The translations under genes and the position numbers were made by a program. From positions 62,001 to 126,000 of the forward strand of contig JACJOC010000086.1 in NCBI GenBank assembly GCA_014695345.1: a stretch of DNA of 64,000 nt, written 5' to 3'. Within the stretch, counting starts at the first letter, position 1. Each line of letters begins with the position of its first letter. This document shows, piece by piece, positions 1-64,000 of the stretch. The DNA is from Cyanobacteria bacterium FACHB-471 (GTDB lineage: Bacteria; Cyanobacteriota; Cyanobacteriia; Elainellales; Elainellaceae). Under the pieces are notes generated by a model. That model saw nothing but the letters and a program-made list of their open reading frames with translations, was not told where the DNA came from and searched no databases.

Positions 1-197
1 AGGTGTAGCTCGGCTCGACCCTGAATTACGTAGCCGACTGTTTCATACTCACGTTGTGCTTCAGGCTTTGGCTCGCTTGCGGGTGCTTCTTCCCAGAGAC
101 GCATTGCAACTTTTTTACCCGATGCCAGGTATTTCTGACCCATTTCACCTTTTGGAGAATAGGTGGAATTGATTTTTGTGACGGTGGTATCAGCCAT
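1..197 (-). CDS. Cupin-domain protein, 3' part cut off by window edge
   Basis: Read on the minus strand from ATG at 197, an open frame runs off the left edge (65 codons visible). It begins MADTTVTKINSTYSPKGEMG and later has a YETVGYVIQGRAELH stretch, which resembles the first beta-barrel strands of a small cupin, with the conserved glycine turn before a ligand strand. The metal-binding histidines would lie beyond the edge. Small single-domain cupins bind metals or small ligands; the substrate cannot be told. No good ribosome site is seen upstream; the leader carries a small CTCAC/GTGAG hairpin. Moderately sure of the family, not of function. Confidence 0.6.
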   Translation of the reverse strand, partial: MADTTVTKINSTYSPKGEMGQKYLASGKKVAMRLWEEAPASEPKPEAQREYETVGYVIQGRAELH

Positions 198-564
198 ATC
201 TATTAACCATGAGTTTTACGCTCACAAAGCGTGAGTTCTCCTTTCATCCTCCAAATTTGAATAATGTTTTACCTCCTTCTAGGGAAGTAAGTCTGTCGGC
301 ATTGCGATCGCGCGTTTTTCACCACTCTAGACCAAAGGTAAAACTTCACGTAGAACTTCACAACGCGCTGCAGAGTCTGAGGTGTATCGATCTGTGTGAT
401 TGCATGGTTTGAATTGGATTGGGAAGAATTTGCCCGTTTCGGTAATTCGAGCTAGGCAAGATTGAGTTGATTAATTCGTCTGACTGGTAGAGGACGATCG
501 CTTCTGAGGATAGAGACAAACGGTATGTCACTTGTCCTATTCTGACTTTGTACAAATTGCTGTA
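198..564. other. Intergenic region, no gene supported
   Basis: About 365 bases between the cupin gene (leftward) and the HTH regulator (rightward), so it should hold divergent promoters. Short open frames here have no protein-like composition and no ribosome site. One HIP1-like GCGATCGCGCG is present near 305. No clear promoter or RNA structure was recognised. Confidence 0.5.
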
Positions 565-870
565 ATGCCCGCAGCGGAAAGCAATGTCTTAATATCGTCG
601 TTCACAATGCCACAGGAAATTGCTGATTTAGTTCGTCAGCTTCGACAGCAGCTTGGTCTTTCTCAAGAGAAGCTAGCTGCTAAGCTAGGTGTTTCGTTTC
701 GCACTGTCAATCGATGGGAAAATGGGCACACGCTACCTTCTGCTTTAGCCTTAAAGCAAGTTGAGGAATTGCTGCACCAGATGAGCCATTCATCTAAGGC
801 GACAGTTCGTGACTGTGGCAAAAATCTGCTATCCCATTACTTTCAGGAGAGGAGTAGAGACGGTGACTGA
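565..870 (+). CDS. HTH (XRE/Cro-type) transcriptional regulator
   Basis: A small DNA-binding protein of about 100 residues. The core runs from IADLVRQLRQQLGLSQEKLA to FRTVNRWENG, a typical XRE five-helix HTH with the LSQEKLA helix and the VSFRTVNRWE recognition helix; it lacks an effector domain. The start is uncertain: the frame is open from a TTG at 532, with ATGs at 565 and 607; 607 sits right before the HTH, and no start has a clear Shine-Dalgarno. Its stop overlaps the GTG of the downstream hybrid kinase by 8 bases, so the two are probably translated together and may be one regulatory unit. It is likely a response partner or autoregulator (inference). Confidence 0.8.
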   Translation: MPAAESNVLISSFTMPQEIADLVRQLRQQLGLSQEKLAAKLGVSFRTVNRWENGHTLPSALALKQVEELLHQMSHSSKATVRDCGKNLLSHYFQERSRDGD

Positions 871-3800
871 GGACGGGGCGGCGATCGCTAAAAGCCTCTT
901 CATGGGTGGTGGAGAGATGGGGGCACTGATGCGATCGCACGATTGGTCGCAAACATTGCTAGGTCCAGTCAAGAACTGGTCACAAGGGCTAAAAACCGCT
1001 GTGCGGATTATGCTGACCTCCCGCCAAGCCATGTTTGTTTGGTGGGGTGAAGACCTGATCAATCTCTACAACGATGCCTACAGAGACATCCTGGGTGGTA
1101 AGCACCCACAAGCACTTGGACAACCTGCCTCCGAGGTCTGGCACGAGATTTGGGATCAGGTCGGTCCACGGGCTGAATCGGCAATGATCAAGAATGAAGG
1201 CACCTATGACGAAGCGCTGCTGCTAATTATGGAGCGCAACGGCTACCCCGAGGAGACATATTACACGTTCTCCTATAGCCCCATCCCTGATGATCAGGGG
1301 CGTACAAGTGGCATCATTTGCGCCAACACAGACGATACTCGACGCATTATCGATGAGCGACAATTGCTGCTATTACGGGAACTGGCAGCCAAGACGGCAG
1401 ATTCACGAACCTTTGATGGAGCTTGTACGCTTAGCGCCAACTGCTTGGGCACCAATCTCTATGATCTTCCCTTCGCGATGATTTATTTGGTTGGTCCAGA
1501 CGACCAATGCGCTGTTTTAGCGGGAACCAGTGGGATTGAGCGAGGACATGCGCTAGCTCCCAAAACAGTTGCTTTGGATGAGGACTCGATTTGGCCTTTT
1601 GCAGCGGTGCTCGAATCTCATCAGGTTTGTTTAATCTCTGATTTAAATGCACGGTTTAACCATTTGCCGATGGGACCTTGGCCGCGATCGCCCCATCAAG
1701 CGGTAGCCGTACCGATCGCCCCTTCTGGGCAGACGGGCAAAGCAGGCATCTTGGTTGCTGGATTGAACCCATTCAGGCTGTTTGACGACAACTATCGAGG
1801 GTTTATTGATCTGGTTGCGGCTCAAATCGCTGCCAGCGTTGCCAATGCGCAAGCATACGAGGAAGAACGTAAACGAACAGAAGCTCTAGCAGAACTTGAT
1901 CGGGCTAAGACGGCGTTCTTCAGCAACGTTAGTCATGAGTTTCGTACTCCACTCACGCTCATGCTTAATCCACTGGAGGACGTTTTAGCTAACCCTTCCG
2001 GACCTTTGCCGAGCGATCGCCAACAATTAGAGACTGCCTATCGCAACTCTCAACGTCTGCTGAAGTTGGTCAACACCTTACTAGACTTTTCCCGCATTGA
2101 GGCAGGGCGAGTTGAGGCAACGTATGAGCCCACTGACTTGGCAGTGCTGACTGCTGAGCTAGCAGGTGTATTTCGCTCTGCAATTGAGGGCGTGGGAATC
2201 CAATTGCGAGTAGACTGCCCACCCTTACCCGAACCGAGTTATATCGATCGGGAAATGTGGGAAAAAATTGTGCTAAATCTGCTCTCCAATGCCTTTAAGT
2301 TCACCTTTGAAGGGGAAATTGCAGTTGTTTTGCGTTTCTGTGATGACCATGTTGAGCTAGATGTACAAGATACGGGGACTGGCATTCCTGCTAATGAGTT
2401 GCCTCGTATCTTTGAACGGTTTCATCGGGTTCAGGGTGCGAGGGGACGAACTTATGAGGGGTCAGGAATTGGACTGTCGCTGGTTCAAGAACTGGTACAT
2501 TTACATGGTGGCTCAATTCGGGTGAGGAGTGTGGTTGACCAGGGAACTTGCTTCACGGTGTCGATCCCTACTGGATATACTCACTTGCCTAGCGATCGCC
2601 TTCGCTTAAGTAAAACCCAACCCATTAGTGTCCCTCAAACCTTAACTTCAACGGTAATGGGTACCTCTTATGTTGAAGAAGCGTTACGTTGGCTCCCAGA
2701 AGAAAGTAGGGAAGCAGGGGGGGGAGAGGGCAAGAACTATTCCTCTACTCCTTTACTCTCAAACCCTATTGTCTCCTCACTCTCTGCCCCCCAAATTCTG
2801 CTGGTTGATGACAATGCTGATATGCGTGACTACATTAAGCGTCTGTTGAGCCAGCACTATAACGTGGAAGCGGTGTCAAATGGAGTTACGGCGCTAGCAG
2901 CCATTCGTCAGCAAATCCCTGATTTAGTGCTGACAGATGTAATGATGCCAGAACTGGATGGGTTTGGATTGCTGCGTGAGTTGAGGGCTGATCCGCAGAC
3001 CCAGGAGTTGCCTATCATTTTGCTTTCTGCCCGCGCTGGAGAAGAGTCTCGCATTGAAGGACTGGAAGCAGGAGCCGATGACTATCTGGTTAAACCCTTC
3101 TCCGCTCGGGAACTGTTGGCACGAGTAGAGGCAATGTTGAAACTATCTCAAGTGCGGCAGGAGACGATTCGGCAGGAGCGAGTGCAGCGGCGGGAAGTCG
3201 AGATAGCTAAGGCGCAGTTGGAGTCTGTTTTATCCAGTATCAACGATCAGTTTTTGGTTTTAGATCGGGAATGGCGCTATGTCTACGTCAATAACCGAGT
3301 CGTGGAAACTGTTGGCATGTCAAGGGAAGCACTGCTGGGCAGAAGCATTTGGGAGGTGTTTCCAGAGATCGTGGGTAGTGAGTTTGAGACACAGGTGAGG
3401 CAGGCGATCGCAAACGAGACGGCGGTTCATTTCGAGTACTACTATTCTGATTGGGACCGCTGGTTTGAGAATCATGCGTATCCTTCTCTGGATGGGCTGA
3501 CGATCTTTGTGACGGATATTAGCGATCGCAAACGAGCTGAAGCAGCACTACGAGAAAGTGAGGCACGCTTCCGTACTCTTGCTAGTCATGCCCCTGTAGG
3601 TATCTTTATGACTGACATGAATGGAAATTGTGTGTATGTTAACGAAAGCTGGTGTAGCATGGCAGGCATGTCACCGGAGGCAGCTCAAGGAAAAGGCTGG
3701 ATGACTGCTTTACATCCGGACGACCGAGAGCGAGTCGCTAACGCATGGTATGAATCTGCTCAAAATGCAGAGATTTTTGCGGCTGAGTATCGCTTTCAAA

Positions 3801-5863
3801 CACCACAAGGCAGTATTACTTGGCTGCAAGGGAGTGCAGCAGCCTTACAGCGTGATACTGGGGAGATTGTAGGCTATCTCGGCACGCTAACAAATATCAG
3901 CGATCGCAAACGAATTGAAGAAGCCCTACAGCAACGCGAAGCAGAACTTCGATTAGTCACGAATGCTGTTCCTGCCCTTATCTCATTCGTAGACTCAGAG
4001 CAACGCTTCCGCTTTAACAATCGAGGATATGAGGAATGGTTTGGACATTCAGCAACGGAGATCTATGGCAAGCACATTCGAGAGGTGTTAGGTGAAGCTG
4101 CCTATGAAGGAATTCAACTTTATGCGGAGCAGGTTTTAACAGGACAGCAAGTTACCTTTGAGAGCCAAGTTCCTCACCAGGATGGTAGTCTTCGTTATGT
4201 TAGTGCAACTTATGTTCCTCGATTCAACAGTGATGGAGCTGTTGAGGGTTTTGTAGCACTGGTTAACGATATCAGCGATCGCAAACAAGCTGAAGCCACC
4301 TTGCGTCAGAGCGAGGATCGTTTGCGTATGGCAATTGAGTCAGCGCAGCTAGGTATTTGGGATTGGAATCTGAATACTAATGAACTGACCTGGGATATAG
4401 GCTGCAAAGCCATGTTTGGTTTGCCCCCCGAAGCAGAAAGCAGTATTGAAGTCTTTTATGAGGGACTGCATCCTGATGATCGCGAACGATTGGAACAGGT
4501 AGTGCAGTGGTCTCTCGATCCCGCTAGCAATGGCATTTATGATGTGGAATATCGCACCATTGGTATCCAAGATGGGGTTGAACGCTGGGTCAAAGCAAAA
4601 GGGCAGGTCTATTTTGATCATGCTGCACATCCACAGCGCTTTGTTGGTACGTTGTTAGATATCACTGAGCAAAAACAAGTAGAAATAGAGCGAGAACAAC
4701 TTTTAGCCAGAGAGCAAGCCGCACGGGAACAAGCCGAAGCCGCAAATCGGATTAAAGATGAGTTTTTGGCAGTGGTGTCCCATGAATTGCGATCGCCCCT
4801 TAACCCAATTCTGGGTTGGGCAAAACTCCTGCGAAGTCGTCAGTTAGATGAGCAAAAAACACAACATGCTCTAGAAGTGATTGAGCGAAATACTCAGATA
4901 CAGGCTCAATTGATTAATGATTTGCTGGATGTATCTCGAATTCTTCGAGGCAAACTTAGCCTGAACATTACCCCAGTTGATTTAGCCTCTACGATTGAAG
5001 CCGCACTAGAAACAGTGCATCTAGCAGCGGAAGCCAAATCTATTCAGATTCGTACTCTGCTCGACTTAGAAGCTGGACATGTTTCAGGCGATTCAGATCG
5101 ATTACAGCAAGTCGTTTGGAACCTTCTGTCAAATGCAGTTAAGTTCACAGCTCAAGGCGGACAGGTCGAGGTAAAGCTAGAGCGTTACTCACCAAGCCAT
5201 GCTCAAATCACCATTACTGATACTGGCAAAGGCATTGAGCCCAGTTTTTTACCGCACGTGTTTGACCGTTTTCGACAAGAAGATGCTGCCACAACTCGAC
5301 AATTTGGAGGACTGGGGCTAGGGCTAGCGCTTGTCCGCTACTTGGTGGAACTGCATGGTGGTACAGTCGAAGCAAATAGTCTTGGTGAGGGGCAAGGAGC
5401 AACCTTTACAGTTCAATTGCCATTAACATCGCCTCAGTTGGCGGCAGTTCAAGAGATGGAACTGTCTAAGCCAGTGTTGGATTTGAATGATATCCGAGTG
5501 TTGGTAGTGGATGATGATGCTAGCACCCGTGAATTTATATCCTTTTTGTTAGAGCTACACCGAGCAAATGTGATAGCCACCTCGACTGCAAATGAAGCGA
5601 TCGCCCTATTAACTCAGTTCAAGCCAGACATAATACTCAGCGATATTGGTATGCCTGAGGTTGATGGCTACATGCTGATGCAACAGGTAAGAGCTTTATC
5701 CCCAGAGCAGGGAGGTCAGACTCCGGCGATCGCTCTCACTGCCTATGCAGGTGAGATCAACTATCAGCGGGCGATTACTGCCGGGTTTCAAAAACATATT
5801 TCAAAGCCCGTAGAGCCAGATATTCTGATTGAGGCGATCATGAGTTTAGTGGAAGGGAGATAG
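863..5863 (+). CDS. Hybrid sensor kinase with two kinase cores and two receivers
   Basis: A 1666-residue cytoplasmic sensor; no membrane segment is seen. Domains in order: N-terminal PAS-like domain (about 20-150), GAF (about 170-325), HisKA with SHEFRTP (His358), HATPase, receiver 1 (LVDDNADMR, Asp692), about four PAS domains (roughly 760-1280, several ending in the ISDRK PAC motif), second HisKA with SHELRSP (His1307), second HATPase with GLGLGLALV, and receiver 2 (VVDDDAS, Asp1594). All phospho-residues are present, so both cores look active. I chose GTG at 863 because an AGGAGAGGAG ribosome site precedes it and it overlaps the HTH gene's stop; the frame is open further upstream from GTG 809. 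The HATPase1-receiver1 linker is low complexity and contains a run of eight G (2717-2724). The signal is unknown. Confidence 0.93.
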   Translation: MTEDGAAIAKSLFMGGGEMGALMRSHDWSQTLLGPVKNWSQGLKTAVRIMLTSRQAMFVWWGEDLINLYNDAYRDILGGKHPQALGQPASEVWHEIWDQVGPRAESAMIKNEGTYDEALLLIMERNGYPEETYYTFSYSPIPDDQGRTSGIICANTDDTRRIIDERQLLLLRELAAKTADSRTFDGACTLSANCLGTNLYDLPFAMIYLVGPDDQCAVLAGTSGIERGHALAPKTVALDEDSIWPFAAVLESHQVCLISDLNARFNHLPMGPWPRSPHQAVAVPIAPSGQTGKAGILVAGLNPFRLFDDNYRGFIDLVAAQIAASVANAQAYEEERKRTEALAELDRAKTAFFSNVSHEFRTPLTLMLNPLEDVLANPSGPLPSDRQQLETAYRNSQRLLKLVNTLLDFSRIEAGRVEATYEPTDLAVLTAELAGVFRSAIEGVGIQLRVDCPPLPEPSYIDREMWEKIVLNLLSNAFKFTFEGEIAVVLRFCDDHVELDVQDTGTGIPANELPRIFERFHRVQGARGRTYEGSGIGLSLVQELVHLHGGSIRVRSVVDQGTCFTVSIPTGYTHLPSDRLRLSKTQPISVPQTLTSTVMGTSYVEEALRWLPEESREAGGGEGKNYSSTPLLSNPIVSSLSAPQILLVDDNADMRDYIKRLLSQHYNVEAVSNGVTALAAIRQQIPDLVLTDVMMPELDGFGLLRELRADPQTQELPIILLSARAGEESRIEGLEAGADDYLVKPFSARELLARVEAMLKLSQVRQETIRQERVQRREVEIAKAQLESVLSSINDQFLVLDREWRYVYVNNRVVETVGMSREALLGRSIWEVFPEIVGSEFETQVRQAIANETAVHFEYYYSDWDRWFENHAYPSLDGLTIFVTDISDRKRAEAALRESEARFRTLASHAPVGIFMTDMNGNCVYVNESWCSMAGMSPEAAQGKGWMTALHPDDRERVANAWYESAQNAEIFAAEYRFQTPQGSITWLQGSAAALQRDTGEIVGYLGTLTNISDRKRIEEALQQREAELRLVTNAVPALISFVDSEQRFRFNNRGYEEWFGHSATEIYGKHIREVLGEAAYEGIQLYAEQVLTGQQVTFESQVPHQDGSLRYVSATYVPRFNSDGAVEGFVALVNDISDRKQAEATLRQSEDRLRMAIESAQLGIWDWNLNTNELTWDIGCKAMFGLPPEAESSIEVFYEGLHPDDRERLEQVVQWSLDPASNGIYDVEYRTIGIQDGVERWVKAKGQVYFDHAAHPQRFVGTLLDITEQKQVEIEREQLLAREQAAREQAEAANRIKDEFLAVVSHELRSPLNPILGWAKLLRSRQLDEQKTQHALEVIERNTQIQAQLINDLLDVSRILRGKLSLNITPVDLASTIEAALETVHLAAEAKSIQIRTLLDLEAGHVSGDSDRLQQVVWNLLSNAVKFTAQGGQVEVKLERYSPSHAQITITDTGKGIEPSFLPHVFDRFRQEDAATTRQFGGLGLGLALVRYLVELHGGTVEANSLGEGQGATFTVQLPLTSPQLAAVQEMELSKPVLDLNDIRVLVVDDDASTREFISFLLELHRANVIATSTANEAIALLTQFKPDIILSDIGMPEVDGYMLMQQVRALSPEQGGQTPAIALTAYAGEINYQRAITAGFQKHISKPVEPDILIEAIMSLVEGR

Positions 5864-5882
5864 AGGTTTGTTGGATCAACTA

Positions 5883-5904
5883 TCCCTCTCCCGCAGGAGA
5901 GGGA
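5883..5904. terminator. Hairpin terminator between convergent genes
   Basis: TCCCTCTCC pairs with GGAGAGGGA (9 bp, 4-base loop CGCA), followed on the plus strand by CTTTTCT. It lies 20 bases past the hybrid kinase stop and 11 bases before the end of the convergent SDR gene, so it may serve both. Confidence 0.7.
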
Positions 5905-5914
5905 CTTTTCTAAA

Positions 5915-6733
5915 TCACCGTGAATCTGCTCCAGCTTCTCTCAATCTTTTGAGGATTTGAAGTTCCTCAGAAGGAGTTGCCCATCGTGAAATCTTCTCCA
6001 TGAGCAAAGGCATCAGACGGTTACCCCACACCGCCAGATAACTTTGCCAGCCCACCAAAATTTCTGGTGTTCCCTTTTGCAGTCCTGCTATCAGAGATCG
6101 AGCAACTTGCTCAGGAGTAGAAGGTACTACCCACCGAAACCAGCGGAAGTTTCGCACCATATCAGTGTCTGTGAGTGAAGGCAATAAGGCGACGACTCGA
6201 ATGTTGTGAGCCGACAGTTCGTTTCGCAGAGCTTGCGTGAAGCCTAGAATCGCAAACTTGGTTGCAGAATAAGTTGCCATTGTGGGAGCGGCGATCTTTC
6301 CCATCAGGCTCGATACGTTGACGATGGTTCCTTGCTGCTGCACAGCCATGCGGCGGGCAATGAGTCGCGTGATGGTATACATTCCCAGCAGATTGATTGC
6401 GATCTCTTCCTGCACTTGCGGCAGTTGAGATTGAAGAAAAGGAACTTGATGGGCAATTCCAGCACAGTTAACCAGCAAGTGAATTGGTCCGTGATCTCGC
6501 CAGATTTGGGCGATCGCAATATTCACGTCTACCGTTTGAGTAATATCTAAGGCTACGGGCACTGCTGCGACTCCGATTACCTCAATTTCGGTAGCGACTT
6601 CAACTAAGTGTGCATGAGTGCGGGCAATCAGGATCAGCCGTTGAACTCCCTGATGGGCCAGTTCGAGTGCAATTGCTCGACCAATGCCTCTAGAAGCACC
6701 CGTAATGAGAACAGTTTTACCTTGAAGATGCAT
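5915..6733 (-). CDS. Short-chain dehydrogenase/reductase (SDR)
   Basis: NAD(P)-dependent oxidoreductase of 272 residues, classical SDR length. The Rossmann motif TGASRGIG is at 11-18, the NCAG motif (here NCAGIA) near 89-92, the catalytic Ser in NVSSLMG near 141, and YSATK gives Tyr155/Lys159. The start ATG at 6733 sits just before the first beta strand, as expected. The C-terminal part after about 215 (PEQVARSLIAGLQKG) resembles SDRs that act on hydrophobic substrates, but the substrate cannot be named. It is monocistronic and convergent with the hybrid kinase. Sure of family, not of reaction. Confidence 0.9.
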   Translation of the reverse strand: MHLQGKTVLITGASRGIGRAIALELAHQGVQRLILIARTHAHLVEVATEIEVIGVAAVPVALDITQTVDVNIAIAQIWRDHGPIHLLVNCAGIAHQVPFLQSQLPQVQEEIAINLLGMYTITRLIARRMAVQQQGTIVNVSSLMGKIAAPTMATYSATKFAILGFTQALRNELSAHNIRVVALLPSLTDTDMVRNFRWFRWVVPSTPEQVARSLIAGLQKGTPEILVGWQSYLAVWGNRLMPLLMEKISRWATPSEELQILKRLREAGADSR

Positions 6734-7237
6734 GGCTTTAGCCTCCGATGAGGGTCATTGATGATGCGATTAGCCAAGGAATGAATGGAGAAAGGGCAAA
6801 TAAACCTGAGATTGGTTTGTGTGGGGGCTGTTATTTGCCAGTTTGTTGCTTGCCAGTCTGTTACTTGCCAAAAGCAACAGGTGAATCTGAGGGGTGTGAA
6901 TGGAGGAGAGGACTCAAATTCACAGGAACGTTTCAGAACTTAATCAATGGCAGTTAATCAGGCTGGAGCCAAGATCGATATCAAGCATCAGTTGCGCGTT
7001 TTCTGAAAACAAGATTCAATCTGAACTCGTTAGTACACACCCTAGCAAGGGGATCAAGTAGCTGCAATCATTATTAATGAAAAACCTGAATCGTAACGGA
7101 GGGATACAAAGCTCTCAGAAATTATTGGGAAATTAAGCAGGTCCATGAAGAGCTGCTTTTGCTTGGCAGTTGTCGAATACTGTTAAGCGGAGAACCGTTG
7201 ATGGCAATTGCTAAGAAATGAGAAACTCTGATCTCTG
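6734..7237. other. Intergenic, 504 bases, short direct repeat only
   Basis: This lies between the SDR start and the amine oxidase end. It holds a 15-base direct repeat, TTGCCAGTTTGTTGC then TTGCCAGTCTGTTAC (6835-6864), followed by another TTGCCA. A 69-codon frame covers it but owes its cysteines to that repeat and has no ribosome site, so I do not call it a gene. The SDR promoter should lie at the left end. Confidence 0.5.
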
Positions 7238-8881
7238 TCAAGATATCTGAGTTTGCCCGATCGTTGTTCGCCCGGTTGCTGCTTGCCCGATCGTTTCTAA
7301 AATGTTGGCTGCTACTGCTCGGCCGGTTTCACAGCCGCCTTCCATGTAGCCTTTAGCTCCAGGTGAGCAATGTTCTCCAGCGAACCAGAGGTTGCCAACT
7401 CGCTCTGACTCGGCTCCGCCAAACTTTGTCCATTGACCAACCAGATAGCAGGAATAGGAGCCTTTTTGGTAAGGTTCGCCTGCCCAAAAGGCACGAAGGG
7501 CACGTCCCTCTTTAACTTGGCTGATGCCTGGAAAGATTGGCTCTAGCTCAGAGGTCATTGCCCAAGCGTGAGCTTCGGGGGAGCCGCTGCCCAGTGCTAG
7601 ACCGCGATCGCCTCCCGTCAAGCTGGCTAACCAGGCTTTCTCACCAGGGGCATAGCGGGTGCTTTCCCATGCACTTTGGAAAGGCAGATCGGTAAAAACG
7701 GCTGCTGTTGAATGGTAGCGGGTGCGCCAAATGCGTTCTCGGAAGGGCGTGATCAGCTTGGTACCTGTGCCATAGCCCAACTGGTCGATGGCCGCACGCT
7801 TGGTAGGCGGCAAATCAACCCTTAAATCGACGTGTCGCAGCACCGTGAAAGGCACGGTCAGCACCACATGCTCATAGGTGCGCTCAAAACTGTTTTGTCC
7901 CTGACGCAATCCAACTTGATAGCGATCGCCTGAGGTGCTGCGGAGGGATTCTAACGCAGTTCCGGTTTCAATCGAGCTGTTTACCTGTTGCGCCAGTCGT
8001 TGGGGAATTTGCTCATTGCCACCGGCAACATGATATCGCTCGTCGCTGATGCCGTAGACCTGCCACAAACCGGCTTTGGTGCCAATCAGAAACAGCAGGT
8101 TGAGGCAAGACTGCTCTTCTGGGTTGCGTCCGTGTTCGGCGGTGTAAGCCACCCGCAATAGCTTGTTTAAGGTGGGGTTGATGGGGGCTGCGTTGAGGTA
8201 ATCTGCAAGCGAAGTTTGATCGAGCCGAATTGCCTCGGGAGTGGGTGATCGATAGGTCAAATCCCAGCCTTCTAAGGATTCTAAATCCCGTTCAATCTGC
8301 CGTGCTAAAGGTAAAAAGTCTTCAATGACTGCTTTTAGATCTAGCTTGTTGCCTTCAAAAAACAGGGTACCTAGCTCCAATCCAGCATCGGCGGCTTCCA
8401 GATCGATAATTTCCAGTCCCAGGGTTTCTGCTAGCGATCGCAAATGGGTATGTCCCGTATCCAAAAACTCGCCACCCAGTTCGACCGCTGTGGGAATTCC
8501 TGCAGCGTTGGCAATACTCCGCATCCGTCCGCCAACGCGGTGAGTCGCCTCCACCACATCCACATCAATGCCTGCCTGCCGTAAATGATAGGCAGCCGTT
8601 AAACCTGCAATACCTGCTCCAACAATTAGCACTGTTGCGTCTGCATTGTTAGAGGTAAAGCCGATGGGAGAATGGGGCGATCGCGATAGTTGCTCAAGTT
8701 GTTTGTGGGGATTGGCGGCGAGGGTGGTGGCGATCGCTGCGCTCCCATATAGCATTTGTCGTCGTGACATCTGCTCTCCCAAAAGTCCCTGAACTTCTGC
8801 CGGGGGAATATCAGATTGAACTGAAAGTTGAGCAACTCTATAAGCTCGACGTAACCAACTTGTTAAGGCATCTCTAGCCAT
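7238..8881 (-). CDS. Flavin monoamine oxidase family protein, Tat-type leader
   Basis: FAD-dependent amine or L-amino-acid oxidase, 547 residues. The dinucleotide-binding motif is VLIVGAGIAGL (about 84-94) followed by the acidic VVEATHRVGGRM. The C-terminal flavin motif is GNLWFAGEHCSPGAKGYMEG, typical of the amino_oxidase family. Residues 38-55 (SRRQMLYGSAAIATTLA) look like a twin-arginine signal lying about 38 residues from the N terminus, as in some cyanobacterial L-amino-acid oxidases; export to the periplasm is likely but not certain. It catalyses oxidative deamination with release of H2O2 and ammonia (family knowledge); the substrate is unknown. It is transcribed alone, leftward. Confidence 0.88.
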   Translation of the reverse strand: MARDALTSWLRRAYRVAQLSVQSDIPPAEVQGLLGEQMSRRQMLYGSAAIATTLAANPHKQLEQLSRSPHSPIGFTSNNADATVLIVGAGIAGLTAAYHLRQAGIDVDVVEATHRVGGRMRSIANAAGIPTAVELGGEFLDTGHTHLRSLAETLGLEIIDLEAADAGLELGTLFFEGNKLDLKAVIEDFLPLARQIERDLESLEGWDLTYRSPTPEAIRLDQTSLADYLNAAPINPTLNKLLRVAYTAEHGRNPEEQSCLNLLFLIGTKAGLWQVYGISDERYHVAGGNEQIPQRLAQQVNSSIETGTALESLRSTSGDRYQVGLRQGQNSFERTYEHVVLTVPFTVLRHVDLRVDLPPTKRAAIDQLGYGTGTKLITPFRERIWRTRYHSTAAVFTDLPFQSAWESTRYAPGEKAWLASLTGGDRGLALGSGSPEAHAWAMTSELEPIFPGISQVKEGRALRAFWAGEPYQKGSYSCYLVGQWTKFGGAESERVGNLWFAGEHCSPGAKGYMEGGCETGRAVAANILETIGQAATGRTTIGQTQIS

Positions 8882-9028
8882 AAAGAAAAAGAAAAAGGAA
8901 TGAAGGGAAATCCCAATTAGAAGCGAAATTGGGAAACTAAGCCTATCCTAATTATCGCTTTAACGGCAATACAAAAGTGATTTGCCAATCTAGGTGCTTG
9001 TGAGACAGTACTTTAAAGGCTGTAATTC

Positions 9029-9075
9029 AGGGAAGAAAGGGAGGCAGGGAGAAGCCCTGCCTCCCTTTCTTCCCT
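9029..9075. repeat. Perfect 21-bp inverted repeat in a divergent promoter region
   Basis: Arms at 9029-9049 and 9055-9075 are exact complements with a 5-base AGAAG loop. The left arm is purine only except for one C. It lies between the divergent amine oxidase and GNAT genes, about 54 bases before the GNAT start, so it is not placed as an ordinary end-of-gene terminator. It could be a miniature mobile repeat, an attenuator in the GNAT leader, or a regulatory hairpin. Confidence 0.8.
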
Positions 9076-9128
9076 AACCTGTATGGCTACAGCTATAAAT
9101 TTTAAATGATGACTTTTGAGGATAACGG

Positions 9129-9578
9129 ATGAAAGTTTTTCAAGCTCACTTTGAGCATCTCGAAGAAGTGACAAAGTTGTTTGACCAATATCGCGTCTTT
9201 TACCAGTCATCCTCAGATCTGGAAGCCGCCAGGGAATTTCTTCAAGAGCGTTTCCACAAGCAGGACTCAATTATCTTTGTAGTCCAAGATGAAGGGCGCA
9301 TCGTCGGGTTTACACAGCTTTATCCCAGCTTTTCTTCAGTGTCGATGAAGCGGGTTTGGATTTTGAATGATTTGTTTGTGGAGCTAGCTTGGCGAAACAA
9401 GGGAGTTGCAAAGCTGTTGTTGAGAGCAGCAGAGGATTTTGCAAGAGAAACGGAAGCCGTTCGCATCACGTTAGCAACGCAAATTTCTAATACTGCTGCT
9501 CAAGCGCTCTATGAATCGCTTGGGTATTGCCAGGATGAAGCGTTTTATCACTATTCGCTACCGTTAGTGGCGGCGTAA
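9129..9578 (+). CDS. GNAT-family N-acetyltransferase
   Basis: Acetyl-CoA-dependent acetyltransferase, 149 residues, a single GNAT domain. The acetyl-CoA loop is RNKGVAKLLLRAA (about 89-101), following the beta strand LNDLFVELAW; the C-terminal ISNTAAQALYESLGY is the usual GNAT helix and motif B. ATG at 9129 has GAGGATAACGG upstream. The acceptor molecule is unknown. It converges with hemH across an inverted repeat. Confidence 0.9.
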   Translation: MKVFQAHFEHLEEVTKLFDQYRVFYQSSSDLEAAREFLQERFHKQDSIIFVVQDEGRIVGFTQLYPSFSSVSMKRVWILNDLFVELAWRNKGVAKLLLRAAEDFARETEAVRITLATQISNTAAQALYESLGYCQDEAFYHYSLPLVAA

Positions 9579-9614
9579 CAAACAATTTCCCCAGTGGTGT
9601 AGCAAGTCTAAAGC

Positions 9615-9698
9615 GTTGGGTTCCGCTCTGCTCCACCCAACCTACACAAATTACAGACGGTAAAACCGTAGGTTGGGTGAAGCGCAGCGGAACCCAAC
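9615..9698. repeat. Dispersed inverted repeat (GTTGGGTTCCGC family), bidirectional terminator
   Basis: 31-base arms at 9615-9645 and 9668-9698 match at 28 positions and frame a 22-base loop. It lies between convergent GNAT and hemH genes, so it may end both transcripts. Related copies are at 22298-22374 and, in part, at 27092-27108 and 29296-29309. This arm sequence is a common kind of intergenic repeat in cyanobacteria. Confidence 0.8.
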
Positions 9699-9723
9699 AG
9701 AATTCAGGCAGGTGCCGAGTTTG

Positions 9724-10887
9724 TTAGAGCAAGCCGACAAAGTGCAACGGGCCATGTCCACTGATTAACTCGATCAGCAGAGCAAGGAATCCCAACATAG
9801 CCAGCCGACCGTTCCAGACTTCGGCAGCAGTGGTCATGCCCCATTCCCACCGCTCTTGGGGGTAAAGTTTGGTGTCTTTGTCAGGACGCATCACTTCAGA
9901 GAGGTTGACGCTAGGTGAGTTCAGGGCATCTGTCACCATTTCAGCCAGGTCTTCAATGAAAACGGGGTGGGTGTTGAGCGCAGGAACCCGATGAAACTCG
10001 TGAATGCCTGCTTCTTCAGCTACTTCCCGATATTCCATGTCGATCTCTTGCAATGTCTCGATGTGTTCTGAGACAAAGCTGATCGGCACGACGAGCAGGT
10101 TTTGTACGCCTTCAGCGGCGAGTTCGGCGATCGCATCTTCCGTGTAGGGCTTCAGCCACTCCACTGGACCAACTCGACTCTGATAAGCCAGGGTGTGAGC
10201 GTTGGAGCGGTTGAGGGTTTGCATGATCAGGGCAGTGCATTCCTGGATTTCCCGCTGGTAGGGATCGCCTGCCTCTTCCACATAGCTAACTGGAACCCCG
10301 TGAGCGCTAAAGAAAATATGCACGTCGTCAGGGTTAGGGAACTTGTCTAGTTCTTGGGCGATCAGTTGCGCCATTGCCTGGAGATATCCAGGTCGGTTAT
10401 ACCAGGAGGTAATGACAGTATGTTCTACCTGATGCAGAGCTGGATCTTCCTGCCAGAGCGCTTCCAGCAGCCGGAAGCTAGAGCCGCTGGTGCTAATGGA
10501 GAATTGCGGATAGAGCGGTAGGATGACGAGCTTTTCAATGCGATCGCGCTTGATTCGGGCGATCGCCTCTTCGGTGAAGGGATACCAATAGCGCATCCCG
10601 ATGTAAACCTGAGCGTCCTGTCCTTTTGCCTTCAACGAAGACTGAAGTGCCTTTGCTTGCTCTTCGGTAATCCGCCGCAGTGGAGAGCCGCCACCAATTT
10701 GCTTATAGTTTTCTTGAGACTTTTTGGCTCGGCTAGTAGATATCAGCCATGCCAGGGGTTTCTGCAACCAGGGGAACGGCAGACGAATGATCTCCGGGTC
10801 AGAAAACAGGTTGAACAGAAAAGGACGGACATCCTCCAACTGGTCTGGCCCACCTAGATTAAGCAGTAAAACCCCAACACGCCCCAT
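9724..10887 (-). CDS. hemH: Ferrochelatase with C-terminal CAB helix
   Basis: Inserts Fe2+ into protoporphyrin IX, the last step of protoheme synthesis. 387 residues. It opens with [19 protein letters not shown] and carries the ferrochelatase signature region [23 protein letters not shown], with the conserved His and Glu of the metal site (FFSAHGVP earlier supplies the other conserved His). The last ~43 residues (from about 345) form a linker and a chlorophyll a/b-binding-like transmembrane helix ([17 protein letters not shown]), the extension known from cyanobacterial and plastid ferrochelatases, which anchors the enzyme in the thylakoid and links it to chlorophyll availability (family knowledge). 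Start ATG at 10887 follows an AT-rich leader. Confidence 0.98.
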
Positions 10888-10955
10888 AACGGTTACAGCT
10901 TCCCCAACGTTTTAATATTTGTTAATGATTTTAACAATGAAACTTACTGACTAAC

Positions 10956-11150
10956 TCAATCGGCAGCAAGATCAGCATCAAAATCCTCTCCATTCTCAGT
11001 AAAGTAGTTCACGAGATAGAGATTCCTGTAGATGTTGACGGACTGTGCGATTTTTGAGCCACCCATGACATTATCGTTAAACCCACCGCTGAAATCAGGA
11101 AAGTCTTCAACAGATTTTCCTGGTTCATCCAGATTTGGTTTAACGCTCAT
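10956..11150 (-). CDS. Small hypothetical acidic protein (64 residues)
   Basis: Not recognised. The frame starts at ATG 11150 with an in-frame stop 15 bases upstream, so no longer form exists. The product is acidic with a Gly/Asn-rich middle (FSGGFNDNVMGG) and an aromatic IYRNLYLVNYF stretch; it has no signal peptide, membrane segment or Cys pair. It sits between hemH (same strand, 68 bases downstream) and the divergent integrase. The composition is protein-like, but no clear ribosome site is seen, so existence is moderately likely only. Confidence 0.45.
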   Translation of the reverse strand: MSVKPNLDEPGKSVEDFPDFSGGFNDNVMGGSKIAQSVNIYRNLYLVNYFTENGEDFDADLAAD

Positions 11151-11249
11151 GGACCACTTGCTATCTTAAGTTCTTATTAAAGACTGGACACTTGTTGATA
11201 CGCAAGTTAAAACTTGCCATTTTGACTAGATTCGTCGTTATTCGTTGTT

Positions 11250-12416
11250 ATGAGTGATTCAACTGCGATCGATGCTCGAATTGTTCAGCTTAACCAACGC
11301 TTGAAGGCGGCTCGTCTGGGGCTACAGGTCGAGCGTCGAGGACAAAAGCTGAGCTTGCGGGGTACTCTGCCGCCACGACCAGGGAGCGATCGCCTGCGAT
11401 CGCACCAGCAGCGCATCAGTTTAGATATTCCTGCTACAGCGGCAGGGCTAAAACAAGCGGAACAAACCGCTAAGGTGATTGCGGCACAGTTGATTCAAGA
11501 TACGTTTGACTGGCGTGATTATTTGCCTCTGGTGGGCGGCGGGCGGCTGCATCAAATGGATTTGGCTGAAAAGCTGGATGCTTTTGAGCAGCATTTTCTG
11601 GCACAGTCGCACACGGCTGACATGGCTTCGGTGAAAACGACCTGGAAGAAAGCTTATGCGCCTTATTTGAATAAGTTGGGGGCGATCGCTCAAGCTCGTA
11701 ACTTTACTTTGACGGAAGCAATTTACGCGACGGTGCAGTCTACCCCAAACAATTCCCGCAGCCGCCAGGTTTGCTGTACGGCTTTGAATGCTCTAGCCGA
11801 GTTTCTGAATCTGGAATTGCCTACTCCGCTGAAGAGTTTGTGGGGAACTTACAGCCCTAGCCGGACTCAAATGCGGCGTTTGCCTTCGGATGAGGAAATT
11901 GTGAGGGCGATCGCCCAAATTCCCAACCCTAACTGGCGATTTGTTTATGGGATCATGGCGACCTACGGACTGAGAAACCACGAAGTTTTCTTCTGTGACT
12001 ACGCTGCGCTAGAGCAGGGCAATTCCGAAGCTACGGTTGAAGTCTTGCCCACAACTAAAACCGGACTGCACGAGGTCTGGCCCTTTTACCCAGAATGGGT
12101 TGAGCAGTTTAACTTGCGAGAGATATGCCTGCCGCCAGTCAACACAGATTTGACGCAAACTACCCTACAGCGGATTGGGCAGCAAGTTACCGCTCAGTTT
12201 CGCCGTTATCAACTGCCCTTTTCCCCTTATGACCTGCGCCATGCTTGGGCTGTAAGAACGATTCACTTTGGCTTGCCTGACACCGTCGCCGCTCAGATGA
12301 TGGGACATTCGGTTGCAATTCACAATCGCACTTACCACCGCTGGATTACCCGTCGTGACCAGCGACAGGCTGTTGCCTCGGCTCTGAGTCAGAGTCAGAT
12401 GAGTTGGCAGGGATAA
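11250..12416 (+). CDS. Tyrosine-family site-specific integrase
   Basis: 388-residue DNA breaking-rejoining enzyme. The catalytic half (about 215-380) shows Arg in MATYGLRNHE, Lys in TTKTG, the box YDLRHAWAVR, the second His in MMGHS, and the nucleophile Tyr in HNRTYHRW. In the third box the usual His of HxxR is replaced by Tyr (Y-D-L-R). The N-terminal half is a SAM-like core-binding region (DMASVKTTWKKAYAPYLNKL). No phage genes, excisionase or tRNA attachment site lie nearby, so this is probably a domesticated chromosomal recombinase rather than the end of a prophage (inference). Confidence 0.9.
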   Translation: MSDSTAIDARIVQLNQRLKAARLGLQVERRGQKLSLRGTLPPRPGSDRLRSHQQRISLDIPATAAGLKQAEQTAKVIAAQLIQDTFDWRDYLPLVGGGRLHQMDLAEKLDAFEQHFLAQSHTADMASVKTTWKKAYAPYLNKLGAIAQARNFTLTEAIYATVQSTPNNSRSRQVCCTALNALAEFLNLELPTPLKSLWGTYSPSRTQMRRLPSDEEIVRAIAQIPNPNWRFVYGIMATYGLRNHEVFFCDYAALEQGNSEATVEVLPTTKTGLHEVWPFYPEWVEQFNLREICLPPVNTDLTQTTLQRIGQQVTAQFRRYQLPFSPYDLRHAWAVRTIHFGLPDTVAAQMMGHSVAIHNRTYHRWITRRDQRQAVASALSQSQMSWQG

Positions 12417-12523
12417 CTTGTCGCTCTGCAGTTTCGGTGTCATAAAGGACACAGTAAACAGGAAGCATCTAACAGCTACCCGTTTTTCACCTGAAGTTCT
12501 TATTTCTGGAGCCTGTTTGAATA

Positions 12524-13819
12524 ATGCTAGCCACAAAGCGAGTAGCAACCGTAGCCCTATTAGGGTTGTCCTTTAGCCTGCTATCCAACGACTCTGCTCA
12601 TGCTATCAGTTTCACTTTTACTAAGATCGCTGATACTAGCACTTTCATTCCTGATGGGACTGGGACTTTTACTGAATTCCATGCGCCTTCTATCAGTGGC
12701 AGCAATGTGGCTTTTTTAGGCAAGGGCAGTGGTTTTCAGCGGGGAATCTACACCGGGCTGGGAGATGGATTAGACAAAGTCGTTGACACTAATACCCCTA
12801 TTCCTGGGAGTCCTAATGGTTCTTTTACTAATTTTATCGATTCTTCTATCAGTGGTAGCAATGTAGCTTTCTTAGGGTTTGGTGATGGCAGCTCTCAAAC
12901 AGGTATTTATCTCAGTACTGAGCAAGGTTTGGCTGTGGTAGCAGACCGCAACACTCCTATTCCGGGTGGCAATGGTAACTTTACCGGCTTCAATGTTCCC
13001 GATCTCAGTGGAAATAATGTCGTTTTCTTAGGAACTAATGGTCAGGGCAGTCCAGGAATTTATCTTGATAACGGAGATCAACTGACCGTAGTAGCAGACC
13101 CGAATACTCCGATACCAGGTGGCACTGGTAACTTTATTAGTTTTCTCTCTCGTGCTGTAAGTGAGGACGGGGTAGCTTTTCAGGGGATTGGTCGTGACCA
13201 GTCTGGTATCTACACTAATATTGGAGGGAGTTTGGCTGTAGTAGCAGACCGCAACACACTTGATCCTGCTAGTAACAACAACTTCACTGACTTTTTCATG
13301 CCTCCTGCTTTAAGCGGAGATAACGTAGCATTTGGGGGACTCAGTGTTGGGTGGGATCAGGCTGGAATTTATACGAAAGTGGGAAGCCAACTGAATGCGG
13401 TGGCAACAAATTCCCCCGATCGCGGAGTCCTAGAATTCATTAACTTCATGAGCGCTCCGTCAATTAGTGGAAGTAATACAGCCTTTTTAGCGGGCTTTGA
13501 CTCAGCAATTTACACAGATGTCGGTGGCTCTTTTGCAAGACTGATTGGGCGCGACGACACTTTGGATGGTAAGACTTTAACGTCTGTTGATTTCAGCCCA
13601 ATTTCTAATGGGTTAAGTGATGGTTCTTTAGCGTTCTTGGCTCGTTTTTCCGATGGTTCTCAGGGCATCTTTCGTGCAGATTTGGTTTCTCAACCTCCTC
13701 AACCAGAGCCAGTGCCAGAGCCTACCCCACTGTTGGGTTTGCTGCTAGTGGGAATATTGGGAGGAGCCTCACAGCGGCTTTCTCGCCCTCAACTCGATTC
13801 TAGAAATACTCCATCCTAG
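12524..13819 (+). CDS. PEP-CTERM anchored repeat protein (NxxGxxAF-type repeats)
   Basis: 431-residue exported protein. An N-terminal signal peptide (TVALLGLSFSLLSNDSAHA, cleavage near residue 28) leads to about six tandem repeats of 50-57 residues, each with SGSNVAFLG, then GIYT, then VADxNTPIPG; these resemble beta-propeller-like repeats of choice-of-anchor proteins. The C terminus has PVPEPTPLLGLLLVGILGGA followed by basic residues, a PEP-CTERM sorting signal that exosortase would cut. No exosortase gene lies in this window. The role is unknown; such proteins usually sit in the envelope or extracellular matrix of cyanobacteria (family knowledge). It has its own promoter region of about 100 bases after the integrase. 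Confidence 0.85.
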   Translation: MLATKRVATVALLGLSFSLLSNDSAHAISFTFTKIADTSTFIPDGTGTFTEFHAPSISGSNVAFLGKGSGFQRGIYTGLGDGLDKVVDTNTPIPGSPNGSFTNFIDSSISGSNVAFLGFGDGSSQTGIYLSTEQGLAVVADRNTPIPGGNGNFTGFNVPDLSGNNVVFLGTNGQGSPGIYLDNGDQLTVVADPNTPIPGGTGNFISFLSRAVSEDGVAFQGIGRDQSGIYTNIGGSLAVVADRNTLDPASNNNFTDFFMPPALSGDNVAFGGLSVGWDQAGIYTKVGSQLNAVATNSPDRGVLEFINFMSAPSISGSNTAFLAGFDSAIYTDVGGSFARLIGRDDTLDGKTLTSVDFSPISNGLSDGSLAFLARFSDGSQGIFRADLVSQPPQPEPVPEPTPLLGLLLVGILGGASQRLSRPQLDSRNTPS

Positions 13820-13836
13820 TAATACGACGACGCAAC

Positions 13837-13884
13837 TTTGGTTTTACCATCCACTCCCCTTTAGGGGTGGATGGTAAAACCAAA
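13837..13884. terminator. Long bidirectional terminator hairpin
   Basis: TTTGGTTTTACCATCCA (13837 on) pairs with its complement ending at 13884; the stem continues through CCCC/GGGG with a small bulge and a TTTA loop. It lies between the convergent PEP-CTERM gene and glgA and reads TTT on leaving in both directions. Confidence 0.75.
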
Positions 13885-13889
13885 CATTT

Positions 13890-15305
13890 CTAACCTACTA
13901 GCTCAGGCTGTTTCTTAGCGGGTTCTTCTTCGGGTAAACCGGCTGCTCGGTTGTAGATTTTGACGTATTCTTTGGCGTATTTCTCCCAGCTAAAGTCTTG
14001 ATTCATGCCGCGTTTTTGCAGTTCTTTCCACTGCGGTTTGAACTGGAAGCCTTCCCAGGCTCTTACCAGGCAGGTGTACAGATCAAGGGGTTCGTAGCGA
14101 TCGAAGCAATACCCAGTTCCCGTTCCTGTTGCCGGAACGTGATGCTCGACGGTATCGACTAAGCCGCCTGTACGTCGCACGATTGGCACGGAGCCGTAGC
14201 GCAAAGCCAGCATTTGGCTAATGCCGCAAGGCTCAAATCGGGATGGCATTAGGAAAGCGTCGGTGCCTGCGTAAATTCGTCTAGACAGGGCATCGTTATA
14301 GAGCAGGTAGGCGGACATGCGACCGGGAAAGCGGGAGGCAATTTGCCAAAGCTGGGTTTCGTAGTAGCGATCGCCCGTTCCCAACACCACAAGCTGAGCA
14401 TTGGTATAAGCCATGAAGCGATCGAGCATCTGAATTACCAAATCCAGCCCTTTCTGCTCAACCAAGCGTGACACCATGCCGATGAGGAAGGCTCCAGAAT
14501 TGACCTCTAAGCCGACCTCTTCCTGAAGCGCAATTTTGTTTGCTTTGCGGTTGTCTACTGTCTCTGCCGTGAAAGTTTTGGCAATGTGCTTATCCACAGC
14601 CGGGTCATACGCCTGAGTGTCAATGCCGTTGAGAATGCCAACTAGCTTACCGCTGATGAAGGAAAGCAAGCCTTCCAACGTTTCACCATAGGCTGGGGTT
14701 TGAATTTGCTGGGCATAGGTGGGCGAAACGGTATGCACGACATCCGCAAACTGTACGGCAGCAGCCATTGTGTTGTGTCCTTGCATATACCAGGGGCACC
14801 AGGTCATGCGCTCTAGCTTCCAGCGCCACGGCCCTTGATAAGCCAGATTGTGGATGGTGAATACGGTACTGATATCAGGAGACTGGTGCATCCACACGGG
14901 AATCATGCCCGTATGCCAGTCATGACAGTGAATGACCTGAGGTTTCCAGTAGTTCCAGGCAAACTCAGCCGCACCGTTGGCAAAGAGGGTAAACCGCCAG
15001 TCTTCGTTTTCGCCGCCGTAGATGTTGCGACCGGCGAAGGACAGGTGCCCAAACAGGTAAAGCGGTATGTCTGAGCCAGGTAGAGTAGCCTCGTAGATAT
15101 CGAAGCTCTCGAACATGGCAGAGCCAGACCAGACCGGATCTGGAGGAATCTCAATCTTGTCAGGCATGAAGCCGTAGTAGGGCATGAAGATGCGAACATC
15201 ATGGCCCATGTCTTTTAGGACTTTGGGTAAGGCCCCAACTACGTCTCCCATGCCGCCGACTTTGGCAAGTGGCGCTGCTTCCGCTGCAACAAACAGAATT
15301 CGCAT
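13890..15305 (-). CDS. glgA: Glycogen synthase (ADP-glucose), GT5
   Basis: Transfers glucose from ADP-glucose to the growing alpha-1,4-glucan, the chain-elongating step of glycogen storage. 471 residues, usual length for GlgA. The N-terminal [13 protein letters not shown] (15-27) is the ADP-glucose-binding loop (KxGG), and the C-terminal half has [20 protein letters not shown] and [10 protein letters not shown], the conserved GT-B donor site with the catalytic Glu. It is the second glucan-synthase type often found next to hemC in cyanobacteria; here hemC lies 98 bases upstream on the same strand. ATG at 15305 begins directly before the first Rossmann strand. Confidence 0.97.
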
Positions 15306-15402
15306 CTGACCTGATTTCCCTCGCGATATTAATCCACTAGAACAAGTCTAAGGGGGCGTGGCGATCGGGCCTAGAGCAGATTGAGAATGCGTAAGTTTCT
15401 GA

Positions 15403-16365
15403 TTAAGAACCGCGCTGAATTTGGGTAAAGATTTCGTTCAAAATCTCCTGTGCGCCCTGTTGCTTCAAGCGGTTCGCCAGGTCAATGCCTAACTGCTCTG
15501 CCTGATCAGCTGTGCCAGTCAGGGTATCTTTAACCAGGGTTTGTCCATCCAGGCTAGCGACAATGCCTGTTAGCGTCAGGGTGTCGCCCTGCAAGCTGGT
15601 GTTTACGCCGATGGGAACCTGACAGCCGCCTTCTAATTCACGCAGAAAGGAGCGTTCGGCATAGCAGCGGTAGGCTGTGGGCGGATGTTCTAGGGCTTTT
15701 AGCAACGACAGAATTTCGTTATCTTCGGCGCGGCACTCGATGCCTAGTGCGCCCTGACCGACCGCATGGAGGGAAACTTCGGGGGAGAGGACTTGGTGGA
15801 TGCGATCGCCCATTCCCAACCGTTGCAACCCCGCTACTGCCAGAATAATTCCGTCATATTCGCCTGCATCTAGCTTGCCCAAGCGAGTATTCAGGTTGCC
15901 GCGAATGTCTTTAAAGGTGAGATGAGGATAGTGGTGACGCAGTTGAGCCAGTCGCCGCAAGGATGAAGTGCCGATCACTGCGCCTTCGGGCAAGGTGTCG
16001 ATTTGCTTATCCTTGTGGTTAGCGTGGACGACCAGCGCATCTGCGGGGTCTTCTCGCTCGGTAACGCAGCCGAGTATCAAACCTTCGGGCAGGCGGGTGG
16101 GTAAATCTTTGAGAGAGTGAACCGCAAAGTCAATTTCTCCCTCGAGCATCCCCACTTCTAGCTCTTTGGTGAATAGCCCCTTGTCGCCAATTTTGGCTAG
16201 CGCCACATCCAGAATCTTGTCGCCATGGGTGCTCATGGTGTGGACTTCAAAGGTTCGATCTGGAAAGGCTTTCTGTAGATGCTCTTGCACCCAGTGAGTC
16301 TGAACGAGTGCGAGCTGGCTCTTACGGGAACCGATGCGGATGGTACGGGGAGGACTTGCGATCAT
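15403..16365 (-). CDS. hemC: Hydroxymethylbilane synthase (porphobilinogen deaminase)
   Basis: Joins four porphobilinogens into hydroxymethylbilane for heme, chlorophyll and bilin synthesis. 320 residues. It has [14 protein letters not shown] near the start, the [10 protein letters not shown] substrate loop (about 81-90), [11 protein letters not shown] (132-142), IRGNLNTRL (154-162), and Cys248 in [11 protein letters not shown], which holds the dipyrromethane cofactor. All key residues are present. Transcribed in the same direction as glgA; whether they share a transcript is unclear. Confidence 0.97.
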
Positions 16366-16398
16366 TTGTGAAGCGTTGTTTAGAAAACTTACGAATGT

Positions 16399-16436
16399 TA
16401 AGCTGATTAGGCGATTTCAGCCGCCTAATCAGCTTA
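16399..16436 (-). terminator. 15-bp perfect hairpin, probable terminator
   Basis: Arms 16399-16413 and 16422-16436 are perfectly complementary with an 8-base loop. On the minus strand it follows the 106-residue gene and precedes hemC, with a short GTTTTCT run about 10 bases beyond the stem; this makes it a likely, not textbook, terminator. It could also act in the hemC leader, as hemC starts 33 bases further on. Confidence 0.55.
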
Positions 16437-16588
16437 GCGTAGGGGGTCATCTTTAGGAAGAGAAGGGGCTAGGGGCTGGGGGTTAGGGGCTAGAGGTTGA
16501 GGAGCTGCGCTCCGGTAATTCCCGATTTCTGCCCGTAGTGAGTAGCCTAATCCTGCTGGTTAAGAATAATTAACGCGATCGCCTTCCC

Positions 16589-16909
16589 CTAATTCCCGAC
16601 CCCTAGCTCCTCCCTCTCATCCCAGGTTGCGACGGGACGCAGTACAGCCGGAATTTCTTGATCGTAGGGAAATTCTAAAATCGTTTCCCGCAAGCCCAGA
16701 TAGCCTGATTCGCTGAAGGACAGCAGCATTCGCTGGAGCGCAAGCCAGATTTCGGATTCGTATTCCCATTCCCGGTCGAAAGGAGCTTGAGCGGCGATCG
16801 CTTTCAACGCCCAGAAATAAGTATTTCGTACTACGGGTCCATTCTTCTTGTAGGGCGGCACATCTTCGGGATGCAAAAACAAAACCTGGTCTTCGATTCT
16901 CGCTCTCAT
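16589..16909 (-). CDS. Conserved hypothetical protein (106 residues)
   Basis: Unrecognised by function; I believe this type is conserved in cyanobacteria but cannot name it. It is soluble, without signal peptide or membrane segment, rich in Trp, Glu and Arg, with a well-mixed alpha/beta composition (for example NTYFWALKAIAAQAPFDREW). The last residues (ELGVGN) are encoded inside a CTAGCTCC/CCCCTAA low-complexity repeat, suggesting that the repeat has replaced the native 3' end. ATG at 16909 is the only reasonable start. It stands alone, 223 bases upstream of hemC. Confidence 0.65.
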   Translation of the reverse strand: MRARIEDQVLFLHPEDVPPYKKNGPVVRNTYFWALKAIAAQAPFDREWEYESEIWLALQRMLLSFSESGYLGLRETILEFPYDQEIPAVLRPVATWDEREELGVGN

Positions 16910-17008
16910 GCGGTTACTTACGCCTTCGGCGCAATGGATTAGTGCATTAGTATTACTCTTTCAAACATATCAAATCCCTCATAGTGCTAGACGCACACTG
17001 TAGGACAC

Positions 17009-17086
17009 GTCTTCGTGAAAGTTCCCGCTGCGTGGGAACTTTCACGCAAAGACAATTTGATCAAGGCGCGTAGCGCTGGATCAAAT
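17009..17086 (-). terminator. Two consecutive hairpins after a secreted-protein gene
   Basis: On the minus strand, just past the gene ending at 17090, comes first ATTTGATC/GATCAAAT (17055-17062 with 17079-17086) enclosing a GCGC stem, then CGTGAAAGTTCCC paired with GGGAACTTTCACG (17014-17026 with 17034-17046), extended by GTCTT/AAGAC to 17009-17053. There is no long T run; probably an end-of-transcript or processing structure. Confidence 0.55.
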
Positions 17087-17089
17087 CAC

Positions 17090-17866
17090 TCAAAAAGTGC
17101 GTTCTTGTAGGACTGTTCCATCGTTGGCTACAACAACATAGCGATATTGTTGGGGGGCAACTTGCCAGAAGCGTTCTAGCTGGGTTTGGCTGTAGTTGAC
17201 CGGGACGTTGATTTCAAAGTATCCGTTTTCAGGAACCCAGGCGATCCACCAGTCGGCGGTATTCCAGCCAAGGGTTCGCCAGAACTGAAGGCGAGTGTTT
17301 CTTTCCTGTTCTGCGGAAATGGGGAATCGGACTTGTCGCCAAGAGGGATTACCTGCGTTTCGCAAGCTGTCGAGGTTAAAGTTTGGGGTAATGATTGGCA
17401 AATAGTTGTAATACCAGCTATATCTGGCTTTTTCGGTGAGCAGCGTGTAGCTGGAGCAAGCGTCGTAGGGGGTAAAGAGCAAGCGACCGTCACTGGCGTA
17501 GATGCGATAGGGAGCGGCACCTGTGACCTGATTCATGGCTTCTTGCTCTTCGGGAGTGAGCTGGTCGTAGGTTGGAAAGGTCCGTAAGGCTTCAATCACC
17601 TGCTGCTTTTGGGTTCCGGTGAGGCGCTCAAATTCTGCGGTGAGGGTAATGCGATCGCCCTCCAAGGAGCCAAAGGGATTAACTTCGCCCCAGGGAGGGT
17701 TAGTTTGCTGCTGTAACTCGCGCCACATCCGCTCCATTACGGGCTGATAGGGTTCCAGGGTGCCGATGGAGCCAGCGCAGTTTGCTTGGACGGGAGCGAT
17801 CGGTAGCAGCAGATTGATCGCGACTGTAGCGGGAGCTAACCAGAGTAAAGCTTTAAGTTTGAGCAT
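17090..17866 (-). CDS. Secreted hypothetical protein (258 residues)
   Basis: No family recognised. There is a clear signal peptide (LLWLAPATVAINLLLPIAPVQA, cut before NCAG near residue 29) and no other membrane segment, so the product is likely periplasmic or released. The mature part has few cysteines (Cys30 and one in YDACSSY) and many Trp, Tyr and Pro residues. Repeated LQQQTN/TQLERFW-like segments suggest helices. It stands alone on the minus strand, divergent from the exporter operon; shared control is possible but unproven. Confidence 0.7.
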   Translation of the reverse strand: MLKLKALLWLAPATVAINLLLPIAPVQANCAGSIGTLEPYQPVMERMWRELQQQTNPPWGEVNPFGSLEGDRITLTAEFERLTGTQKQQVIEALRTFPTYDQLTPEEQEAMNQVTGAAPYRIYASDGRLLFTPYDACSSYTLLTEKARYSWYYNYLPIITPNFNLDSLRNAGNPSWRQVRFPISAEQERNTRLQFWRTLGWNTADWWIAWVPENGYFEINVPVNYSQTQLERFWQVAPQQYRYVVVANDGTVLQERTF

Positions 17867-18044
17867 CTAGAAAGATTCGTAGCGTGGAAAATTGTGGCGT
17901 ACAAGGTCAATTTTGTTACACCCAGCTAGGCGATCGTTATCCTCTTGTCGGGTGATTTGAGGTCGCTATCGGGTTGAGAAATCACTCTATAGAACTGGTC
18001 AAGCGGGTGAGGTGCGATCGCTTCAACAAATCTACGGTGGAATG

Positions 18045-18116
18045 TAGTTCTAGAACTAGCTTTTATGGTTCAAGCTGGGCAATCCGCCCAGCAACTCTGT
18101 TCAGTAAGTACTGAAC
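18045..18116. promoter_or_regulatory. Palindrome cluster upstream of the exporter operon
   Basis: Three inverted repeats lie within 72 bases: TAGTTCTAGAACTA (18045-18058, perfect 14-bp palindrome), GCTGGGC/GCCCAGC with a 5-base loop (18074-18092), and GTTCAGTA-AG-TACTGAAC (18099-18116, perfect 8-bp arms). They precede the MarR/GbsR-type gene at 18180 and also face the divergent secreted-protein gene. MarR-type proteins bind such palindromes and often control themselves, so these are operator candidates. Confidence 0.55.
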
Positions 18117-18179
18117 ATTCAAAATCTATCGATCTATAATGTAAACGAAGGTTAAAACACACTTGACAGCAAAGCATAC

Positions 18180-18713
18180 TTGGCAGCACTAGCAGCAGCA
18201 ACATTGGATAGCAAACCGGTTGAACGAGTTGAGTTAACTCACTTCGTTGAAGAAGTGGGACTGATGTTTGAGGCAGTTGGGTTGCCTCGGATGGCAGGGC
18301 GAATTTTTGGCTGGCTGCTGATTGCTAATCCGCCACATCAGTCGATGGGTGATCTGGTTGAGGTTTTGCAAGCTAGCAAAGGTTCGATTAGTACCATGAC
18401 TCGCTTACTGATTCAAATTAGTTTGATTGAGCGGGTTAGTTTTCCAGGACAGAGACGTGACTACTTCCAAATCAAGCCTCACGCCTGGTCGCAGTTGAGC
18501 CAACAGCGGATGACTCAAATCACCGCATTTCGCAAACTGGCTGAGCGCGGGCTTGACTTACTCGCCGACCAGCCTCTCCCACTGCAACAACGCTTGCAGG
18601 AAATGCGCGATATGCACGCTTTTTTAGAGAGAGAGATGCCTCTGCTCGATCAGCGATGGCAACAGGAGCAAGAACAACGACGATTGACAGAAACGCCAGA
18701 ATCCACGTTCTGA
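18180..18713 (+). CDS. MarR/GbsR-type transcriptional regulator
   Basis: Winged-helix regulator of about 177 residues. FVEEVGLMFEAVGLPRMAGRIFGWLLIANPPHQS followed by MGDLVEVLQASKGSISTMTRLLIQISLIERVSFPGQRRDYFQI matches the GbsR/MarR layout: dimer helix, helix-turn-helix (SKGSISTMTRLL), then the wing. The C-terminal helices (about 110-170) are for dimer or effector contact. There is no ATG before the fold; TTG at 18180 is the best start, TTG 18204 the alternative; neither has a clear ribosome site. It leads the exporter genes 33 bases downstream and probably represses them until a ligand binds (inference from context). Confidence 0.85.
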   Translation: MAALAAATLDSKPVERVELTHFVEEVGLMFEAVGLPRMAGRIFGWLLIANPPHQSMGDLVEVLQASKGSISTMTRLLIQISLIERVSFPGQRRDYFQIKPHAWSQLSQQRMTQITAFRKLAERGLDLLADQPLPLQQRLQEMRDMHAFLEREMPLLDQRWQQEQEQRRLTETPESTF

Positions 18714-18746
18714 GTAATTTAACTTTTACCCACCTTTTCCCTATTT

Positions 18747-20102
18747 ATGGTTATGGAACTTCCCTTAATCGGCAAAATTCGCCCGCCTGCCCGTTGGGTG
18801 CTGGGGTTGATTGCGGCTGGTTTAGTTGGAACTGGCGCAGCTTCTTTCTTGGTGATTCGGCAGCAGGCTACGGTGCCCGACATTTCATCGCTGACGGTTC
18901 CGGTTGAGTCTGAGGCGGTGACGATTCGGATCACGGCTAGCGGTACGGTGCAGCCTGTGCAGACGGTAAACCTTAGCCCTAAAGAGACAGGGTTATTGGC
19001 TGAACTGTATGTGGAGCAGGGCGATCGCGTCACCCAAGGGCAGGTCATTGCCCGCATGGAAAGCGAAACCGTTGAAGCAGAGTTAGCCCAGGCACAAGCT
19101 AGAGTTTCCCAGTCCAGAGCAAATCTTTCTGAGATCAGGGCCGGCAACCGTCCTGAAGAAATTGCTCAGGCTCAAGCAGGGGTTTCGCAGGCTGAAGCAC
19201 GGGTCGAAGAAGCCCAGGCTCGCGTCAACCTGGCAGAAGAGCGAGTTCGGCGCAACCGTCAGCTAGAGGCTGAGGGGGCAATTTCTACCGACGATCTGGA
19301 CCAGGTGTTAAATGAGGCTGAAACCGCCAGAGCAGCCCTGGCGCAAAACCGAGCCAGTCTGCAAGAGACGCGAGAAACGCTACAGCTTCAAAGAAACGGC
19401 AGTCGTCCCCAAGATATTGAAGAAGCCGAGGCTCAGCTTGCTGAGGCTCAGGCTAACCTGAAAGCGGTTCAAGTCAGGTTAGAAGATACCTACATTCGTG
19501 CGCCGTTTTCGGGCATTGTGACGCAGAAATATGCGACCCCAGGCTCCTTTGTTGCGCCTGCGACTTCTGCTTCTGATGTGAGTTCTGCGACTTCGACCGC
19601 GATTGTGGCGATCGCCACCGGACTCGAAATCTTGGCAGAAGTGCCTGAAGTGGATATCAACCAAATTAGCGTCGGACAACCTGTAGAAATCAAAGCAGAC
19701 GCTTACCCCGAGCAGGTATTTCAGGGACGGGTCAAGCTAGTTGCCCCAGAGGCCGTAGTTGAGCAAAACGTGACCTCATTTCAGGTGCGAATTGACCTGG
19801 AAACGGGTGAGGACAAGCTGCGCTCCGGCATGAATGTAGACGTGGAATTTATTGGCGACGAGTTAAGTGATGCTTTAGTAGTGCCAACGGTGGCGATCGT
19901 CACCCAGGATGGACAGGAAGGTGTGTTGGTTCCTGATGACAAGAACCGCGCTCGCTTTAAGCCCGTCACCATTGGCTCTCAAATCGGCAACCAGACCCAA
20001 GTGTTAGAAGGCATCGAAGAAGGCGATCGCATCTTCATTGACCTTCCCCCCGGACAAGATTTGGAGAACCTTAACTTTGGTCAAGACCAGCAGGAGGAAT
20101 AA
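18747..20102 (+). CDS. ABC exporter periplasmic adaptor (HlyD/MacA family)
   Basis: Membrane-fusion subunit, 451 residues. N-terminal membrane anchor at about 15-37 (WVLGLIAAGLVGTGAASFLV), then a biotinyl-lipoyl half (LSPKETGLLAELYVEQGDRV), a long alpha-hairpin coiled coil (about 105-240, rich in Ala/Gln/Glu with two homologous AQAGVSQAEARVEEAQARV-like strands), the second lipoyl half (YIRAPFSGIVTQKYATPGSF), and beta-barrel domains to the end. It joins the inner-membrane permease to an outer-membrane TolC-type channel; no TolC gene is in the window. Second gene of the exporter operon. Confidence 0.92.
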   Translation: MVMELPLIGKIRPPARWVLGLIAAGLVGTGAASFLVIRQQATVPDISSLTVPVESEAVTIRITASGTVQPVQTVNLSPKETGLLAELYVEQGDRVTQGQVIARMESETVEAELAQAQARVSQSRANLSEIRAGNRPEEIAQAQAGVSQAEARVEEAQARVNLAEERVRRNRQLEAEGAISTDDLDQVLNEAETARAALAQNRASLQETRETLQLQRNGSRPQDIEEAEAQLAEAQANLKAVQVRLEDTYIRAPFSGIVTQKYATPGSFVAPATSASDVSSATSTAIVAIATGLEILAEVPEVDINQISVGQPVEIKADAYPEQVFQGRVKLVAPEAVVEQNVTSFQVRIDLETGEDKLRSGMNVDVEFIGDELSDALVVPTVAIVTQDGQEGVLVPDDKNRARFKPVTIGSQIGNQTQVLEGIEEGDRIFIDLPPGQDLENLNFGQDQQEE

Positions 20103-20162
20103 AAACTCACTTTCTATACCTCCTAGCTCCTACTCCCTAGCCCCTAATTTCTCTCTCCTCTC

Positions 20163-21380
20163 ATGAACATCACCGAAAGCCTCAAAATGGCGCTCAGAAC
20201 CCTCACTGCGAATAAGCTTCGCAGTGGACTCACTATGTTGGGAATTGTCATCGGCAATGCCTCTGTGATTGCGATGGTGGGTTTGGGTGAAGGCGCACAA
20301 ACTTACGTGTCTGGTCAAATTGAAGGACTCGGCCCAAACGTTTTGTTTGTGTTGCCGGGAACGCCAGAGTCACAGCGGGCTAGCTTTAACCAGCCCAAAA
20401 CGCTGGTGTTGGATGACGCAGAGGCGATCGCCGCCCAAGTCGGCTCGGTGCAAGGTGTTGCGCCAGAGTTTAATGATGCCGGACTGGTGACTCAGGGTAA
20501 CCGCAGCACTAATGCGACTATTGTTGGCACTACGCCATCTTTTCCAGAAGTGAGAAACTTTGATCTGGCGCAGGGACGGTTTTTCACCGATTCGGATATG
20601 CAGCGCAGCAGCCAGGTTGCGGTGATTGGGCAACAAATGGCAGAGCGGCTATTTGTGAACGAAGACCCAGTTGGGCAAAATATTCGGATTAAGAACAACA
20701 GTTTTCAAGTGATTGGAGTGCTGGATGAAAAAGGCTCCAATTTGGGTCTGAACTATGACGATGCGGTGCTGGTGCCGCTGATTACGATGTCGCGTCGGCT
20801 AGTTGGGCAAACGTCACCTTACGGCATTGAGCTAACCTACATTGCGATTTCGGTCAACAACGAAAGCAATATCAGAGCGGCTGAATTTCAGATCACAAAC
20901 CTGTTGCGACTGCGGCACCAGGTTGTGGATGAGGATGATTTTATCATCAACAGTCAAAAAGATTTGCTGGAGATTACAGGCACCATTACTGGAGCGCTGA
21001 CGATTTTGCTGGCGGCGATCGCCGGAATCTCCCTCTTTGTAGGCGGCATCGGCATCATGAATATCATGCTCGTCTCGGTTAAAGAGAGGACTCAGGAAAT
21101 TGGACTGAGGAAGGCGATCGGCGCTTCCCAGCAGGACATTCTGGTGCAGTTCATGATTGAGGCGGTGATTCTCTCTGCGGTGGGTGGCATTGTCGGCACA
21201 GGTATCGGAGTGGGCGGTGCATTACTCATTGGACTGTTCACCCCCTTTCAACCTGGTATCTCTGTTGCTGCCGTTGTTGTTGCTGTTGGAGTATCAGGCA
21301 GCATCGGACTCTTCTTTGGCGTTGTCCCTGCCCGACAAGCTGCTCGACTTGACCCAATCGTAGCCCTTAGAAGCGCTTAG
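20163..21380 (+). CDS. MacB-like ABC exporter permease (FtsX fold)
   Basis: 405 residues, the permease half without the ATPase domain that MacB carries. First membrane helix about 20-42 (SGLTMLGIVIGNASVIAMVG), a large periplasmic domain (about 50-260), then three helices near the C terminus (about 270-300, 320-355, 365-390) in the FtsX arrangement, including SVKERTQEIGLRKAIGAS, the coupling region that contacts the ATPase. It works with the adaptor upstream and the ATPase downstream; the substrate may be a drug, lipid or peptide (unknown). Confidence 0.92.
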   Translation: MNITESLKMALRTLTANKLRSGLTMLGIVIGNASVIAMVGLGEGAQTYVSGQIEGLGPNVLFVLPGTPESQRASFNQPKTLVLDDAEAIAAQVGSVQGVAPEFNDAGLVTQGNRSTNATIVGTTPSFPEVRNFDLAQGRFFTDSDMQRSSQVAVIGQQMAERLFVNEDPVGQNIRIKNNSFQVIGVLDEKGSNLGLNYDDAVLVPLITMSRRLVGQTSPYGIELTYIAISVNNESNIRAAEFQITNLLRLRHQVVDEDDFIINSQKDLLEITGTITGALTILLAAIAGISLFVGGIGIMNIMLVSVKERTQEIGLRKAIGASQQDILVQFMIEAVILSAVGGIVGTGIGVGGALLIGLFTPFQPGISVAAVVVAVGVSGSIGLFFGVVPARQAARLDPIVALRSA

Positions 21381-21404
21381 TTTAGTCATGAGTTGTGGGT
21401 CTTG

Positions 21405-21478
21405 TGTAGGGGCGAAGCGTTCGGTAGATAACCGATTGAAAATATCGAAAATTGTCGCCCGAACGCTTCGCCCCTACA
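21405..21478. repeat. 20-bp perfect inverted repeat inside the exporter operon
   Basis: Arms 21405-21424 and 21459-21478 are exact complements; the core is GTAGGGGCGAAGCGTTCGG. The loop is 34 bases. The unit resembles the GTAGGGGCG-type repeats found between cyanobacterial genes; a shorter relative follows pgsA at 29268. It separates the permease from its ATPase and could weaken or process the transcript between them. Confidence 0.75.
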
Positions 21479-21551
21479 AGCTCCTCGGACAAACTGAGAG
21501 TTCTCAAATATCCTCTCAAATGCAAAACTCCTAACGCAAAACGCAAAACTC

Positions 21552-22271
21552 ATGTCTAAAGCCATCATTCAACTCGAACATATTTCCAAGGTCTATGGTT
21601 CTGGCAATACTGAGGTCCGAGCGCTGTCAGGCGTGAGTTTGACCGTGGAAGCAGGTGAGTATTGCGCGATTATGGGCGCTTCGGGGTCGGGTAAATCGAC
21701 GGCGATGAATGTGATTGGCTGTCTCGATCGCCCCACCGATGGATGCTATTACCTGGATGGTGTAGATGTGGCGGGGTTAGAAGATACTGAGCTAGCCCAT
21801 ATTCGTAATCGCAAAATTGGGTTTGTGTTTCAGCAGTTTCATTTGTTGCCGCAGTTGACGGCAATGGAAAATGTGATGCTGCCGATGGTGTATGCAGGCA
21901 TTCCTAATCGCGATCGCCAAGACCGCGCCGCTGAAGCGCTAACGCGAGTGGGTCTGGCTAACCGTCTCAACAATAAGCCCACCCAGCTTTCGGGTGGACA
22001 ACAGCAGCGGGTGGCGATCGCCCGTGCCATTGTGAATCAGCCTGTGCTGCTGCTGGCAGATGAGCCGACGGGCGCTTTGGACTCTCACACCACTCAGGAA
22101 GTGATGAATATTTTTGGTGAACTCAATGCCAGCGGCATTACTGTTGTGATGGTGACGCACGAGTCAGAAGTCGCCAAAATGAGCAAGCGTGTCGTCTGGT
22201 TTCGAGATGGCAATGTGATTCACTCTCATCTTGCACCCGAAGACTTGGGACAGGTAGCGATCGCCCCCTAG
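21552..22271 (+). CDS. ABC exporter ATPase (MacB/LolD type)
   Basis: 239-residue nucleotide-binding subunit. Walker A GASGSGKST (42-50), Q-loop in FVFQQFHLLPQ, signature LSGGQQQRVAIARA, Walker B LLLADEPTGALD with the catalytic Glu, and the switch His in MVTHE. It is typical of the LolD/MacB/DevA group that powers mechanotransmission exporters with FtsX-type permeases. Last gene of the operon, 171 bases after the permease across an inverted repeat; a convergent gene follows. Confidence 0.95.
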   Translation: MSKAIIQLEHISKVYGSGNTEVRALSGVSLTVEAGEYCAIMGASGSGKSTAMNVIGCLDRPTDGCYYLDGVDVAGLEDTELAHIRNRKIGFVFQQFHLLPQLTAMENVMLPMVYAGIPNRDRQDRAAEALTRVGLANRLNNKPTQLSGGQQQRVAIARAIVNQPVLLLADEPTGALDSHTTQEVMNIFGELNASGITVVMVTHESEVAKMSKRVVWFRDGNVIHSHLAPEDLGQVAIAP

Positions 22272-22297
22272 AAGATTTCTAGGAAGAATACCCTTTG

Positions 22298-22374
22298 CGT
22301 AGGCTGAGTGGAGTATCGCGAAACCCAACAATAGGAGCTTGCGTTGGGTTCTGCCTTGCTTCATCCAATTTACG
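22298..22374. repeat. Degenerate copy of the GTTGGGTTCCGC repeat, terminator
   Basis: Both arms of the 9615-9698 element are recognisable but worn: AACCCAAC (22322-22329) pairs with GTTGGGTT (22343-22350) and outer parts pair weakly. It lies between the exporter ATPase (rightward) and the 116-residue gene (leftward), again a convergent position. Confidence 0.6.
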
Positions 22375-22375
22375 A

Positions 22376-22726
22376 TTATGAAGATTGTGCGTTAGGGGAG
22401 TTTTCCTGCTTAATTCTCTTGGCTTCTGCTAAATATTGTTTATTAGCTTCTACGTGCACCTGAGCCGCTTTTAAATGTTCCTCAACGGCTTGCTCGTATG
22501 CTTCCACTGCTGTTTCTCCCCCTGCTTCAGCGAGCTGTGCAAATTCGAGCGACTTTTTTGCGTGCTGCTGAATCTTTTCACCCGCTCGCTTCATCGTCTG
22601 TCCCAGGTGTTCAGAACCTTGAGTTTCAAGCGATCGCCCTATTTCATACACATGTTTGCCGTGTTGCCATGATTCCTCTGCATGTTTTTGAGCAAGCCTG
22701 ACATTTTCTAATGACGGCTGATGCAT
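22376..22726 (-). CDS. Alpha-helical hypothetical protein (116 residues)
   Basis: No named family recognised. The product is almost wholly helical, rich in Ala, Glu, Gln, His and Lys, with heptad-like spacing over most of its length (for example AQKHAEESWQHGKHVYEIG and AYEQAVEEHLKAAQVHVEAN), and no Cys, signal or membrane helix. It is probably a small cytoplasmic coiled-coil protein. Codon use and composition look genuine, and ATG 22726 is the only N-terminal start. No operon partner. Confidence 0.65.
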   Translation of the reverse strand: MHQPSLENVRLAQKHAEESWQHGKHVYEIGRSLETQGSEHLGQTMKRAGEKIQQHAKKSLEFAQLAEAGGETAVEAYEQAVEEHLKAAQVHVEANKQYLAEAKRIKQENSPNAQSS

Positions 22727-23064
22727 TAAGTTGAAACCTCTCTATGTTTTTAAGCGGTGTTTTTAGACGCTGGGTTCTATGTTTTTCAACGGCTGAAGGC
22801 GTTTGAGTTCTATTATTTTTTTGTAAGTCTTTAGCCGCACAATAGCCATCTGTCTTTAGGCAGTAGCTAATCCATTCAATTGCACACTGGAGTGTAGAGG
22901 TAAGTCGAAAGTATGAAGCGCTAATCTTATGTAGGGCAGGAATATAGGTTTGGCTATCAAACAGTTTTACTACATGAGGCGCAAAACCTTAATTCTTAAT
23001 TGCTGGATTGATTCTGGTAGGAATCAGTGGAAGTTGGCTAAAGTTTAAGTAACAGTTAAAGTAA
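22727..23064. other. Divergent intergenic region, no gene seen
   Basis: 338 bases between the helical protein (leftward) and CheB (rightward). It contains short imperfect direct repeats of GTCTTTAG and TTTTTAAGC/TTTTTAGAC type but no gene, RNA or clear palindrome. It should hold both promoters. Confidence 0.45.
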
Positions 23065-23652
23065 ATGTGCGAATATGCGTCCGCTTCTCCAATCGTGGTA
23101 ATTGGAGCCTCCGCTGGAGGAGTGCAGGCTTTACTAGAGTTAGTGCAGCTATTGCCAGCCAATTTTGGGGCAAGCATTTTTATTGTGTTGCACACTTCTC
23201 CTACCCTACCCTCACGACTGCCCAAACTACTACAAACCGCAGGACATCTCTCAGTAACTCATGCTGTCGATCAGGCTGAAATTCACCCCGGACATATCTA
23301 TGTTGCACCACCAGACCGTCACCTCTTGATTAAGCCTGGGTGGATGCAGGTAGTATTAGGCCCAAAAGAAAATCGCTTTCGTCCTGCGATTGATCCTTTG
23401 TTTAGAACTGCGGCTCTAGCTTACGGCGATCGCGTGATTGGCGTTTTGCTATCGGGTGCGCTCTATGACGGCACGGCCGGGTTGTTTGACATTAAGCAAC
23501 ACGGCGGACTCACGATTGTTCAAGACCCTGAAGAAGCTTTTGTTTCTGCTTTACCGAGACACGCAATTGCTCACGTTGCGGTAGACCACATTCTACCTAT
23601 TGCTGGTATTGCTCAGTTGTTATCTACGTTTAGTGAGCAGCTTTCAGCTTAG
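23065..23652 (+). CDS. cheB: CheB-type protein-glutamate methylesterase, catalytic domain only
   Basis: 195 residues, a bare CheB catalytic domain without the usual N-terminal receiver. The triad is present: Ser in VVIGASAGGVQ (about 15), His in VLHTSP, Asp in LLSGALYDGTAGL. CheB removes methyl groups from, or deamidates, chemoreceptor glutamates (family knowledge). The missing receiver means it cannot be switched on by CheA in the normal way; activity may be controlled by partners. The next gene, 11 bases on, encodes what is usually the C-terminal zinc-ribbon tail of such CheB proteins. Confidence 0.9.
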   Translation: MCEYASASPIVVIGASAGGVQALLELVQLLPANFGASIFIVLHTSPTLPSRLPKLLQTAGHLSVTHAVDQAEIHPGHIYVAPPDRHLLIKPGWMQVVLGPKENRFRPAIDPLFRTAALAYGDRVIGVLLSGALYDGTAGLFDIKQHGGLTIVQDPEEAFVSALPRHAIAHVAVDHILPIAGIAQLLSTFSEQLSA

Positions 23653-23663
23653 GAGAATTACAG

Positions 23664-24089
23664 ATGCCAAATGAAGAAATACAGCCCGATCCAGTAGAAA
23701 TGAGCCAGAGTATGTTTGAAGACTACGACATGCCTGGAAAGCACACCGTCCTGATTTGTCCTGAATGCGGAGGGACGCTATGGGAAATTCGCAGAGACAG
23801 TCTAATTAACCTTCAATGTCATGTAGGTCATGCCTATTCGTTAGAGAGTTTTTTAGAAGACCAGGCTGAAGAGGTTGAGCGTAACCTATGGAAAACATTG
23901 CGAACGCTGAAAGATAGAGCCGAAATCTTTCGTCAACTGGCAGCCGAGCATTCTCGGCATGGCAATTTAGTTGCCGCACAACAGCTTGAAGTGCAGATTG
24001 AGAATGCGCTACAACGGGCTAAACTATTGTGTCAGGTCTTGCAAATCGGTGAGCTTAAACCTGACCCAGAATTCCTTTTCCCAAGTTAA
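23664..24089 (+). CDS. Zinc-ribbon protein homologous to the CheB C-terminal tail
   Basis: 141 residues with LICPECGGTLWE then LQCHVGHAYS, giving two Cys and a Cys-His set for a zinc ribbon, followed by helices (WKTLRTLKDRAEIFRQLAAE). In many proteobacterial and cyanobacterial CheB proteins this same module is fused behind the esterase; here it is a separate gene, 11 bases after cheB with AGGAG before its ATG. The pair probably works as one complex. The role of the tail is not established. No membrane segments. Confidence 0.8.
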   Translation: MPNEEIQPDPVEMSQSMFEDYDMPGKHTVLICPECGGTLWEIRRDSLINLQCHVGHAYSLESFLEDQAEEVERNLWKTLRTLKDRAEIFRQLAAEHSRHGNLVAAQQLEVQIENALQRAKLLCQVLQIGELKPDPEFLFPS

Positions 24090-24155
24090 ACTTTAGGTTT
24101 AGGCTAATAGTTACTTGAACTGATTGTTAGTGAGGAGGGCGATCGCGCAAATGCA

Positions 24156-24302
24156 GTTAAAAAGTTAAAAAGTTAAAAAGTTAAAAAGTTAAAAAGTTAA
24201 AAAGTTAAAAAGTTAAAAAGTTAAAAAGTTAAAAAGTTAAAAAGTTAAAAAGTTAAAAAGTTAAAAAGTTAAAAAGTTAAAAAGTTAAAAAGTTAAAAAG
24301 TT
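24156..24302. repeat. 18-copy perfect octamer tandem repeat (GTTAAAAA)n
   Basis: Eighteen identical copies of GTTAAAAA (24156-24299) followed by GTT. All frames with TTAAAAAG hit TAA stops, so it is not coding. A reverse-complement half copy, TTAACTTTTT, lies at 24438-24447 and could pair with any unit. Exact repetition suggests recent slippage expansion and copy number that may vary between strains. It sits between the zinc-ribbon gene and the second cheB. Confidence 0.97.
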
Positions 24303-24602
24303 GCTCTGGCCACGTTACTTTCCTCGAAATCTGCCAAAATTCCCCTTTAATAGGGATGTTTGATTTCCCTTTTAAGGGGGATTTGGCTCCAGTTTTTTCC
24401 TTCTCAGGGGAGGCTAGAGGAAGCGAGCGCAAAGACTTTAACTTTTTGATCATCCTTTGAGACTCAAGCTAGACTTAGAGCAAAATTGCGAATCAGCCGA
24501 TTGTTACGTTCCTTTAGAACTATCGGTTGCAAACCTTAACAAGCAGGTAATCTTAAGTTTGGTAGACGAGCCCGCTTTACCTTATTTGGTTGAAACTGAG
24601 CA
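24303..24602. other. Leader region of the second CheB/CheR genes
   Basis: Contains an AT-rich palindromic repeat of the type CCCTTTTAAGGGGGATTTGG (around 24340-24385), a frequent cyanobacterial intergenic element, then a stretch open in one frame from 24457 that overlaps the CheB start out of frame. That 81-codon frame has no ribosome site and I do not support it. The promoter for cheB2-cheR probably lies here. Confidence 0.45.
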
Positions 24603-25232
24603 ATGCAACACTTTATCGCTGATCCCAATAGTGCTCATTTTGCCTCCTCTGCCGATGTCGCCTCTAAGGTCGTTGCGATCGCCTCTTCGGCGGGTGGGCT
24701 AGATGCTTTGATTCAAGTTTTGTCAGGTTTGCCTACCGATTTTCCTGCTGCGATCGCGGTCGTGCAGCATCTTTCTCCTCACTATCGCTCTCAAATGGCA
24801 GAGATTTTAAACCGGCGAACTGCTCTATCGGTCAAAGAAGCGAAGACCGGGGATCTGCTCAAGCCAGGATGTGTTCTCATTGCACCCCCCGATCACCATT
24901 TGTTGATCAGCAGCGATAGATCGGTGATACTCAATCAAACTGCAAAAGTTCGTTTTTCTCGCCCTGCGGCTGACATCTTATTTAACTCGATTGCTGCAAT
25001 CTACAAAGAACGGGCGATCGCAGTTGTGTTGACTGGTAAAGATGGCGATGGTGCAGCTGGCTCTCAGACAATTAAACAGATGGGTGGAATTGTGATTGCT
25101 CAGGACGAAGCTACTTCCAAATTTTTTAGTATGCCTGACGCTGCTATTCAAACGGGAGTCGTTGACTTTGTGTTGCCCCTGACTGATATCCCTACCACTC
25201 TGGTTAGGTTGGTGATGCAGCGGGTTGCATAA
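24603..25232 (+). CDS. cheB: Second CheB-type methylesterase, catalytic domain only
   Basis: 209 residues. The active-site Ser lies in VAIASSAGGLDAL (about 30), the His in VVQHLSPHY, and the Asp in VLTGKDGDGAAG. It again lacks a receiver. In many bacteria this domain is the first part of a CheB-CheR-PAS-kinase fusion; here the gene stops and the CheR protein starts 11 bases later after an AAGGA ribosome site, so the fusion is split. It is only loosely similar to the CheB encoded at 23065, suggesting two old paralogs rather than a fresh duplication. Confidence 0.9.
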   Translation: MQHFIADPNSAHFASSADVASKVVAIASSAGGLDALIQVLSGLPTDFPAAIAVVQHLSPHYRSQMAEILNRRTALSVKEAKTGDLLKPGCVLIAPPDHHLLISSDRSVILNQTAKVRFSRPAADILFNSIAAIYKERAIAVVLTGKDGDGAAGSQTIKQMGGIVIAQDEATSKFFSMPDAAIQTGVVDFVLPLTDIPTTLVRLVMQRVA

Positions 25233-25243
25233 AGGACTATCGA

Positions 25244-27088
25244 ATGAACACAAACGATGAAGATGCTGTATTTGAGGCACTTCTAGATTATCTCAAACGA
25301 GCCAGAGGTTTCGATTTTACGGGCTACAAGCGCTCTTCATTAAAGCGACGAGTGCACAAGCGGATGGCATCAAGAGGCATCAACCGCTTTGAGGATTATC
25401 TAGATTACCTGGAAGTCTATCCCAACGAGTTTGCAGAATTGTTCAATACGATTCTGATCAACGTCACCAGCTTTTTTCGGGATCAGGCTGCTTGGAGCTA
25501 TCTACAGGAACACATCATCACTTCTTTAATCTGGGGAAAGCCAGAAGACGAACCGATTCGGGTTTGGAGTGCGGGCTGTGCGTCGGGTGAAGAAGCCTAC
25601 ACTCTGGCGATCGTTTTGGCTGAAATTTTGGGAGATGAGCAGTTTCGGCAGCGGGTCAAAGTTTATGCCACAGACGTAGATGAAGAGGCTTTGGCTCAGG
25701 CTCGTCAGTCTAGCTACAGCACTAAAGAGCTTGAGCCAGTTTCGCTGGAGTTGCGAGAGCGATATTTTGAGCCATTGGGCGAGCGCTTCACCTTTCGGGC
25801 TGACATACGCCGTTCGGTGATCTTTGGTCGTCATGATCTGGTGCAAGATGCTCCAATTTCTCGGCTTGACCTGTTGGTTTGCCGCAATGCGCTGATGTAT
25901 TTTAATGCTGAAGCTCAAGCTCGCATTCTAAACCGCTTTCACTTTGCGCTGCGAGACCCTGGCATCTTATTTTTAGGCAAAGCGGAGATGCTGCTGTCTC
26001 ATGCCAATTTGTTCACACCCACGAATCTTCAGCATCGAATTTTTAGTAAAGTCCCGCAGATTAGTTTGCGCGATCGCTTTTTGTCTTTTTCACAAGCCAA
26101 TGATGATAGGGTAAGCACCGATTTATCTAGCTATGTCCGGCTTCGAGAAGTCGCTTTTGATAAGTCTCTAATTCCACAAATAGTTGTAGATGTCAACGGC
26201 AACCTGATATTTGCTAATTCGTCTTTGCGCGTCATGTTTGGGCTGGTGCAACAAGACCTGGGGCGACCGCTGCAAGACCTGGAAATTTCTTATCGACCGC
26301 TAGAGCTGCGTTCTCAAATTGAGCAGGTCTATGCCAACCATCAAACGATCATCGTGAGGGACGTGACCCGCCAACAGTTAGATGGCAGAGTTCAGCATTT
26401 GGACGTGCGAATTGCGCCTCTAGAAGATGACAACGGCGAAGTTATGGGAGCTAGCGTTGCCTTTACTGATGTCAGTCGCTATCACGAGCTTCAGCAAGAA
26501 ATTCAAAACTCTAATCAAAAACTAGAAACCGCGAACGAAGAGCTTGAGTCTAGCAATGAGGAACTAGAGACGACGAACGAAGAGCTTCAGTCTACCAACG
26601 AAGAACTGGAGACGACGAACGAAGAGCTTCAGTCTACCAACGAAGAACTGGAGACGATGAACGAAGAACTCCAGTCTACGAACGAGGAGCTTCAGACGAT
26701 CAACGATGAACTACGTCTACGTACCCAAGAACTGAACGAGGCAAATGCTTTCCTAAACTCCATCCTGACTAGCATGAAGGCTGGGGTGATTGCCCTCAAT
26801 CGTCAGTTTCAAGTGATTAGCTGGAACAGTGAAGCAGAAAATCTGTGGGGGCTACGTAACTCAGAAGTGCAGGGCGAATCGTTGTTTAACCTGGACATGG
26901 GTTTGCCCGTTGACCAGTTGCGAGACATGATTCGTCGCTCTTTACTAGGAGAAAAAAACTCCCTGGAAATTACTCTAGATGCCGTCAATCGCAGGGGACG
27001 AAAGATTAAGTGTCGGGTGGTGTGCAATCCCATGTTTGACTCTGAAGAAACCACCCAGGGTGTCATCTTAGTCATGGAAGAAGCTTGA
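25244..27088 (+). CDS. cheR: CheR-type methyltransferase with coiled coil and PAS domains
   Basis: 614 residues. CheR N- and C-domains occupy about 8-270: NVTSFFRD (73-80), the SAM-binding WSAGCASGEEAYTLA (108-122), and the RNALMYF motif near 213. A PAS domain follows (about 305-410), then a striking coiled coil (about 420-500) built from repeats of NEELQSTNEELETT, then a second PAS (about 505-610). The layout equals the middle of CheB/CheR fusion sensors. It uses SAM to methylate receptor-like glutamates; the real target is unknown. No receptor, CheA or CheW gene is in the window. Confidence 0.93.
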   Translation: MNTNDEDAVFEALLDYLKRARGFDFTGYKRSSLKRRVHKRMASRGINRFEDYLDYLEVYPNEFAELFNTILINVTSFFRDQAAWSYLQEHIITSLIWGKPEDEPIRVWSAGCASGEEAYTLAIVLAEILGDEQFRQRVKVYATDVDEEALAQARQSSYSTKELEPVSLELRERYFEPLGERFTFRADIRRSVIFGRHDLVQDAPISRLDLLVCRNALMYFNAEAQARILNRFHFALRDPGILFLGKAEMLLSHANLFTPTNLQHRIFSKVPQISLRDRFLSFSQANDDRVSTDLSSYVRLREVAFDKSLIPQIVVDVNGNLIFANSSLRVMFGLVQQDLGRPLQDLEISYRPLELRSQIEQVYANHQTIIVRDVTRQQLDGRVQHLDVRIAPLEDDNGEVMGASVAFTDVSRYHELQQEIQNSNQKLETANEELESSNEELETTNEELQSTNEELETTNEELQSTNEELETMNEELQSTNEELQTINDELRLRTQELNEANAFLNSILTSMKAGVIALNRQFQVISWNSEAENLWGLRNSEVQGESLFNLDMGLPVDQLRDMIRRSLLGEKNSLEITLDAVNRRGRKIKCRVVCNPMFDSEETTQGVILVMEEA

Positions 27089-27395
27089 ACTTGCTCCACC
27101 CAACCTCCATCAGAAGATTTGTCAGTCAATCAGCTATTCGCAACTTTCAAAAGGAAGACAGATTTTTTTTCTACCGCAGATTACCAATCTCCCTGTGGAG
27201 ACGTGGCAAGCTGATTTGAGAACGCTAAAATCTCAGTAATCTGCTAATTTCTAAGCTGGTGATACTTGTTTGAACTGAGACGTAACAGATTCTTTCGTAT
27301 TAAGCTTGGCAGTATCAAGCCCCTCCTGAAGTTTCTAGAGGCAGTTGGTTAATCACTCTATGCCCCCTTAAGCTTTGCAGTAAAGCGATCGCCCT
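27089..27395. other. Intergenic, 307 bases, fragment of dispersed repeat
   Basis: Starts with TGCTCCACCCAACCTCC (27092-27108), part of the GTTGGGTTCCGC repeat family, placed where a terminator for cheR would be. The rest holds no recognisable gene. The promoter of the downstream kinase gene may lie here. Confidence 0.4.
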
Positions 27396-28718
27396 ATGAA
27401 CATAGCTGACTTTGAGCAACAGGTCAGAGGTGCCCAGAACCGGCTAGACAACATCCTTCAAGCTGCCAGCCGTGACTCAGCTCAATCTGATTCATTTGAT
27501 CTCTCCTTAGAAGGGCTAACTGAGGAACTGCACGTTTCTTTGGAAGAACTCTACGTCGCCCTTGAAGAACTAAACACTCAAAACGAAGAGCTAAAGATTA
27601 GCCAGAAGGCACTCGTTGCAGAACGTAAGCGCTACCAAAATCTGTTTGAGCTTGCTCCAGATGGGTATCTGGTGACTGACCTGAACGGGATGATTCGAGA
27701 AGCAAACTGGGCCGCAGCAACGATGTTAGGCATCCCCCAAGAGTTTTTGGTCGGTAAGCCACTGATAAACTACGTCATCGATACAGATCGAAGAAGATTC
27801 CGCAACAAGTTGAGCGAGTTGCCGAGCCTACGCCGCCTCACCGATTGGGAAATTCAGATGCAGCCCCGCAAGGGGGAGCCGTTTCCGGTGGCGATTGCCA
27901 TTTCAACCATTCGCAACTCGGCAGGCGAAATTACTGACATGCGCTGGATCATTCGAGATATCAGCCAACTCAAGCAGGCAGAGGCAGCCATTCGCGACCA
28001 GCTTGCCGCAGAGAAGCAACTTAGCGAATTAAAATCTCGAATCATTCAAACTATTTCTCATGAGTTTCGTACTCCTCTTACGGTCGTTCGTACCTCAATT
28101 GAAATTTTGGAGCATTACAGCGATCAGTTAGACGAAGCCAAAAAAGAAAATTACTTCCATCGAATGAAAGCTGCAATCCAGTACACGACCCGGCTATTTG
28201 AAGGGGTCTTGATCCTAGATGAAGTGGAGTCTAATCGACTAGAAATCCAACCTTCCCCAGTTCAGTTAGAGCAGTTTTGCCAAGAGCTGATTGATGAAGT
28301 TCAGTTGACTAGCGCGATCGCCCACACGATTCATTTTGTCTATGAAGGAGAACAGCGCCCCGCCAGTTTTGATCGCATTTTGCTGAAGCAAGTGTTTGGA
28401 AATCTGCTGTCTAATGCGGTGAACTATTCCTCTGACTCCAGCAATATTTACGTAAAGTTGACGCACGAGGAAACTCAGGTCATTTTTCAGATCCAAGATG
28501 AAGGGGTTGGCATTTCTGCTGAAGAACTGCCGCATTTGTTTGAGCCTTTTTATAAAATTGGGAACGGCAAAAACGCTTCAGGAGCCGGACTGGGGTTGGC
28601 GATCGCTAAAAGGATCGTTGATTTGCACGGAGGCACCATTACCCTGCACAGTGAAGTTGGCATAGGCACGACCGTCACCGTCACACTTCCGCTCAGCAAC
28701 CCCACAGACGAACCCTAA
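27396..28718 (+). CDS. PAS-domain sensor histidine kinase
   Basis: 440 residues, soluble. N-terminal coiled coil (about 1-80; LEELYVALEELNTQNEEL echoes the coiled coil of the CheR protein upstream), one PAS (about 80-190, ending in WIIRDISQLKQAE), HisKA with SHEFRTP (His222), and HATPase with N-box LLSNAVNY and GAGLGLAIAKRIV. It looks like the kinase module that normally ends CheB/CheR-PAS-kinase fusions, here encoded separately 307 bases after cheR. No receiver in the protein; the partner is unknown. A HIP1 site overlaps the region just before ATG. Confidence 0.92.
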   Translation: MNIADFEQQVRGAQNRLDNILQAASRDSAQSDSFDLSLEGLTEELHVSLEELYVALEELNTQNEELKISQKALVAERKRYQNLFELAPDGYLVTDLNGMIREANWAAATMLGIPQEFLVGKPLINYVIDTDRRRFRNKLSELPSLRRLTDWEIQMQPRKGEPFPVAIAISTIRNSAGEITDMRWIIRDISQLKQAEAAIRDQLAAEKQLSELKSRIIQTISHEFRTPLTVVRTSIEILEHYSDQLDEAKKENYFHRMKAAIQYTTRLFEGVLILDEVESNRLEIQPSPVQLEQFCQELIDEVQLTSAIAHTIHFVYEGEQRPASFDRILLKQVFGNLLSNAVNYSSDSSNIYVKLTHEETQVIFQIQDEGVGISAEELPHLFEPFYKIGNGKNASGAGLGLAIAKRIVDLHGGTITLHSEVGIGTTVTVTLPLSNPTDEP

Positions 28719-28735
28719 ATATCGACTGAACTGAC

Positions 28736-29260
28736 ATGAATTTACCAACCTGGATCACCTTCTCTCGTCTGCTAGGGGTGCCGCTGTTGCTGTACTTGCT
28801 ATATCAGCCAACGGAACAAACTCGCTGGATCAGCGTGGTGATCTTCCTGATTGCCGCCGGTACAGATTGGTTGGATGGCTATTTGGCGCGGCGACTCAAC
28901 CAGGTGACTGATCTGGGCAAGTTTCTCGATCCGCTGGTTGATAAGCTGCTGGTGTTGGCTCCGCTGTTAGCGCTGATTGAGTTAGGTCAGGTGCCTGCCT
29001 GGGGCGTATTTCTAATTTTGGCGAGGGAATTGACGGTTGCCGGATGGCGGGTCAGCCAAACCACTATTTCTGGCGCAAATATCTGGGGCAAGCTGAAGAC
29101 AGTGAGCCAGATTGTGGCGATCGCCCTTCTCATCGCTCCGTTACCTGCCGCTTGGACAACGCTTTCACTAGTCGCCTTCTGGATCTCAGTACTGCTTACC
29201 TGGATCTCTGGTGCTATCTACCTCATGCCCAAAACCGCTTCATCTCCAAGTTCTGTGTAA
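28736..29260 (+). CDS. pgsA: CDP-diacylglycerol-glycerol-3-phosphate phosphatidyltransferase
   Basis: Makes phosphatidylglycerol phosphate, precursor of phosphatidylglycerol, an essential thylakoid lipid. 174 residues with the complete CDP-alcohol transferase motif DGYLARRLNQVTDLGKFLDP plus the final LVD, that is DGx2ARx8Gx3Dx3D. About five membrane helices follow the family pattern. It starts 17 bases after the kinase stop, so may be co-transcribed, and ends before a hairpin. Confidence 0.95.
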   Translation: MNLPTWITFSRLLGVPLLLYLLYQPTEQTRWISVVIFLIAAGTDWLDGYLARRLNQVTDLGKFLDPLVDKLLVLAPLLALIELGQVPAWGVFLILARELTVAGWRVSQTTISGANIWGKLKTVSQIVAIALLIAPLPAAWTTLSLVAFWISVLLTWISGAIYLMPKTASSPSSV

Positions 29261-29267
29261 AGGCATA

Positions 29268-29309
29268 GTAGGGGCGCACCGCTGCGCGCCCCTACAGCGG
29301 AACCCAACT
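29268..29309. terminator. Repeat-derived hairpin between convergent genes
   Basis: GTAGGGGCGC (29268-29277) pairs with GCGCCCCTAC (29286-29295) over an 8-base loop, followed by AGCGGAACCCAAC, which is the end of the GTTGGGTTCCGC repeat. It lies between pgsA and the convergent epimerase gene. Confidence 0.7.
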
Positions 29310-29340
29310 ATCAGATTTCAATACTAATAACCGATCAGGA

Positions 29341-30267
29341 TTACAAAATCTCATCATCTGTCGAAAAATCGATCGCACTCTGATCTCGACCACTGGTCAT
29401 GTAATCGTTTTGGAAAGAATCCTTTAACCCATCGACCAGGTCAAACTGTGGCTGCCAGCCCAACTCCTGCTTCGCCTTGTGAATGTCTGTAAAAAAGTGC
29501 TGAACCCGCATTGGAAAAGCTTTGCGCTTGCCAAAGTCAAACTGCTTGGGGTCATAGTGCACAATTTTTAAGGATTCGGGTGATTTTCCTGCAGCAGCAG
29601 CACAAGCACGGGCGAGTCCATCAAAGGTGACAGCGCGATCGCCTGATATGTTGTAGATTTGCCCGATCGCCTGCGAGTTGCCCAAAACTGCCGCCATTGC
29701 TGCCGCCAAGTCCTGCACATGCCCAAACTGGGTTAGATGCATTCCGTTTCCGGGAATAGGAACGGGGCGATCGCGCACAATTCGATCAAAAAACCAGGCT
29801 TCTAAATCGTTATAGTTTTGCGGCCCGTAAATATAGACCGGACGAATCGACGTAAACGGAATGCCTGCTTCTGCCAGGTAAGTTTCTGTCTCAAACTTCC
29901 CTTTATGGCGGCTCTTCGGATCAACGGGATCGCCTTCTACGTGGGGCATCTGGTCAGACTTGAGGTACACCCCCGCCGAACTGACGTAGACAAAGTGCTG
30001 CACCCGGTCTTTGAAGATTTCGGCAAGGGGCTGCGTATCGCTCAATTCGCGGCCGTTGTTGTCAAACACCGCATCAAATTGCTCGGAGGAAAGCTTGTCT
30101 TTGAGTTGGGCAGCATCGGTGCGATCGCCCTGAATTTGCTGCACTCCCTCTACTGGAGCAGGCTTGTTGCCGCGATTAAACAGCACCACCTCATGACCCT
30201 GCTCTATCAGAATTCGCGTCAGGTAAACGCCAATAAACCGCGTTCCACCCATGATCAAAATCCGCAT
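29341..30267 (-). CDS. NAD-dependent epimerase-like protein, CSP41b type
   Basis: 308 residues, atypical SDR. N-terminal MRILIMGGTRFIGVYLTR gives the nucleotide-binding GGTRFIG; SSAGVY and SIRPVYIYGPQNY match the chloroplast stem-loop binding protein CSP41 group. In this group the catalytic YxxxK is usually lost, and here no YxxxK follows the SSAGVY strand, so RNA binding or a structural role is as likely as epimerisation (family knowledge plus inference). Stands alone; convergent with pgsA. Confidence 0.88.
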   Translation of the reverse strand: MRILIMGGTRFIGVYLTRILIEQGHEVVLFNRGNKPAPVEGVQQIQGDRTDAAQLKDKLSSEQFDAVFDNNGRELSDTQPLAEIFKDRVQHFVYVSSAGVYLKSDQMPHVEGDPVDPKSRHKGKFETETYLAEAGIPFTSIRPVYIYGPQNYNDLEAWFFDRIVRDRPVPIPGNGMHLTQFGHVQDLAAAMAAVLGNSQAIGQIYNISGDRAVTFDGLARACAAAAGKSPESLKIVHYDPKQFDFGKRKAFPMRVQHFFTDIHKAKQELGWQPQFDLVDGLKDSFQNDYMTSGRDQSAIDFSTDDEIL

Positions 30268-30306
30268 TCTGTATCGCCCCTTTACCTACGCTAAGGATTA
30301 TAGAGG

Positions 30307-30984
30307 CTACAGCCGCAGTTGGGTGATCGCAATCTTGCCCGAAAAGCACACATCAACATCAGCACCTGGGTCGCGAGCGCGTTTAGGATATTCGCCCACA
30401 TAGCGCAAATATTCTCCTTCAACCTGATAGACGGCTGGTAAAGGCTGAGTGCAAAGTGGACAAAAAACAACTTCTGGGTCGGGCGATCCAGGCTCCAGGT
30501 GAGGTAGGTTGACGTTCCAAAAGGCTCCTGGCTCAACGGGTTGTTGCATCAGTTTGTCTAACACCTGTGCCGTCCAACGGGCTGCAAGCTGCCAGTCGAT
30601 CGCCATACCCCGTCGAATAAAGTGGGAAACTGCAATTCCGGGTACCCGATGTAAAACGGCTTCTCGCACTGCCGCTACGGTGCCAGATAGATATACATCT
30701 GCTCCTAAGTTGCCGCCCGCGTTGATCCCAGAGAGGACAAACTCGGGTTTGAAATTAAGGTGATGCAGCGCAATGCGAGTGCAGTCAGCCGGGGTGCCCG
30801 CGATCGCAAACTCTTGATCAGAACGGCGCTGAATGTGAATGAGGCGATCGCTCGTCACCTGATGGCTACAGCCCGAATGAGGTTGCTGGGGCGCGACAAC
30901 GATGCCCCGTCCCCCAACTGCCTGCCAGAGTGCTCGAATTCCGGGGGCGTCAATGCCGTCGTCGTTAGTCAGAATTAGGGTCAC
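30307..30984 (-). CDS. surE: 5'/3'-nucleotidase SurE
   Basis: Metal-dependent nucleoside monophosphate phosphatase, 225 residues. The metal site is LTNDDGIDAPG (Asp8, Asp9), with Ser in PHSGCSH and Asn in SGINAGGNLG; the GTVAAVREA stretch is also conserved. GTG start at 30984 places the motif at the N terminus as in all SurE proteins. It follows the secreted-protein gene with only 4 bases between, so both probably share a transcript. Confidence 0.95.
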   Translation of the reverse strand: MTLILTNDDGIDAPGIRALWQAVGGRGIVVAPQQPHSGCSHQVTSDRLIHIQRRSDQEFAIAGTPADCTRIALHHLNFKPEFVLSGINAGGNLGADVYLSGTVAAVREAVLHRVPGIAVSHFIRRGMAIDWQLAARWTAQVLDKLMQQPVEPGAFWNVNLPHLEPGSPDPEVVFCPLCTQPLPAVYQVEGEYLRYVGEYPKRARDPGADVDVCFSGKIAITQLRL

Positions 30985-30988
30985 AGCG

Positions 30989-31738
30989 TTAATTGACCAA
31001 CTGGAGCATTTCGTCGGCCATGCCCGATTCCTGGACGCAAATTGCGTAAAGCTGAATTGAGGTCAATCCGGGTGTTTGCTGTCGCGCCTGGTCAACCGAC
31101 ATGCCGGGTGCTGTGCAGAAATTACCAACAACCTGAGCGTACTGTTCTGCCGTACCCAGCAGTCCCTCAAGGTTTGCTGGACTCTGTAGGCTATTTCGCA
31201 ACTTTCCGACTACTTCGTTTGCCAAAAGTGCTGTAGAGTCTTCCGCGTCAGCAGGCAAAAGCTGACTTTGGACGATGACAGACTGAATTGCATTGTAGAA
31301 AGTTGCTGTACCTTGGGGGTTTGAGAAAACGGTCACCAACATCTCTGGCGTAACTCTGGGATCAGCTTCCACCACCGTTCTAAAGCCAACTAGCCCACTT
31401 GCCGCCAAGATATCTGAAATAGTGTCCAGGTAGCTTGTGTAAGAGACTTCTGGCTGGCTTGAGCCATCTCCACAGACGACTGCACCATCGCTCCCTGCCC
31501 CTGCTGCCAGATCAACCTTTCCCCGGTCGGCACAGGCTGAGATGGTGTTTTGGATGTCTGTGGAAAACATTTCTAGCAAGCGCTGGCTGGCTGGAGAGTT
31601 TTGCAGCGTGCTGAGATTGTTAGGAGGGCTAAGCTGGGCGATCGCAGGCAGTGCACTAAACCCCAGCCAAGCCAGAGAACTTAGTCCTAAACAGCTACCA
31701 GCAGAACCTAACCGCTGCACAAACTTTTGCATTGACAT
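30989..31738 (-). CDS. Secreted hypothetical protein (249 residues)
   Basis: Not recognised. The first ~35 residues form a signal peptide (GLSSLAWLGFSALPAIAQ, cut after AIA-Q), so the mature protein is periplasmic. It has four cysteines at ACADRG, VVCGDG, NFCTAP and AICVQE that could make two disulfides. The rest is helical. It is 4 bases upstream of surE and 27 bases downstream of the SRPBCC gene, so these three leftward genes may form an operon. Confidence 0.7.
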   Translation of the reverse strand: MSMQKFVQRLGSAGSCLGLSSLAWLGFSALPAIAQLSPPNNLSTLQNSPASQRLLEMFSTDIQNTISACADRGKVDLAAGAGSDGAVVCGDGSSQPEVSYTSYLDTISDILAASGLVGFRTVVEADPRVTPEMLVTVFSNPQGTATFYNAIQSVIVQSQLLPADAEDSTALLANEVVGKLRNSLQSPANLEGLLGTAEQYAQVVGNFCTAPGMSVDQARQQTPGLTSIQLYAICVQESGMADEMLQLVN

Positions 31739-31765
31739 GGATTCAGGAAGTGAAGTGAGGAGTAA

Positions 31766-32356
31766 CTAGCGGCCGCAAATCACCTGCCGCATTTTTCGCA
31801 TATTAGCAGGCAAATCAAGTCGCATTGCTTCCTGAATAAACACAGAAGGCACCGGAATCGTTGGAGTTGCTTGCACAGAATAGGTTAGCAACGTACCAGA
31901 CTGGGTACCAGACTGATGATCCTGAAGCTTTAGCTCAGCCGAAAAATCTGTAAAGCTGCCTCTTTCCATGCGAAATTGAATCTGCTGGCGGGCGCTAGTG
32001 TGGACGGTTTCAATCACTTTCAGATAAATTTCAACTTGGGCTGAAAGCATGAAAAACGTTTTTTTGGCAACCTGGTAAAGTCGTTTGCACCCCTGTAGCC
32101 CTTCTCCGTGAGTCAATACCTCACTACACACCAGATCAGGAAAGTATTGAACCCAGCGGGGGTAGTCCGTTACTTGCTGCCAGACCTGCGATCGCTCTAG
32201 AGGCAGGTACATCCATGCGGTGACTGCTCCCCCCCAGGCAGAGTGCGATCGCGTCTCTAGCAAAATTTCTCCGTTTAAGAGCGCTTTCTCTCTAGCAACA
32301 TCAAAGCTTTGACCTGACTCGGAGTCAGCATAGCCCAACACAGCAAATCCGGTCAT
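31766..32356 (-). CDS. SRPBCC (START-like) family protein
   Basis: 196 residues with the helix-grip fold pattern: AWMYLPLERSQVWQQVTDYPRWVQYFPDL is the classic beginning of a polyketide cyclase/dehydrase domain, and the C-terminal VPSVFIQEAMRLDLPANMRKMRQ is the long closing helix. This fold binds hydrophobic ligands such as lipids, quinones or pigments. No catalytic residues can be assigned. First gene of a possible operon with the secreted protein and surE. Confidence 0.85.
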   Translation of the reverse strand: MTGFAVLGYADSESGQSFDVAREKALLNGEILLETRSHSAWGGAVTAWMYLPLERSQVWQQVTDYPRWVQYFPDLVCSEVLTHGEGLQGCKRLYQVAKKTFFMLSAQVEIYLKVIETVHTSARQQIQFRMERGSFTDFSAELKLQDHQSGTQSGTLLTYSVQATPTIPVPSVFIQEAMRLDLPANMRKMRQVICGR

Positions 32357-32390
32357 TTCAGTTCAGCAACTCCTGGTGAAACAATTAAGT

Positions 32391-32433
32391 GGTTCAAACT
32401 AAGGGGCTCAAACTAAGGGGCTCAAACTCAATA
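32391..32433. repeat. Three tandem 14-base units upstream of the SRPBCC gene
   Basis: GGTTCAAACTAAGG, GGCTCAAACTAAGG and GGCTCAAACTCAAT follow each other 35 bases above the SRPBCC start. They may be repeated protein-binding sites or simple slippage. The rest of the 306-base gap up to 32662 shows no gene; a 68-codon frame there lacks protein-like composition. Confidence 0.7.
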
Positions 32434-32662
32434 ATTCAAGTAGTTGGTTTTCGATTTTGCAGGAACTCCATCCACTACCATAACCACGTCCACTGGGGAA
32501 ATCACCAAACTAATTTCAACCAATTATAAAGATATTCGTGAATTTGTTAAATTTTCTTTGCGAATATGCTGTTTCGCCTACAGCTTAATTCGGTTAGAAC
32601 GGGCTGACCCTTGCCATGTCACAATGGGGTTGCAATTTCTAAAGGTGTGAGGAGAAGAGTTT

Positions 32663-32854
32663 GTGGGTAGAACCCCCAATCTTGCCATTACCATCGTTCT
32701 ATACGTTTTTGGTTTTCTGCTGGTAGCAGTGGCGATCATCCTATTGCTACAGGCTTACGGTGTAGCGATTCCTAGACCCGCAGTCGGGGCAATCGTGCTG
32801 TTGTCCATCGGGGTTGGAATTCTGACGGGCATTCAAAGCCGCAGGTGGACGTAA
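32663..32854 (+). CDS. Small membrane protein (63 residues)
   Basis: Two predicted membrane helices (about 7-30, LAITIVLYVFGFLLVAVAII, and 37-56). The GTG start at 32663 has a strong ribosome site GAGGAGAAG ending 5 bases before it, which supports expression. No motif gives a function. It is followed 42 bases later by a second small membrane protein with its own ribosome site, so they are probably co-expressed. Confidence 0.65.
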   Translation: MGRTPNLAITIVLYVFGFLLVAVAIILLLQAYGVAIPRPAVGAIVLLSIGVGILTGIQSRRWT

Positions 32855-32896
32855 CTCGGTGTGTATAAGCTGTAGGTCGCTGTCTGAGGAAGAAAG

Positions 32897-33079
32897 ATGA
32901 GCAGATCGGTCAGGACAGAAACCGCGATTTTTCTATCATTTGTGGGGATTACACTGGTAGTTTGGGTGCTGAGAGGCATTGGGATTTTGACGTTTTTGCC
33001 AGGTTTGGTGATCTGGCTCTTAATTTTCCTGTCGATTGGAGCCGGGGTTTTTGACTTCATCCAGCGCATAAAACGCTGA
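32897..33079 (+). CDS. Small membrane protein (60 residues)
   Basis: Two membrane helices (about 10-27 and 29-52) with a basic N terminus and RIKR end. The ribosome site GAGGAAGAAAG lies directly before the ATG. It belongs with the preceding small membrane protein; the two share layout but little sequence. Converges with the BrkB-family gene (21-base gap). Function unknown. Confidence 0.65.
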   Translation: MSRSVRTETAIFLSFVGITLVVWVLRGIGILTFLPGLVIWLLIFLSIGAGVFDFIQRIKR

Positions 33080-33100
33080 GAGCTGTTGCTCCATCGGATT

Positions 33101-34075
33101 TTACTTACGCCCAATGCGAAACCCTCGCACCAATTTTAGACGGCGTGATTGAGGCTGAGCTGTGTCGGGTTTAACGATCGCTACATCCTCAGTTTCATCA
33201 TGATGATGCCGAATCAGCTTCGCCCGTCTTTGCATCGATTCGCCAACGGTTACATTCAGCTGATCCCCAATCAACATCACTAGAGAACTCATGTAGAGCC
33301 ACAAGAGCAACACAATTACGGCTCCAACGGCTCCATAAGCTTTGTTGTAGTTGCCAAACTGAGCAACATAAAAACGGAATAAGTTGGACAGGATAGCCCA
33401 GGATATCGCTGCCAGGACTGCACCCGGGAGAATGGGTTTTCCTGGAACCCACTGACTTGGTCCAAAGCGATAAACAAAGGCAAAGGCAATCGACACAATG
33501 CCGAGTGCTAGAGGAAAGGTCAACAATCGCCACAACGTTTCCAGAAGGCTGACATCTGCTAACCGACGAACAATCAGGTCACCTACAAAAATGAGGGTCG
33601 AGGCAAGCATCAGCAGCAAAATCGTCCCGATCGTCAAGCCAATGGAAATCAGCTTTTTCTTCCAAAAGGGGCGAACTTTTTCTGGAGGAATTCGATGAAT
33701 CTGGTCAAGCGCGGTCATGGCTGCACTCAGCGCTCCAGAAGATGCCCAGAGTGCGATCGCAAAACTCAAGGAAAACAGCCCACCGTTGCTGCTCTCACTC
33801 AATTCTTTAGCGACCCCCTGAATTAGCCCCAGTGCCTCTAAAGGCGCTAGTTCACTCACCTCATCTGCCAAACGCTGAAAAGCAGTCTGCAAGCGTTGAA
33901 ACAAGCCAATTGCAGTAAGTACAGCCAAAATTGCGGGAAACAGGGCCAGCATTGCGTTATACGCCATCTCAGAAGCTAGACCCGGTAGACGCTGCTTGCC
34001 TACGCAATCAATCGTTTTCCTGATGGTTGCTAGATTAAGGTGCTGAAAAAATCGAATAAAACGAGCAGATATCAT
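33101..34075 (-). CDS. YihY/BrkB-family inner membrane protein
   Basis: 324 residues with about six membrane helices. LPGLASEMAYNAMLALFPAILAVLTAIG matches the N-terminal YihY signature (a helix with conserved Ala/Tyr), and the central ALWASSGALSAAMTALDQIH and the C-terminal VIVLLLWLYMSSLVMLIGDQLN are typical of the family. Once called ribonuclease BN, these are now viewed as membrane proteins of uncertain function. The C-terminal tail is basic and cytoplasmic. It stands alone. Confidence 0.92.
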   Translation of the reverse strand: MISARFIRFFQHLNLATIRKTIDCVGKQRLPGLASEMAYNAMLALFPAILAVLTAIGLFQRLQTAFQRLADEVSELAPLEALGLIQGVAKELSESSNGGLFSLSFAIALWASSGALSAAMTALDQIHRIPPEKVRPFWKKKLISIGLTIGTILLLMLASTLIFVGDLIVRRLADVSLLETLWRLLTFPLALGIVSIAFAFVYRFGPSQWVPGKPILPGAVLAAISWAILSNLFRFYVAQFGNYNKAYGAVGAVIVLLLWLYMSSLVMLIGDQLNVTVGESMQRRAKLIRHHHDETEDVAIVKPDTAQPQSRRLKLVRGFRIGRK

Positions 34076-34255
34076 AGGTAAATGGCAGCAATACCTTCTG
34101 AATCACTCTGCCAGATTTAGAGCGCGATCGCCACTCGATAAAAAATAGCCCAGATGAGACTTCTCATTTTAACGCGGGGCTGTTCGTTACCTACAAGGAC
34201 ATTTCGCGAAACGCCTCTACCGGATTCGTAACTTCAAATTAGCAATGCCTAACGT

Positions 34256-36568
34256 CTAAATCTCCGTCTGGATCTGAGTGGGTAGCCGCACCGTGAAAGA
34301 TGTCCAGCCATCTGTGCTTTCCGCCTTGATTGTTCCGCCAGACTGTTCTACCAGCTTTTGTACGAGCGCCAGTCCTAATCCCGTCCCGCCCCGTTTCCAG
34401 GGATCAGCATTGGGAACCCGGTAAAATTTCTCAAAAATATGGGGCAGTTCAGAATGAGGAATATTTGCCCGATTGCGAAGGGTAAAGACCGTTGTTGAAT
34501 TTAAGTTCAAGCCGAGGTTTGATTCCTGAGACACCTTGAGATAAATCTCACCCGCAGGAACAGTATATTTGCAGGCATTGTTTAGCAGTTCTGCGAGGAT
34601 TCGTCGCAAGACAACTGGGTCTGCCACCATCGGCAGCAGATCAGAAGGGTAGGAAACATCTAGGATTTGATCGTGAACTGTAGTTCGAGCATGGAAGGGT
34701 TCTATGATCCCCGGTAGCCAATCTTGTAGACGAATGACCTCGAAGGTGATGGGGTAGCAAGCATCTTCTAGCCGCTGCAAATCGAGCAGGTCGTTGATCA
34801 GTTCCGCTTCACGGGTCGATTCTGCGTCCAAAATTTCTAGATACCGCTGCCGCTTCTCTTCCGTTGTGGCAGTTCTGAGCATGTGAATTGCCATCTTGAC
34901 GTTGGAGATGGGAGTCCGCAATTCATGGGAAACGGTGCTGAGGAATTCATCCTTGAGGCGATTGAGTCTTTCTAACTCGCGCACCTGAACCTGAGCTGCT
35001 TGATACAGTCGAGCTTGACGAATGGCGATCGCACACTGGTTTGCAACCTGCCTGACCAGTCGAATTTCAAACTCGCTGAATACATAATCTTTGTGGTTGA
35101 TTAACCACAGGTCGCCTAAAACGACTTGCTCAACACCCTGAGAAGACTCTGAATCAACGAAAATTGGGCAGGCCAGCATTGCAACCTGTCCCCGGACGGG
35201 GTTGGGGGATAGGGAGCAAAATTGAAAGTAATAGCCCTGCCGTAGCTGGCTGTAAATCTCTGGGAAATGGTTCATCTGAGCAACTCTTCCCTGATACGCA
35301 GGAATCGAGTCAATGTATTCATAATGAATGGTGGACGTGCCCTGGTCGAGGTCGTACAGCGCTGCGTTACAGCCGCTCAAGCCCAGCACCAGGGTCAGCT
35401 CACGTACAGCAGTTTCTAGAATCTGACTTTCGTCAAGCGAATCTCGCACTTTATCAGTAATTCGCTTCAGCATTGATTCAAATGCCACTGCTCTCTGTAC
35501 TTCAATCGTGCGCCGCTGCACTTCTTTTTCTAAGTCGGCGTTGAGTCGCTGAATCTGTTGATAAAGCTCTGACTGGTGGAGAGCGGTTGCTAGATGGTCT
35601 GCTAGCTGTTGGAGTGCATCAATTTCTGACATTTGCCAGTTACGGGGGCTACGGCATTGATGCACCGATAGAAATGCCAGAACCTGCTCGTCTTGAATAA
35701 TTGGAATGGACAGGAGCGCTTGAATTTGGTAGTGATGGAGCAGTTCCAGACTTCTCGGTGAAAGACTAGCTTGCTCAATGTTGTGAATGGTGTATGCGCC
35801 TTTTTGTTGGTAGACATCAAGACGCTCTGTTACCCACTCTTTTTCTACTGCAAAACCTAAAACGGAGGCCCAACCTGATTCAAGTGCTTCGGTTACATTG
35901 ACCCAGTCACCATTTGGTCTGGCGCGAGAAATCAGCACTCGATCTGCTTGAAAAAATGACTTGGTAGCAGTTGCCGTAGCGTCTAGAATTTCTTGAGGGT
36001 TGAGCGATTGACGAATGCGGCGAGCGATCGCCCCTAGCCACTTTCCCTGTTCTACCTGCTGTTGAAGCTGTGTTTCGGTTTGTTTGCGATCGCTAATGTC
36101 TTGAATTAGCCACCGTAACCCCGCTACTTGACCTGTCAAGTCAAAAACTGCGTTGATGCTGAGAATTGTATGAAGCGAATTTCCCTGAGGCGTAACGAAG
36201 CAAATTTCTGCTGACTGCTCTGCTGAGTCTTGCTGTGACTGAGCTAACATCAACAAAAATTGGTCTAAACTTTCAGCAGCTACAAAAGCAGCTAGAGACT
36301 TGCCGAGCAGTTGACCGTTAGCAACTCCAAATAGATGTGCGGCTACTTGATTTGCCTCCTGCACAAGCCCTGCTTGGTCAGTGATCAAGTAACCTGCTGG
36401 GGCTTGATCAAACAATTCTTGACACGAATGAATTTGAGCTATTTTCGGCTGCTGATTCAAGTTTTCTATGTTCACATTCTCGCCTCTTGCCGTTGCAATA
36501 GCGGTTGTTGGGGCTAACACGACTGGACTTAGAGGGGCATTCTTCGGCGATTTTAGCTTTGGTCTCAA
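34256..36568 (-). CDS. PAS-GAF-GAF sensor histidine kinase
   Basis: 770 residues, soluble. PAS at about 45-165 (ends WLIQDISDRKQTE), GAF 1 at about 180-335, a coiled coil (about 335-370), GAF 2 at about 370-525, HisKA with VSHELRTP (His548), HATPase with LLNNACKY and GTGLGLALVQKLV. Neither GAF shows the cysteine of a bilin attachment site in the usual place (both have ILISR/NAAL-type cores), so light sensing cannot be claimed. No receiver. It stands alone on the minus strand. Confidence 0.92.
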   Translation of the reverse strand: MRPKLKSPKNAPLSPVVLAPTTAIATARGENVNIENLNQQPKIAQIHSCQELFDQAPAGYLITDQAGLVQEANQVAAHLFGVANGQLLGKSLAAFVAAESLDQFLLMLAQSQQDSAEQSAEICFVTPQGNSLHTILSINAVFDLTGQVAGLRWLIQDISDRKQTETQLQQQVEQGKWLGAIARRIRQSLNPQEILDATATATKSFFQADRVLISRARPNGDWVNVTEALESGWASVLGFAVEKEWVTERLDVYQQKGAYTIHNIEQASLSPRSLELLHHYQIQALLSIPIIQDEQVLAFLSVHQCRSPRNWQMSEIDALQQLADHLATALHQSELYQQIQRLNADLEKEVQRRTIEVQRAVAFESMLKRITDKVRDSLDESQILETAVRELTLVLGLSGCNAALYDLDQGTSTIHYEYIDSIPAYQGRVAQMNHFPEIYSQLRQGYYFQFCSLSPNPVRGQVAMLACPIFVDSESSQGVEQVVLGDLWLINHKDYVFSEFEIRLVRQVANQCAIAIRQARLYQAAQVQVRELERLNRLKDEFLSTVSHELRTPISNVKMAIHMLRTATTEEKRQRYLEILDAESTREAELINDLLDLQRLEDACYPITFEVIRLQDWLPGIIEPFHARTTVHDQILDVSYPSDLLPMVADPVVLRRILAELLNNACKYTVPAGEIYLKVSQESNLGLNLNSTTVFTLRNRANIPHSELPHIFEKFYRVPNADPWKRGGTGLGLALVQKLVEQSGGTIKAESTDGWTSFTVRLPTQIQTEI

Positions 36569-36694
36569 CTCTATGAGTGGGACTGCTCTATTTCTTGAGT
36601 CCAGTTGCCCAAAATCGGCGACTAAAAGATGTCTCTCCTAGCATTATTCCCGCGATCGCTTAAACATCTCCTATGTACGGAATGTTTTAGATTT

Positions 36695-36937
36695 TTATGA
36701 CTTAATCGAATCTTGCAAGAGTCTATCCGAATCTGAAGGGTTGGGGAAAGCAAAAGAGGGGAAAGAACTTGCGCTCTCTCCCCTCTTAGTTTCTGGCTGA
36801 TCTGCTTGCCGCTTTAGCTTTTGCCGCAGACCCTTTAGCTGCTTCAGTTTTTGTCGCTGTTGGGCACTGCCCCCTTTGCCTTTGTCGTTTCTACCTTCCC
36901 GGCGGGGAGATTCCCACCGCTTGAGCTGTTGAGACAT
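36695..36937 (-). CDS. Small basic hypothetical protein (80 residues)
   Basis: Rich in Lys, Arg and Gln with a QRQKLKQLKGLRQKLKR helix and a serine/proline-rich tail; probably unstructured outside the helix. The ATG has AGGAG 8 bases upstream (on the minus strand), which supports it as real. It lies directly downstream of tRNA-Leu(CAA) on the same strand. A nucleic-acid-binding role would fit the charge but is only a guess. Confidence 0.55.
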   Translation of the reverse strand: MSQQLKRWESPRREGRNDKGKGGSAQQRQKLKQLKGLRQKLKRQADQPETKRGESASSFPSFAFPNPSDSDRLLQDSIKS

Positions 36938-37035
36938 TGATTTTCTCCTATCACCTATCAGGTTATTGGCTGACCATTGTTCTCCAGATAAGTTTTTTAA
37001 GAAACCTATTCTGGAGAAACTTGATTCAAATTAAT

Positions 37036-37116
37036 GGGCAGAGCGAGACTCGAACTCGCATGACCGAAGCCGCCACATTTTGAGTGTGGTGCGTCTACCA
37101 ATTTCGCCATCCGCCC
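37036..37116 (-). tRNA. tRNA-Leu (anticodon CAA)
   Basis: Folds as a leucine tRNA: acceptor GGGCGGA with TCTGCCC (one G-T pair), D arm with GGTAGACGC, anticodon stem CCACA/TGTGG with loop CTCAAAA giving CAA, a short extra stem-loop GGCTTCGGTC-type variable arm, and a T arm with GTTCGAGTC. No encoded CCA. Its first 22 bases are also the end of the M48 protease gene. Confidence 0.97.
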
Positions 37117-37970
37117 TCTGGTTTAGCTTTACCATTATAGCCGATTGTGCGGTTTTGGAGTAGTGATTGGTAAGTTTGGCTGCCTGCCCAGCGATCAATT
37201 TCTCTTGCTCGCAATACTGGAACGGGGTGAGTCAGTTGAGCAGTTTGAGCTTGCTTCAGCAATTCGCCTAGTTCACTGTCGCTGATGTCATCGTAGGAAC
37301 GAGCCTGTGCCAGAAATGCATCCAGGTTTAGCTGAGAGGACAAGGTGGGTGAGCCACCGGTCAACTTCATCAGTACAGATGCGACGATACGGGGATCTTG
37401 GGCAACGAGCAAGGCAGCGCGATCGCAGGTAAATTCAGCGCAGCGAACCCACTCCAAAATTTGTGCCTGAAGGTTTTGAGCGATCACTCCTCCCAACGGG
37501 ATCAGGTTTCCTGCTGCCAACACGACTAAGTTGGCTAGGGTCAGGTAAACTCCGTGATCGCACTTGAGATGACCCAGTTCGTGAGCGATCACTGCCTGAA
37601 TTTCTTCAGGAGTGAGTAGCTCAATCAGTGAGGTGTGAACCACGATAAAGGGTTGCTTGCCTCGCACCGCAAACGTGTAGGCGTTGGGTACTGGATGTTG
37701 ACGGATGTAGAGTTGCGGAGTCTCCAAATCTAGAACCTGGCAGGCTTCGACCAGCAGCTTGTGCAAATCGGGCAACTGCTGCTCACTGACTAAAATGCTG
37801 GACGCAATATTCTCTAAATAGAAAAATTGTTCAGCGATTGGCCCAAGTAGATTGCGAATGAGCAAATCCAAGCCAGGAAGCTGTTTTAGCGCTTGGGTTG
37901 CTTTCAAATCTAAAGGGTGACGAAATTGGTCAGATTTAAGACCAACCAGAAAAGTTTTGGAGAAGGACAT
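37095..37970 (-). CDS. M48-family zinc metalloprotease
   Basis: 291 residues. The zinc motif is VIAHELGHLKCDHG (HELGH at 130-134); a downstream Glu in RCAEFTCDRAAL is the third ligand as in HtpX/Ste24-type proteases. A hydrophobic stretch (LTLANLVVLAAGNLIPLGGVI) suggests membrane association. The last codons (GGWRNW then TAG) are read from the 5' end of tRNA-Leu(CAA); the TAG is the one in the conserved D-loop. The C-terminal residues are therefore dictated by the tRNA. ATG at 37970. Confidence 0.9.
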   Translation of the reverse strand: MSFSKTFLVGLKSDQFRHPLDLKATQALKQLPGLDLLIRNLLGPIAEQFFYLENIASSILVSEQQLPDLHKLLVEACQVLDLETPQLYIRQHPVPNAYTFAVRGKQPFIVVHTSLIELLTPEEIQAVIAHELGHLKCDHGVYLTLANLVVLAAGNLIPLGGVIAQNLQAQILEWVRCAEFTCDRAALLVAQDPRIVASVLMKLTGGSPTLSSQLNLDAFLAQARSYDDISDSELGELLKQAQTAQLTHPVPVLRAREIDRWAGSQTYQSLLQNRTIGYNGKAKPEGGWRNW

Positions 37971-38094
37971 GGCGAACTGGAGGGAAACTTTGTAAAGCAG
38001 GTTACACCCGGCTTCGAGTTTAGTATAGCGAGAAGTTTAGCTTGTCGGGGGAGCGATCGCCGGGGCTAAGAGGCGATCGCATCAGTTGGACTGA

Positions 38095-39390
38095 TTAAGC
38101 TGTGACACCTGTTTCTGATGAGTCAGTTGAGACGGGTTGAATTATCTCAGACGGGTCTGCTGGAACTCGTTGCAGTTTAGCTCCTAGTTTTTGCAGCTTG
38201 ACCTCCAGATTGTCGTACCCCCGATCAAGGTGCTGTAGCCCTTGAATTGTGGTCATTCCCTCTGCTGCCAGGGCTGCTAGCACTAGGGCAGCAGAAGCCC
38301 GCAGATCGGTTGCTACGACTGGAGCGCCCGACAATAGAGGGACGCCTCGGACAATGGCATGAGTTCCTTTGACGCGGATATCTGCGCCCATACGATTTAG
38401 CTCTGCCACATGGCGCAGGCGATTCTCAAACACGGTTTCTGTAATGACGCTATCGCCTTCGCTGAGGGTCAGCAGCGCCATAAACTGTGCCTGCATGTCT
38501 GTTGGGAAACCAGGATAGGGCAAAGTTTCGATGTCTGTAGCGAAGTGAGTTTGAGCGGGAATGATCCGCAGGCGATTAGGAGCGTCAGCTACCACTTCTG
38601 CACCGATCGCTTGAAGTTTGGCGATGACTGCCGCGAGGTGGTCTGGCACAACAGGAGCGAGGGTAATTTCAGAATGGGTAATTGCTCCAGCAACCAAAAA
38701 AGTCCCCGCTTCAATCCGGTCGGGAATGACGGAGTAGTCGGTGGAGTGCAAACTCGGCACACCTGAAATCAGGATGGTGTTGGTTCCTGCTCCGCGAATT
38801 TTTGCCCCCATTGCTCGACAGAAATTTGCCAGATCAACAACCTCTGGCTCCTGAGCAGCATTCTCAATCACCGTTTCTCCATCGGCTAGAGTCGCTGCCA
38901 TCATCAACGTTTCGGTCGCACCTACGCTGGGGTAGTCTAGATATATTTTGGCTCCTTTGAGCCGCTTGTTTGCTCCTGTGGTGTAGGCATGAACCGTGCC
39001 ATGCTCAATTTGCACGTCAGCTCCCATTTGCTGTAGACCTCTAACGTGCAGGTCTACAGGTCTAGCACCAATCGCACATCCTCCCGGTAGTGGGACTCTG
39101 GCAACTCCTAACCGCGCTAGCAGTGGGCCAATCACAAAAAAGCTAGCTCGGAGTTGGCTAACCAACTCGTAAGGGGCTTTAGATTGTCCAATGTGCCGTG
39201 CATCGATTTCTAGAGCGTCACCATGCCGTTCTAACTTCACGCCCAAAGACGACAAAATCTCGCCCATCCGCTGTACATCCACCAGAGACGGGACGTTGCG
39301 AATACGGCAATCTTGAGGGCAAAGCAATGAGCCTGCCATAACGACTAAGGCTGAATTTTTGGCTCCGCTGATTTTTACTTGTCCCTGCAA
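38095..39390 (-). CDS. murA: UDP-N-acetylglucosamine 1-carboxyvinyltransferase (MurA)
   Basis: First committed step of peptidoglycan synthesis: adds enolpyruvate from PEP to UDP-GlcNAc. It shows [14 protein letters not shown] (Lys of the active site), [30 protein letters not shown] with the catalytic Cys in the fosfomycin loop, [11 protein letters not shown], and [14 protein letters not shown] near the end. The coordinates start at TTG 39390, but the family has about ten more residues before [12 protein letters not shown], and the frame stays open upstream (VLKIWGKAP) without any ATG, GTG or TTG back to a stop. ATT at 39484-39486 with GGAGG 8 bases before it is a candidate start. The region from 39487 to the tRNA gene shows nothing else. 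Confidence 0.95.
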
Positions 39391-39699
39391 AGGCGCTTTG
39401 CCCCAGATTTTGAGTACGGAGTCGCCTTCCTCGGGCAGAGAGCGAGGGCTTGATGAACTACTTGATGAACTAAAAGAAGGAGTAATGGGTCTGTCCTCCA
39501 GAATCGGTTGGTTATCTGTGACTTCAAATTTGGTTCTGATTCTACCGGAAAGTGTTGAGATGTCGAGAATTCTGACTTACAGCAATTTTGCTGAACTGAA
39601 GCTAGAATTCCCTACGGGCTAGAATTAATTTAAGGATTTGCTTGACTGTTGCTCAAGATTAGGGGATGATAGCGAATCGCAGCCCTAAAAAGCGCTAGT

Positions 39700-39783
39700 G
39701 CGGAACTGGCGGAATTGGTAGACGCGCTAGATTCAGGTTCTAGTGTCTGCAAAGACTTCCGGGTTCAAGTCCCGGGTTCCGCA
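39700..39783 (+). tRNA. tRNA-Leu (anticodon CAG)
   Basis: Acceptor GCGGAAC pairs with GTTCCGC, discriminator A. Anticodon stem CTAGA/TCTAG with loop TTCAGGT gives CAG. A variable arm (TGTCTGCAAAGACT) and T arm GTTCAAGTC complete a leucine-type class II tRNA. No encoded CCA. Confidence 0.97.
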
Positions 39784-39797
39784 TTTTTGAATGCGAA

Positions 39798-39844
39798 ATT
39801 AAGTCCCGATTTAGTTTGAGCTAGATCGGGACTTAATAATTTTA
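39798..39844 (+). terminator. Terminator of tRNA-Leu(CAG)
   Basis: A perfect 13-bp stem (39798-39810 with 39825-39837, 14-base loop) is followed by AATTTTATG. It starts 15 bases after the tRNA and should end its transcript. Confidence 0.8.
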
Positions 39845-39946
39845 TGAAAAAAGCTAAGCTCTGTAATTCGTCAAAACTACTTATACGTTTGTCGTTCTTT
39901 GTAACAAAATTTCAATCTATTCTTCGACAAAATTTTGCTTGTTGCG

Positions 39947-40744
39947 ATGCTGACTAGTTTGCAAAATCCGCTGGTCAAACAGATGCGAAAGCTGCATCGA
40001 GCGAAGGAACGGCGGGAACAAGGATTATTTTTGCTGGAAGGGACACATTTGCTAGAGGAAGCTTGTGCAGTGAACTGTCCTTTGGCAGTAGTGTGCTGTA
40101 CTCCTGACTGGCAAGACCGTCATGCTCAGCTCTGGGAGCGGGCGAGTCGGCAGGCGAGTCGGATAGAGCTGGTGAGTGCTGAGGTGTTGGGGGCGATCGC
40201 CACCACGGTTCAACCTGATGGTGTAGTTGCTGCGGCAGACCGACGATCGCATGATCATGCTCTTGATTCGAGGATCAGTTTGGCTGTCGCGTTAGAAACG
40301 CTCCGAGATCCAGGCAATTTGGGTACGGTGATTCGCACAGCGGCGGCGGCTGGTGCTGACGGTTTGTGGGTGAGTGCAGATAGTGTTGATTTGGACCACC
40401 CTAAAGTGCTGCGAGCATCGGCTGGACAATGGTTTCGGTTGCCGATGGCAACTAGTAAAAATTTGCGGGCAGAGATTTTGCAGCTTCAGACTCAGGGCGT
40501 GCAGGTGGTGGCAACGTTGCCTACGGCTGAGTTGACCTATTGGCAAGCAGACTTTAAGCCACCGACGCTACTTTTGCTAGGAAACGAAGGTGCTGGGCTG
40601 TCAGAGGAACTGACAGCGATATCTGATGTACAGGTCAAAATTCCTCTGGCAGTAGGTGTAGAGTCGCTGAATGTGGCGATCGCAGCTGCTTTGATTCTGT
40701 ATGAGGCGCAGCGGCAGAGGGAGGGCTTAGGGGCTGGGAGCTAG
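39947..40744 (+). CDS. SpoU/TrmH-family RNA 2'-O-methyltransferase
   Basis: About 265 residues. N-terminal L30e-like substrate-binding domain (EQGLFLLEGTHLLEEA), then the SPOUT knot: motif 1 LETLRDPGNLGTVIRTAAAAG, motif 2 LLLLGNEGAGLS, motif 3 VKIPLAVGVESLNVAIAAAL. It methylates a ribose in rRNA or tRNA using SAM; the site cannot be assigned. I prefer ATG 39947 to the upstream TTG 39935. The last codons are in a CTAGGGAG/GGGGCTGGGAG low-complexity repeat. Confidence 0.92.
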   Translation: MLTSLQNPLVKQMRKLHRAKERREQGLFLLEGTHLLEEACAVNCPLAVVCCTPDWQDRHAQLWERASRQASRIELVSAEVLGAIATTVQPDGVVAAADRRSHDHALDSRISLAVALETLRDPGNLGTVIRTAAAAGADGLWVSADSVDLDHPKVLRASAGQWFRLPMATSKNLRAEILQLQTQGVQVVATLPTAELTYWQADFKPPTLLLLGNEGAGLSEELTAISDVQVKIPLAVGVESLNVAIAAALILYEAQRQREGLGAGS

Positions 40745-40773
40745 GGAGTGAGGAGGAAGTTTTGTTTTATTCC

Positions 40774-41034
40774 CTACTCCTTTGACTCAGGAGGCTCGTT
40801 TGGAAGCTGAGTTTTTGCTTGAATGAATTGCTCAATGTCGGCAGCGGCATCTGCCAGCGCATCCAGGTCAAAGGGGGAATTAGCGCTATCGGCTTGCTGT
40901 TTGGCGTTTTCGGGTGGAGAAGTTGTGAGATCAGTGACCTCATTGGGCAATTGCAGAGTGGTTTCTAGCTGGGCGATCGCCTGCTCAAATGCTTTAGCGG
41001 CAGCGCGACGGAGTTCTTGTGAACCTTGATCCAT
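40774..41034 (-). CDS. Small hypothetical protein (86 residues)
   Basis: Acidic, Ala/Gln-rich and mostly helical (ELRRAAAKAFEQAIAQLETT), with a proline-containing middle and a second helix with an acidic core (DLDALADAAADIEQFI). The ATG at 41034 has GAGGAG 8 bases upstream on its strand, so expression is likely. No known family. It lies downstream of the RodZ-like gene on the same strand, 226 bases away. Confidence 0.6.
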   Translation of the reverse strand: MDQGSQELRRAAAKAFEQAIAQLETTLQLPNEVTDLTTSPPENAKQQADSANSPFDLDALADAAADIEQFIQAKTQLPNEPPESKE

Positions 41035-41260
41035 GGTGCTAGCTCCTCATTCCAAAACGAGATCATTGAACGCACTTCGTATAAGAACAGAATGCACTGC
41101 TCATTAAGCAGATCTATCAGGGATGGATAGGCTGATTTTTGAGCGGATTCTAACATCCGTTTCGGAATCGTGTAACTGGGGTTCAACAGTTAGAGAGTGC
41201 TGTTTGCCACTTAGCATCCGTTACTCTGGCTTTTGAAATCGAGCCTACACTGGTGGAAAA

Positions 41261-42193
41261 CTACTCGGCTTCGGGGAAAGTGACTGTTGCAACGGCTCCT
41301 CTAGTTCCCAAGGGTTGGGGGGATGCTCCATTGAGACTGGCTAAAACGGCTCCAGCATTTCCGGCTCTAATGACTACCTGTTCTTTGGCATTCCAAGTTT
41401 GCTGTTCTCCTTGGGGTAAGATTCCTTCATACTGAATCTCGCCATCAACGGTAACTCGTAGCCAGGATGCTTCAGTTAGGTTAATACTGACTTCGATGTC
41501 GTCAGTGGGGACGGCTGAGGGCTGAGGTGAGGCAACAGGGCTTGCTTCGGTCTGAGGAACAGTAGGAGTGGAAGAACTAGATACATTGGATTCAGCCGTT
41601 TCTTGTAAGGACTCACTTGACTGAGGCTTGATTTGGCTGATCAGGAAGATGCCTCCACCAAGGATGAGAATTCCGGCAATTCCATAGAGTGCATAGAGCG
41701 GATTGAAGCGAGTTGACGTTCTGGAAGACCCTGAGGGAGTCAATTCTGGCTCAACATCTGAGCTGGTTGTATTTGGGCTAAGTGTTGGTGTGTAAACGGC
41801 TTTTGCCGCAGGAAATTCCCGCTCAGAGACGACTGGCTGAGATTTTACGGGTTGTGGTTGTAGCGGTTGTGGTTGTATTGGTTGTGGAGAAGCAACTTTG
41901 GGTTGCTCAATTTTAGCGGATGTAGCAGTGGTGCTATCCAGTGAAAACCGTTTGGATAAAGCCATTCCATCCAGTCCTACAAGGTCTCCATAGCGACGAA
42001 TAAAGCCCTGAATAAAGACAGGTTCAGGTAGGACTGCTGCTTGACCGACTTCTATGGCTTGTAGCAGGCGCAGGGGGATAAAAGTTTTGGCTGCAACTTC
42101 TTCAAGGGATTTAGACTGCTGCTCTCGCGTTTGGTGCAGCTGCACGCCAATTTCTTTGAGTTGCTCTAGCTGAGTGGGATTTAACTTGCTCAC
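41261..42193 (-). CDS. RodZ-like protein: cytoplasmic HTH, membrane helix, C-terminal DUF4115
   Basis: 310 residues. N-terminal HTH (about 10-70; LEEVAAKTFIPLRLLQAIEVG), a long Pro/Gln linker (QPIQPQPLQPQPVKSQPV), one membrane helix at about 167-190 (LYALYGIAGILILGGGIFLI), a Ser/Pro-rich spacer, then a periplasmic beta-domain (SINLTEASWLRVTVDGEIQYEG to the end) as in RodZ. RodZ links the MreB cytoskeleton to the cell-wall machine and shapes rods (family knowledge). Whether this one does so is unproven; no mreB is in the window. Confidence 0.88.
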   Translation of the reverse strand: MSKLNPTQLEQLKEIGVQLHQTREQQSKSLEEVAAKTFIPLRLLQAIEVGQAAVLPEPVFIQGFIRRYGDLVGLDGMALSKRFSLDSTTATSAKIEQPKVASPQPIQPQPLQPQPVKSQPVVSEREFPAAKAVYTPTLSPNTTSSDVEPELTPSGSSRTSTRFNPLYALYGIAGILILGGGIFLISQIKPQSSESLQETAESNVSSSSTPTVPQTEASPVASPQPSAVPTDDIEVSINLTEASWLRVTVDGEIQYEGILPQGEQQTWNAKEQVVIRAGNAGAVLASLNGASPQPLGTRGAVATVTFPEAE

Positions 42194-42322
42194 CGACTAC
42201 TCCTTACTCCTCGGACGTTGATGCTTACTCAAGGGAGTTAAGCTACTCCATCTACTAGTACCAGAAATAATTCGGATGGTGCTGGTCTCATAAAAATTTG
42301 TCAGCTTTTTTAATCAGCTTTT

Positions 42323-43099
42323 TTAAACGGTGAGCAGCAGTACTGCGTAGATCCCTGCTCCCAGAGCAAACGATCCAAAATGGCTTTCGCGATCTTCGGG
42401 TAGTTCCTCCTTAAGGACGTTGAGGATAATTCCTCCTGCTAAAAAGGCAAAGAGGAGGGCGATCGCTGCTTCGTGAATGTGAGTGCCATAGCCAATTGCT
42501 GCTCCTACAAGGACTGCGGCTGCCAGTATCCAGCGTCCTGTTTTGTCGTAAATGTGTTTATGGTTGTCGCGCAACCCGTAATCGTTGACGATGAAGTGAA
42601 ACCCTAGGGCGATCGCAAACAAGAGTAGGCTCCAAAGTCCCGGTTCTTCACGATGGAACAACAAGTAGCCGATTAGGGCGTTATAGAGTGCAAAGGAGCC
42701 AATGTGTAGCCAGAATATGCCAATTTCGGGAATATCGCCTTTGCCGGAGTCCTGGTTGCGCTGTCGTGATACGGTAACAGCCCGCTCTAGTCCGTAAAAG
42801 ACCGAGATGCCCAGGAGAGCCATCAGGTAGATGTGATGTTCTAAAAATAATAGAGACTGGTTTACCGAGGTTTCGTCCAAGGTTTGACGGATAGTTTCTT
42901 GAGCTTCGCTCAGGTCAGGCAGGATGTGAACAAATACATAAGCTACAGAAATTCCGCTACTGAAGGAAAGCCAGCGGCTACGCGGAATGGTGTTGAAGGA
43001 TCGGATGTTACGCGCAAATAAGTGCACCAGGGAGAGGGCGATCGCCAAAACCCCGGCCAAAAGAGCCAAACCAGAGCCAAATTGCAGTTCTGAATTCAT
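42323..43099 (-). CDS. ZIP-like polytopic membrane protein
   Basis: 258 residues, about eight membrane helices. SSGISVAYVFVHILPDLSEAQ resembles the ZIP-family helix IV motif (HxxPD), and THIHEAAIALLFAFLAGGIILNVLKEELPED the helix V HExxA-type motif, so it may be a divalent-metal transporter or a non-transporting relative. The histidine loop between helices (NDYGLRDNHKHIYDKT) fits metal handling. The ATG at 43099 overlaps by 4 bases (ATGA) the stop of a short upstream frame. Confidence 0.75.
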   Translation of the reverse strand: MNSELQFGSGLALLAGVLAIALSLVHLFARNIRSFNTIPRSRWLSFSSGISVAYVFVHILPDLSEAQETIRQTLDETSVNQSLLFLEHHIYLMALLGISVFYGLERAVTVSRQRNQDSGKGDIPEIGIFWLHIGSFALYNALIGYLLFHREEPGLWSLLLFAIALGFHFIVNDYGLRDNHKHIYDKTGRWILAAAVLVGAAIGYGTHIHEAAIALLFAFLAGGIILNVLKEELPEDRESHFGSFALGAGIYAVLLLTV

Positions 43100-43182
43100 A
43101 AGCGCTCAACTGCTGACCGAATTCCTCCAGCCAAAAAGAAGTTGCTAAAGGCAATCCCTGTTAGCACAACGTTTGACAGCAT
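43096..43182 (-). CDS. Possible 28-residue leader ORF overlapping the ZIP-like gene
   Basis: Reads MLSNVVLTGIAFSNFFLAGG and then IRSAVERL, a single hydrophobic helix with a charged end. Its TGA overlaps the ZIP-like ATG as ATGA, the usual sign of translational coupling. The frame is open for about 42 codons further upstream but without a start codon, and that part also looks protein-like, so this may be a remnant of a longer gene. No clear ribosome site. Confidence 0.3.
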   Translation of the reverse strand: MLSNVVLTGIAFSNFFLAGGIRSAVERL

Positions 43183-43414
43183 GAGGATAAGGCTGTCATG
43201 CAGGTTTTGAATTTTGTCAAAGCCTTTAGGGCAGACAATTCTAACTGCATAAGTCTCCCGTCGATTATGACGTAGATGATAAGTAAAAATAAGTAGCCTT
43301 TTTCTCTACCTTTAGTGAGTACAATTGCTGAGGATTATAGTTTGCTCGCTCTGCCTACTCTAAACGTGAGCCGAAAAAAGAGGGTTGGGAGGCGAACCCC
43401 CAACCCTTGATGAT
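43183..43414. other. Intergenic, no gene supported beyond the short leader frame
   Basis: From the leader ORF to the end of the radical SAM gene. It contains the open part of the leader frame (back to a TAG near 43300) and AT-rich sequence. No palindrome or RNA was recognised. Confidence 0.4.
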
Positions 43415-44500
43415 CTATGTCCAGTAAAGGATTCGAGCTTTGGGAAAACGTTGAGCAATCTCACGCTCAAAGAACTGCCGTAGCTCTTTCATGATGTCAG
43501 TGTCATAAACATACTTGGTCCCACCAAACTTGTTGCGCTTAACGCTACGGGTTGTTTCGTCCATGTCCAGCTTGGTCTGTGGATACCAGGTGGTCAACAC
43601 TTCTTTGGATTTGGGTGTAAAACGATGAGAAATGAGTTCAAAAGTCAGATCACAGTCAAAATCTAGAGCTTCGCTAATGGAGTCTAGAAGCTGAGTATAA
43701 TGCTCAACCCAATCCTCCATGACCATGATTGGGGCAATCACCAGACCAATGGGATAACCTCCTCCAGATTGCGATCGCGGCAGCGCCAATTTGCGTAATG
43801 CCTGGAGCCGGGCTGCAACGGATGCAGTGCCTCCTTCAAACCGACCGGAGATGGGTGTGGCATTGACACTGGCACGGCAGCGAGTGTGCCCGTTGTGTGG
43901 TAAGTCTAACAGTCCATCTACTGCGTCAAATTTGGACACCCAACGAAGATGCATTCCCTCTTGCCGACCAAAGTGACGAATGCACTCGGCGAGGCTACCT
44001 GTCAAATGCTCAATACCCAGCGGGTCGGTGTAACAACTCACTTCAAAGGAAGTTATCTGTCCAGGCTGCTTATAGTGAGTCAGGTTGTCTAAAATCTGCG
44101 GTAGGTTGGCAAAGGCGCGAATCACAGGAGGTCCAGACAGACTACCAGCCAGATAACAGTACTGACAGTGAGCCGGACAGCCCTCTGCTAAGTGAAATTG
44201 CCAGTCGGCAGAGGGAGGAATCGGGCTAAGTTTGAGGGCACCGGGTGGAGCGGTGACGACGGCAAGAGTACGTTTAGAAATGTCGTAGGTGTCGCGATCG
44301 CTCTCTCCTCTCAGCCCTGTCAGACGATTGCGAGGCAACTCATCAACAGGCAAGTTGAGGGACTGTACTCGTGAAAGAATTTGCTGTCCCCAAGGCTCTT
44401 CCAAAGCAGCTGGGGTAAACATGACCCGCTCGGGCATCCAGAGCCGGGCAGACCGTACAGGCTGAGTTGGGATAAGAGTGGTTGTGTCAGTATTCTGCAA
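43415..44500 (-). CDS. Spore photoproduct lyase-like radical SAM protein
   Basis: 361 residues. The radical SAM cluster motif is EGCPAHCQYCYLAG (Cys108, Cys112, Cys115). The C-terminal region has a Leu/Arg-rich stretch and ends with RILYWT, as in the SPL family. In spore formers SPL repairs the thymine spore photoproduct; cyanobacteria make no spores, so the lesion or substrate here is unknown. The gene begins 3 bases after the DUF370-like gene and is probably the last of a three-gene operon led by the HTH gene at 45371. Confidence 0.85.
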   Translation of the reverse strand: MQNTDTTTLIPTQPVRSARLWMPERVMFTPAALEEPWGQQILSRVQSLNLPVDELPRNRLTGLRGESDRDTYDISKRTLAVVTAPPGALKLSPIPPSADWQFHLAEGCPAHCQYCYLAGSLSGPPVIRAFANLPQILDNLTHYKQPGQITSFEVSCYTDPLGIEHLTGSLAECIRHFGRQEGMHLRWVSKFDAVDGLLDLPHNGHTRCRASVNATPISGRFEGGTASVAARLQALRKLALPRSQSGGGYPIGLVIAPIMVMEDWVEHYTQLLDSISEALDFDCDLTFELISHRFTPKSKEVLTTWYPQTKLDMDETTRSVKRNKFGGTKYVYDTDIMKELRQFFEREIAQRFPKARILYWT

Positions 44501-44503
44501 AAT

Positions 44504-44860
44504 CTAATCCTCTAGTACTTCACGAATGCGTCGCTCTAGACGCTCCAAGTCAAGTCCACCTTCGTCACGAGCAATCCGACGAACCGTAGCATTGACGTTA
44601 CTCAAGTCATTCACCAAATCTCTCAGAATCTCCTGCTGCTGCCGAGACTGAGTCACTTCACGCGGCTCTTGCACCAGGTCACGCACAATGGAATCTTCTG
44701 CGCGTGATGCAATCAACGGGTCAGACTGCCCCTGAAGCTGAATAAAGGTTCTACGACCGGGTCCGCGGTCTTCCTCAATTGGTATTACGGCAGTCACTTG
44801 ATCTGAACGCACATACTTACCAAATCCTAAATGAACCAATACAGATGACTGAATTTTCAT
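44504..44860 (-). CDS. DUF370 (RemA/RemB)-like protein with C-terminal helix
   Basis: 118 residues. The first ~65 (VLVHLGFGKYVRSDQVTAVIP followed by GRRTFIQLQGQSDPLIASRAEDSIVRDL) resemble the RemA/YlzA fold: a short HLGFGKxV strand, an I/V-rich strand, and the R-T-x-I strand followed by a helix. RemA/RemB are DNA-binding regulators of matrix genes in Bacillus (family knowledge). The last 50 residues form a charged helix not found in RemA. The match is by eye and should be taken as tentative. It lies 3 bases upstream of the radical SAM gene. Confidence 0.55.
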   Translation of the reverse strand: MKIQSSVLVHLGFGKYVRSDQVTAVIPIEEDRGPGRRTFIQLQGQSDPLIASRAEDSIVRDLVQEPREVTQSRQQQEILRDLVNDLSNVNATVRRIARDEGGLDLERLERRIREVLED

Positions 44861-45023
44861 GTAATGTTGTGCTTCTTCCTGCTTACCTCTATTCCTATTA
44901 TCGCTTCTACAACAGAAGCTTGGATTGCTTAAGCAGAGCGGCTTTTACCTTGTTTTGGTAGGGGTTTCCTGTGGCAAATTAGGGAGCTATTTTGACTTGC
45001 GTTTGAACTCACGTTTTAACGAT

Positions 45024-45371
45024 TTAGGAGCGGTTTTTGAGCAGTTCATGGATGCTCTGAAGCTCTGCCAAAATTGCTCGCAGCAATTCATGAGTAGCCG
45101 TCTCAGCAGGTTGTTGAATTTCGATGGTGACTTGCTTAATTCCTAATACATCTTTTGCAAATCGGGCTACCTCATTGGGATGAAACAGCAGTGGGTCATC
45201 TTTGTCGAGTCGCAGTTCAGGATTTAGCTTCTGAGGGTCATAGGGCAGGTTAGAGTTCTCTGGATCGGTGTTGGCGTAGCGATATACCGAAGCGCGAGAG
45301 CGGTTCAAAGCTTTTTGCACGGCTTCGACTGACATCAATCCCTGAGGGTTGCTTGAAGTTTCAACATCCAT
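45024..45371 (-). CDS. HTH-containing hypothetical protein (115 residues)
   Basis: Residues 11-32 (GLMSVEAVQKALNRSRASVYRY) look like a MerR/excisionase- or KorB-like helix-turn-helix; then an NxxP-rich loop (LPYDPQKLNPELRLDKDDPLLFHPNEVARF) as in DNA-binding proteins that read a domain order code in a cofactor-free way, and a C-terminal amphipathic helix (LLRAILAELQSIHELLKN) for dimerisation. No family name is offered. The gene is preceded by about 1 kb of DNA with many AGTCT-type sites, one palindrome lying 24 bases from its start, so it may bind them and control itself (inference). A 163-base gap separates it from the DUF370-like gene. Confidence 0.7.
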   Translation of the reverse strand: MDVETSSNPQGLMSVEAVQKALNRSRASVYRYANTDPENSNLPYDPQKLNPELRLDKDDPLLFHPNEVARFAKDVLGIKQVTIEIQQPAETATHELLRAILAELQSIHELLKNRS

Positions 45372-45383
45372 GACTTCTTTCCA

Positions 45384-46128
45384 TCTTGAGACTCACTAGT
45401 ATCAATACTAGTCTTATTTCTAGAACGATTAGTCTTAATTCTTGCAAAAGCTGATTTATATTGAGACTTGCTTGTCTCAATTTGAGTCCAGAAATGATAC
45501 TGCTGAGTCTCTATTGAGATAGAGTTTTTGTCTCAGATATAGACTCAATTGTATCGATATGAGTCTATATCTGAGTTTGCTTAGTCTAGAATTGAGAAAA
45601 GGTTTTAAGGTCTGATTTGTTTTCCCTACTTAGAGGCGTAGCATTCAAGCAAGAATCGCGAGTTCATTTCAAGGACACCTCTGAAATTCATTCTTTTGAA
45701 GAAAATGCCCCTTGAAATTTAGGTTTTGTTTTAAGTAAGAATTTGTACAAAGCGATCGCCTGCTTCGATGATCCTCTTTGTCACCACACTTCCTTAAGGT
45801 TTGTCTTAGAATGAGACTTGCTCGTATTGCTGCTGGTCTAAATTTGATACTGCTTAGTCTCACTGCAATCTTGAGATTTTGAATTTGTCGAGTTGATGAA
45901 GCCATATCTACTTCTAGATACAGGTAGCTAGCCCCCAATAGCTTTACAGAGATGCAATGGAGTGTGACCTCTACAAGTTCTACAAGATGCTTGCTTGACA
46001 TGTATTACTTTTCAACTAGCTTTGCCGCTCTAGCACAGCCTTTTTAGTCTCACAATAAGACTTAAGCTCGTTTCTATGAGTCCAGTCTTGATACAGCTGA
46101 GTCTAAATTAGAGTGTGAATTCTGAGAT
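45384..46128. repeat. AGTCT/AGACT motif array with inverted and direct repeats
   Basis: By eye, AGTCT or AGACT occurs 14 times between 45384 and 46105, where about 1.5 would be expected by chance. It includes ACTAGTAT-CA-ATACTAGT (45395-45412), TGAGAC-TTGCTT-GTCTCA (45462-45479), a perfect 16-bp inverted repeat (45532-45547 with 45560-45575, 12-base spacer containing TATCGATA), and three imperfect long direct repeats at 45462-45520, 45812-45877 and 46058-46128 that share TGATACTGCTgAGTCT and GAGACTTGCT. The whole region is non-coding. Confidence 0.85.
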
Positions 46129-46422
46129 TGTTGACTAGAGTAATAATTCCGTTTAAGTCATTTCAGAGCTTGTACAAACGCGGTTGATCCTGTTTCGGCT
46201 GAAGCCGATTATGTGCCAAGTATCTTTCTGAGCAGAATTTACTTATGTCTCTAAAGGAAGAATGAGACATTCAATAAGGTCACCCTGAAAACAGAGGATC
46301 AGCCAGAAGAATTGCAATAGGTTGATGTTTGTGCGCTGTGTGAAACAGTCTCAACAGAAAATTTATGTATTTTTTCTGGGCTGGAAATTCACGGTGGATG
46401 AGACGGAATAGAGGAATTGAAG
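46129..46422. other. Non-coding remainder between motif array and DJ-1 gene
   Basis: AT-rich, with a small TTCGGCTGAAGCCGAT hairpin near 46195 and no recognisable gene. Together with the array it leaves more than 1 kb without a gene. The frame covering 45669-46001 on the minus strand is not supported by composition or ribosome site. Confidence 0.5.
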
Positions 46423-46992
46423 ATGACACAGCAGCTCAATCAGAAAAAAGTTGCCATTCTAGTTACGGATGGTTTTGAGCAGGTGGAAATGACCGAGCCT
46501 AAGCAGGCTCTTGAGCAAGCAGGGGCTCAGTCCCATATCATTTCACCCAAAAGTGGTACTGTTCAAGGTTGGAATCACTTTGACAAAGGCGACAATTTTC
46601 CGGTTAACCTGATCCTAGATGATGCAAATCCTGGTGATTATGATGCTCTTTTGTTGCCGGGCGGCGTAGCGAACCCCGACCAATTACGCACTAATGAAAA
46701 AGCAGTGAAATTCATTAAGTCGTTTTTTGAAGCGGGCAAGCCCGTTGCCGCAATTTGTCATGGGCCATGGACGTTGATTGAGGCAGATGTTGTGAAGGGG
46801 CGCACGGTAACTTCCTGGCCCTCTCTTAAAACTGACTTAAGGAATGCAGGTGCAAACTGGGTCGATCAGGAGGTCGTAGTTGATCAGGGATTGGTAACGA
46901 GTCGGAATCCTAGCGACATTCCTGCCTTTATAGACAAGATGGTCGAGGAGTTTGCAAAAGGACAACATCAGGAACAGCGGCGTTCTGCTTAA
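46423..46992 (+). CDS. DJ-1/PfpI-family protein (type 1 glutamine amidotransferase-like)
   Basis: 189 residues. The nucleophile elbow is AAICHGPWTLIEA (Cys112, His113), and a conserved Glu in GFEQVEM sits near the N terminus, as in PfpI/YhbO/Hsp31-like proteins. Members act as deglycases/glyoxalases or stress proteins (family knowledge; the deglycase claim is disputed). The ATG at 46423 has GAGGAA 6 bases upstream; the earlier TTG in the same frame is not favoured. It is followed by a strong terminator. Confidence 0.92.
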   Translation: MTQQLNQKKVAILVTDGFEQVEMTEPKQALEQAGAQSHIISPKSGTVQGWNHFDKGDNFPVNLILDDANPGDYDALLLPGGVANPDQLRTNEKAVKFIKSFFEAGKPVAAICHGPWTLIEADVVKGRTVTSWPSLKTDLRNAGANWVDQEVVVDQGLVTSRNPSDIPAFIDKMVEEFAKGQHQEQRRSA

Positions 46993-47027
46993 GAATTGGC
47001 TGAACTAAAGTCTAGAGATCTAATATT

Positions 47028-47074
47028 ATTCAGGCGAGAAGCATAGTTCTGCTGTGTTTCTCGCCTGAATTTTT
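47028..47074 (+). terminator. Rho-independent terminator after the DJ-1 gene
   Basis: A perfect 13-bp stem (47028-47040 with 47058-47070; core CAGGCGAGAA) is followed by TTTTT. It lies 36 bases after the stop codon. Confidence 0.9.
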
Positions 47075-47404
47075 GCTGAGTAACAAGCTGTTGTGAATCA
47101 CGGTCATACGAGTCTTAAAGCTTTTTGCTAAGAGAAGTACTGGCGAGATTTTAAGTAGAAAGGGCTGAGTAGCCAGTTAGCGTCTTACTTCGAGGTTAAA
47201 GCGTCTCAAATTAAGTCTTGCCGTAAAATTAGTTGGTCTTAACATAAGACGCTCAACTTGAATGCAGGAGTAAATGGCCGTGCGGATGAAAAACCAGGGT
47301 ATGAATGTTAAATTACTTTGCGGGTAAGTTGTTCTGGTTCTGCTAGTTTCAATTTGCTAATTAGTTTTAGGTGTTGAAGGAACGGCAATTTCAAAAGACT
47401 AAAA
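47075..47404. other. Leader of the desaturase-SDR gene with further AGTCT-type sites
   Basis: Shows AGTCTTAA at 47111, GTCTCAAATTAAGTCTTG at 47203-47220, and GGTCTTAACATAAGACG (47235-47251) with inverted GTCTTA/TAAGAC halves. These resemble the array at 45.4-46.1 kb. A 17-codon frame at 47274-47327 has AGGAG in front but is too short to call. Confidence 0.45.
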
Positions 47405-48580
47405 ATGGATTTTAATTTGCTTATAAGTCAATTTCTGCTTGGGTGTTTCTCGATCGTTTTAGCAGAATTAATTCGAGATTTTTATCATTTGGCAGGGCAT
47501 TACTGGCAGCCTATTCAAGCTTTTCATACGTTGCACCACAAGGCTTATCGTCGAGATTTAACGATGGTCAGTCTTGAGGCTTATTGCAAGGCGCAGCTTT
47601 ATAATGATGTGCCAGAAGCGATCGCCATGACCCTTATTACGGGCGCGATCGCAGGTCTTGCTCAAAGTTATGGATTTGCAATTGGCTGCGTTTATTCGTT
47701 GGGTTTTTTAGTCTCAGCTTTAGCTCGTTCTCAAGGCTTACTGCTGCAAACTGATTTAACCCATAAGCCAGGAGATTTGGTTGAAATTCCGACTCGATGG
47801 ACGGTGAATCGAACCTATCACTGGCGACACCATTTTGATCAGGGAAATTCCTATTATTCTGGTCACTTTACTGTTTTCGATAAGCTGTTAGGAACCAGCT
47901 TGTCGCTGAAGGGGAAGGTGGTTGCGGTAACGGGTGCTTCTGGCTCTATGGGACGGGCGCTGATTCAACAGTTGGCTCAGCAAGGGGCAAGAGTGGTTGC
48001 ATTGACGACTTCGGATGGAGCGGAGTTTGACACTCCAATTGAGGTGATTAAGTGGCATCCGGGACAGGAGAATGAGTTGGGCGATCGCCTCAAAACGGTT
48101 GACATTCTGATTATCAACCACGGTATTAATGTGCATGGCGATCGCACTCCTGAAGCGATCCAAAAGTCGTTTGAGATCAATACCTTCTCTGTCTGGGCGT
48201 TGGCGGAGCTATTTTTGAGTACTGTACAGAAGTCAGAGCATAAGGCAATCAAGGAGCTTTGGATTAACACGTCTGAAGCAGAGGTTAGTCCGGCACTCAG
48301 CCCTCTGTATGAATTGTCAAAGCGCACCCTTGGAGATTTGATTACTTTGCGGCGACTGGATGCCCCTTGCATCATTCGCAAACTGATCCTGGGACCATTC
48401 AAGAGCAATTTGAATCCGGTTGGGGTGATGAGTCCAACTTGGGTCGCTTGGGCGATCGTGGCGCTTGCCAAGCGCGACTTGAGAAACATCATCGTCACGG
48501 TTAACCCAATCACTTATGTGGCGTTTCCGGTGAAGGAGTTATTGCAGTCTGTTTATTTTCGGTTGTTTTCCAGGCAATAG
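47405..48580 (+). CDS. Bifunctional sterol desaturase / short-chain dehydrogenase
   Basis: 391 residues, a known cyanobacterial fusion. The N-terminal half (about 1-160) is a fatty acid hydroxylase/sterol desaturase-like membrane domain with histidine motifs HLAGHYW, HTLHHKAYR and HWRHHFD for a di-iron site; the C-terminal half is an SDR with the nucleotide-binding VTGASGSMG (near 176) and NHGINVHG. The SDR part has no clear YxxxK at the usual place: YELSKRT (about 301-307) could serve. Substrate unknown, presumably a membrane lipid or carotenoid-like molecule (inference). Confidence 0.9.
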   Translation: MDFNLLISQFLLGCFSIVLAELIRDFYHLAGHYWQPIQAFHTLHHKAYRRDLTMVSLEAYCKAQLYNDVPEAIAMTLITGAIAGLAQSYGFAIGCVYSLGFLVSALARSQGLLLQTDLTHKPGDLVEIPTRWTVNRTYHWRHHFDQGNSYYSGHFTVFDKLLGTSLSLKGKVVAVTGASGSMGRALIQQLAQQGARVVALTTSDGAEFDTPIEVIKWHPGQENELGDRLKTVDILIINHGINVHGDRTPEAIQKSFEINTFSVWALAELFLSTVQKSEHKAIKELWINTSEAEVSPALSPLYELSKRTLGDLITLRRLDAPCIIRKLILGPFKSNLNPVGVMSPTWVAWAIVALAKRDLRNIIVTVNPITYVAFPVKELLQSVYFRLFSRQ

Positions 48581-48749
48581 GGATCAAGCATCCACTTCTT
48601 GGATTATCAACCTCAAGGTTTATGAGGACAGAAATTCATCGTATCTTGTGCAAAGGCGATCGCAAAAAGAGCGGTTGAATTTAGTCCAAATTTAGTCCAG
48701 CTTATTTTTGAATTCTCTAAAAGCTCTTCCAATCAACATTCTTGTTGAT

Positions 48750-48780
48750 CTGAGTAGTTGCGGCACCCGCAACTACTCAG
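48750..48780 (-). terminator. 14-bp hairpin at the end of the hybrid kinase gene
   Basis: Arms 48750-48763 and 48767-48780 are exact complements with a 3-base loop; the right arm contains the last codons and TAG of the kinase gene. There is no T run, but a further hairpin, ATCAACA/TGTTGAT, follows at 48732-48749. Could also help end the convergent desaturase-SDR transcript. Confidence 0.55.
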
Positions 48781-51700
48781 GGGCGGATAGCTGACTGATC
48801 TGCTCAAATTCATAATTATGAGCAAGGCGGTTCAGACGTTTTGCTAAGAAGGTGTGGACCGCTGGAATTTGTTGAATGAGCTGGTTAATTTCCTCCTCGT
48901 CACAAAGTTGGGACGCGCCGCGCAGTGCTGCGATCCAGTTAGTTGGCATGACCCTTAAGCTCTCGCGGTCCAGGGACTGGCGATCGCCCTCCTCACCAGT
49001 CTCAAGTGCTAAAGGTGGCAGTGCCTCATAAATAAACTGCGCTCCCAAATGCTCAGTCATTTTGTCGCAAAGTACATTCTCCCGAAATGGTTTGGTGACA
49101 AAATCATCGCAGCCCGATGCGAGTGCCTGAGTGCGATCGCTCCTTGAAGCTTGAGCTGTCAGCGCAATAATGACAGGCTGATCTTGTGAACCAGCGCGAA
49201 TTGCTTGCGTTGCCTCATAGCCATCCGTTATGGGCATTCTTACATCCATCCAAATTAGGTGAGGCTGCCACTGGTGCCAAAGGGCGATCGCTTCTTGCCC
49301 ATTGGCTGCTTGCTGCACATCAAACCCTAACTGCGTCATCAAACGAGTCAAAAGCAAGCGATTCTCAGACTGATCGTCCACTACTAAGATCCGATAGTTC
49401 GGCTGACCTGGAACCAGTCCAATCACCTGTTGGGGTGAAGAAGTACTTGCCACATCAGATACTTGGGCAATCTGAACCGGAATATGAACGTAGAAGATAC
49501 TACCCTGTCCCAGGGTACTGTTAACTGAAATTTCGCCGCTCATCAACCTGATGAACCGACGGCTAATTGTTAACCCCAACCCTGTTCCACCGGGAGTCAC
49601 TTTTCCAGAATGACTTTGCATGAAAGCATCAAAAATGTGCTCGATTTCATTCGCGGCAATCCCCATGCCCGTATCTTGCACTTCAAATGAAAGTAAGTGA
49701 GTTGTATTTGATTCGTTTTTAGCAGGGTTCGACTGCTTGACGCGCAGCGTTACACTTCCCTGTTCCGTAAACTTAATGGCATTGCTAAGCAGATTGAGTA
49801 AGACCTGACGCAGCTTGCCTGCATCAGCAATGAGATATTGCGGCACATCTGGAGCTAGTTCGATTTGAAATTGCAAACCCTTTGACTGGGCCTTGTGTTG
49901 CAGCATTTCCCGCAAAAATTTCAGCAGAGCCCTTAGATCAAAGCTGCTTTCATCTAAGGTTGTGCGTTCTGCTTCCAGTTTAGACAGGTCAAGAATATCG
50001 CTAATTAAATTGAACAACTGTTCGCCGCTGCGATGAATGATTTGAATGGTTTCAAGTTGTTTCTCAGAAAGAGAGGCATCACGGCGCATCACTTGAGTGA
50101 ATCCCAAGATTACGTTGAGCGGTGTTCGCAACTCGTGACTCATGTTGGCTAGAAAAATGCTCTTTGACTGACTCGCAGCTTCAGCAGCTTCTTTGGCCTG
50201 TTGGGTTGCTAGCTCAGCAGCCTTGCGATCGCTAATATCCATGCTGATGCCCAGCAGCCGAACTCGCCTATGAGGATCAGGCAACGGAGTTAAAGTCGTC
50301 AGAAAACTGTGGACTTGATCCCCAAACGGCAACGACTCCTCATAGGCGATCGCTTCACCTCGCCACAGACACTGATAATAGTTCTTGCGAATTTGGGCAG
50401 CCATTTTAGCGTCCCACAATTCACCCACCCGTTTGCCCACAAAGCTGTCAGCCGATCTACCAGTTATCTCAATCGCCCGATTCATACTGACAATTTGAAA
50501 TTCCCCATCTTCAAGCTGCTCAACCACCCAAATTGCCTCTGTCGCTGAATCGTAAATACTGCCTAGAAACTGTTCTCGCTCCTGCAAAGCCAATTCTGCT
50601 CGTCTGCGTTCCGTTACATCGATCGCCACGCCACCCACTAACATTTCATTGAGTGATCCTGGAAAAGGAAACTGGTAAACCAAAAACTCGCCGGTCATTC
50701 CATCAAGCCGACAGATAGACTCGACCGTCTCGCTCGCCTGTCCCGTCTGAGCGACTTTGTGAATGCTTTCCAAAAATTCCTGCCCAAACCCAACCGCATC
50801 AAGAGTATCGGTTTGATCGGCGCTGGAACAGGTAGGCAAGCGAAACATTTGAGCATAACGCTGGCTGGTGTAGAGCAGTCGTCCTGACTCATCCGTAATC
50901 CAGGCTGCTGCTGGACTTTGATCCATAAAAGTCTGAAAGCGCTGCTCACTCTCTCGCAGTGCCCGTTCTGTGCGCTCTCGGTGAAACAATTCTCGTTGCA
51001 GTCGGTTATTTGCGACTTGCAGTTCAATGGTGCGTTCGGCGACATGCCGTTCTAGTTCTACCTTGTTCCTCTGCAATTCCTGAGTGCGTTCTGCCACCTG
51101 CTGTTCCAGGCTTACGTTCAAATTTTGCAGTGCCCGTTCCGCCCGTTGACGACCATAGTCCAGTCGGTTAAAGATATAGCCATTCCAGCCAATTAATGCC
51201 GACAGAACAAACACATTCGTAGTACTAGACAGAGCAGATTCGGCTGTGGAACTGTAGAAGTTTAGCCGCAGTCCTACTTCACTCAACCCTTCTGAGAGAA
51301 TTGGCACTGCGATCGCCAGCGGCAATAGACGGCGAATCATTTGGTTTCCGGCTTGCTTGCCTAGCAGCAGCAGCATAATTCCTCGATCAGGACGGCTACA
51401 GAGAATGCCGCTACTCAGGAGCAGGAAGGCGATCGCCGTATGCGGAGCCATTCCCACGTAAGAAGTTGTCGTATAAGAATAGACTCCACCATAAATATGT
51501 CCCAACAGCCCAACTAAACCGAGAAACCAGATTGCTAGCGACACCCCCTGTGAAACGAGATCAATCTGCCAAAGCTGCAACAACAAAGCCAATCCCAGCA
51601 GCAAAAGTGCGGTTGCAGAGTTGATTGCCATTCGCCCTGGAGCAACCGTACTTCCAAAGGGCTCTGGTTGCTGCATGAACAACTGATCAATTCCCAAATC

Positions 51701-52060
51701 TTTGCCAAAGCAATACTCAATCAGAGTGAGAGTAGCCAGCAGAGTGATTAAAAGTGAGAAATTAAGAATTAAAAATTGAATAGCCCATCTCCACAGTGCC
51801 GACCGAACACCATGTTGCTGATACCAAAGAAGATGCAGCGTTGCTCCGCCCAAAATAAATCCTAGAGCAATATTGACCTTCATGCTGGTCGAGTGGGAAA
51901 AGCAGGTCTTAAGCAATGGGATATCAAACATCCATCCCAAAATGACCAAAAACCCGATCGCCATCACTATAGATGCGACTTGTCTAGAGAAAGATTTCAG
52001 TCTCAATATCCAAGCTGAATTACTTTGATTAGACGGTTTCAGGATATACATCAGAAGCAT
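48773..52060 (-). CDS. Membrane-anchored hybrid sensor histidine kinase
   Basis: 1095 residues. The N-terminal ~290 residues form an integral membrane sensor with about eight helices; then a coiled coil with AERTQELQRNKVELERHVAERTIELQ (about 310-360), PAS 1 (about 370-490), PAS 2 (about 500-615), HisKA NMSHELRTP (His642), HATPase with LLSNAIKF and GGTGLGLTISRRF, and a receiver with VVDDQSENR and phospho-Asp939 in WMDVRMP. No Hpt domain is present. The ATG abuts the TAG of the upstream diguanylate cyclase (TAGATG), so both are translated from one message. Confidence 0.93.
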   Translation of the reverse strand: MLLMYILKPSNQSNSAWILRLKSFSRQVASIVMAIGFLVILGWMFDIPLLKTCFSHSTSMKVNIALGFILGGATLHLLWYQQHGVRSALWRWAIQFLILNFSLLITLLATLTLIEYCFGKDLGIDQLFMQQPEPFGSTVAPGRMAINSATALLLLGLALLLQLWQIDLVSQGVSLAIWFLGLVGLLGHIYGGVYSYTTTSYVGMAPHTAIAFLLLSSGILCSRPDRGIMLLLLGKQAGNQMIRRLLPLAIAVPILSEGLSEVGLRLNFYSSTAESALSSTTNVFVLSALIGWNGYIFNRLDYGRQRAERALQNLNVSLEQQVAERTQELQRNKVELERHVAERTIELQVANNRLQRELFHRERTERALRESEQRFQTFMDQSPAAAWITDESGRLLYTSQRYAQMFRLPTCSSADQTDTLDAVGFGQEFLESIHKVAQTGQASETVESICRLDGMTGEFLVYQFPFPGSLNEMLVGGVAIDVTERRRAELALQEREQFLGSIYDSATEAIWVVEQLEDGEFQIVSMNRAIEITGRSADSFVGKRVGELWDAKMAAQIRKNYYQCLWRGEAIAYEESLPFGDQVHSFLTTLTPLPDPHRRVRLLGISMDISDRKAAELATQQAKEAAEAASQSKSIFLANMSHELRTPLNVILGFTQVMRRDASLSEKQLETIQIIHRSGEQLFNLISDILDLSKLEAERTTLDESSFDLRALLKFLREMLQHKAQSKGLQFQIELAPDVPQYLIADAGKLRQVLLNLLSNAIKFTEQGSVTLRVKQSNPAKNESNTTHLLSFEVQDTGMGIAANEIEHIFDAFMQSHSGKVTPGGTGLGLTISRRFIRLMSGEISVNSTLGQGSIFYVHIPVQIAQVSDVASTSSPQQVIGLVPGQPNYRILVVDDQSENRLLLTRLMTQLGFDVQQAANGQEAIALWHQWQPHLIWMDVRMPITDGYEATQAIRAGSQDQPVIIALTAQASRSDRTQALASGCDDFVTKPFRENVLCDKMTEHLGAQFIYEALPPLALETGEEGDRQSLDRESLRVMPTNWIAALRGASQLCDEEEINQLIQQIPAVHTFLAKRLNRLAHNYEFEQISQLSAPE

Positions 52061-53542
52061 CTAGTAGCAGTATGTGTTGCGTCCCTTTTCCTTAGCGGCA
52101 TACAGTGCTTTGTCAGCCATAGTAATCAAAGATTCCAGTCCATCGTGATGTGAATGAGGAATGGCACTAGCAATGCCAATGCTCACCGTGACAAACTCAC
52201 TTACTTGAGAAGACTTGTGCGGAATTTGTAAATCTGCCATAGCATTCTGAATGCACTGAGCAACATGGATAGCGCCTTTGGAATCAGTGTTCGGCAAAAT
52301 TACAGCAAACTCTTCGCCGCCATAACGAGCAGCTAAATCCGCAGGGCGCTTAATACTTTGTCCGATTGCCTGCGCCACCCGTTTTAAGCAATCATCTCCA
52401 TTCAAGTGACCGTAGTGATCGTTGTATCGCTTAAAAAAGTCAACATCACACAAAATTAACGATAGGGGCAATTGTTCCCGCCTGAGTCGCTGCCACTCCT
52501 GTTGAAGCACCTGATCAAAACATCGTCGATTAGCAATTTGGGTTAACCCATCACTATTAACGAGCCGCTTTAACTCTAAATTTGTGCGTCTCAGCGCTTC
52601 CTCAGCTTGTTTACGTTGCATAAACCCACCGAGCTGTAGGGCGATCGCACTCACCAAGTTAACTAAATTAATCTCAAACTCACTGTGGCTACGCTTAAAA
52701 AATAACAGAACCGCTAAAACCTGCTCTTCCAACACAATCGGCACCGCAAACGCAGACTTTAGACCAGCCAATTGAGCAACAGGCGAGCGCAAAAACATAG
52801 ATGTGCTCTGAGAAATATCTGCAATCCACTCCGGTTGGCGAGCAGTCCAAATTGTTTTAAGCAAGCTGACATTCTGATCAAAAGACAGATCTCGGCTCAT
52901 CTCATGAAATTGCTGAAGCCGAACATCCTCAGCATCATAATCAACTCGACTGAGGTGAAACGCTGTATCATCCAGGTCAGAAGTCCAAGCTTCACTGTAG
53001 TCCCAGGCGATCGCCCGTCTCACCTCACACAGCACCGCATCCAGCGCTGCCTCAAAATTAGTTGCCTCATCCACTGCCTGAATAATCGTGAGCAAAAGCT
53101 GAGTTTCTGACTGGGCTTGTTTACGCTCCTGAATCTCTCGCTGAAGCCGCTGAGTTTGCCACTGAAGCATCAACTGCTGGTGAACTCGCGCCAGCACCTC
53201 CTCTGCCTGGAACGGCTTTGTAATATAGTCAGATCCGCCAACTGCAAATGCCCTTACCTTATCGGCAGCACTATCCACTCCACTCAGAAAAACTACCGGA
53301 ACTTCACGAGTTTCAGCAGAAGCTTTCAATGCCGTACAAACCTCATAACCATTCATTCCCGGCATCATAATGTCTAACAAAATTAGGTCAGGGGGGTGAA
53401 TTTGTGCAGATTGCAGGGCGATCGCCCCATTCAACGCCTTCCTGACCTTATATCCCTGCTGATCTAAAATCGAAGACAGAACCCGTAGGTTATCTGGCTG
53501 GTCGTCAACAATCAGTAGATTTCCAATAGCATCTCCGACCAC
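52061..53542 (-). CDS. Receiver-GAF-GGDEF diguanylate cyclase
   Basis: 493 residues. Receiver at about 8-125 (IVDDQPDNLR, phospho-Asp57 in LLDIMMP), a GAF-like domain (about 150-310; INLVNLVSAIALQLG), and a GGDEF domain with GGEEF at 408-412 and the allosteric or substrate helix DGLTQIANRR (a DxLT-type start). The active site is complete, so it should make cyclic di-GMP when phosphorylated. The RxxD inhibitory site, expected five residues before GGEEF, is RPAD-LAARYGG: RPAD at about 401-404 fits. It heads an operon with the hybrid kinase, a likely phosphodonor (inference). Confidence 0.93.
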   Translation of the reverse strand: MVGDAIGNLLIVDDQPDNLRVLSSILDQQGYKVRKALNGAIALQSAQIHPPDLILLDIMMPGMNGYEVCTALKASAETREVPVVFLSGVDSAADKVRAFAVGGSDYITKPFQAEEVLARVHQQLMLQWQTQRLQREIQERKQAQSETQLLLTIIQAVDEATNFEAALDAVLCEVRRAIAWDYSEAWTSDLDDTAFHLSRVDYDAEDVRLQQFHEMSRDLSFDQNVSLLKTIWTARQPEWIADISQSTSMFLRSPVAQLAGLKSAFAVPIVLEEQVLAVLLFFKRSHSEFEINLVNLVSAIALQLGGFMQRKQAEEALRRTNLELKRLVNSDGLTQIANRRCFDQVLQQEWQRLRREQLPLSLILCDVDFFKRYNDHYGHLNGDDCLKRVAQAIGQSIKRPADLAARYGGEEFAVILPNTDSKGAIHVAQCIQNAMADLQIPHKSSQVSEFVTVSIGIASAIPHSHHDGLESLITMADKALYAAKEKGRNTYCY

Positions 53543-53856
53543 TCACTTACCCCCATCCTTGCAAATTAAGCTCCCAACCTTTTCAGACTTATAGATTTAT
53601 CCCTGTGAGCAGAAGATTTAAACCGTAATTTCCCCGTTCTAAACCGAACCCCCTTAAGATTTCATTAAAAATTCTTTCGGCTCTATGGGTTTTTACTAGT
53701 AGGGTTTTGACATCATGTAAAGATCTAGCAATAATTAGCCTGATTCTTGGAAATTGCTGTGACGTAACCAGAATGCAATTCAACCTTCAGCTAGATGAGT
53801 CAAAAGCTAGAAACCTGTCTAATCATTGACAACATCGCAAAAGAGAAAGTCCAGCA
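53543..53856. other. Divergent promoter region, no gene seen
   Basis: 314 bases between the diguanylate cyclase (leftward) and the small membrane protein (rightward). AT-rich with no recognised hairpin, RNA or open frame with protein-like composition. Confidence 0.45.
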
Positions 53857-54216
53857 ATGAGGCGCTTCAATCTTTTTACCCTGATCTATTTAGCCGCAGC
53901 GACAGTATTTGCCATCATTTGGTTTTCGCTCAGCAGCACTGGAGCAGCACTCGCAGCTGGATTTGCCCTGACACTTATGGTGTGCAGCCTATTTCCCTGG
54001 TGGCAACGCACAATTGGTGATATGGGTAAAAAGGGGAACTACATTGTCGATGCGATCGGAATTTTGGTGCCCTTAGCAATTCAGATTTACGGCTTGATCT
54101 CAGGAGAACTAGGGCTGAGCTACTTTCTGATTGGTTTTGCGATCGTAATGCTAATTTCCACAATTGAAGATGTAGTGGTGCTAAATCGCTTAGAAAGGGC
54201 ACAGCGGCAAGTGTAA
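53857..54216 (+). CDS. Small four-helix membrane protein (119 residues)
   Basis: Four membrane helices (about 7-27, 29-48, 62-82, 89-106) joined by short loops; basic N terminus and a charged C-terminal end (EDVVVLNRLERAQRQV). No family recognised. ATG at 53857 follows an AAAGAGAAAG stretch that may serve as ribosome site. It converges with the TSUP gene (24-base gap). Confidence 0.7.
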   Translation: MRRFNLFTLIYLAAATVFAIIWFSLSSTGAALAAGFALTLMVCSLFPWWQRTIGDMGKKGNYIVDAIGILVPLAIQIYGLISGELGLSYFLIGFAIVMLISTIEDVVVLNRLERAQRQV

Positions 54217-54240
54217 AAGAAACACAACCAAATAGGGTTA

Positions 54241-55029
54241 TTAGGCAGTTGACTTATGCTTAGCCAGCTTCAACGCTGATAGCAACAAAACTGTACCCAA
54301 GCTTAAGTACAACAGAGAGCTTGATACGTACCTTAAAAGATTGCTGCCAACAAATGCACCCAAAATTGAACCAGATGCCATTGAAACGATAAATTTCTGT
54401 TCTGATTTAGCTTCCCTGAGCCTTTTCTGACTTCTATACTTAAACAAACCCATCACAATAGTTGGAATGCTGATCGCAAGACTCAAGCTTCCTGCCAGCT
54501 TAATATCAACCGAAAACAACAAAATAATCGTCGGGATAATTAACTCTCCACCTGCCACACCCAACATACTGCTGAACACGCCAATTACGATTCCTGCTAA
54601 AAATCCCAATCTGATTTTTAAAAGGCTCGGCAGTTGCAAACTCTCCAGACTAAAGATGAGATGATGCCCTATCAGTACAACGCTAAGAAAAATTAGAAAA
54701 ACGACGACAACTCGGTTTAATACCCGCTCGTTAATTTGAGTTGCATAATGCACTCCAACAGAAGAGCCGATTAGAGAGCCTGCCAAAATATTTACGATCA
54801 CTGCCCAACTTGCAGCAACATTCTCTAGCCCCACAACGCTACTTCGAAAAATGAATGAAAATGTTACTGTGACAAGGCTGACAATGAGGTTGATGATAAC
54901 TGCTTGTAAAGTTCGATAGTGAAAAACGCTGACTAAAACGGGTAAGCGGAACTCTGCACCGCCCAACCCAATCAATCCACCCAGAACCCCGACTAAAGCA
55001 CCCCAAGCAAACGCCCAGAAGTTTCGCAT
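54241..55029 (-). CDS. TSUP (TauE/SafE) family membrane transporter
   Basis: 262 residues with about eight helices in two inverted halves. Each half opens with a GxxxGxLxGLGG-like loop: WGALVGVLGGLIGLGGAEFRLPVL and GIVIGVFSSMLGVAGGELIIPTI, the hallmark of the family. Members export sulfite, sulfoacetate or related anions (family knowledge); the substrate here is unknown. Leftward, alone, 137 bases below the nucleotidyltransferase. Confidence 0.92.
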   Translation of the reverse strand: MRNFWAFAWGALVGVLGGLIGLGGAEFRLPVLVSVFHYRTLQAVIINLIVSLVTVTFSFIFRSSVVGLENVAASWAVIVNILAGSLIGSSVGVHYATQINERVLNRVVVVFLIFLSVVLIGHHLIFSLESLQLPSLLKIRLGFLAGIVIGVFSSMLGVAGGELIIPTIILLFSVDIKLAGSLSLAISIPTIVMGLFKYRSQKRLREAKSEQKFIVSMASGSILGAFVGSNLLRYVSSSLLYLSLGTVLLLSALKLAKHKSTA

Positions 55030-55123
55030 TCAAATCTCCACATCTAGCGACAACAAGATTGTGAGCGGCGTGCTTTGAGGTTGAGCTAATCAACTTAGCA
55101 GCACTTAATTCTAATCCGGGTAG

Positions 55124-55149
55124 GGTGCGTTGCTTGGTAGCAACGCACC
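55124..55149. terminator. GGTGCGTTGC repeat hairpin
   Basis: GGTGCGTTGCT pairs exactly with AGCAACGCACC over a TGGT loop. It follows the nucleotidyltransferase gene by 16 bases on the minus strand. GTGCGTTGC inverted repeats of this kind are common intergenic elements in cyanobacteria. Confidence 0.7.
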
Positions 55150-55165
55150 AGGTCATAATGCTCGA

Positions 55166-55981
55166 TCACCAATTAGCTTCATACGCATCTCGAACAGCTT
55201 GAGCCAAATTTTCGGGAGTGCCAATGTCCAGGTAGCGACCTTGCTCAAAAACCTCAGCTTCCACTCGAAAACCCTGATCGATCGCCGCTTGAATCACATC
55301 TCCAATAGGCAGCTCTGGTCGTGGCTCGGTCAAAGATTCTGAGTCTGAGGAATACTGGGAAGCGATCGCCTTCAAGTACTCATGCATGAAGTGGGTGAAC
55401 TTCGGAGTCCAGGTGGCGATCGCCCACATATAGCGCAAATCAGTTTGAAGCGGCTTCTCAATCACATAACGAACCCGCCCCGACAAATCAAAATCTACCA
55501 TTCCTGCCTTGCTCGGCTGCTCAGTTGGAAACAATCCCAGCACGACATCAGCACTCCCGTTTGCCTGACGTGCGAGAATTTTGGCAAACGCATCCTGTGG
55601 TTGAAACAAAATATCGGGAAATCCCAGCGCAATCACCGCATCCTGCACAAATGGGTAAGCCTGATTCAGTGTATAGGGAACTCCAAACGGCACGTGCACC
55701 GTCAGATAGGCAAGATGCATGTCCAGCATCGTACCATCGCCAAAATAGTTTGGAATATCCCACTTTCCCGGACGCAGCACCAAATACGCTGTTGTAACGC
55801 CCGCCTGCCGCATCTTCTCCAGCAGATAATGGCAGACTACCTTAGGGCGCAAACTGCCATTCGCACCACGGCGAAACCCAATCGGATAAAGCTCCTTACT
55901 CATCGGTAAAGGAGCAATCCTTGTCGCCTGACCCCCTGCGGGCAACAGTCCAATAACTCGTTGCGGATAATGACTTACCAA
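55166..55981 (-). CDS. Sugar-1-phosphate nucleotidyltransferase-like protein
   Basis: 271 residues. GLLPAGGQATRIAPLPMSKELYPIG is the nucleotidyltransferase start (GxGxR-type loop, here AGGQATR, and the Lys of SKEL), as in glucose-1-phosphate thymidylyl- or uridylyltransferases; VIALGFPDILFQPQDAF gives the metal-binding acidic site (here FPD in place of the usual GDN). The frame has no ATG: TTG 55981 is the likely start. It should make a nucleotide sugar for the polysaccharide genes to its right (context inference). Confidence 0.8.
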   Translation of the reverse strand: MVSHYPQRVIGLLPAGGQATRIAPLPMSKELYPIGFRRGANGSLRPKVVCHYLLEKMRQAGVTTAYLVLRPGKWDIPNYFGDGTMLDMHLAYLTVHVPFGVPYTLNQAYPFVQDAVIALGFPDILFQPQDAFAKILARQANGSADVVLGLFPTEQPSKAGMVDFDLSGRVRYVIEKPLQTDLRYMWAIATWTPKFTHFMHEYLKAIASQYSSDSESLTEPRPELPIGDVIQAAIDQGFRVEAEVFEQGRYLDIGTPENLAQAVRDAYEANW

Positions 55982-56097
55982 ATCTTTAATTTTTAAAGAA
56001 GTAAATAAAGATCTGACCCAACCAGTACTGCGGCATCTGCGTATTGATCAACATATAGTGACTCAAGCTGCATCCGACAAATCCGCTTGTCAACCCA
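55981..56097. repeat. Direct repeat copy A flanking the GT8 gene
   Basis: This 117-base stretch matches 57773-57890 in the same orientation at about 70% by eye, including the blocks AATCTTTAATTTT, AAGATCTGAC, CGTATTGA and TCCGCTTG. It lies directly before the nucleotidyltransferase start, between it and the GT8 gene. Confidence 0.8.
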
Positions 56098-56122
56098 AGG
56101 AGGAATTGGTAACAGGAGAGCT

Positions 56123-56974
56123 TTACGATACGACACGCTTACGGATTTGATGGTATAGAGCTCTTGCGGCCGCAAGAGCTTTTTTAGAATTTCGAGGTAT
56201 TTCTGGACGAGCCTTAGACCAAGGAGACAGTTTGAGGTATCGCCAATAAAGTGCCCTCTCATGAGCGATGCACCAACTGTGCCAGGGTTTAAGTGAGCCA
56301 ACAAAATGAATAATTATAGATTCTTTACTAACATGGGATGTACCCTCACTTAAATCGACTAAAGAGTTCCATCGTCTGTCCAAGTTTAAGAAACGACCGT
56401 CAATAATTTTATTTAGCGCATCTTGATCCATATATTTGGCTAAACGAGAGTTCTCAGCGAGCCATTGAAGGCATTGATCAGCAATAGCTTGCTCTCGCCA
56501 CAACGAAAAGTTAAAGAGGATGACACCTGCATTGAAATAGAAGTCGCTCTTTAAATCAAGCCTTGCTTTTGTTGTAACAACCCTTCCTCCACAAGCAGCA
56601 ACAATATACTTGGAAATATCAAGGTTGTAAAGTTCAAGGATAGAACCGTTAACGATTAGGTCAGAGTCTAGATAAAGCAATTTATCTATTGTTTTAGGCA
56701 AGAAGTTAACTGCTACTAGACGGTAGTATGTTGCCAAAGAAATATGCGCAGCGACTCTCAGTTGCTTGAGGCTATTTTCCTCAACTTCATAAGTATAGAA
56801 GTTAAGATTCGGGAAGTCGTTAAACTCATCAAGTTTAGATCGAAAATCAGAACTAACTTGATTAGTAATGATATAGATATCCTTTTGTACTTCTGGATTG
56901 TTTAGAATCAGTGATGTTACAGCGGCTCCAAAATGCTGTTCGTAGTTTGTGTCAAAGCAGAATAGGACGTTCAT
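56123..56974 (-). CDS. Glycosyltransferase family 8 protein
   Basis: 283 residues, retaining GT-A fold. N-terminal MNVLFCFDTNYEQHFGAAVTSLI is the family 8 start; the metal-binding DxD is DSD in KLLYLDSDLIVNGS, with NAGVILFN and HFVGSLKPWHSW (the KPW motif) further on. All family marks are intact. The donor is likely UDP-glucose or UDP-galactose. A perfect 22-bp palindrome lies in its last codons. The gene is AT-richer than its neighbours and is framed by diverged direct repeats (55981, 57773), which suggests that it entered or moved with that segment. Confidence 0.9.
   Translation of the reverse strand: MNVLFCFDTNYEQHFGAAVTSLILNNPEVQKDIYIITNQVSSDFRSKLDEFNDFPNLNFYTYEVEENSLKQLRVAAHISLATYYRLVAVNFLPKTIDKLLYLDSDLIVNGSILELYNLDISKYIVAACGGRVVTTKARLDLKSDFYFNAGVILFNFSLWREQAIADQCLQWLAENSRLAKYMDQDALNKIIDGRFLNLDRRWNSLVDLSEGTSHVSKESIIIHFVGSLKPWHSWCIAHERALYWRYLKLSPWSKARPEIPRNSKKALAAARALYHQIRKRVVS
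56159..56186 (+). terminator. Perfect 22-bp palindrome plus T6, antisense to the GT8 3' end
   Basis: The palindrome with core CTTGCGGCCGCAAG (56159-56180) is followed by TTTTTT on the plus strand. As a terminator it would stop rightward transcripts, opposite to the gene that contains it. Confidence 0.55.
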
Positions 56975-57772
56975 ATCACAACATTTCCTTCAATCAAACC
57001 TAATGCCTATTTAGTTTTAAGTCCGGATAGAACGAACTTCTTTGGAATAAGGGGCTTACACTCTTTGTTTAGAAAGAGCGTCACAAGGAATTAGTACAAC
57101 CAGTGCAACGCAGAACCAATACAGGATTTTCTCATTATTTATAATGTGTAAACTTTAAACATTAAGGGCAGCTAATACTCTCTTAAATACCGTGATGTGC
57201 CAAAAGGTCTAAAGCATAACTTTATCGTTATCTCTAGATGCTTTGTAACATTAATTACCCAAGTCAATCGATCTTATCGAACCTAGAATTATGAAGTACA
57301 GCATTCTACAAGAGAAGATAGACAGTTTAGATTAACAACTACTAAGTTGCTTAGAGCCTAGCATCGGAATTGTCCACTGTCCACTGCACTATCCTTCCTA
57401 ACTCTTCTTAGAAATAAGACTAGCTAACTTCACGAATACGTAAGACCACTAACCCAACGCTAGAGATGCACCCCTGTGTTGCAGAGACGTATCTGTAAAT
57501 ATCTAGGAATATAGCGGTCTTACTCAGTTTGTGAAAGCACCCACCCGCTTCACAAATCATTTTAGGATGGATGGCACTGACTTGACCTTTGACCCAGAGA
57601 TTCATCTCCAGGCTCGTTAGTTCAGTACTATTCCGTTTAGGATTAACCCTCAAGATTGCTATGTGGATGAAAAGGGAGCAGGCAGCCCACCAACTGGTTC
57701 AATCAATTTGCTGGGACTTCAGGAACATCCTTCTTCCAAGGAACATCCTCTTTCTAAGGATTAAGCTTACAG
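56975..57772. other. Long intergenic region left of the Hps-type cluster
   Basis: About 800 bases between the GT8 start and direct repeat copy B. AT-rich; a near-duplicate GGAACATCCTTCTTCCAA / GGAACATCCTCTTTCTAA lies at 57722-57757. Two overlapping frames of 68-77 codons on opposite strands have no ribosome site or protein-like make-up and are rejected. Confidence 0.5.
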
Positions 57773-57890
57773 AATCTTTAATTTTCCAAGAATAGATGAA
57801 GATCTGACTTGACTACTACTAAGGCAACTACGTATTGACTAATATATAACCGAGCCTCAAGCTTTACACGACGATTCCGCTTGCTACCAA
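57773..57890. repeat. Direct repeat copy B, leader of the HpsL-like gene
   Basis: Partner of 55981-56097 (see there). It ends 27 bases before the start of the HpsL-like gene and so probably forms part of its promoter or leader. Confidence 0.8.
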
Positions 57891-57917
57891 ATTTGTGATT
57901 GATCCCATTGGATTCCT

Positions 57918-59636
57918 ATGCTGAAAACCAAATCGACCAAGAAGTCAAAGTGGAAGTCGAAACAGCAGGATAGTTCTGAAGCTCCAGTTCCGTCACTTAA
58001 AGAGCGGATAGCTCAAAAGAAAAAAGCTGACCGATTGCGTAAAGAGATTATTAATTTTACGATCTTTGCAGCTTTCTTTGCCGCAATTATCGGTCTCATT
58101 GTAGGGTTAGCTGGCGGCTGGAAAGTGGGAGTTGGCTCAGGAGTCGGTATTCTTTACACTTCGCTGTCCTTTAAGTATCCCCGTCATGCACTATGGGCAT
58201 TTCTGATTTACCTGCCCTTTGGCGGCACCATCACTTACTACATTGGTAATAGCCCTCTGCTTCAGCTTGCCAAAGACGGCTTTTACATTCCTGCCTTATT
58301 TGGCGTAATTCAATACTGCCGCCGGGAAAACCTGCCCTTACTTATTCCTAAGCGATTGGTCACTCCGTTAGCGATTTTGCTTGTCCTCTGTTTGTTTACC
58401 TTGACCTTTGTTAATGGAATGCAGCAATTTTCGGCGGCTACTGGTCCTTTAGAAGGAACTTTATATGCAGCGGACGAAGGAATTTTGTATGAAGATGCTG
58501 ACATTTCCGCAGGCGGTAGCCCATTCCTGATGGGAGTCCTTGGACTTAAGGTTTTAATAGGATACATTCCTCTAATTGTCTGTGCTTACTACCTAATCCG
58601 AAACAAAAGCGATTTGTTATTTTTGTCTCGACTGACCGTCGTTTTGATTTTGACCTGCTGTGGTCTTGCCTTTGTTCAATATTTGTTTCTAAAAACAGGG
58701 CGATGCGAAGGCACTCGGTTCGCAGAAGGATCTAGTTTATTCAGGGCTTCTCTAGATGCCAAATGCTTTGTTGGTGGCTCTTTACTTTATAGCCCAGAGC
58801 ATGGGCAAATTCGCCTACCAGGGACATTCGTTGCACCTTGGCAGTGGGGTTGGTTTCTGATTTCGGCTGGTTTCTTCGGTTTTGCCTCCGCTTTTAGCGA
58901 TCCTTTCGCACGTTGGAGGACAATGGGACTGCTGTCAATGGCGGCTGTCTTTGTGATGTCTGTTCTATCAGGGCAGAGGGTTGCGCTGGGGCTGGTTCCA
59001 GTCTCTATTATGGTACTTCTTGTCTTGACGGGTCAGATAGTCAATTTAAAGCGATTCCTTCCTGCTGCATTTATATTAGCTATTCTTTTAGGAATTGCTT
59101 CTGTAAACAACCCAGCAATCGTGCAGGAAAGGGTTGATAGCTTTTGGGGTAGATGGGAAGCTTCTCCTCCTCAAGAGTTCATTGTGAGTCAGTTTGAATG
59201 GGCATTAGGGGTTCAAGAGGGCATACTGGGCAAGGGGTTAGGTAGGGCTACCAATTCGGCACGGGTATTTGGCGACACTGCATTTTTTGAAACCTACTAT
59301 CCCAAGTTACTCTACGAAATTGGACCACTCGGAACACTGGCATTTTTGGCAGTGGTGACAGTTTTAACCATAGAGACCTTTAGGGCTTATCGCTCTGTTA
59401 AAGAACGCAACTTGAAAAGCTTTGGTGCTTCTTATTGGGTGTTTGTTCTACTAATTAGCTACAACACCTATTACTATCCTTTGGATGTTGATCCGGTTGC
59501 CGTTTACTACTGGTTTTTTGCTGGGGTTGTGTTAAAACTACCCGAGTTAGACCGTCAGGAAAAGCTAGCTGCACAAGGCATAGAAGAGCCGGTGGGTAGG
59601 AAGAGGAAGCGCTTAAAACGAGCAGGATTCAGTTAG
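57918..59636 (+). CDS. hpsL: HpsL-like polysaccharide membrane protein (O-antigen ligase/polymerase type)
   Basis: 572 residues. A very basic N-terminal tail (KSTKKSKWKSKQQ), a charged helix, then about 12 membrane helices and a large periplasmic loop (near 415-470) of the Wzy/WaaL type, and a basic C terminus (GRKRKRLKRAGFS). The tail and first helices match my recollection of HpsL of hormogonium polysaccharide clusters; no search was run. Such proteins join or polymerise lipid-linked repeat units in the periplasm. It heads the rightward cluster of three glycosyltransferases. Confidence 0.75.
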   Translation: MLKTKSTKKSKWKSKQQDSSEAPVPSLKERIAQKKKADRLRKEIINFTIFAAFFAAIIGLIVGLAGGWKVGVGSGVGILYTSLSFKYPRHALWAFLIYLPFGGTITYYIGNSPLLQLAKDGFYIPALFGVIQYCRRENLPLLIPKRLVTPLAILLVLCLFTLTFVNGMQQFSAATGPLEGTLYAADEGILYEDADISAGGSPFLMGVLGLKVLIGYIPLIVCAYYLIRNKSDLLFLSRLTVVLILTCCGLAFVQYLFLKTGRCEGTRFAEGSSLFRASLDAKCFVGGSLLYSPEHGQIRLPGTFVAPWQWGWFLISAGFFGFASAFSDPFARWRTMGLLSMAAVFVMSVLSGQRVALGLVPVSIMVLLVLTGQIVNLKRFLPAAFILAILLGIASVNNPAIVQERVDSFWGRWEASPPQEFIVSQFEWALGVQEGILGKGLGRATNSARVFGDTAFFETYYPKLLYEIGPLGTLAFLAVVTVLTIETFRAYRSVKERNLKSFGASYWVFVLLISYNTYYYPLDVDPVAVYYWFFAGVVLKLPELDRQEKLAAQGIEEPVGRKRKRLKRAGFS

Positions 59637-59759
59637 TTTTGTGTTAAGAAGGGTGTGGGTTAGCCTAGCCTAATCCAATCGAATGAGTTGGCGATCGCTT
59701 TTTGTTAATCGTTTTTTGTTGATGTATACGCTTATCAAGGTTTATTAGGAGCGTCTCCC

Positions 59760-60803
59760 TTGACTTTGCCTCTGATCTCTGTCGTCATTCCAACCTATGG
59801 TCGCGAGGAAGTTCTACGGGACACCTTAACCAATGTCATCCAGCAGGACTACCCAAACTATGAAGTGCTGGTAGTAGACCAAACGCAGAACCATGAGCCT
59901 GAAACTGAGGCTTACTTAAACGAACTGGCGGCTACTGAGAAGATTCGCCTGTTTCGGGTAGGCTGGGCCAGTTTGCCAGGTGCTAGAAACTACGCAGTTC
60001 GTCGTGCTTTGGGAGAAATTATTCTCTTTATTGATGATGACGTGCAGTTACCGCCCGGATTTATAGCTGCCCACGCTCGAAATTTTGCCCGGTCAGAAAT
60101 TGGTGCAGTCGCAGGTCGAGTATTTGACCGGATGAAGCTGGCAGATGCTGATCCAGGTTTGACGATCGAATATTTGCCTGCTGAAGCGATGGACCCTGGA
60201 ATTGCCTGGTATCACATTGACTTGGTGCATACGATTAAGCCCCAGCGTGTTTTGACGGCAAGAGGCTGCAATATGTCCTTCCGCCGTGACCTGTTTGAGA
60301 AGTATGGGCTATGGTTTGACGAACGGTTCCGGGGTAGCGCGGTGCGGGAGGAGTCAGATTTTTGCCTGCACATTCGCCAAACGGGGCTGCAAATTTGGTA
60401 TGACCCGGAGGCACACCTGGTGCATCTAGGTGAGGAAACGGGCGGCTGTCATGACATCAGTACGCGATCGCTCAAATACCAAATTACCTTCTACCACAAC
60501 CACTTCCTTCTGGGGCTAAAAAACCTCACCTTTTCTCAGGCTCTGCGACTATTTGCCCGACTGTTTGACTGCCATGTGCTGGGTCGTCCACCCTGCCATA
60601 AAAGCGGTTCTCCCCTTAAGATTTTAAGTCGAGCCGGATTCTACACGGCTGGCTTCTTAAGCGCTTTATGGACAGTGATCCAATCACTTTGGAATGATGG
60701 ACAGTCCTATAGCCGTCTAGATCAGGAAGATAGTAGTCCCAAAATCAGCCTGAATAGCCAGAAGGCGGAGGTTAAAAGTCAAGAATCAGGAGTCAGTGGG
60801 TAA
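59760..60803 (+). CDS. Glycosyltransferase family 2, exopolysaccharide cluster
   Basis: 347 residues, inverting GT-A enzyme. LISVVIPTYGREEVLRDTL is the nucleotide-sugar-binding start, VLVVDQTQN the first acidic site, ILFIDDDVQLPPGF the DxD, and the ARGCNMSFRRDLFEKYG and REESDFCLHIR regions the acceptor site with the catalytic ED-like acids. TTG start at 59760 has AGGAG before it; the N terminus agrees with the family. A hydrophobic C-terminal helix may touch the membrane. Second gene of the cluster; its place fits an HpsN-like protein. Confidence 0.88.
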   Translation: MTLPLISVVIPTYGREEVLRDTLTNVIQQDYPNYEVLVVDQTQNHEPETEAYLNELAATEKIRLFRVGWASLPGARNYAVRRALGEIILFIDDDVQLPPGFIAAHARNFARSEIGAVAGRVFDRMKLADADPGLTIEYLPAEAMDPGIAWYHIDLVHTIKPQRVLTARGCNMSFRRDLFEKYGLWFDERFRGSAVREESDFCLHIRQTGLQIWYDPEAHLVHLGEETGGCHDISTRSLKYQITFYHNHFLLGLKNLTFSQALRLFARLFDCHVLGRPPCHKSGSPLKILSRAGFYTAGFLSALWTVIQSLWNDGQSYSRLDQEDSSPKISLNSQKAEVKSQESGVSG

Positions 60804-60921
60804 GGGGCGATTGCCCGCATCTGCTTGAAACACTTGAAACTCTCAGACTTGCAGTCCGCCTTAATCCATACCTTAAAGACTAACCATCAGCCGCAAAGTT
60901 AATCAGCCGTGGAGTTGTAAA

Positions 60922-62100
60922 GTGAGAATTCTGGTAGCGAGTCACACCTACATCGTTGACCTGAACTGCGAAAAACTCAGACTCATGGCTGCGTTGGAGC
61001 CAGGTATTGAAGTTACGATTGTAGTGCCTCGATGCTGGCGACCCGGAGGCGTACAAAATAAGCTGATTGAAACGCGATTTCGACAGGAAGGTTCGTTTCA
61101 GGTTGTACCTGTCTCTAACTTCAGCGAAAACAACCAGGGGCTTTTACTATTTGGGGCTGACCTAGTTTCGTTGCTGCGAAAATTTCGTCCTGAAATTATT
61201 CAAGTTGAGCAAGGTTCTAAAGCACTGGCTTACTTTGAGTTAATTACCCTGAATCGCATCCTACGGCTCAACGCTAAAAACGTGTTTTTTACCTGGTGGA
61301 ATTTACCCTACGACCTGAAGTTTCCGATCTCCTGGCTAGAGAGCTACAACCTGCGCCACACGCAAGGACTAATTGTAGGAAATCAGGATGGAGCCGAGAT
61401 TTTGCAGCAGCGAGGCTATCGGGGAGCCACAAAAGTGATGCCTCAGCTTGGGGTAGATGAAAAATTGTTTTGCCCTCGGCTTCAACCTGAACTAGCGGCT
61501 AAAGTTGGCGTTAAGCCGCATGAATTTGTGGTGGGTTTTGTCGGTCGGTTTGTCCCAGAAAAGGGACTCCTAACGCTGCTTAAAGCCGTTGAGAAATTGG
61601 GCGATCGCCCCTGGAAACTGCTGCTGCTTGGTCGCGGTCCATTAAAACAAACGCTAATGGATGAAGCAGCAGCAATGGGAATTGGCGATCGCATCATTTG
61701 GGTCGAGAGTGTTCCCCACGATGACGTGCCTCGCTATATCAACTTAATGAACTGCTTGGTCTTGCCCTCCGAAACTGATAAGCAGTTTAAAACATTAACT
61801 TCTGCTGGCTGGAAAGAACAGTTTGGACACGTCTTAATTGAGGCAATGGCGTGTCAGATTCCGGTTGTCGGGTCAGATTCGGGCGAAATTCCCTACGTGA
61901 TCAAAGATGCAGGTTTGATTTTCCCAGAAGGGAACGTGGTTGCTTTGTCAGACTGTTTAGCCAAGCTGATTGACCAGCCAGAGCTAGCTCGTGATCTTGC
62001 CCAGCGAGGCTACAGTAGAGCCATGACCCACTACACTAACCTGGCTCTAGCAAAGCAACAGCTTGAATTCTATAAGCAAATTCTTGGCAACCGCCACTAA
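60922..62100 (+). CDS. Glycosyltransferase family 4, exopolysaccharide cluster
   Basis: 392 residues, GT-B fold, retaining. The C-terminal domain has VVGFVGRFVPEKGLLTLLKA, LLLLGRGPLKQTLMD, and EQFGHVLIEAMACQIPVVGSDSGEIPYVI, the Ex7E donor-site region. GTG at 60922 is preceded by GGAG. It resembles the HpsO position in hormogonium polysaccharide clusters (recollection). 118 bases after the GT2 gene, 11 bases before the next GT4: the last two surely share a transcript. Confidence 0.9.
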   Translation: MRILVASHTYIVDLNCEKLRLMAALEPGIEVTIVVPRCWRPGGVQNKLIETRFRQEGSFQVVPVSNFSENNQGLLLFGADLVSLLRKFRPEIIQVEQGSKALAYFELITLNRILRLNAKNVFFTWWNLPYDLKFPISWLESYNLRHTQGLIVGNQDGAEILQQRGYRGATKVMPQLGVDEKLFCPRLQPELAAKVGVKPHEFVVGFVGRFVPEKGLLTLLKAVEKLGDRPWKLLLLGRGPLKQTLMDEAAAMGIGDRIIWVESVPHDDVPRYINLMNCLVLPSETDKQFKTLTSAGWKEQFGHVLIEAMACQIPVVGSDSGEIPYVIKDAGLIFPEGNVVALSDCLAKLIDQPELARDLAQRGYSRAMTHYTNLALAKQQLEFYKQILGNRH

Positions 62101-62111
62101 GTCCAGCCACT

Positions 62112-63320
62112 ATGCATCACCCGCTGCGGATTCTCCAAATTGTTCCCTCGATTTCCTTGGTTTATGGCGGGCCGAGTCAGATGGTGCTGGGTCTTTCCAA
62201 GGCGTTAGCGGCTGAAGGCGTTGAGGTGACAGTACTAACGACTGACTCAAATGGTGACGTAGGTCAGCCACCCCTAGATGTACCGCTCGATCGCCCCGTT
62301 GCTCAAGAAGGTTATCAAGTTCGTTACTTTCGCTGCTCTCCTTTCCGCCGCTACAAGTTCTCGTTGGGGTTGTTGCGCTGGCTAGCTGACCATACCGATG
62401 AATTTGACTTGGCTCACATCCACGCCCTGTTTTCTCCCATCAGTAGTTTTTCGGCTAGCGTTGCTCGTTCTAAAAATCTTCCCTACTTATTGCGTCCGTT
62501 AGGAACCCTTGATCCTGCTGACTTACAGAAAAAGAAGGCACTCAAGCAAATTTACGCGGCGCTGTTGGAACGTCCAAATCTGGCTGGAGCCGCCGCTGTC
62601 CATTTCACTAGTCCTCAAGAAGCTAAAGTCTCAGAACGCTTTGGAGCCGTCACACAGGATTTGGTAATTCCTTTGGGAGTTAACTGGCAAAAACCTAACC
62701 CAGCAGATTCTCAAACAGTCCATGATGCTGCGTTGCACAGCCTAAAAATTTCGCAGCAACAGGGTGTTCCCCTGGTATTATTTATGTCGCGGATTGATCC
62801 CAAAAAGGGATTGGATTTGCTGTTTCCAGCACTAGAAAGGCTGCTGGCAGAGGGATTAAAATTCCATTTCGTGCTGGCTGGTGGTAATCCACAAGACCCA
62901 GATTATGAGAATCGCATTCGCACCCAGGTGCAAAGTTCATCTCTAGCGCCACATTCTACAATTGTCGGATTTGTTACGGGTGACTCAAAAACGGCCTTGC
63001 TGCAAACGGCTGACCTATTTGTGCTGCCGTCCTACTACGAAAACTTTGGTATCGCTGTCGCAGAAGCAATGGCGGCGGGCGTGCCCGTCGTTATTTCAGA
63101 TCAGGTACACATCTGGGAAGATGTGAAACAGTCAGAAGCAGGCTGGGTCAGCGCTTGCGAAGTGAATGCCCTGACAGACCAGCTGAGAGCCGCAATTCAA
63201 TCTGTGCCGGAGCGGCAACGGCGTGGCGCAAACGCTCAGGCTCATGCGCTCAAACACTATAGCTGGAAGGCGATCGCCCAACAAACAATCCAGGCATACC
63301 AGCAAATTTTGGCGAAATAA
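62112..63320 (+). CDS. Glycosyltransferase family 4, exopolysaccharide cluster
   Basis: 402 residues, GT-B fold. N-terminal ILQIVPSISLVYGGPSQMVLGLSKAL is the acceptor-side loop; C-terminal LFMSRIDPKKGLDLLFPAL, FHFVLAGGNPQD and YYENFGIAVAEAMAAGVPVVIS form the donor site with Ex7E. It follows the previous GT4 by 11 bases and fits the HpsP position. Last gene of the cluster; the phosphoribosyltransferase converges 3 bases later. Confidence 0.92.
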   Translation: MHHPLRILQIVPSISLVYGGPSQMVLGLSKALAAEGVEVTVLTTDSNGDVGQPPLDVPLDRPVAQEGYQVRYFRCSPFRRYKFSLGLLRWLADHTDEFDLAHIHALFSPISSFSASVARSKNLPYLLRPLGTLDPADLQKKKALKQIYAALLERPNLAGAAAVHFTSPQEAKVSERFGAVTQDLVIPLGVNWQKPNPADSQTVHDAALHSLKISQQQGVPLVLFMSRIDPKKGLDLLFPALERLLAEGLKFHFVLAGGNPQDPDYENRIRTQVQSSSLAPHSTIVGFVTGDSKTALLQTADLFVLPSYYENFGIAVAEAMAAGVPVVISDQVHIWEDVKQSEAGWVSACEVNALTDQLRAAIQSVPERQRRGANAQAHALKHYSWKAIAQQTIQAYQQILAK

Positions 63321-63323
63321 TCC

Positions 63324-63992
63324 TTACCCTTCGTTTTGCTGAACTAAACAAGCCAGCGCCTCTTCCATCTCGACTTGAGGAAACTCTGCATAAAAGCGGC
63401 TAACACTGAGGAAGGTTTCGGGAGCGGCTAACACAATCACGCGATCGCCCCAATGCTTTAACAAACTGACCAACTCTAGAGGAGCAACCGGAGCGCAAAT
63501 CAAGATTTTTGCAGGTCGTTTTGCCCGTAGTGCCCTGGCTGCGACTGCCATTGTCATTCCCGTCGCGATGCCATCATCTACTAGAACGGCGATCGCCCCC
63601 TTGGGATCGATCTGTGGACGGCTATCAGTAAACTGTTCCAATTGCTCCCGTGCTTTAGCCTGTGCCTCTTGCAGCGCCAATCGCCAGGAGCCACCAAGCG
63701 GTTGAATAAAAGCACCCTGACGAGAGCGAATGATATGCCCATCTGCCGTGACTGCACCAATTGCTAGCTCTGGGTTTTCGGGACGAGTTACCTTTTTGGC
63801 AATCACCACATCAAGTGGACAGTTTAGCGATCGCGCCACAGGAGCCGCTACGGGCAACCCACCCCTCGGCAACGCATAGACAATAGCTCTCATAGGCAGC
63901 AGCAAGTCCAACTGTTCAACTTCCTGAAGAACGGCTTGTGCTAACTTTTCTCCAGCTTCCTGGCGATCGCGAAACAAAGGAATAGGCGGCAT
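63324..63992 (-). CDS. Phosphoribosyltransferase-domain protein
   Basis: 222 residues with the PRPP-binding motif VLVDDGIATGMTM (about 138-150) and a preceding VYALPRGGLPVAAPVARSL strand-loop. This class (often next to dienelactone-hydrolase-like genes) has unknown substrate; not an adenine or hypoxanthine enzyme by length. It ends 3 bases after the convergent GT4 stop. The start ATG at 63992 is 8 bases from the window edge, so upstream signals cannot be seen. Confidence 0.88.
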   Translation of the reverse strand: MPPIPLFRDRQEAGEKLAQAVLQEVEQLDLLLPMRAIVYALPRGGLPVAAPVARSLNCPLDVVIAKKVTRPENPELAIGAVTADGHIIRSRQGAFIQPLGGSWRLALQEAQAKAREQLEQFTDSRPQIDPKGAIAVLVDDGIATGMTMAVAARALRAKRPAKILICAPVAPLELVSLLKHWGDRVIVLAAPETFLSVSRFYAEFPQVEMEEALACLVQQNEG

Positions 63993-64000
63993 CGCTCCCT

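Follow-up and report, generated by a model that had tools for sequence, protein, structure and literature searches.

A helically phased AGTCT array and a conserved HTH-like protein as a candidate replication-terminus system in cyanobacteria

Organization of the array and its neighbouring genes

The DNA that was analysed (the window, 64,000 nucleotides of Cyanobacteria bacterium FACHB-471) carries a minus-strand gene for a 115-aa HTH-like protein (45024..45371), which belongs to a conserved single-copy cyanobacterial family and is the proposed binder of the array described here. Downstream of this gene are a gene for a RemA-like (DUF370-like) protein of 118 aa (44504..44860, minus strand) and then, also on the minus strand, a gene for a radical SAM protein of the spore-photoproduct-lyase (SPL) family (43415-44500; PF20903, E 1e-92), for which the NCBIfam match fell under the equivalog cut-off. 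Upstream of the HTH gene, the original prediction had placed a dense motif array ending next to the start of the 115-residue ORF at 45371, and this arrangement was borne out. A DJ-1/PfpI-family gene (46417..46992, plus strand) lies on the far side of the array; each of the three species in this genus has it as a neighbour, and it is probably not part of the array system.

Direct counting of the 745-bp region 45384-46128 gave exactly 14 AGTCT or AGACT words, compared to 1.4 expected at the window-average rate, in agreement with the predicted excess of copies over chance. A first-order Markov model of the same region yielded a mean of 4.0 and a maximum of 13 words in 2000 runs, and array-free stretches of 745 bp, taken across the window in 50-bp steps, held at most six words, the six being those of a group near 47 kb. 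When one letter was relaxed there were 21 sites in the region, with ten pairs of sites exactly 21 bp apart, a number that was matched in none of 2000 random placements. A search of positions 44000-48000 for RNA elements gave no Rfam matches up to an E value of 1.

The array sites form five modules, each a triplet with 21-bp steps, and the modules were nearly dyad-symmetric once aligned. Module 1 (45375..45449, plus strand; sites at 45389, 45410 and 45431) contains a 20-bp dyad next to the HTH start (45386-45405, TTGAGACTCACTAGTATCAA), which is the part that recurs at HTH promoters in other genera. It is followed on the plus strand by module 2 (45453..45522; sites at 45464, 45485 and 45506) and module 3 (45527..45600; sites at 45541, 45562 and 45583), the latter being missing in the aligned congeners. 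Modules 4 (45800..45869; sites at 45814, 45835 and 45856) and 5 (46044..46116; sites at 46058, 46079 and 46100), both on the plus strand, each have a module at the same place in both congeners. A second group of sites had been predicted before the desaturase/SDR gene; this module-like cluster (47182..47250, no strand assigned; relaxed sites at 47181, 47202, 47214 and 47235) is real but weaker than the main array, its profile matches at 47182-47249 and 47197-47250 scoring 19.6 and 22.7 bits. In the congener G021 a match of comparable score was found approximately 1.2 kb past the main array. The triplet order with its 21-bp steps had been missed when the array was originally described.

The HTH-like protein matched three Pfam HTH models, all of them below threshold (E about 0.02), so the HTH label it had been given is supported by these matches but at sub-threshold scores. 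No NCBIfam model was matched, and neither Pfam nor NCBIfam supplied a name at curated cut-offs; a phmmer comparison with PDB sequences returned only two leucyl-tRNA synthetase matches (E 0.85-0.86). Within the HTH stretch the residues RSRAS and YRY were invariant across 65 sequences. An AlphaFold model built from 65 sequences was poor (pLDDT 64, pTM 0.25), with no fold match at Z 2 in a VIA-align comparison with eight chains, and no conclusion rests on it. The gene was present in one copy in 34 of 36 genomes of the family and in all 27 of the more complete ones; of 386 genomes sampled across the phylum, 76 had a match to the protein, and a search of species genomes confirmed 216 relatives, some of them in Synechococcus, Cyanobium and Vulcanococcus. 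The best 80 of these 216 were used for comparisons of orthologue loci.

The RemA-like neighbour scored 18.5 bits against the Pfam RemA model (PF04025), for which the cut-off is 26; the DUF370-like label is thus backed by one match (E 0.0022), which is sub-threshold. Homologues of this protein occurred near the HTH gene in only two of the 80 orthologue loci (best 80 of 216), both of them in congeners, which argues against the suggestion that the DUF370-like neighbour binds the array. The RemA-like protein was 100% identical in these two congeners (L037 and L038); the corresponding identities were 93-94% for the HTH protein and 92-93% for the SPL-family neighbour.

Conservation of the array and its association with the HTH gene

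In the space that separates the HTH gene from the DJ-1/PfpI gene, each of the two congeners carried three module triplets, counterparts of the outer and inner modules of the window. In the alignment the module stretches were kept and the DNA between them had diverged or been replaced. A profile (R1) was made from 11 modules of the window's genus. In the window's own genome it matched the five modules at 51-58 bits and nothing else above 16.4 bits; a second AGTCT cluster in the same genome, named in advance as a finding that would speak against the proposal, was therefore absent. When R1 was applied to other genera, its matches clustered away from the HTH gene.

A broader profile (R2), built on the 88 matches of R1, was used to survey 27 genomes of the order, each at least 90% complete. 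At E ≤ 0.005 an array was found in 23 of the 27, a count that is circular in part since some of the R1 matches used for training came from surveyed genomes; nine family genomes outside the training set (G005, G007, G009, G011, G012, G016, G018, G024 and G034) had one locus each. In 22 of the 23 array genomes every R2 match fell within a single locus, which spanned no more than 11.6 kb, and the remaining genome (G020) had one extra match, at its own HTH promoter. No R2 array match was obtained in the HTH-bearing genomes G004, G028, G032 and G033. Only in G000, G021 and G030 was the array adjacent to the HTH gene; in the other 20 of the 23 genomes the two were apart, on separate contigs in 19 and at a distance of approximately 3 Mb in G029.

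Genomes with and without the HTH gene were compared by a fixed rule on R1 matches at E ≤ 1, which required either two non-overlapping matches within 2 kb or one match of at least 20 bits. An array was scored in 16 of 22 HTH-bearing genomes and in 1 of 13 HTH-lacking genomes (Fisher p = 0.0003), or in 13 of 19 and 1 of 13, respectively, after removal of the window's genus (p = 0.0009). This count left out G420 and G421, and G205 was taken as HTH-lacking from its absence among the phylum matches. The HTH-bearing genomes missed by the rule were G026, G030, G032, G061, G088 and G135; R2 recovered the arrays of G026 and G030. The sole HTH-lacking positive (G053) had two equal 13-bit matches, and eight HTH-lacking genomes showed scattered single places and no clusters. 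Since genomes with and without the HTH gene are also of different ancestry, these results represent an association and not proof.

A single dyad of the array motif was present just upstream of the HTH gene in many other genera, and in picocyanobacteria groups of half-sites near this gene reached the start codon. Conservation of the motif upstream of HTH orthologues had been set beforehand as a test of the proposal. Among 78 orthologue loci (the best 80 of 216 minus the window's two congeners), 53 had GTCTYA or its complement in the 150 bp upstream of the gene, compared to 37 of 590 control regions taken at these loci upstream of other mechanical ORFs; the ratio is large, although the loci are mutually related and a p value would overstate it. 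Because its own promoter carries the half-site of the array, the HTH protein probably binds the array motif and regulates its own gene. That a conserved array exists and is linked to the HTH gene can be stated with good confidence.

A genome-wide operator regulon was also considered and was rejected. In the window's own genome, a search for the 20-bp dyad TTGAKACTNNNNAGTMTCAA with up to three mismatches gave 105 matches, as did the same dyad read backwards, so no regulon is visible at this stringency. Only the three best matches stood out, and all three were within the array.

In ten filamentous arrays, pooled with the window excluded, AGWCT pairs were found at 11-12, 20-21, 32 and about 43 bp and none were found at 13, 14 or 26-30 bp, peaks that are partly favoured by the use of a profile to find the arrays. 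These spacings are whole helical turns. Six Prochlorococcus-size genomes had a step of 12 bp (19 pairs) and 24 bp (9 pairs). The density of sites was 9-32 per kb in 16 of 17 arrays and 3.9 per kb in G070, where it was taken over two groups 5.6 kb apart; the control density was 1.35 per kb (74 stretches, 1.48 Mb, three genomes, with G314 stretches among these density controls).

Ten of 28 array loci were within 2.2 kb of a contig end (L316, L317, L318, L320, L321, L323, L324, L330, L162 and L159), which hints at repeats or unstable DNA beside the arrays. If repeats lie nearby, the array itself might be a functionless cluster derived from them or from chance; the regular spacing, the conservation in congeners, the association with the HTH gene and the single locus per genome make that explanation very improbable.

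Genomic context and chromosomal position of the array

The ORFs that flank the array were mostly unrelated between genera, and a few close relatives had a common neighbour. The largest shared group consisted of response-regulator or kinase-like ORFs, which were found at nine loci at varying distances. Judged from mechanical ORFs, 9 of 28 array loci lay between divergent genes, 13 between tandem genes and 2 between convergent genes, with one flank missing in the other 4. Arrays between convergent 3' ends were seen in G251, G029 and G338, with pheT converging on the array in G251 and G338, which excludes a promoter operator at these loci.

In picocyanobacteria the array adjoined the 3' end of a gene whose product has a ribbon-helix-helix (RHH)-like start, itself a sub-threshold match, and a DnaJ domain (L246:390-1451 and homologues). 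A search of 28 genomes recovered this RHH/DnaJ gene in 26, full-length in 25 and as a broken fragment in one. Over the 25 loci there were 90 AGWCT words in the 500 bp after the gene compared to 15 in the 500 bp before it, and 12 of the 25 had at least four in the 500 bp after. The copies in GC-rich Synechococcus-type arrays were more degenerate. In G374 the profile matches were inside a 514-aa tyrosine-recombinase-like ORF (L277:15745-17289; PF00589, E 1.5e-32).

The position of the array was expressed as its distance from dnaN, used as a proxy for the origin, in fractions of the circle, with 0.5 being opposite. For Synechococcus elongatus, a passage of PMC3480399 places the origin next to dnaN and calls the terminus 'not clearly defined'. 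The window's genome is a draft, and the distances of arrays from dnaN were measured on other genomes. Six chromosomes with the array and dnaN on one contig, chosen by their clusters before dnaN was located, gave distances of 0.493 (G070), 0.484 (G030), 0.477 (G314), 0.469 (G251), 0.427 (G374) and 0.218 (G029), with a mean of 0.428 (p = 0.0005). G374 was then dropped from the test because its sites lie inside the recombinase ORF; four of the five remaining filamentous or picocyanobacterial chromosomes had the array at 0.469-0.493 (mean of all five 0.428, p = 0.0016). Eight further genomes, in which dnaN was absent from the first 3 kb, were left out of the placement.

On all but one of 19 picocyanobacterial chromosomes the array locus, defined as the 3' end of the RHH/DnaJ gene, was at 0.443-0.500, the exception being G292 at 0.332; the 19 loci share a neighbour gene and an ancestral neighbourhood, and are not independent. 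Weak arrays (one to three AGWCT in 500 bp) were seen among them in G253, G294, G400, G217, G233 and G406. In G338 the best single match (20.6 bits, L278, near 1107.2 kb) was 0.04 from dnaN and the denser array was at 0.489; the former is probably due to chance and was set aside as one isolated place. GC skew in G251 was positive between 20 and 560 kb, of mixed sign as far as about 1150 kb and negative from 1260 kb onwards, which is compatible with a terminus in the middle of the chromosome. No significant two-arc pattern was seen in the skew of 40 sampled stretches of G029 (shuffle p = 0.50).

These observations bear on the proposal that the array is an extended transcriptional operator with multiple sites in a promoter region, through which the HTH protein would repress or activate the DJ-1/PfpI and desaturase/SDR genes as well as its own, and in other genomes would regulate whatever gene adjoins the array. 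The window array does lie between divergent genes, the outlying cluster precedes the desaturase/SDR gene and a single dyad is conserved at the HTH promoter; moreover, 9 of the 24 arrays with two flanks are between divergent ORFs and 13 of the 24 are between tandem ORFs, so a promoter role could apply to most of them. A local operator predicts neither a single array in each genome with largely unrelated genes next to it, nor arrays flanked by convergent 3' ends, nor a position opposite dnaN, and the proposal is considered unlikely. The operator that was originally predicted thus fits the single dyad at the HTH promoter but not the array as a whole, which occurs once in each genome and in most cases far away from the HTH gene. 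Because it is also usually opposite dnaN where this was measured, the whole array is read here as a position-independent site rather than a plain operator.

A different protein may bind the array, either the RemA-like protein, as a ring, in the window's genus or the RHH/DnaJ protein in picocyanobacteria. RHH proteins commonly bind short repeated sites, a habit that would suit the RHH/DnaJ protein, whose gene has the array at its 3' end and was full-length in 25 of the 28 genomes searched. RemA (DUF370) binds periodic repeats, as a passage of PMC8481266 states, and the HTH gene of the window has a gene for a weakly RemA-like protein beside it; however, that neighbour is below the Pfam cut-off and, among the loci seen, the neighbourhood is confined to this genus (2 of the best 80 of 216 orthologue loci). 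The array-bearing G070 gave no RHH/DnaJ match, and the gene that carries the motif in its own promoter across lineages is the HTH gene. Another binder is therefore improbable, although the RHH/DnaJ protein could be a second component in picocyanobacteria.

A possible role at the replication terminus

On the reading favoured here (probability roughly 0.55), the array would be where the 115-aa HTH protein binds the chromosome, and would act at the end of the replication cycle. Dimers of the protein would recognise GTCTYA half-sites and line up cooperatively on sites spaced 11-12, 20-21 and 32 bp, and the filled sites would make one nucleoprotein array per chromosome. This array may hold or arrest the last forks, mark and compact the terminus, or assist in the resolution of chromosome dimers; the promoter dyad would confer autoregulation and keep the level of the HTH protein in check. 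The motif, its spacing, the single locus per genome, the HTH-gene association and the chromosomal position are direct observations, and a job at the end of replication appears the most likely one for the array because it usually lies opposite the origin, with dnaN as proxy. The distances of 0.218 in G029 and 0.332 in G292 count against a terminus reading. With these set in the scale, the evidence still tips somewhat towards a terminus role of some kind.

The Bacillus RTP protein has about 122 aa and a winged-helix fold with a C-terminal dimer helix; it is autoregulated, and the rtp gene is beside Ter sites. According to passages of PMC10331603, RTP is dimeric and its sites consist of half-sites A and B, its loss raises chromosome dimers in B. 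subtilis, and Tus is a monomer with polar sites. Like RTP-Ter, the replication fork trap of Bacillus subtilis, the system described here would combine a small DNA-binding protein (presumed to be dimeric) with paired sites at the terminus. Terminus-region sites, as judged by dnaN distance alone, were found on 4 of 5 and 18 of 19 chromosomes, with G029 and G292 as the exceptions, and autoregulation of the binder through a like site is suggested by the sequence contrast at the HTH promoters (53 of 78 compared to 37 of 590). Two differences were apparent: the HTH protein had no RTP match in the PDB phmmer comparison, and polar Ter sites are spread along the terminus whereas a single near-symmetric dense array is found here.

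Given the terminus position, the one cluster per chromosome, the long conservation and the small autoregulated protein, the array system would appear to resemble RTP-Ter most closely in its way of working, and a terminus-bound barrier or organiser that works like RTP-Ter but is unrelated to it is the favoured interpretation. Since the modules are near-symmetric, with no obvious polarity, and homology to RTP is lacking, a fork barrier is only slightly more likely than a terminus organiser or a dimer-resolution accessory. The Tus-ter system of Escherichia coli likewise consists of terminus sites and a dedicated protein; Tus is, however, a monomer on polar sites and here there is a repeated dyad array with an unrelated small protein. 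MatP-matS is similar in that a site-specific protein marks the terminus region, but the matS sites are dispersed through a large domain and the fold of MatP is ribbon-helix-helix. The HTH protein matched HTH models only, below threshold, and not the RHH family, and the array sites were grouped in a single cluster no longer than about 12 kb (in 22 of 23 genomes all lay in one locus, 11.6 kb at most) instead of being scattered.

A centromere-like partition site served by a motor protein, as for parS or parC, would also account for one dense array per genome with a presumed binder that is small, dedicated and autoregulated, features shared with ParABS and small plasmid partition systems, in which one clustered site per replicon is combined with a small autoregulated binder. 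Where placed, however, the array was opposite dnaN and not near it, and no motor gene accompanied the HTH gene or the array. There was no ParA-type motor among the scanned neighbours in the window, and no ParB model among the Pfam or NCBIfam matches of the HTH protein. The HTH protein as a replacement for ParB was rejected as a candidate: ParB was above the cut-off in 60 of 386 phylum genomes and its presence showed no visible complementarity with the HTH gene. Partition is thus regarded as distinctly improbable. Of the alternatives in the original prediction, a DNA-organising site is the better one, although its centromere-like form is disfavoured by the position opposite dnaN and the absence of a motor gene, and a terminus had not been proposed. 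By eye, a ParA-like ORF was seen near the recombinase ORF in the doubtful G374 only.

For the favoured terminus reading, the evidence points beyond what was first proposed, to what may be a terminus-associated protein-array system across much of the cyanobacteria. In its fullest form the proposal is of an independently evolved replication-terminus system, in which each chromosome would have a single helically phased AGTCT array occupied by a dedicated autoregulated HTH protein that acts on the final stage of replication or segregation, in cyanobacteria ranging from Leptolyngbya-like filaments to picocyanobacteria of Prochlorococcus size; this version is put forward tentatively, at a little under even odds. 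Many cyanobacteria are polyploid, and how they finish replication and part their chromosomes is poorly understood. A limited search of the literature on cyanobacterial segregation, resolvase-type HTH proteins, terminus macrodomains and replication termination found no description of the array system. If the proposal is true, it would provide a terminus landmark that is detectable from sequence, a candidate terminus protein conserved from Leptolyngbya-like species to picocyanobacteria, and another independent solution beside Tus and RTP, in a phylum where dif prediction failed.

The HTH protein may instead be an accessory of chromosome-dimer resolution, similar to an excisionase or a plasmid-resolution protein, that shapes the DNA beside a putative cyanobacterial dif. 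The array's position opposite dnaN and the sub-threshold HTH_17-type match of the protein are consistent with such a role, as is the description, in the abstract of a phage 186 Apl paper, of recombination directionality factor (RDF) sites as direct repeats one helical turn apart; dif was predicted in none of five cyanobacteria in one survey, according to a passage of PMC3025954. The tyrosine recombinase of G374 holds the motif matches in its own ORF and so gives no evidence of linkage. A palindrome scan for a 28-bp dif-like site yielded no candidate common to the array loci and none was identified, the one palindrome found beside the array being confined to three picocyanobacterial loci (in G251, G338 and G142). 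This role is judged quite unlikely. The palindrome has arms GTAACTGT and ACAGTTAC separated by a 7-bp spacer and lies at L246:1777, L304:9309 and L296:9390, with one mismatch in L296; it is possibly a hairpin or a recombination site.
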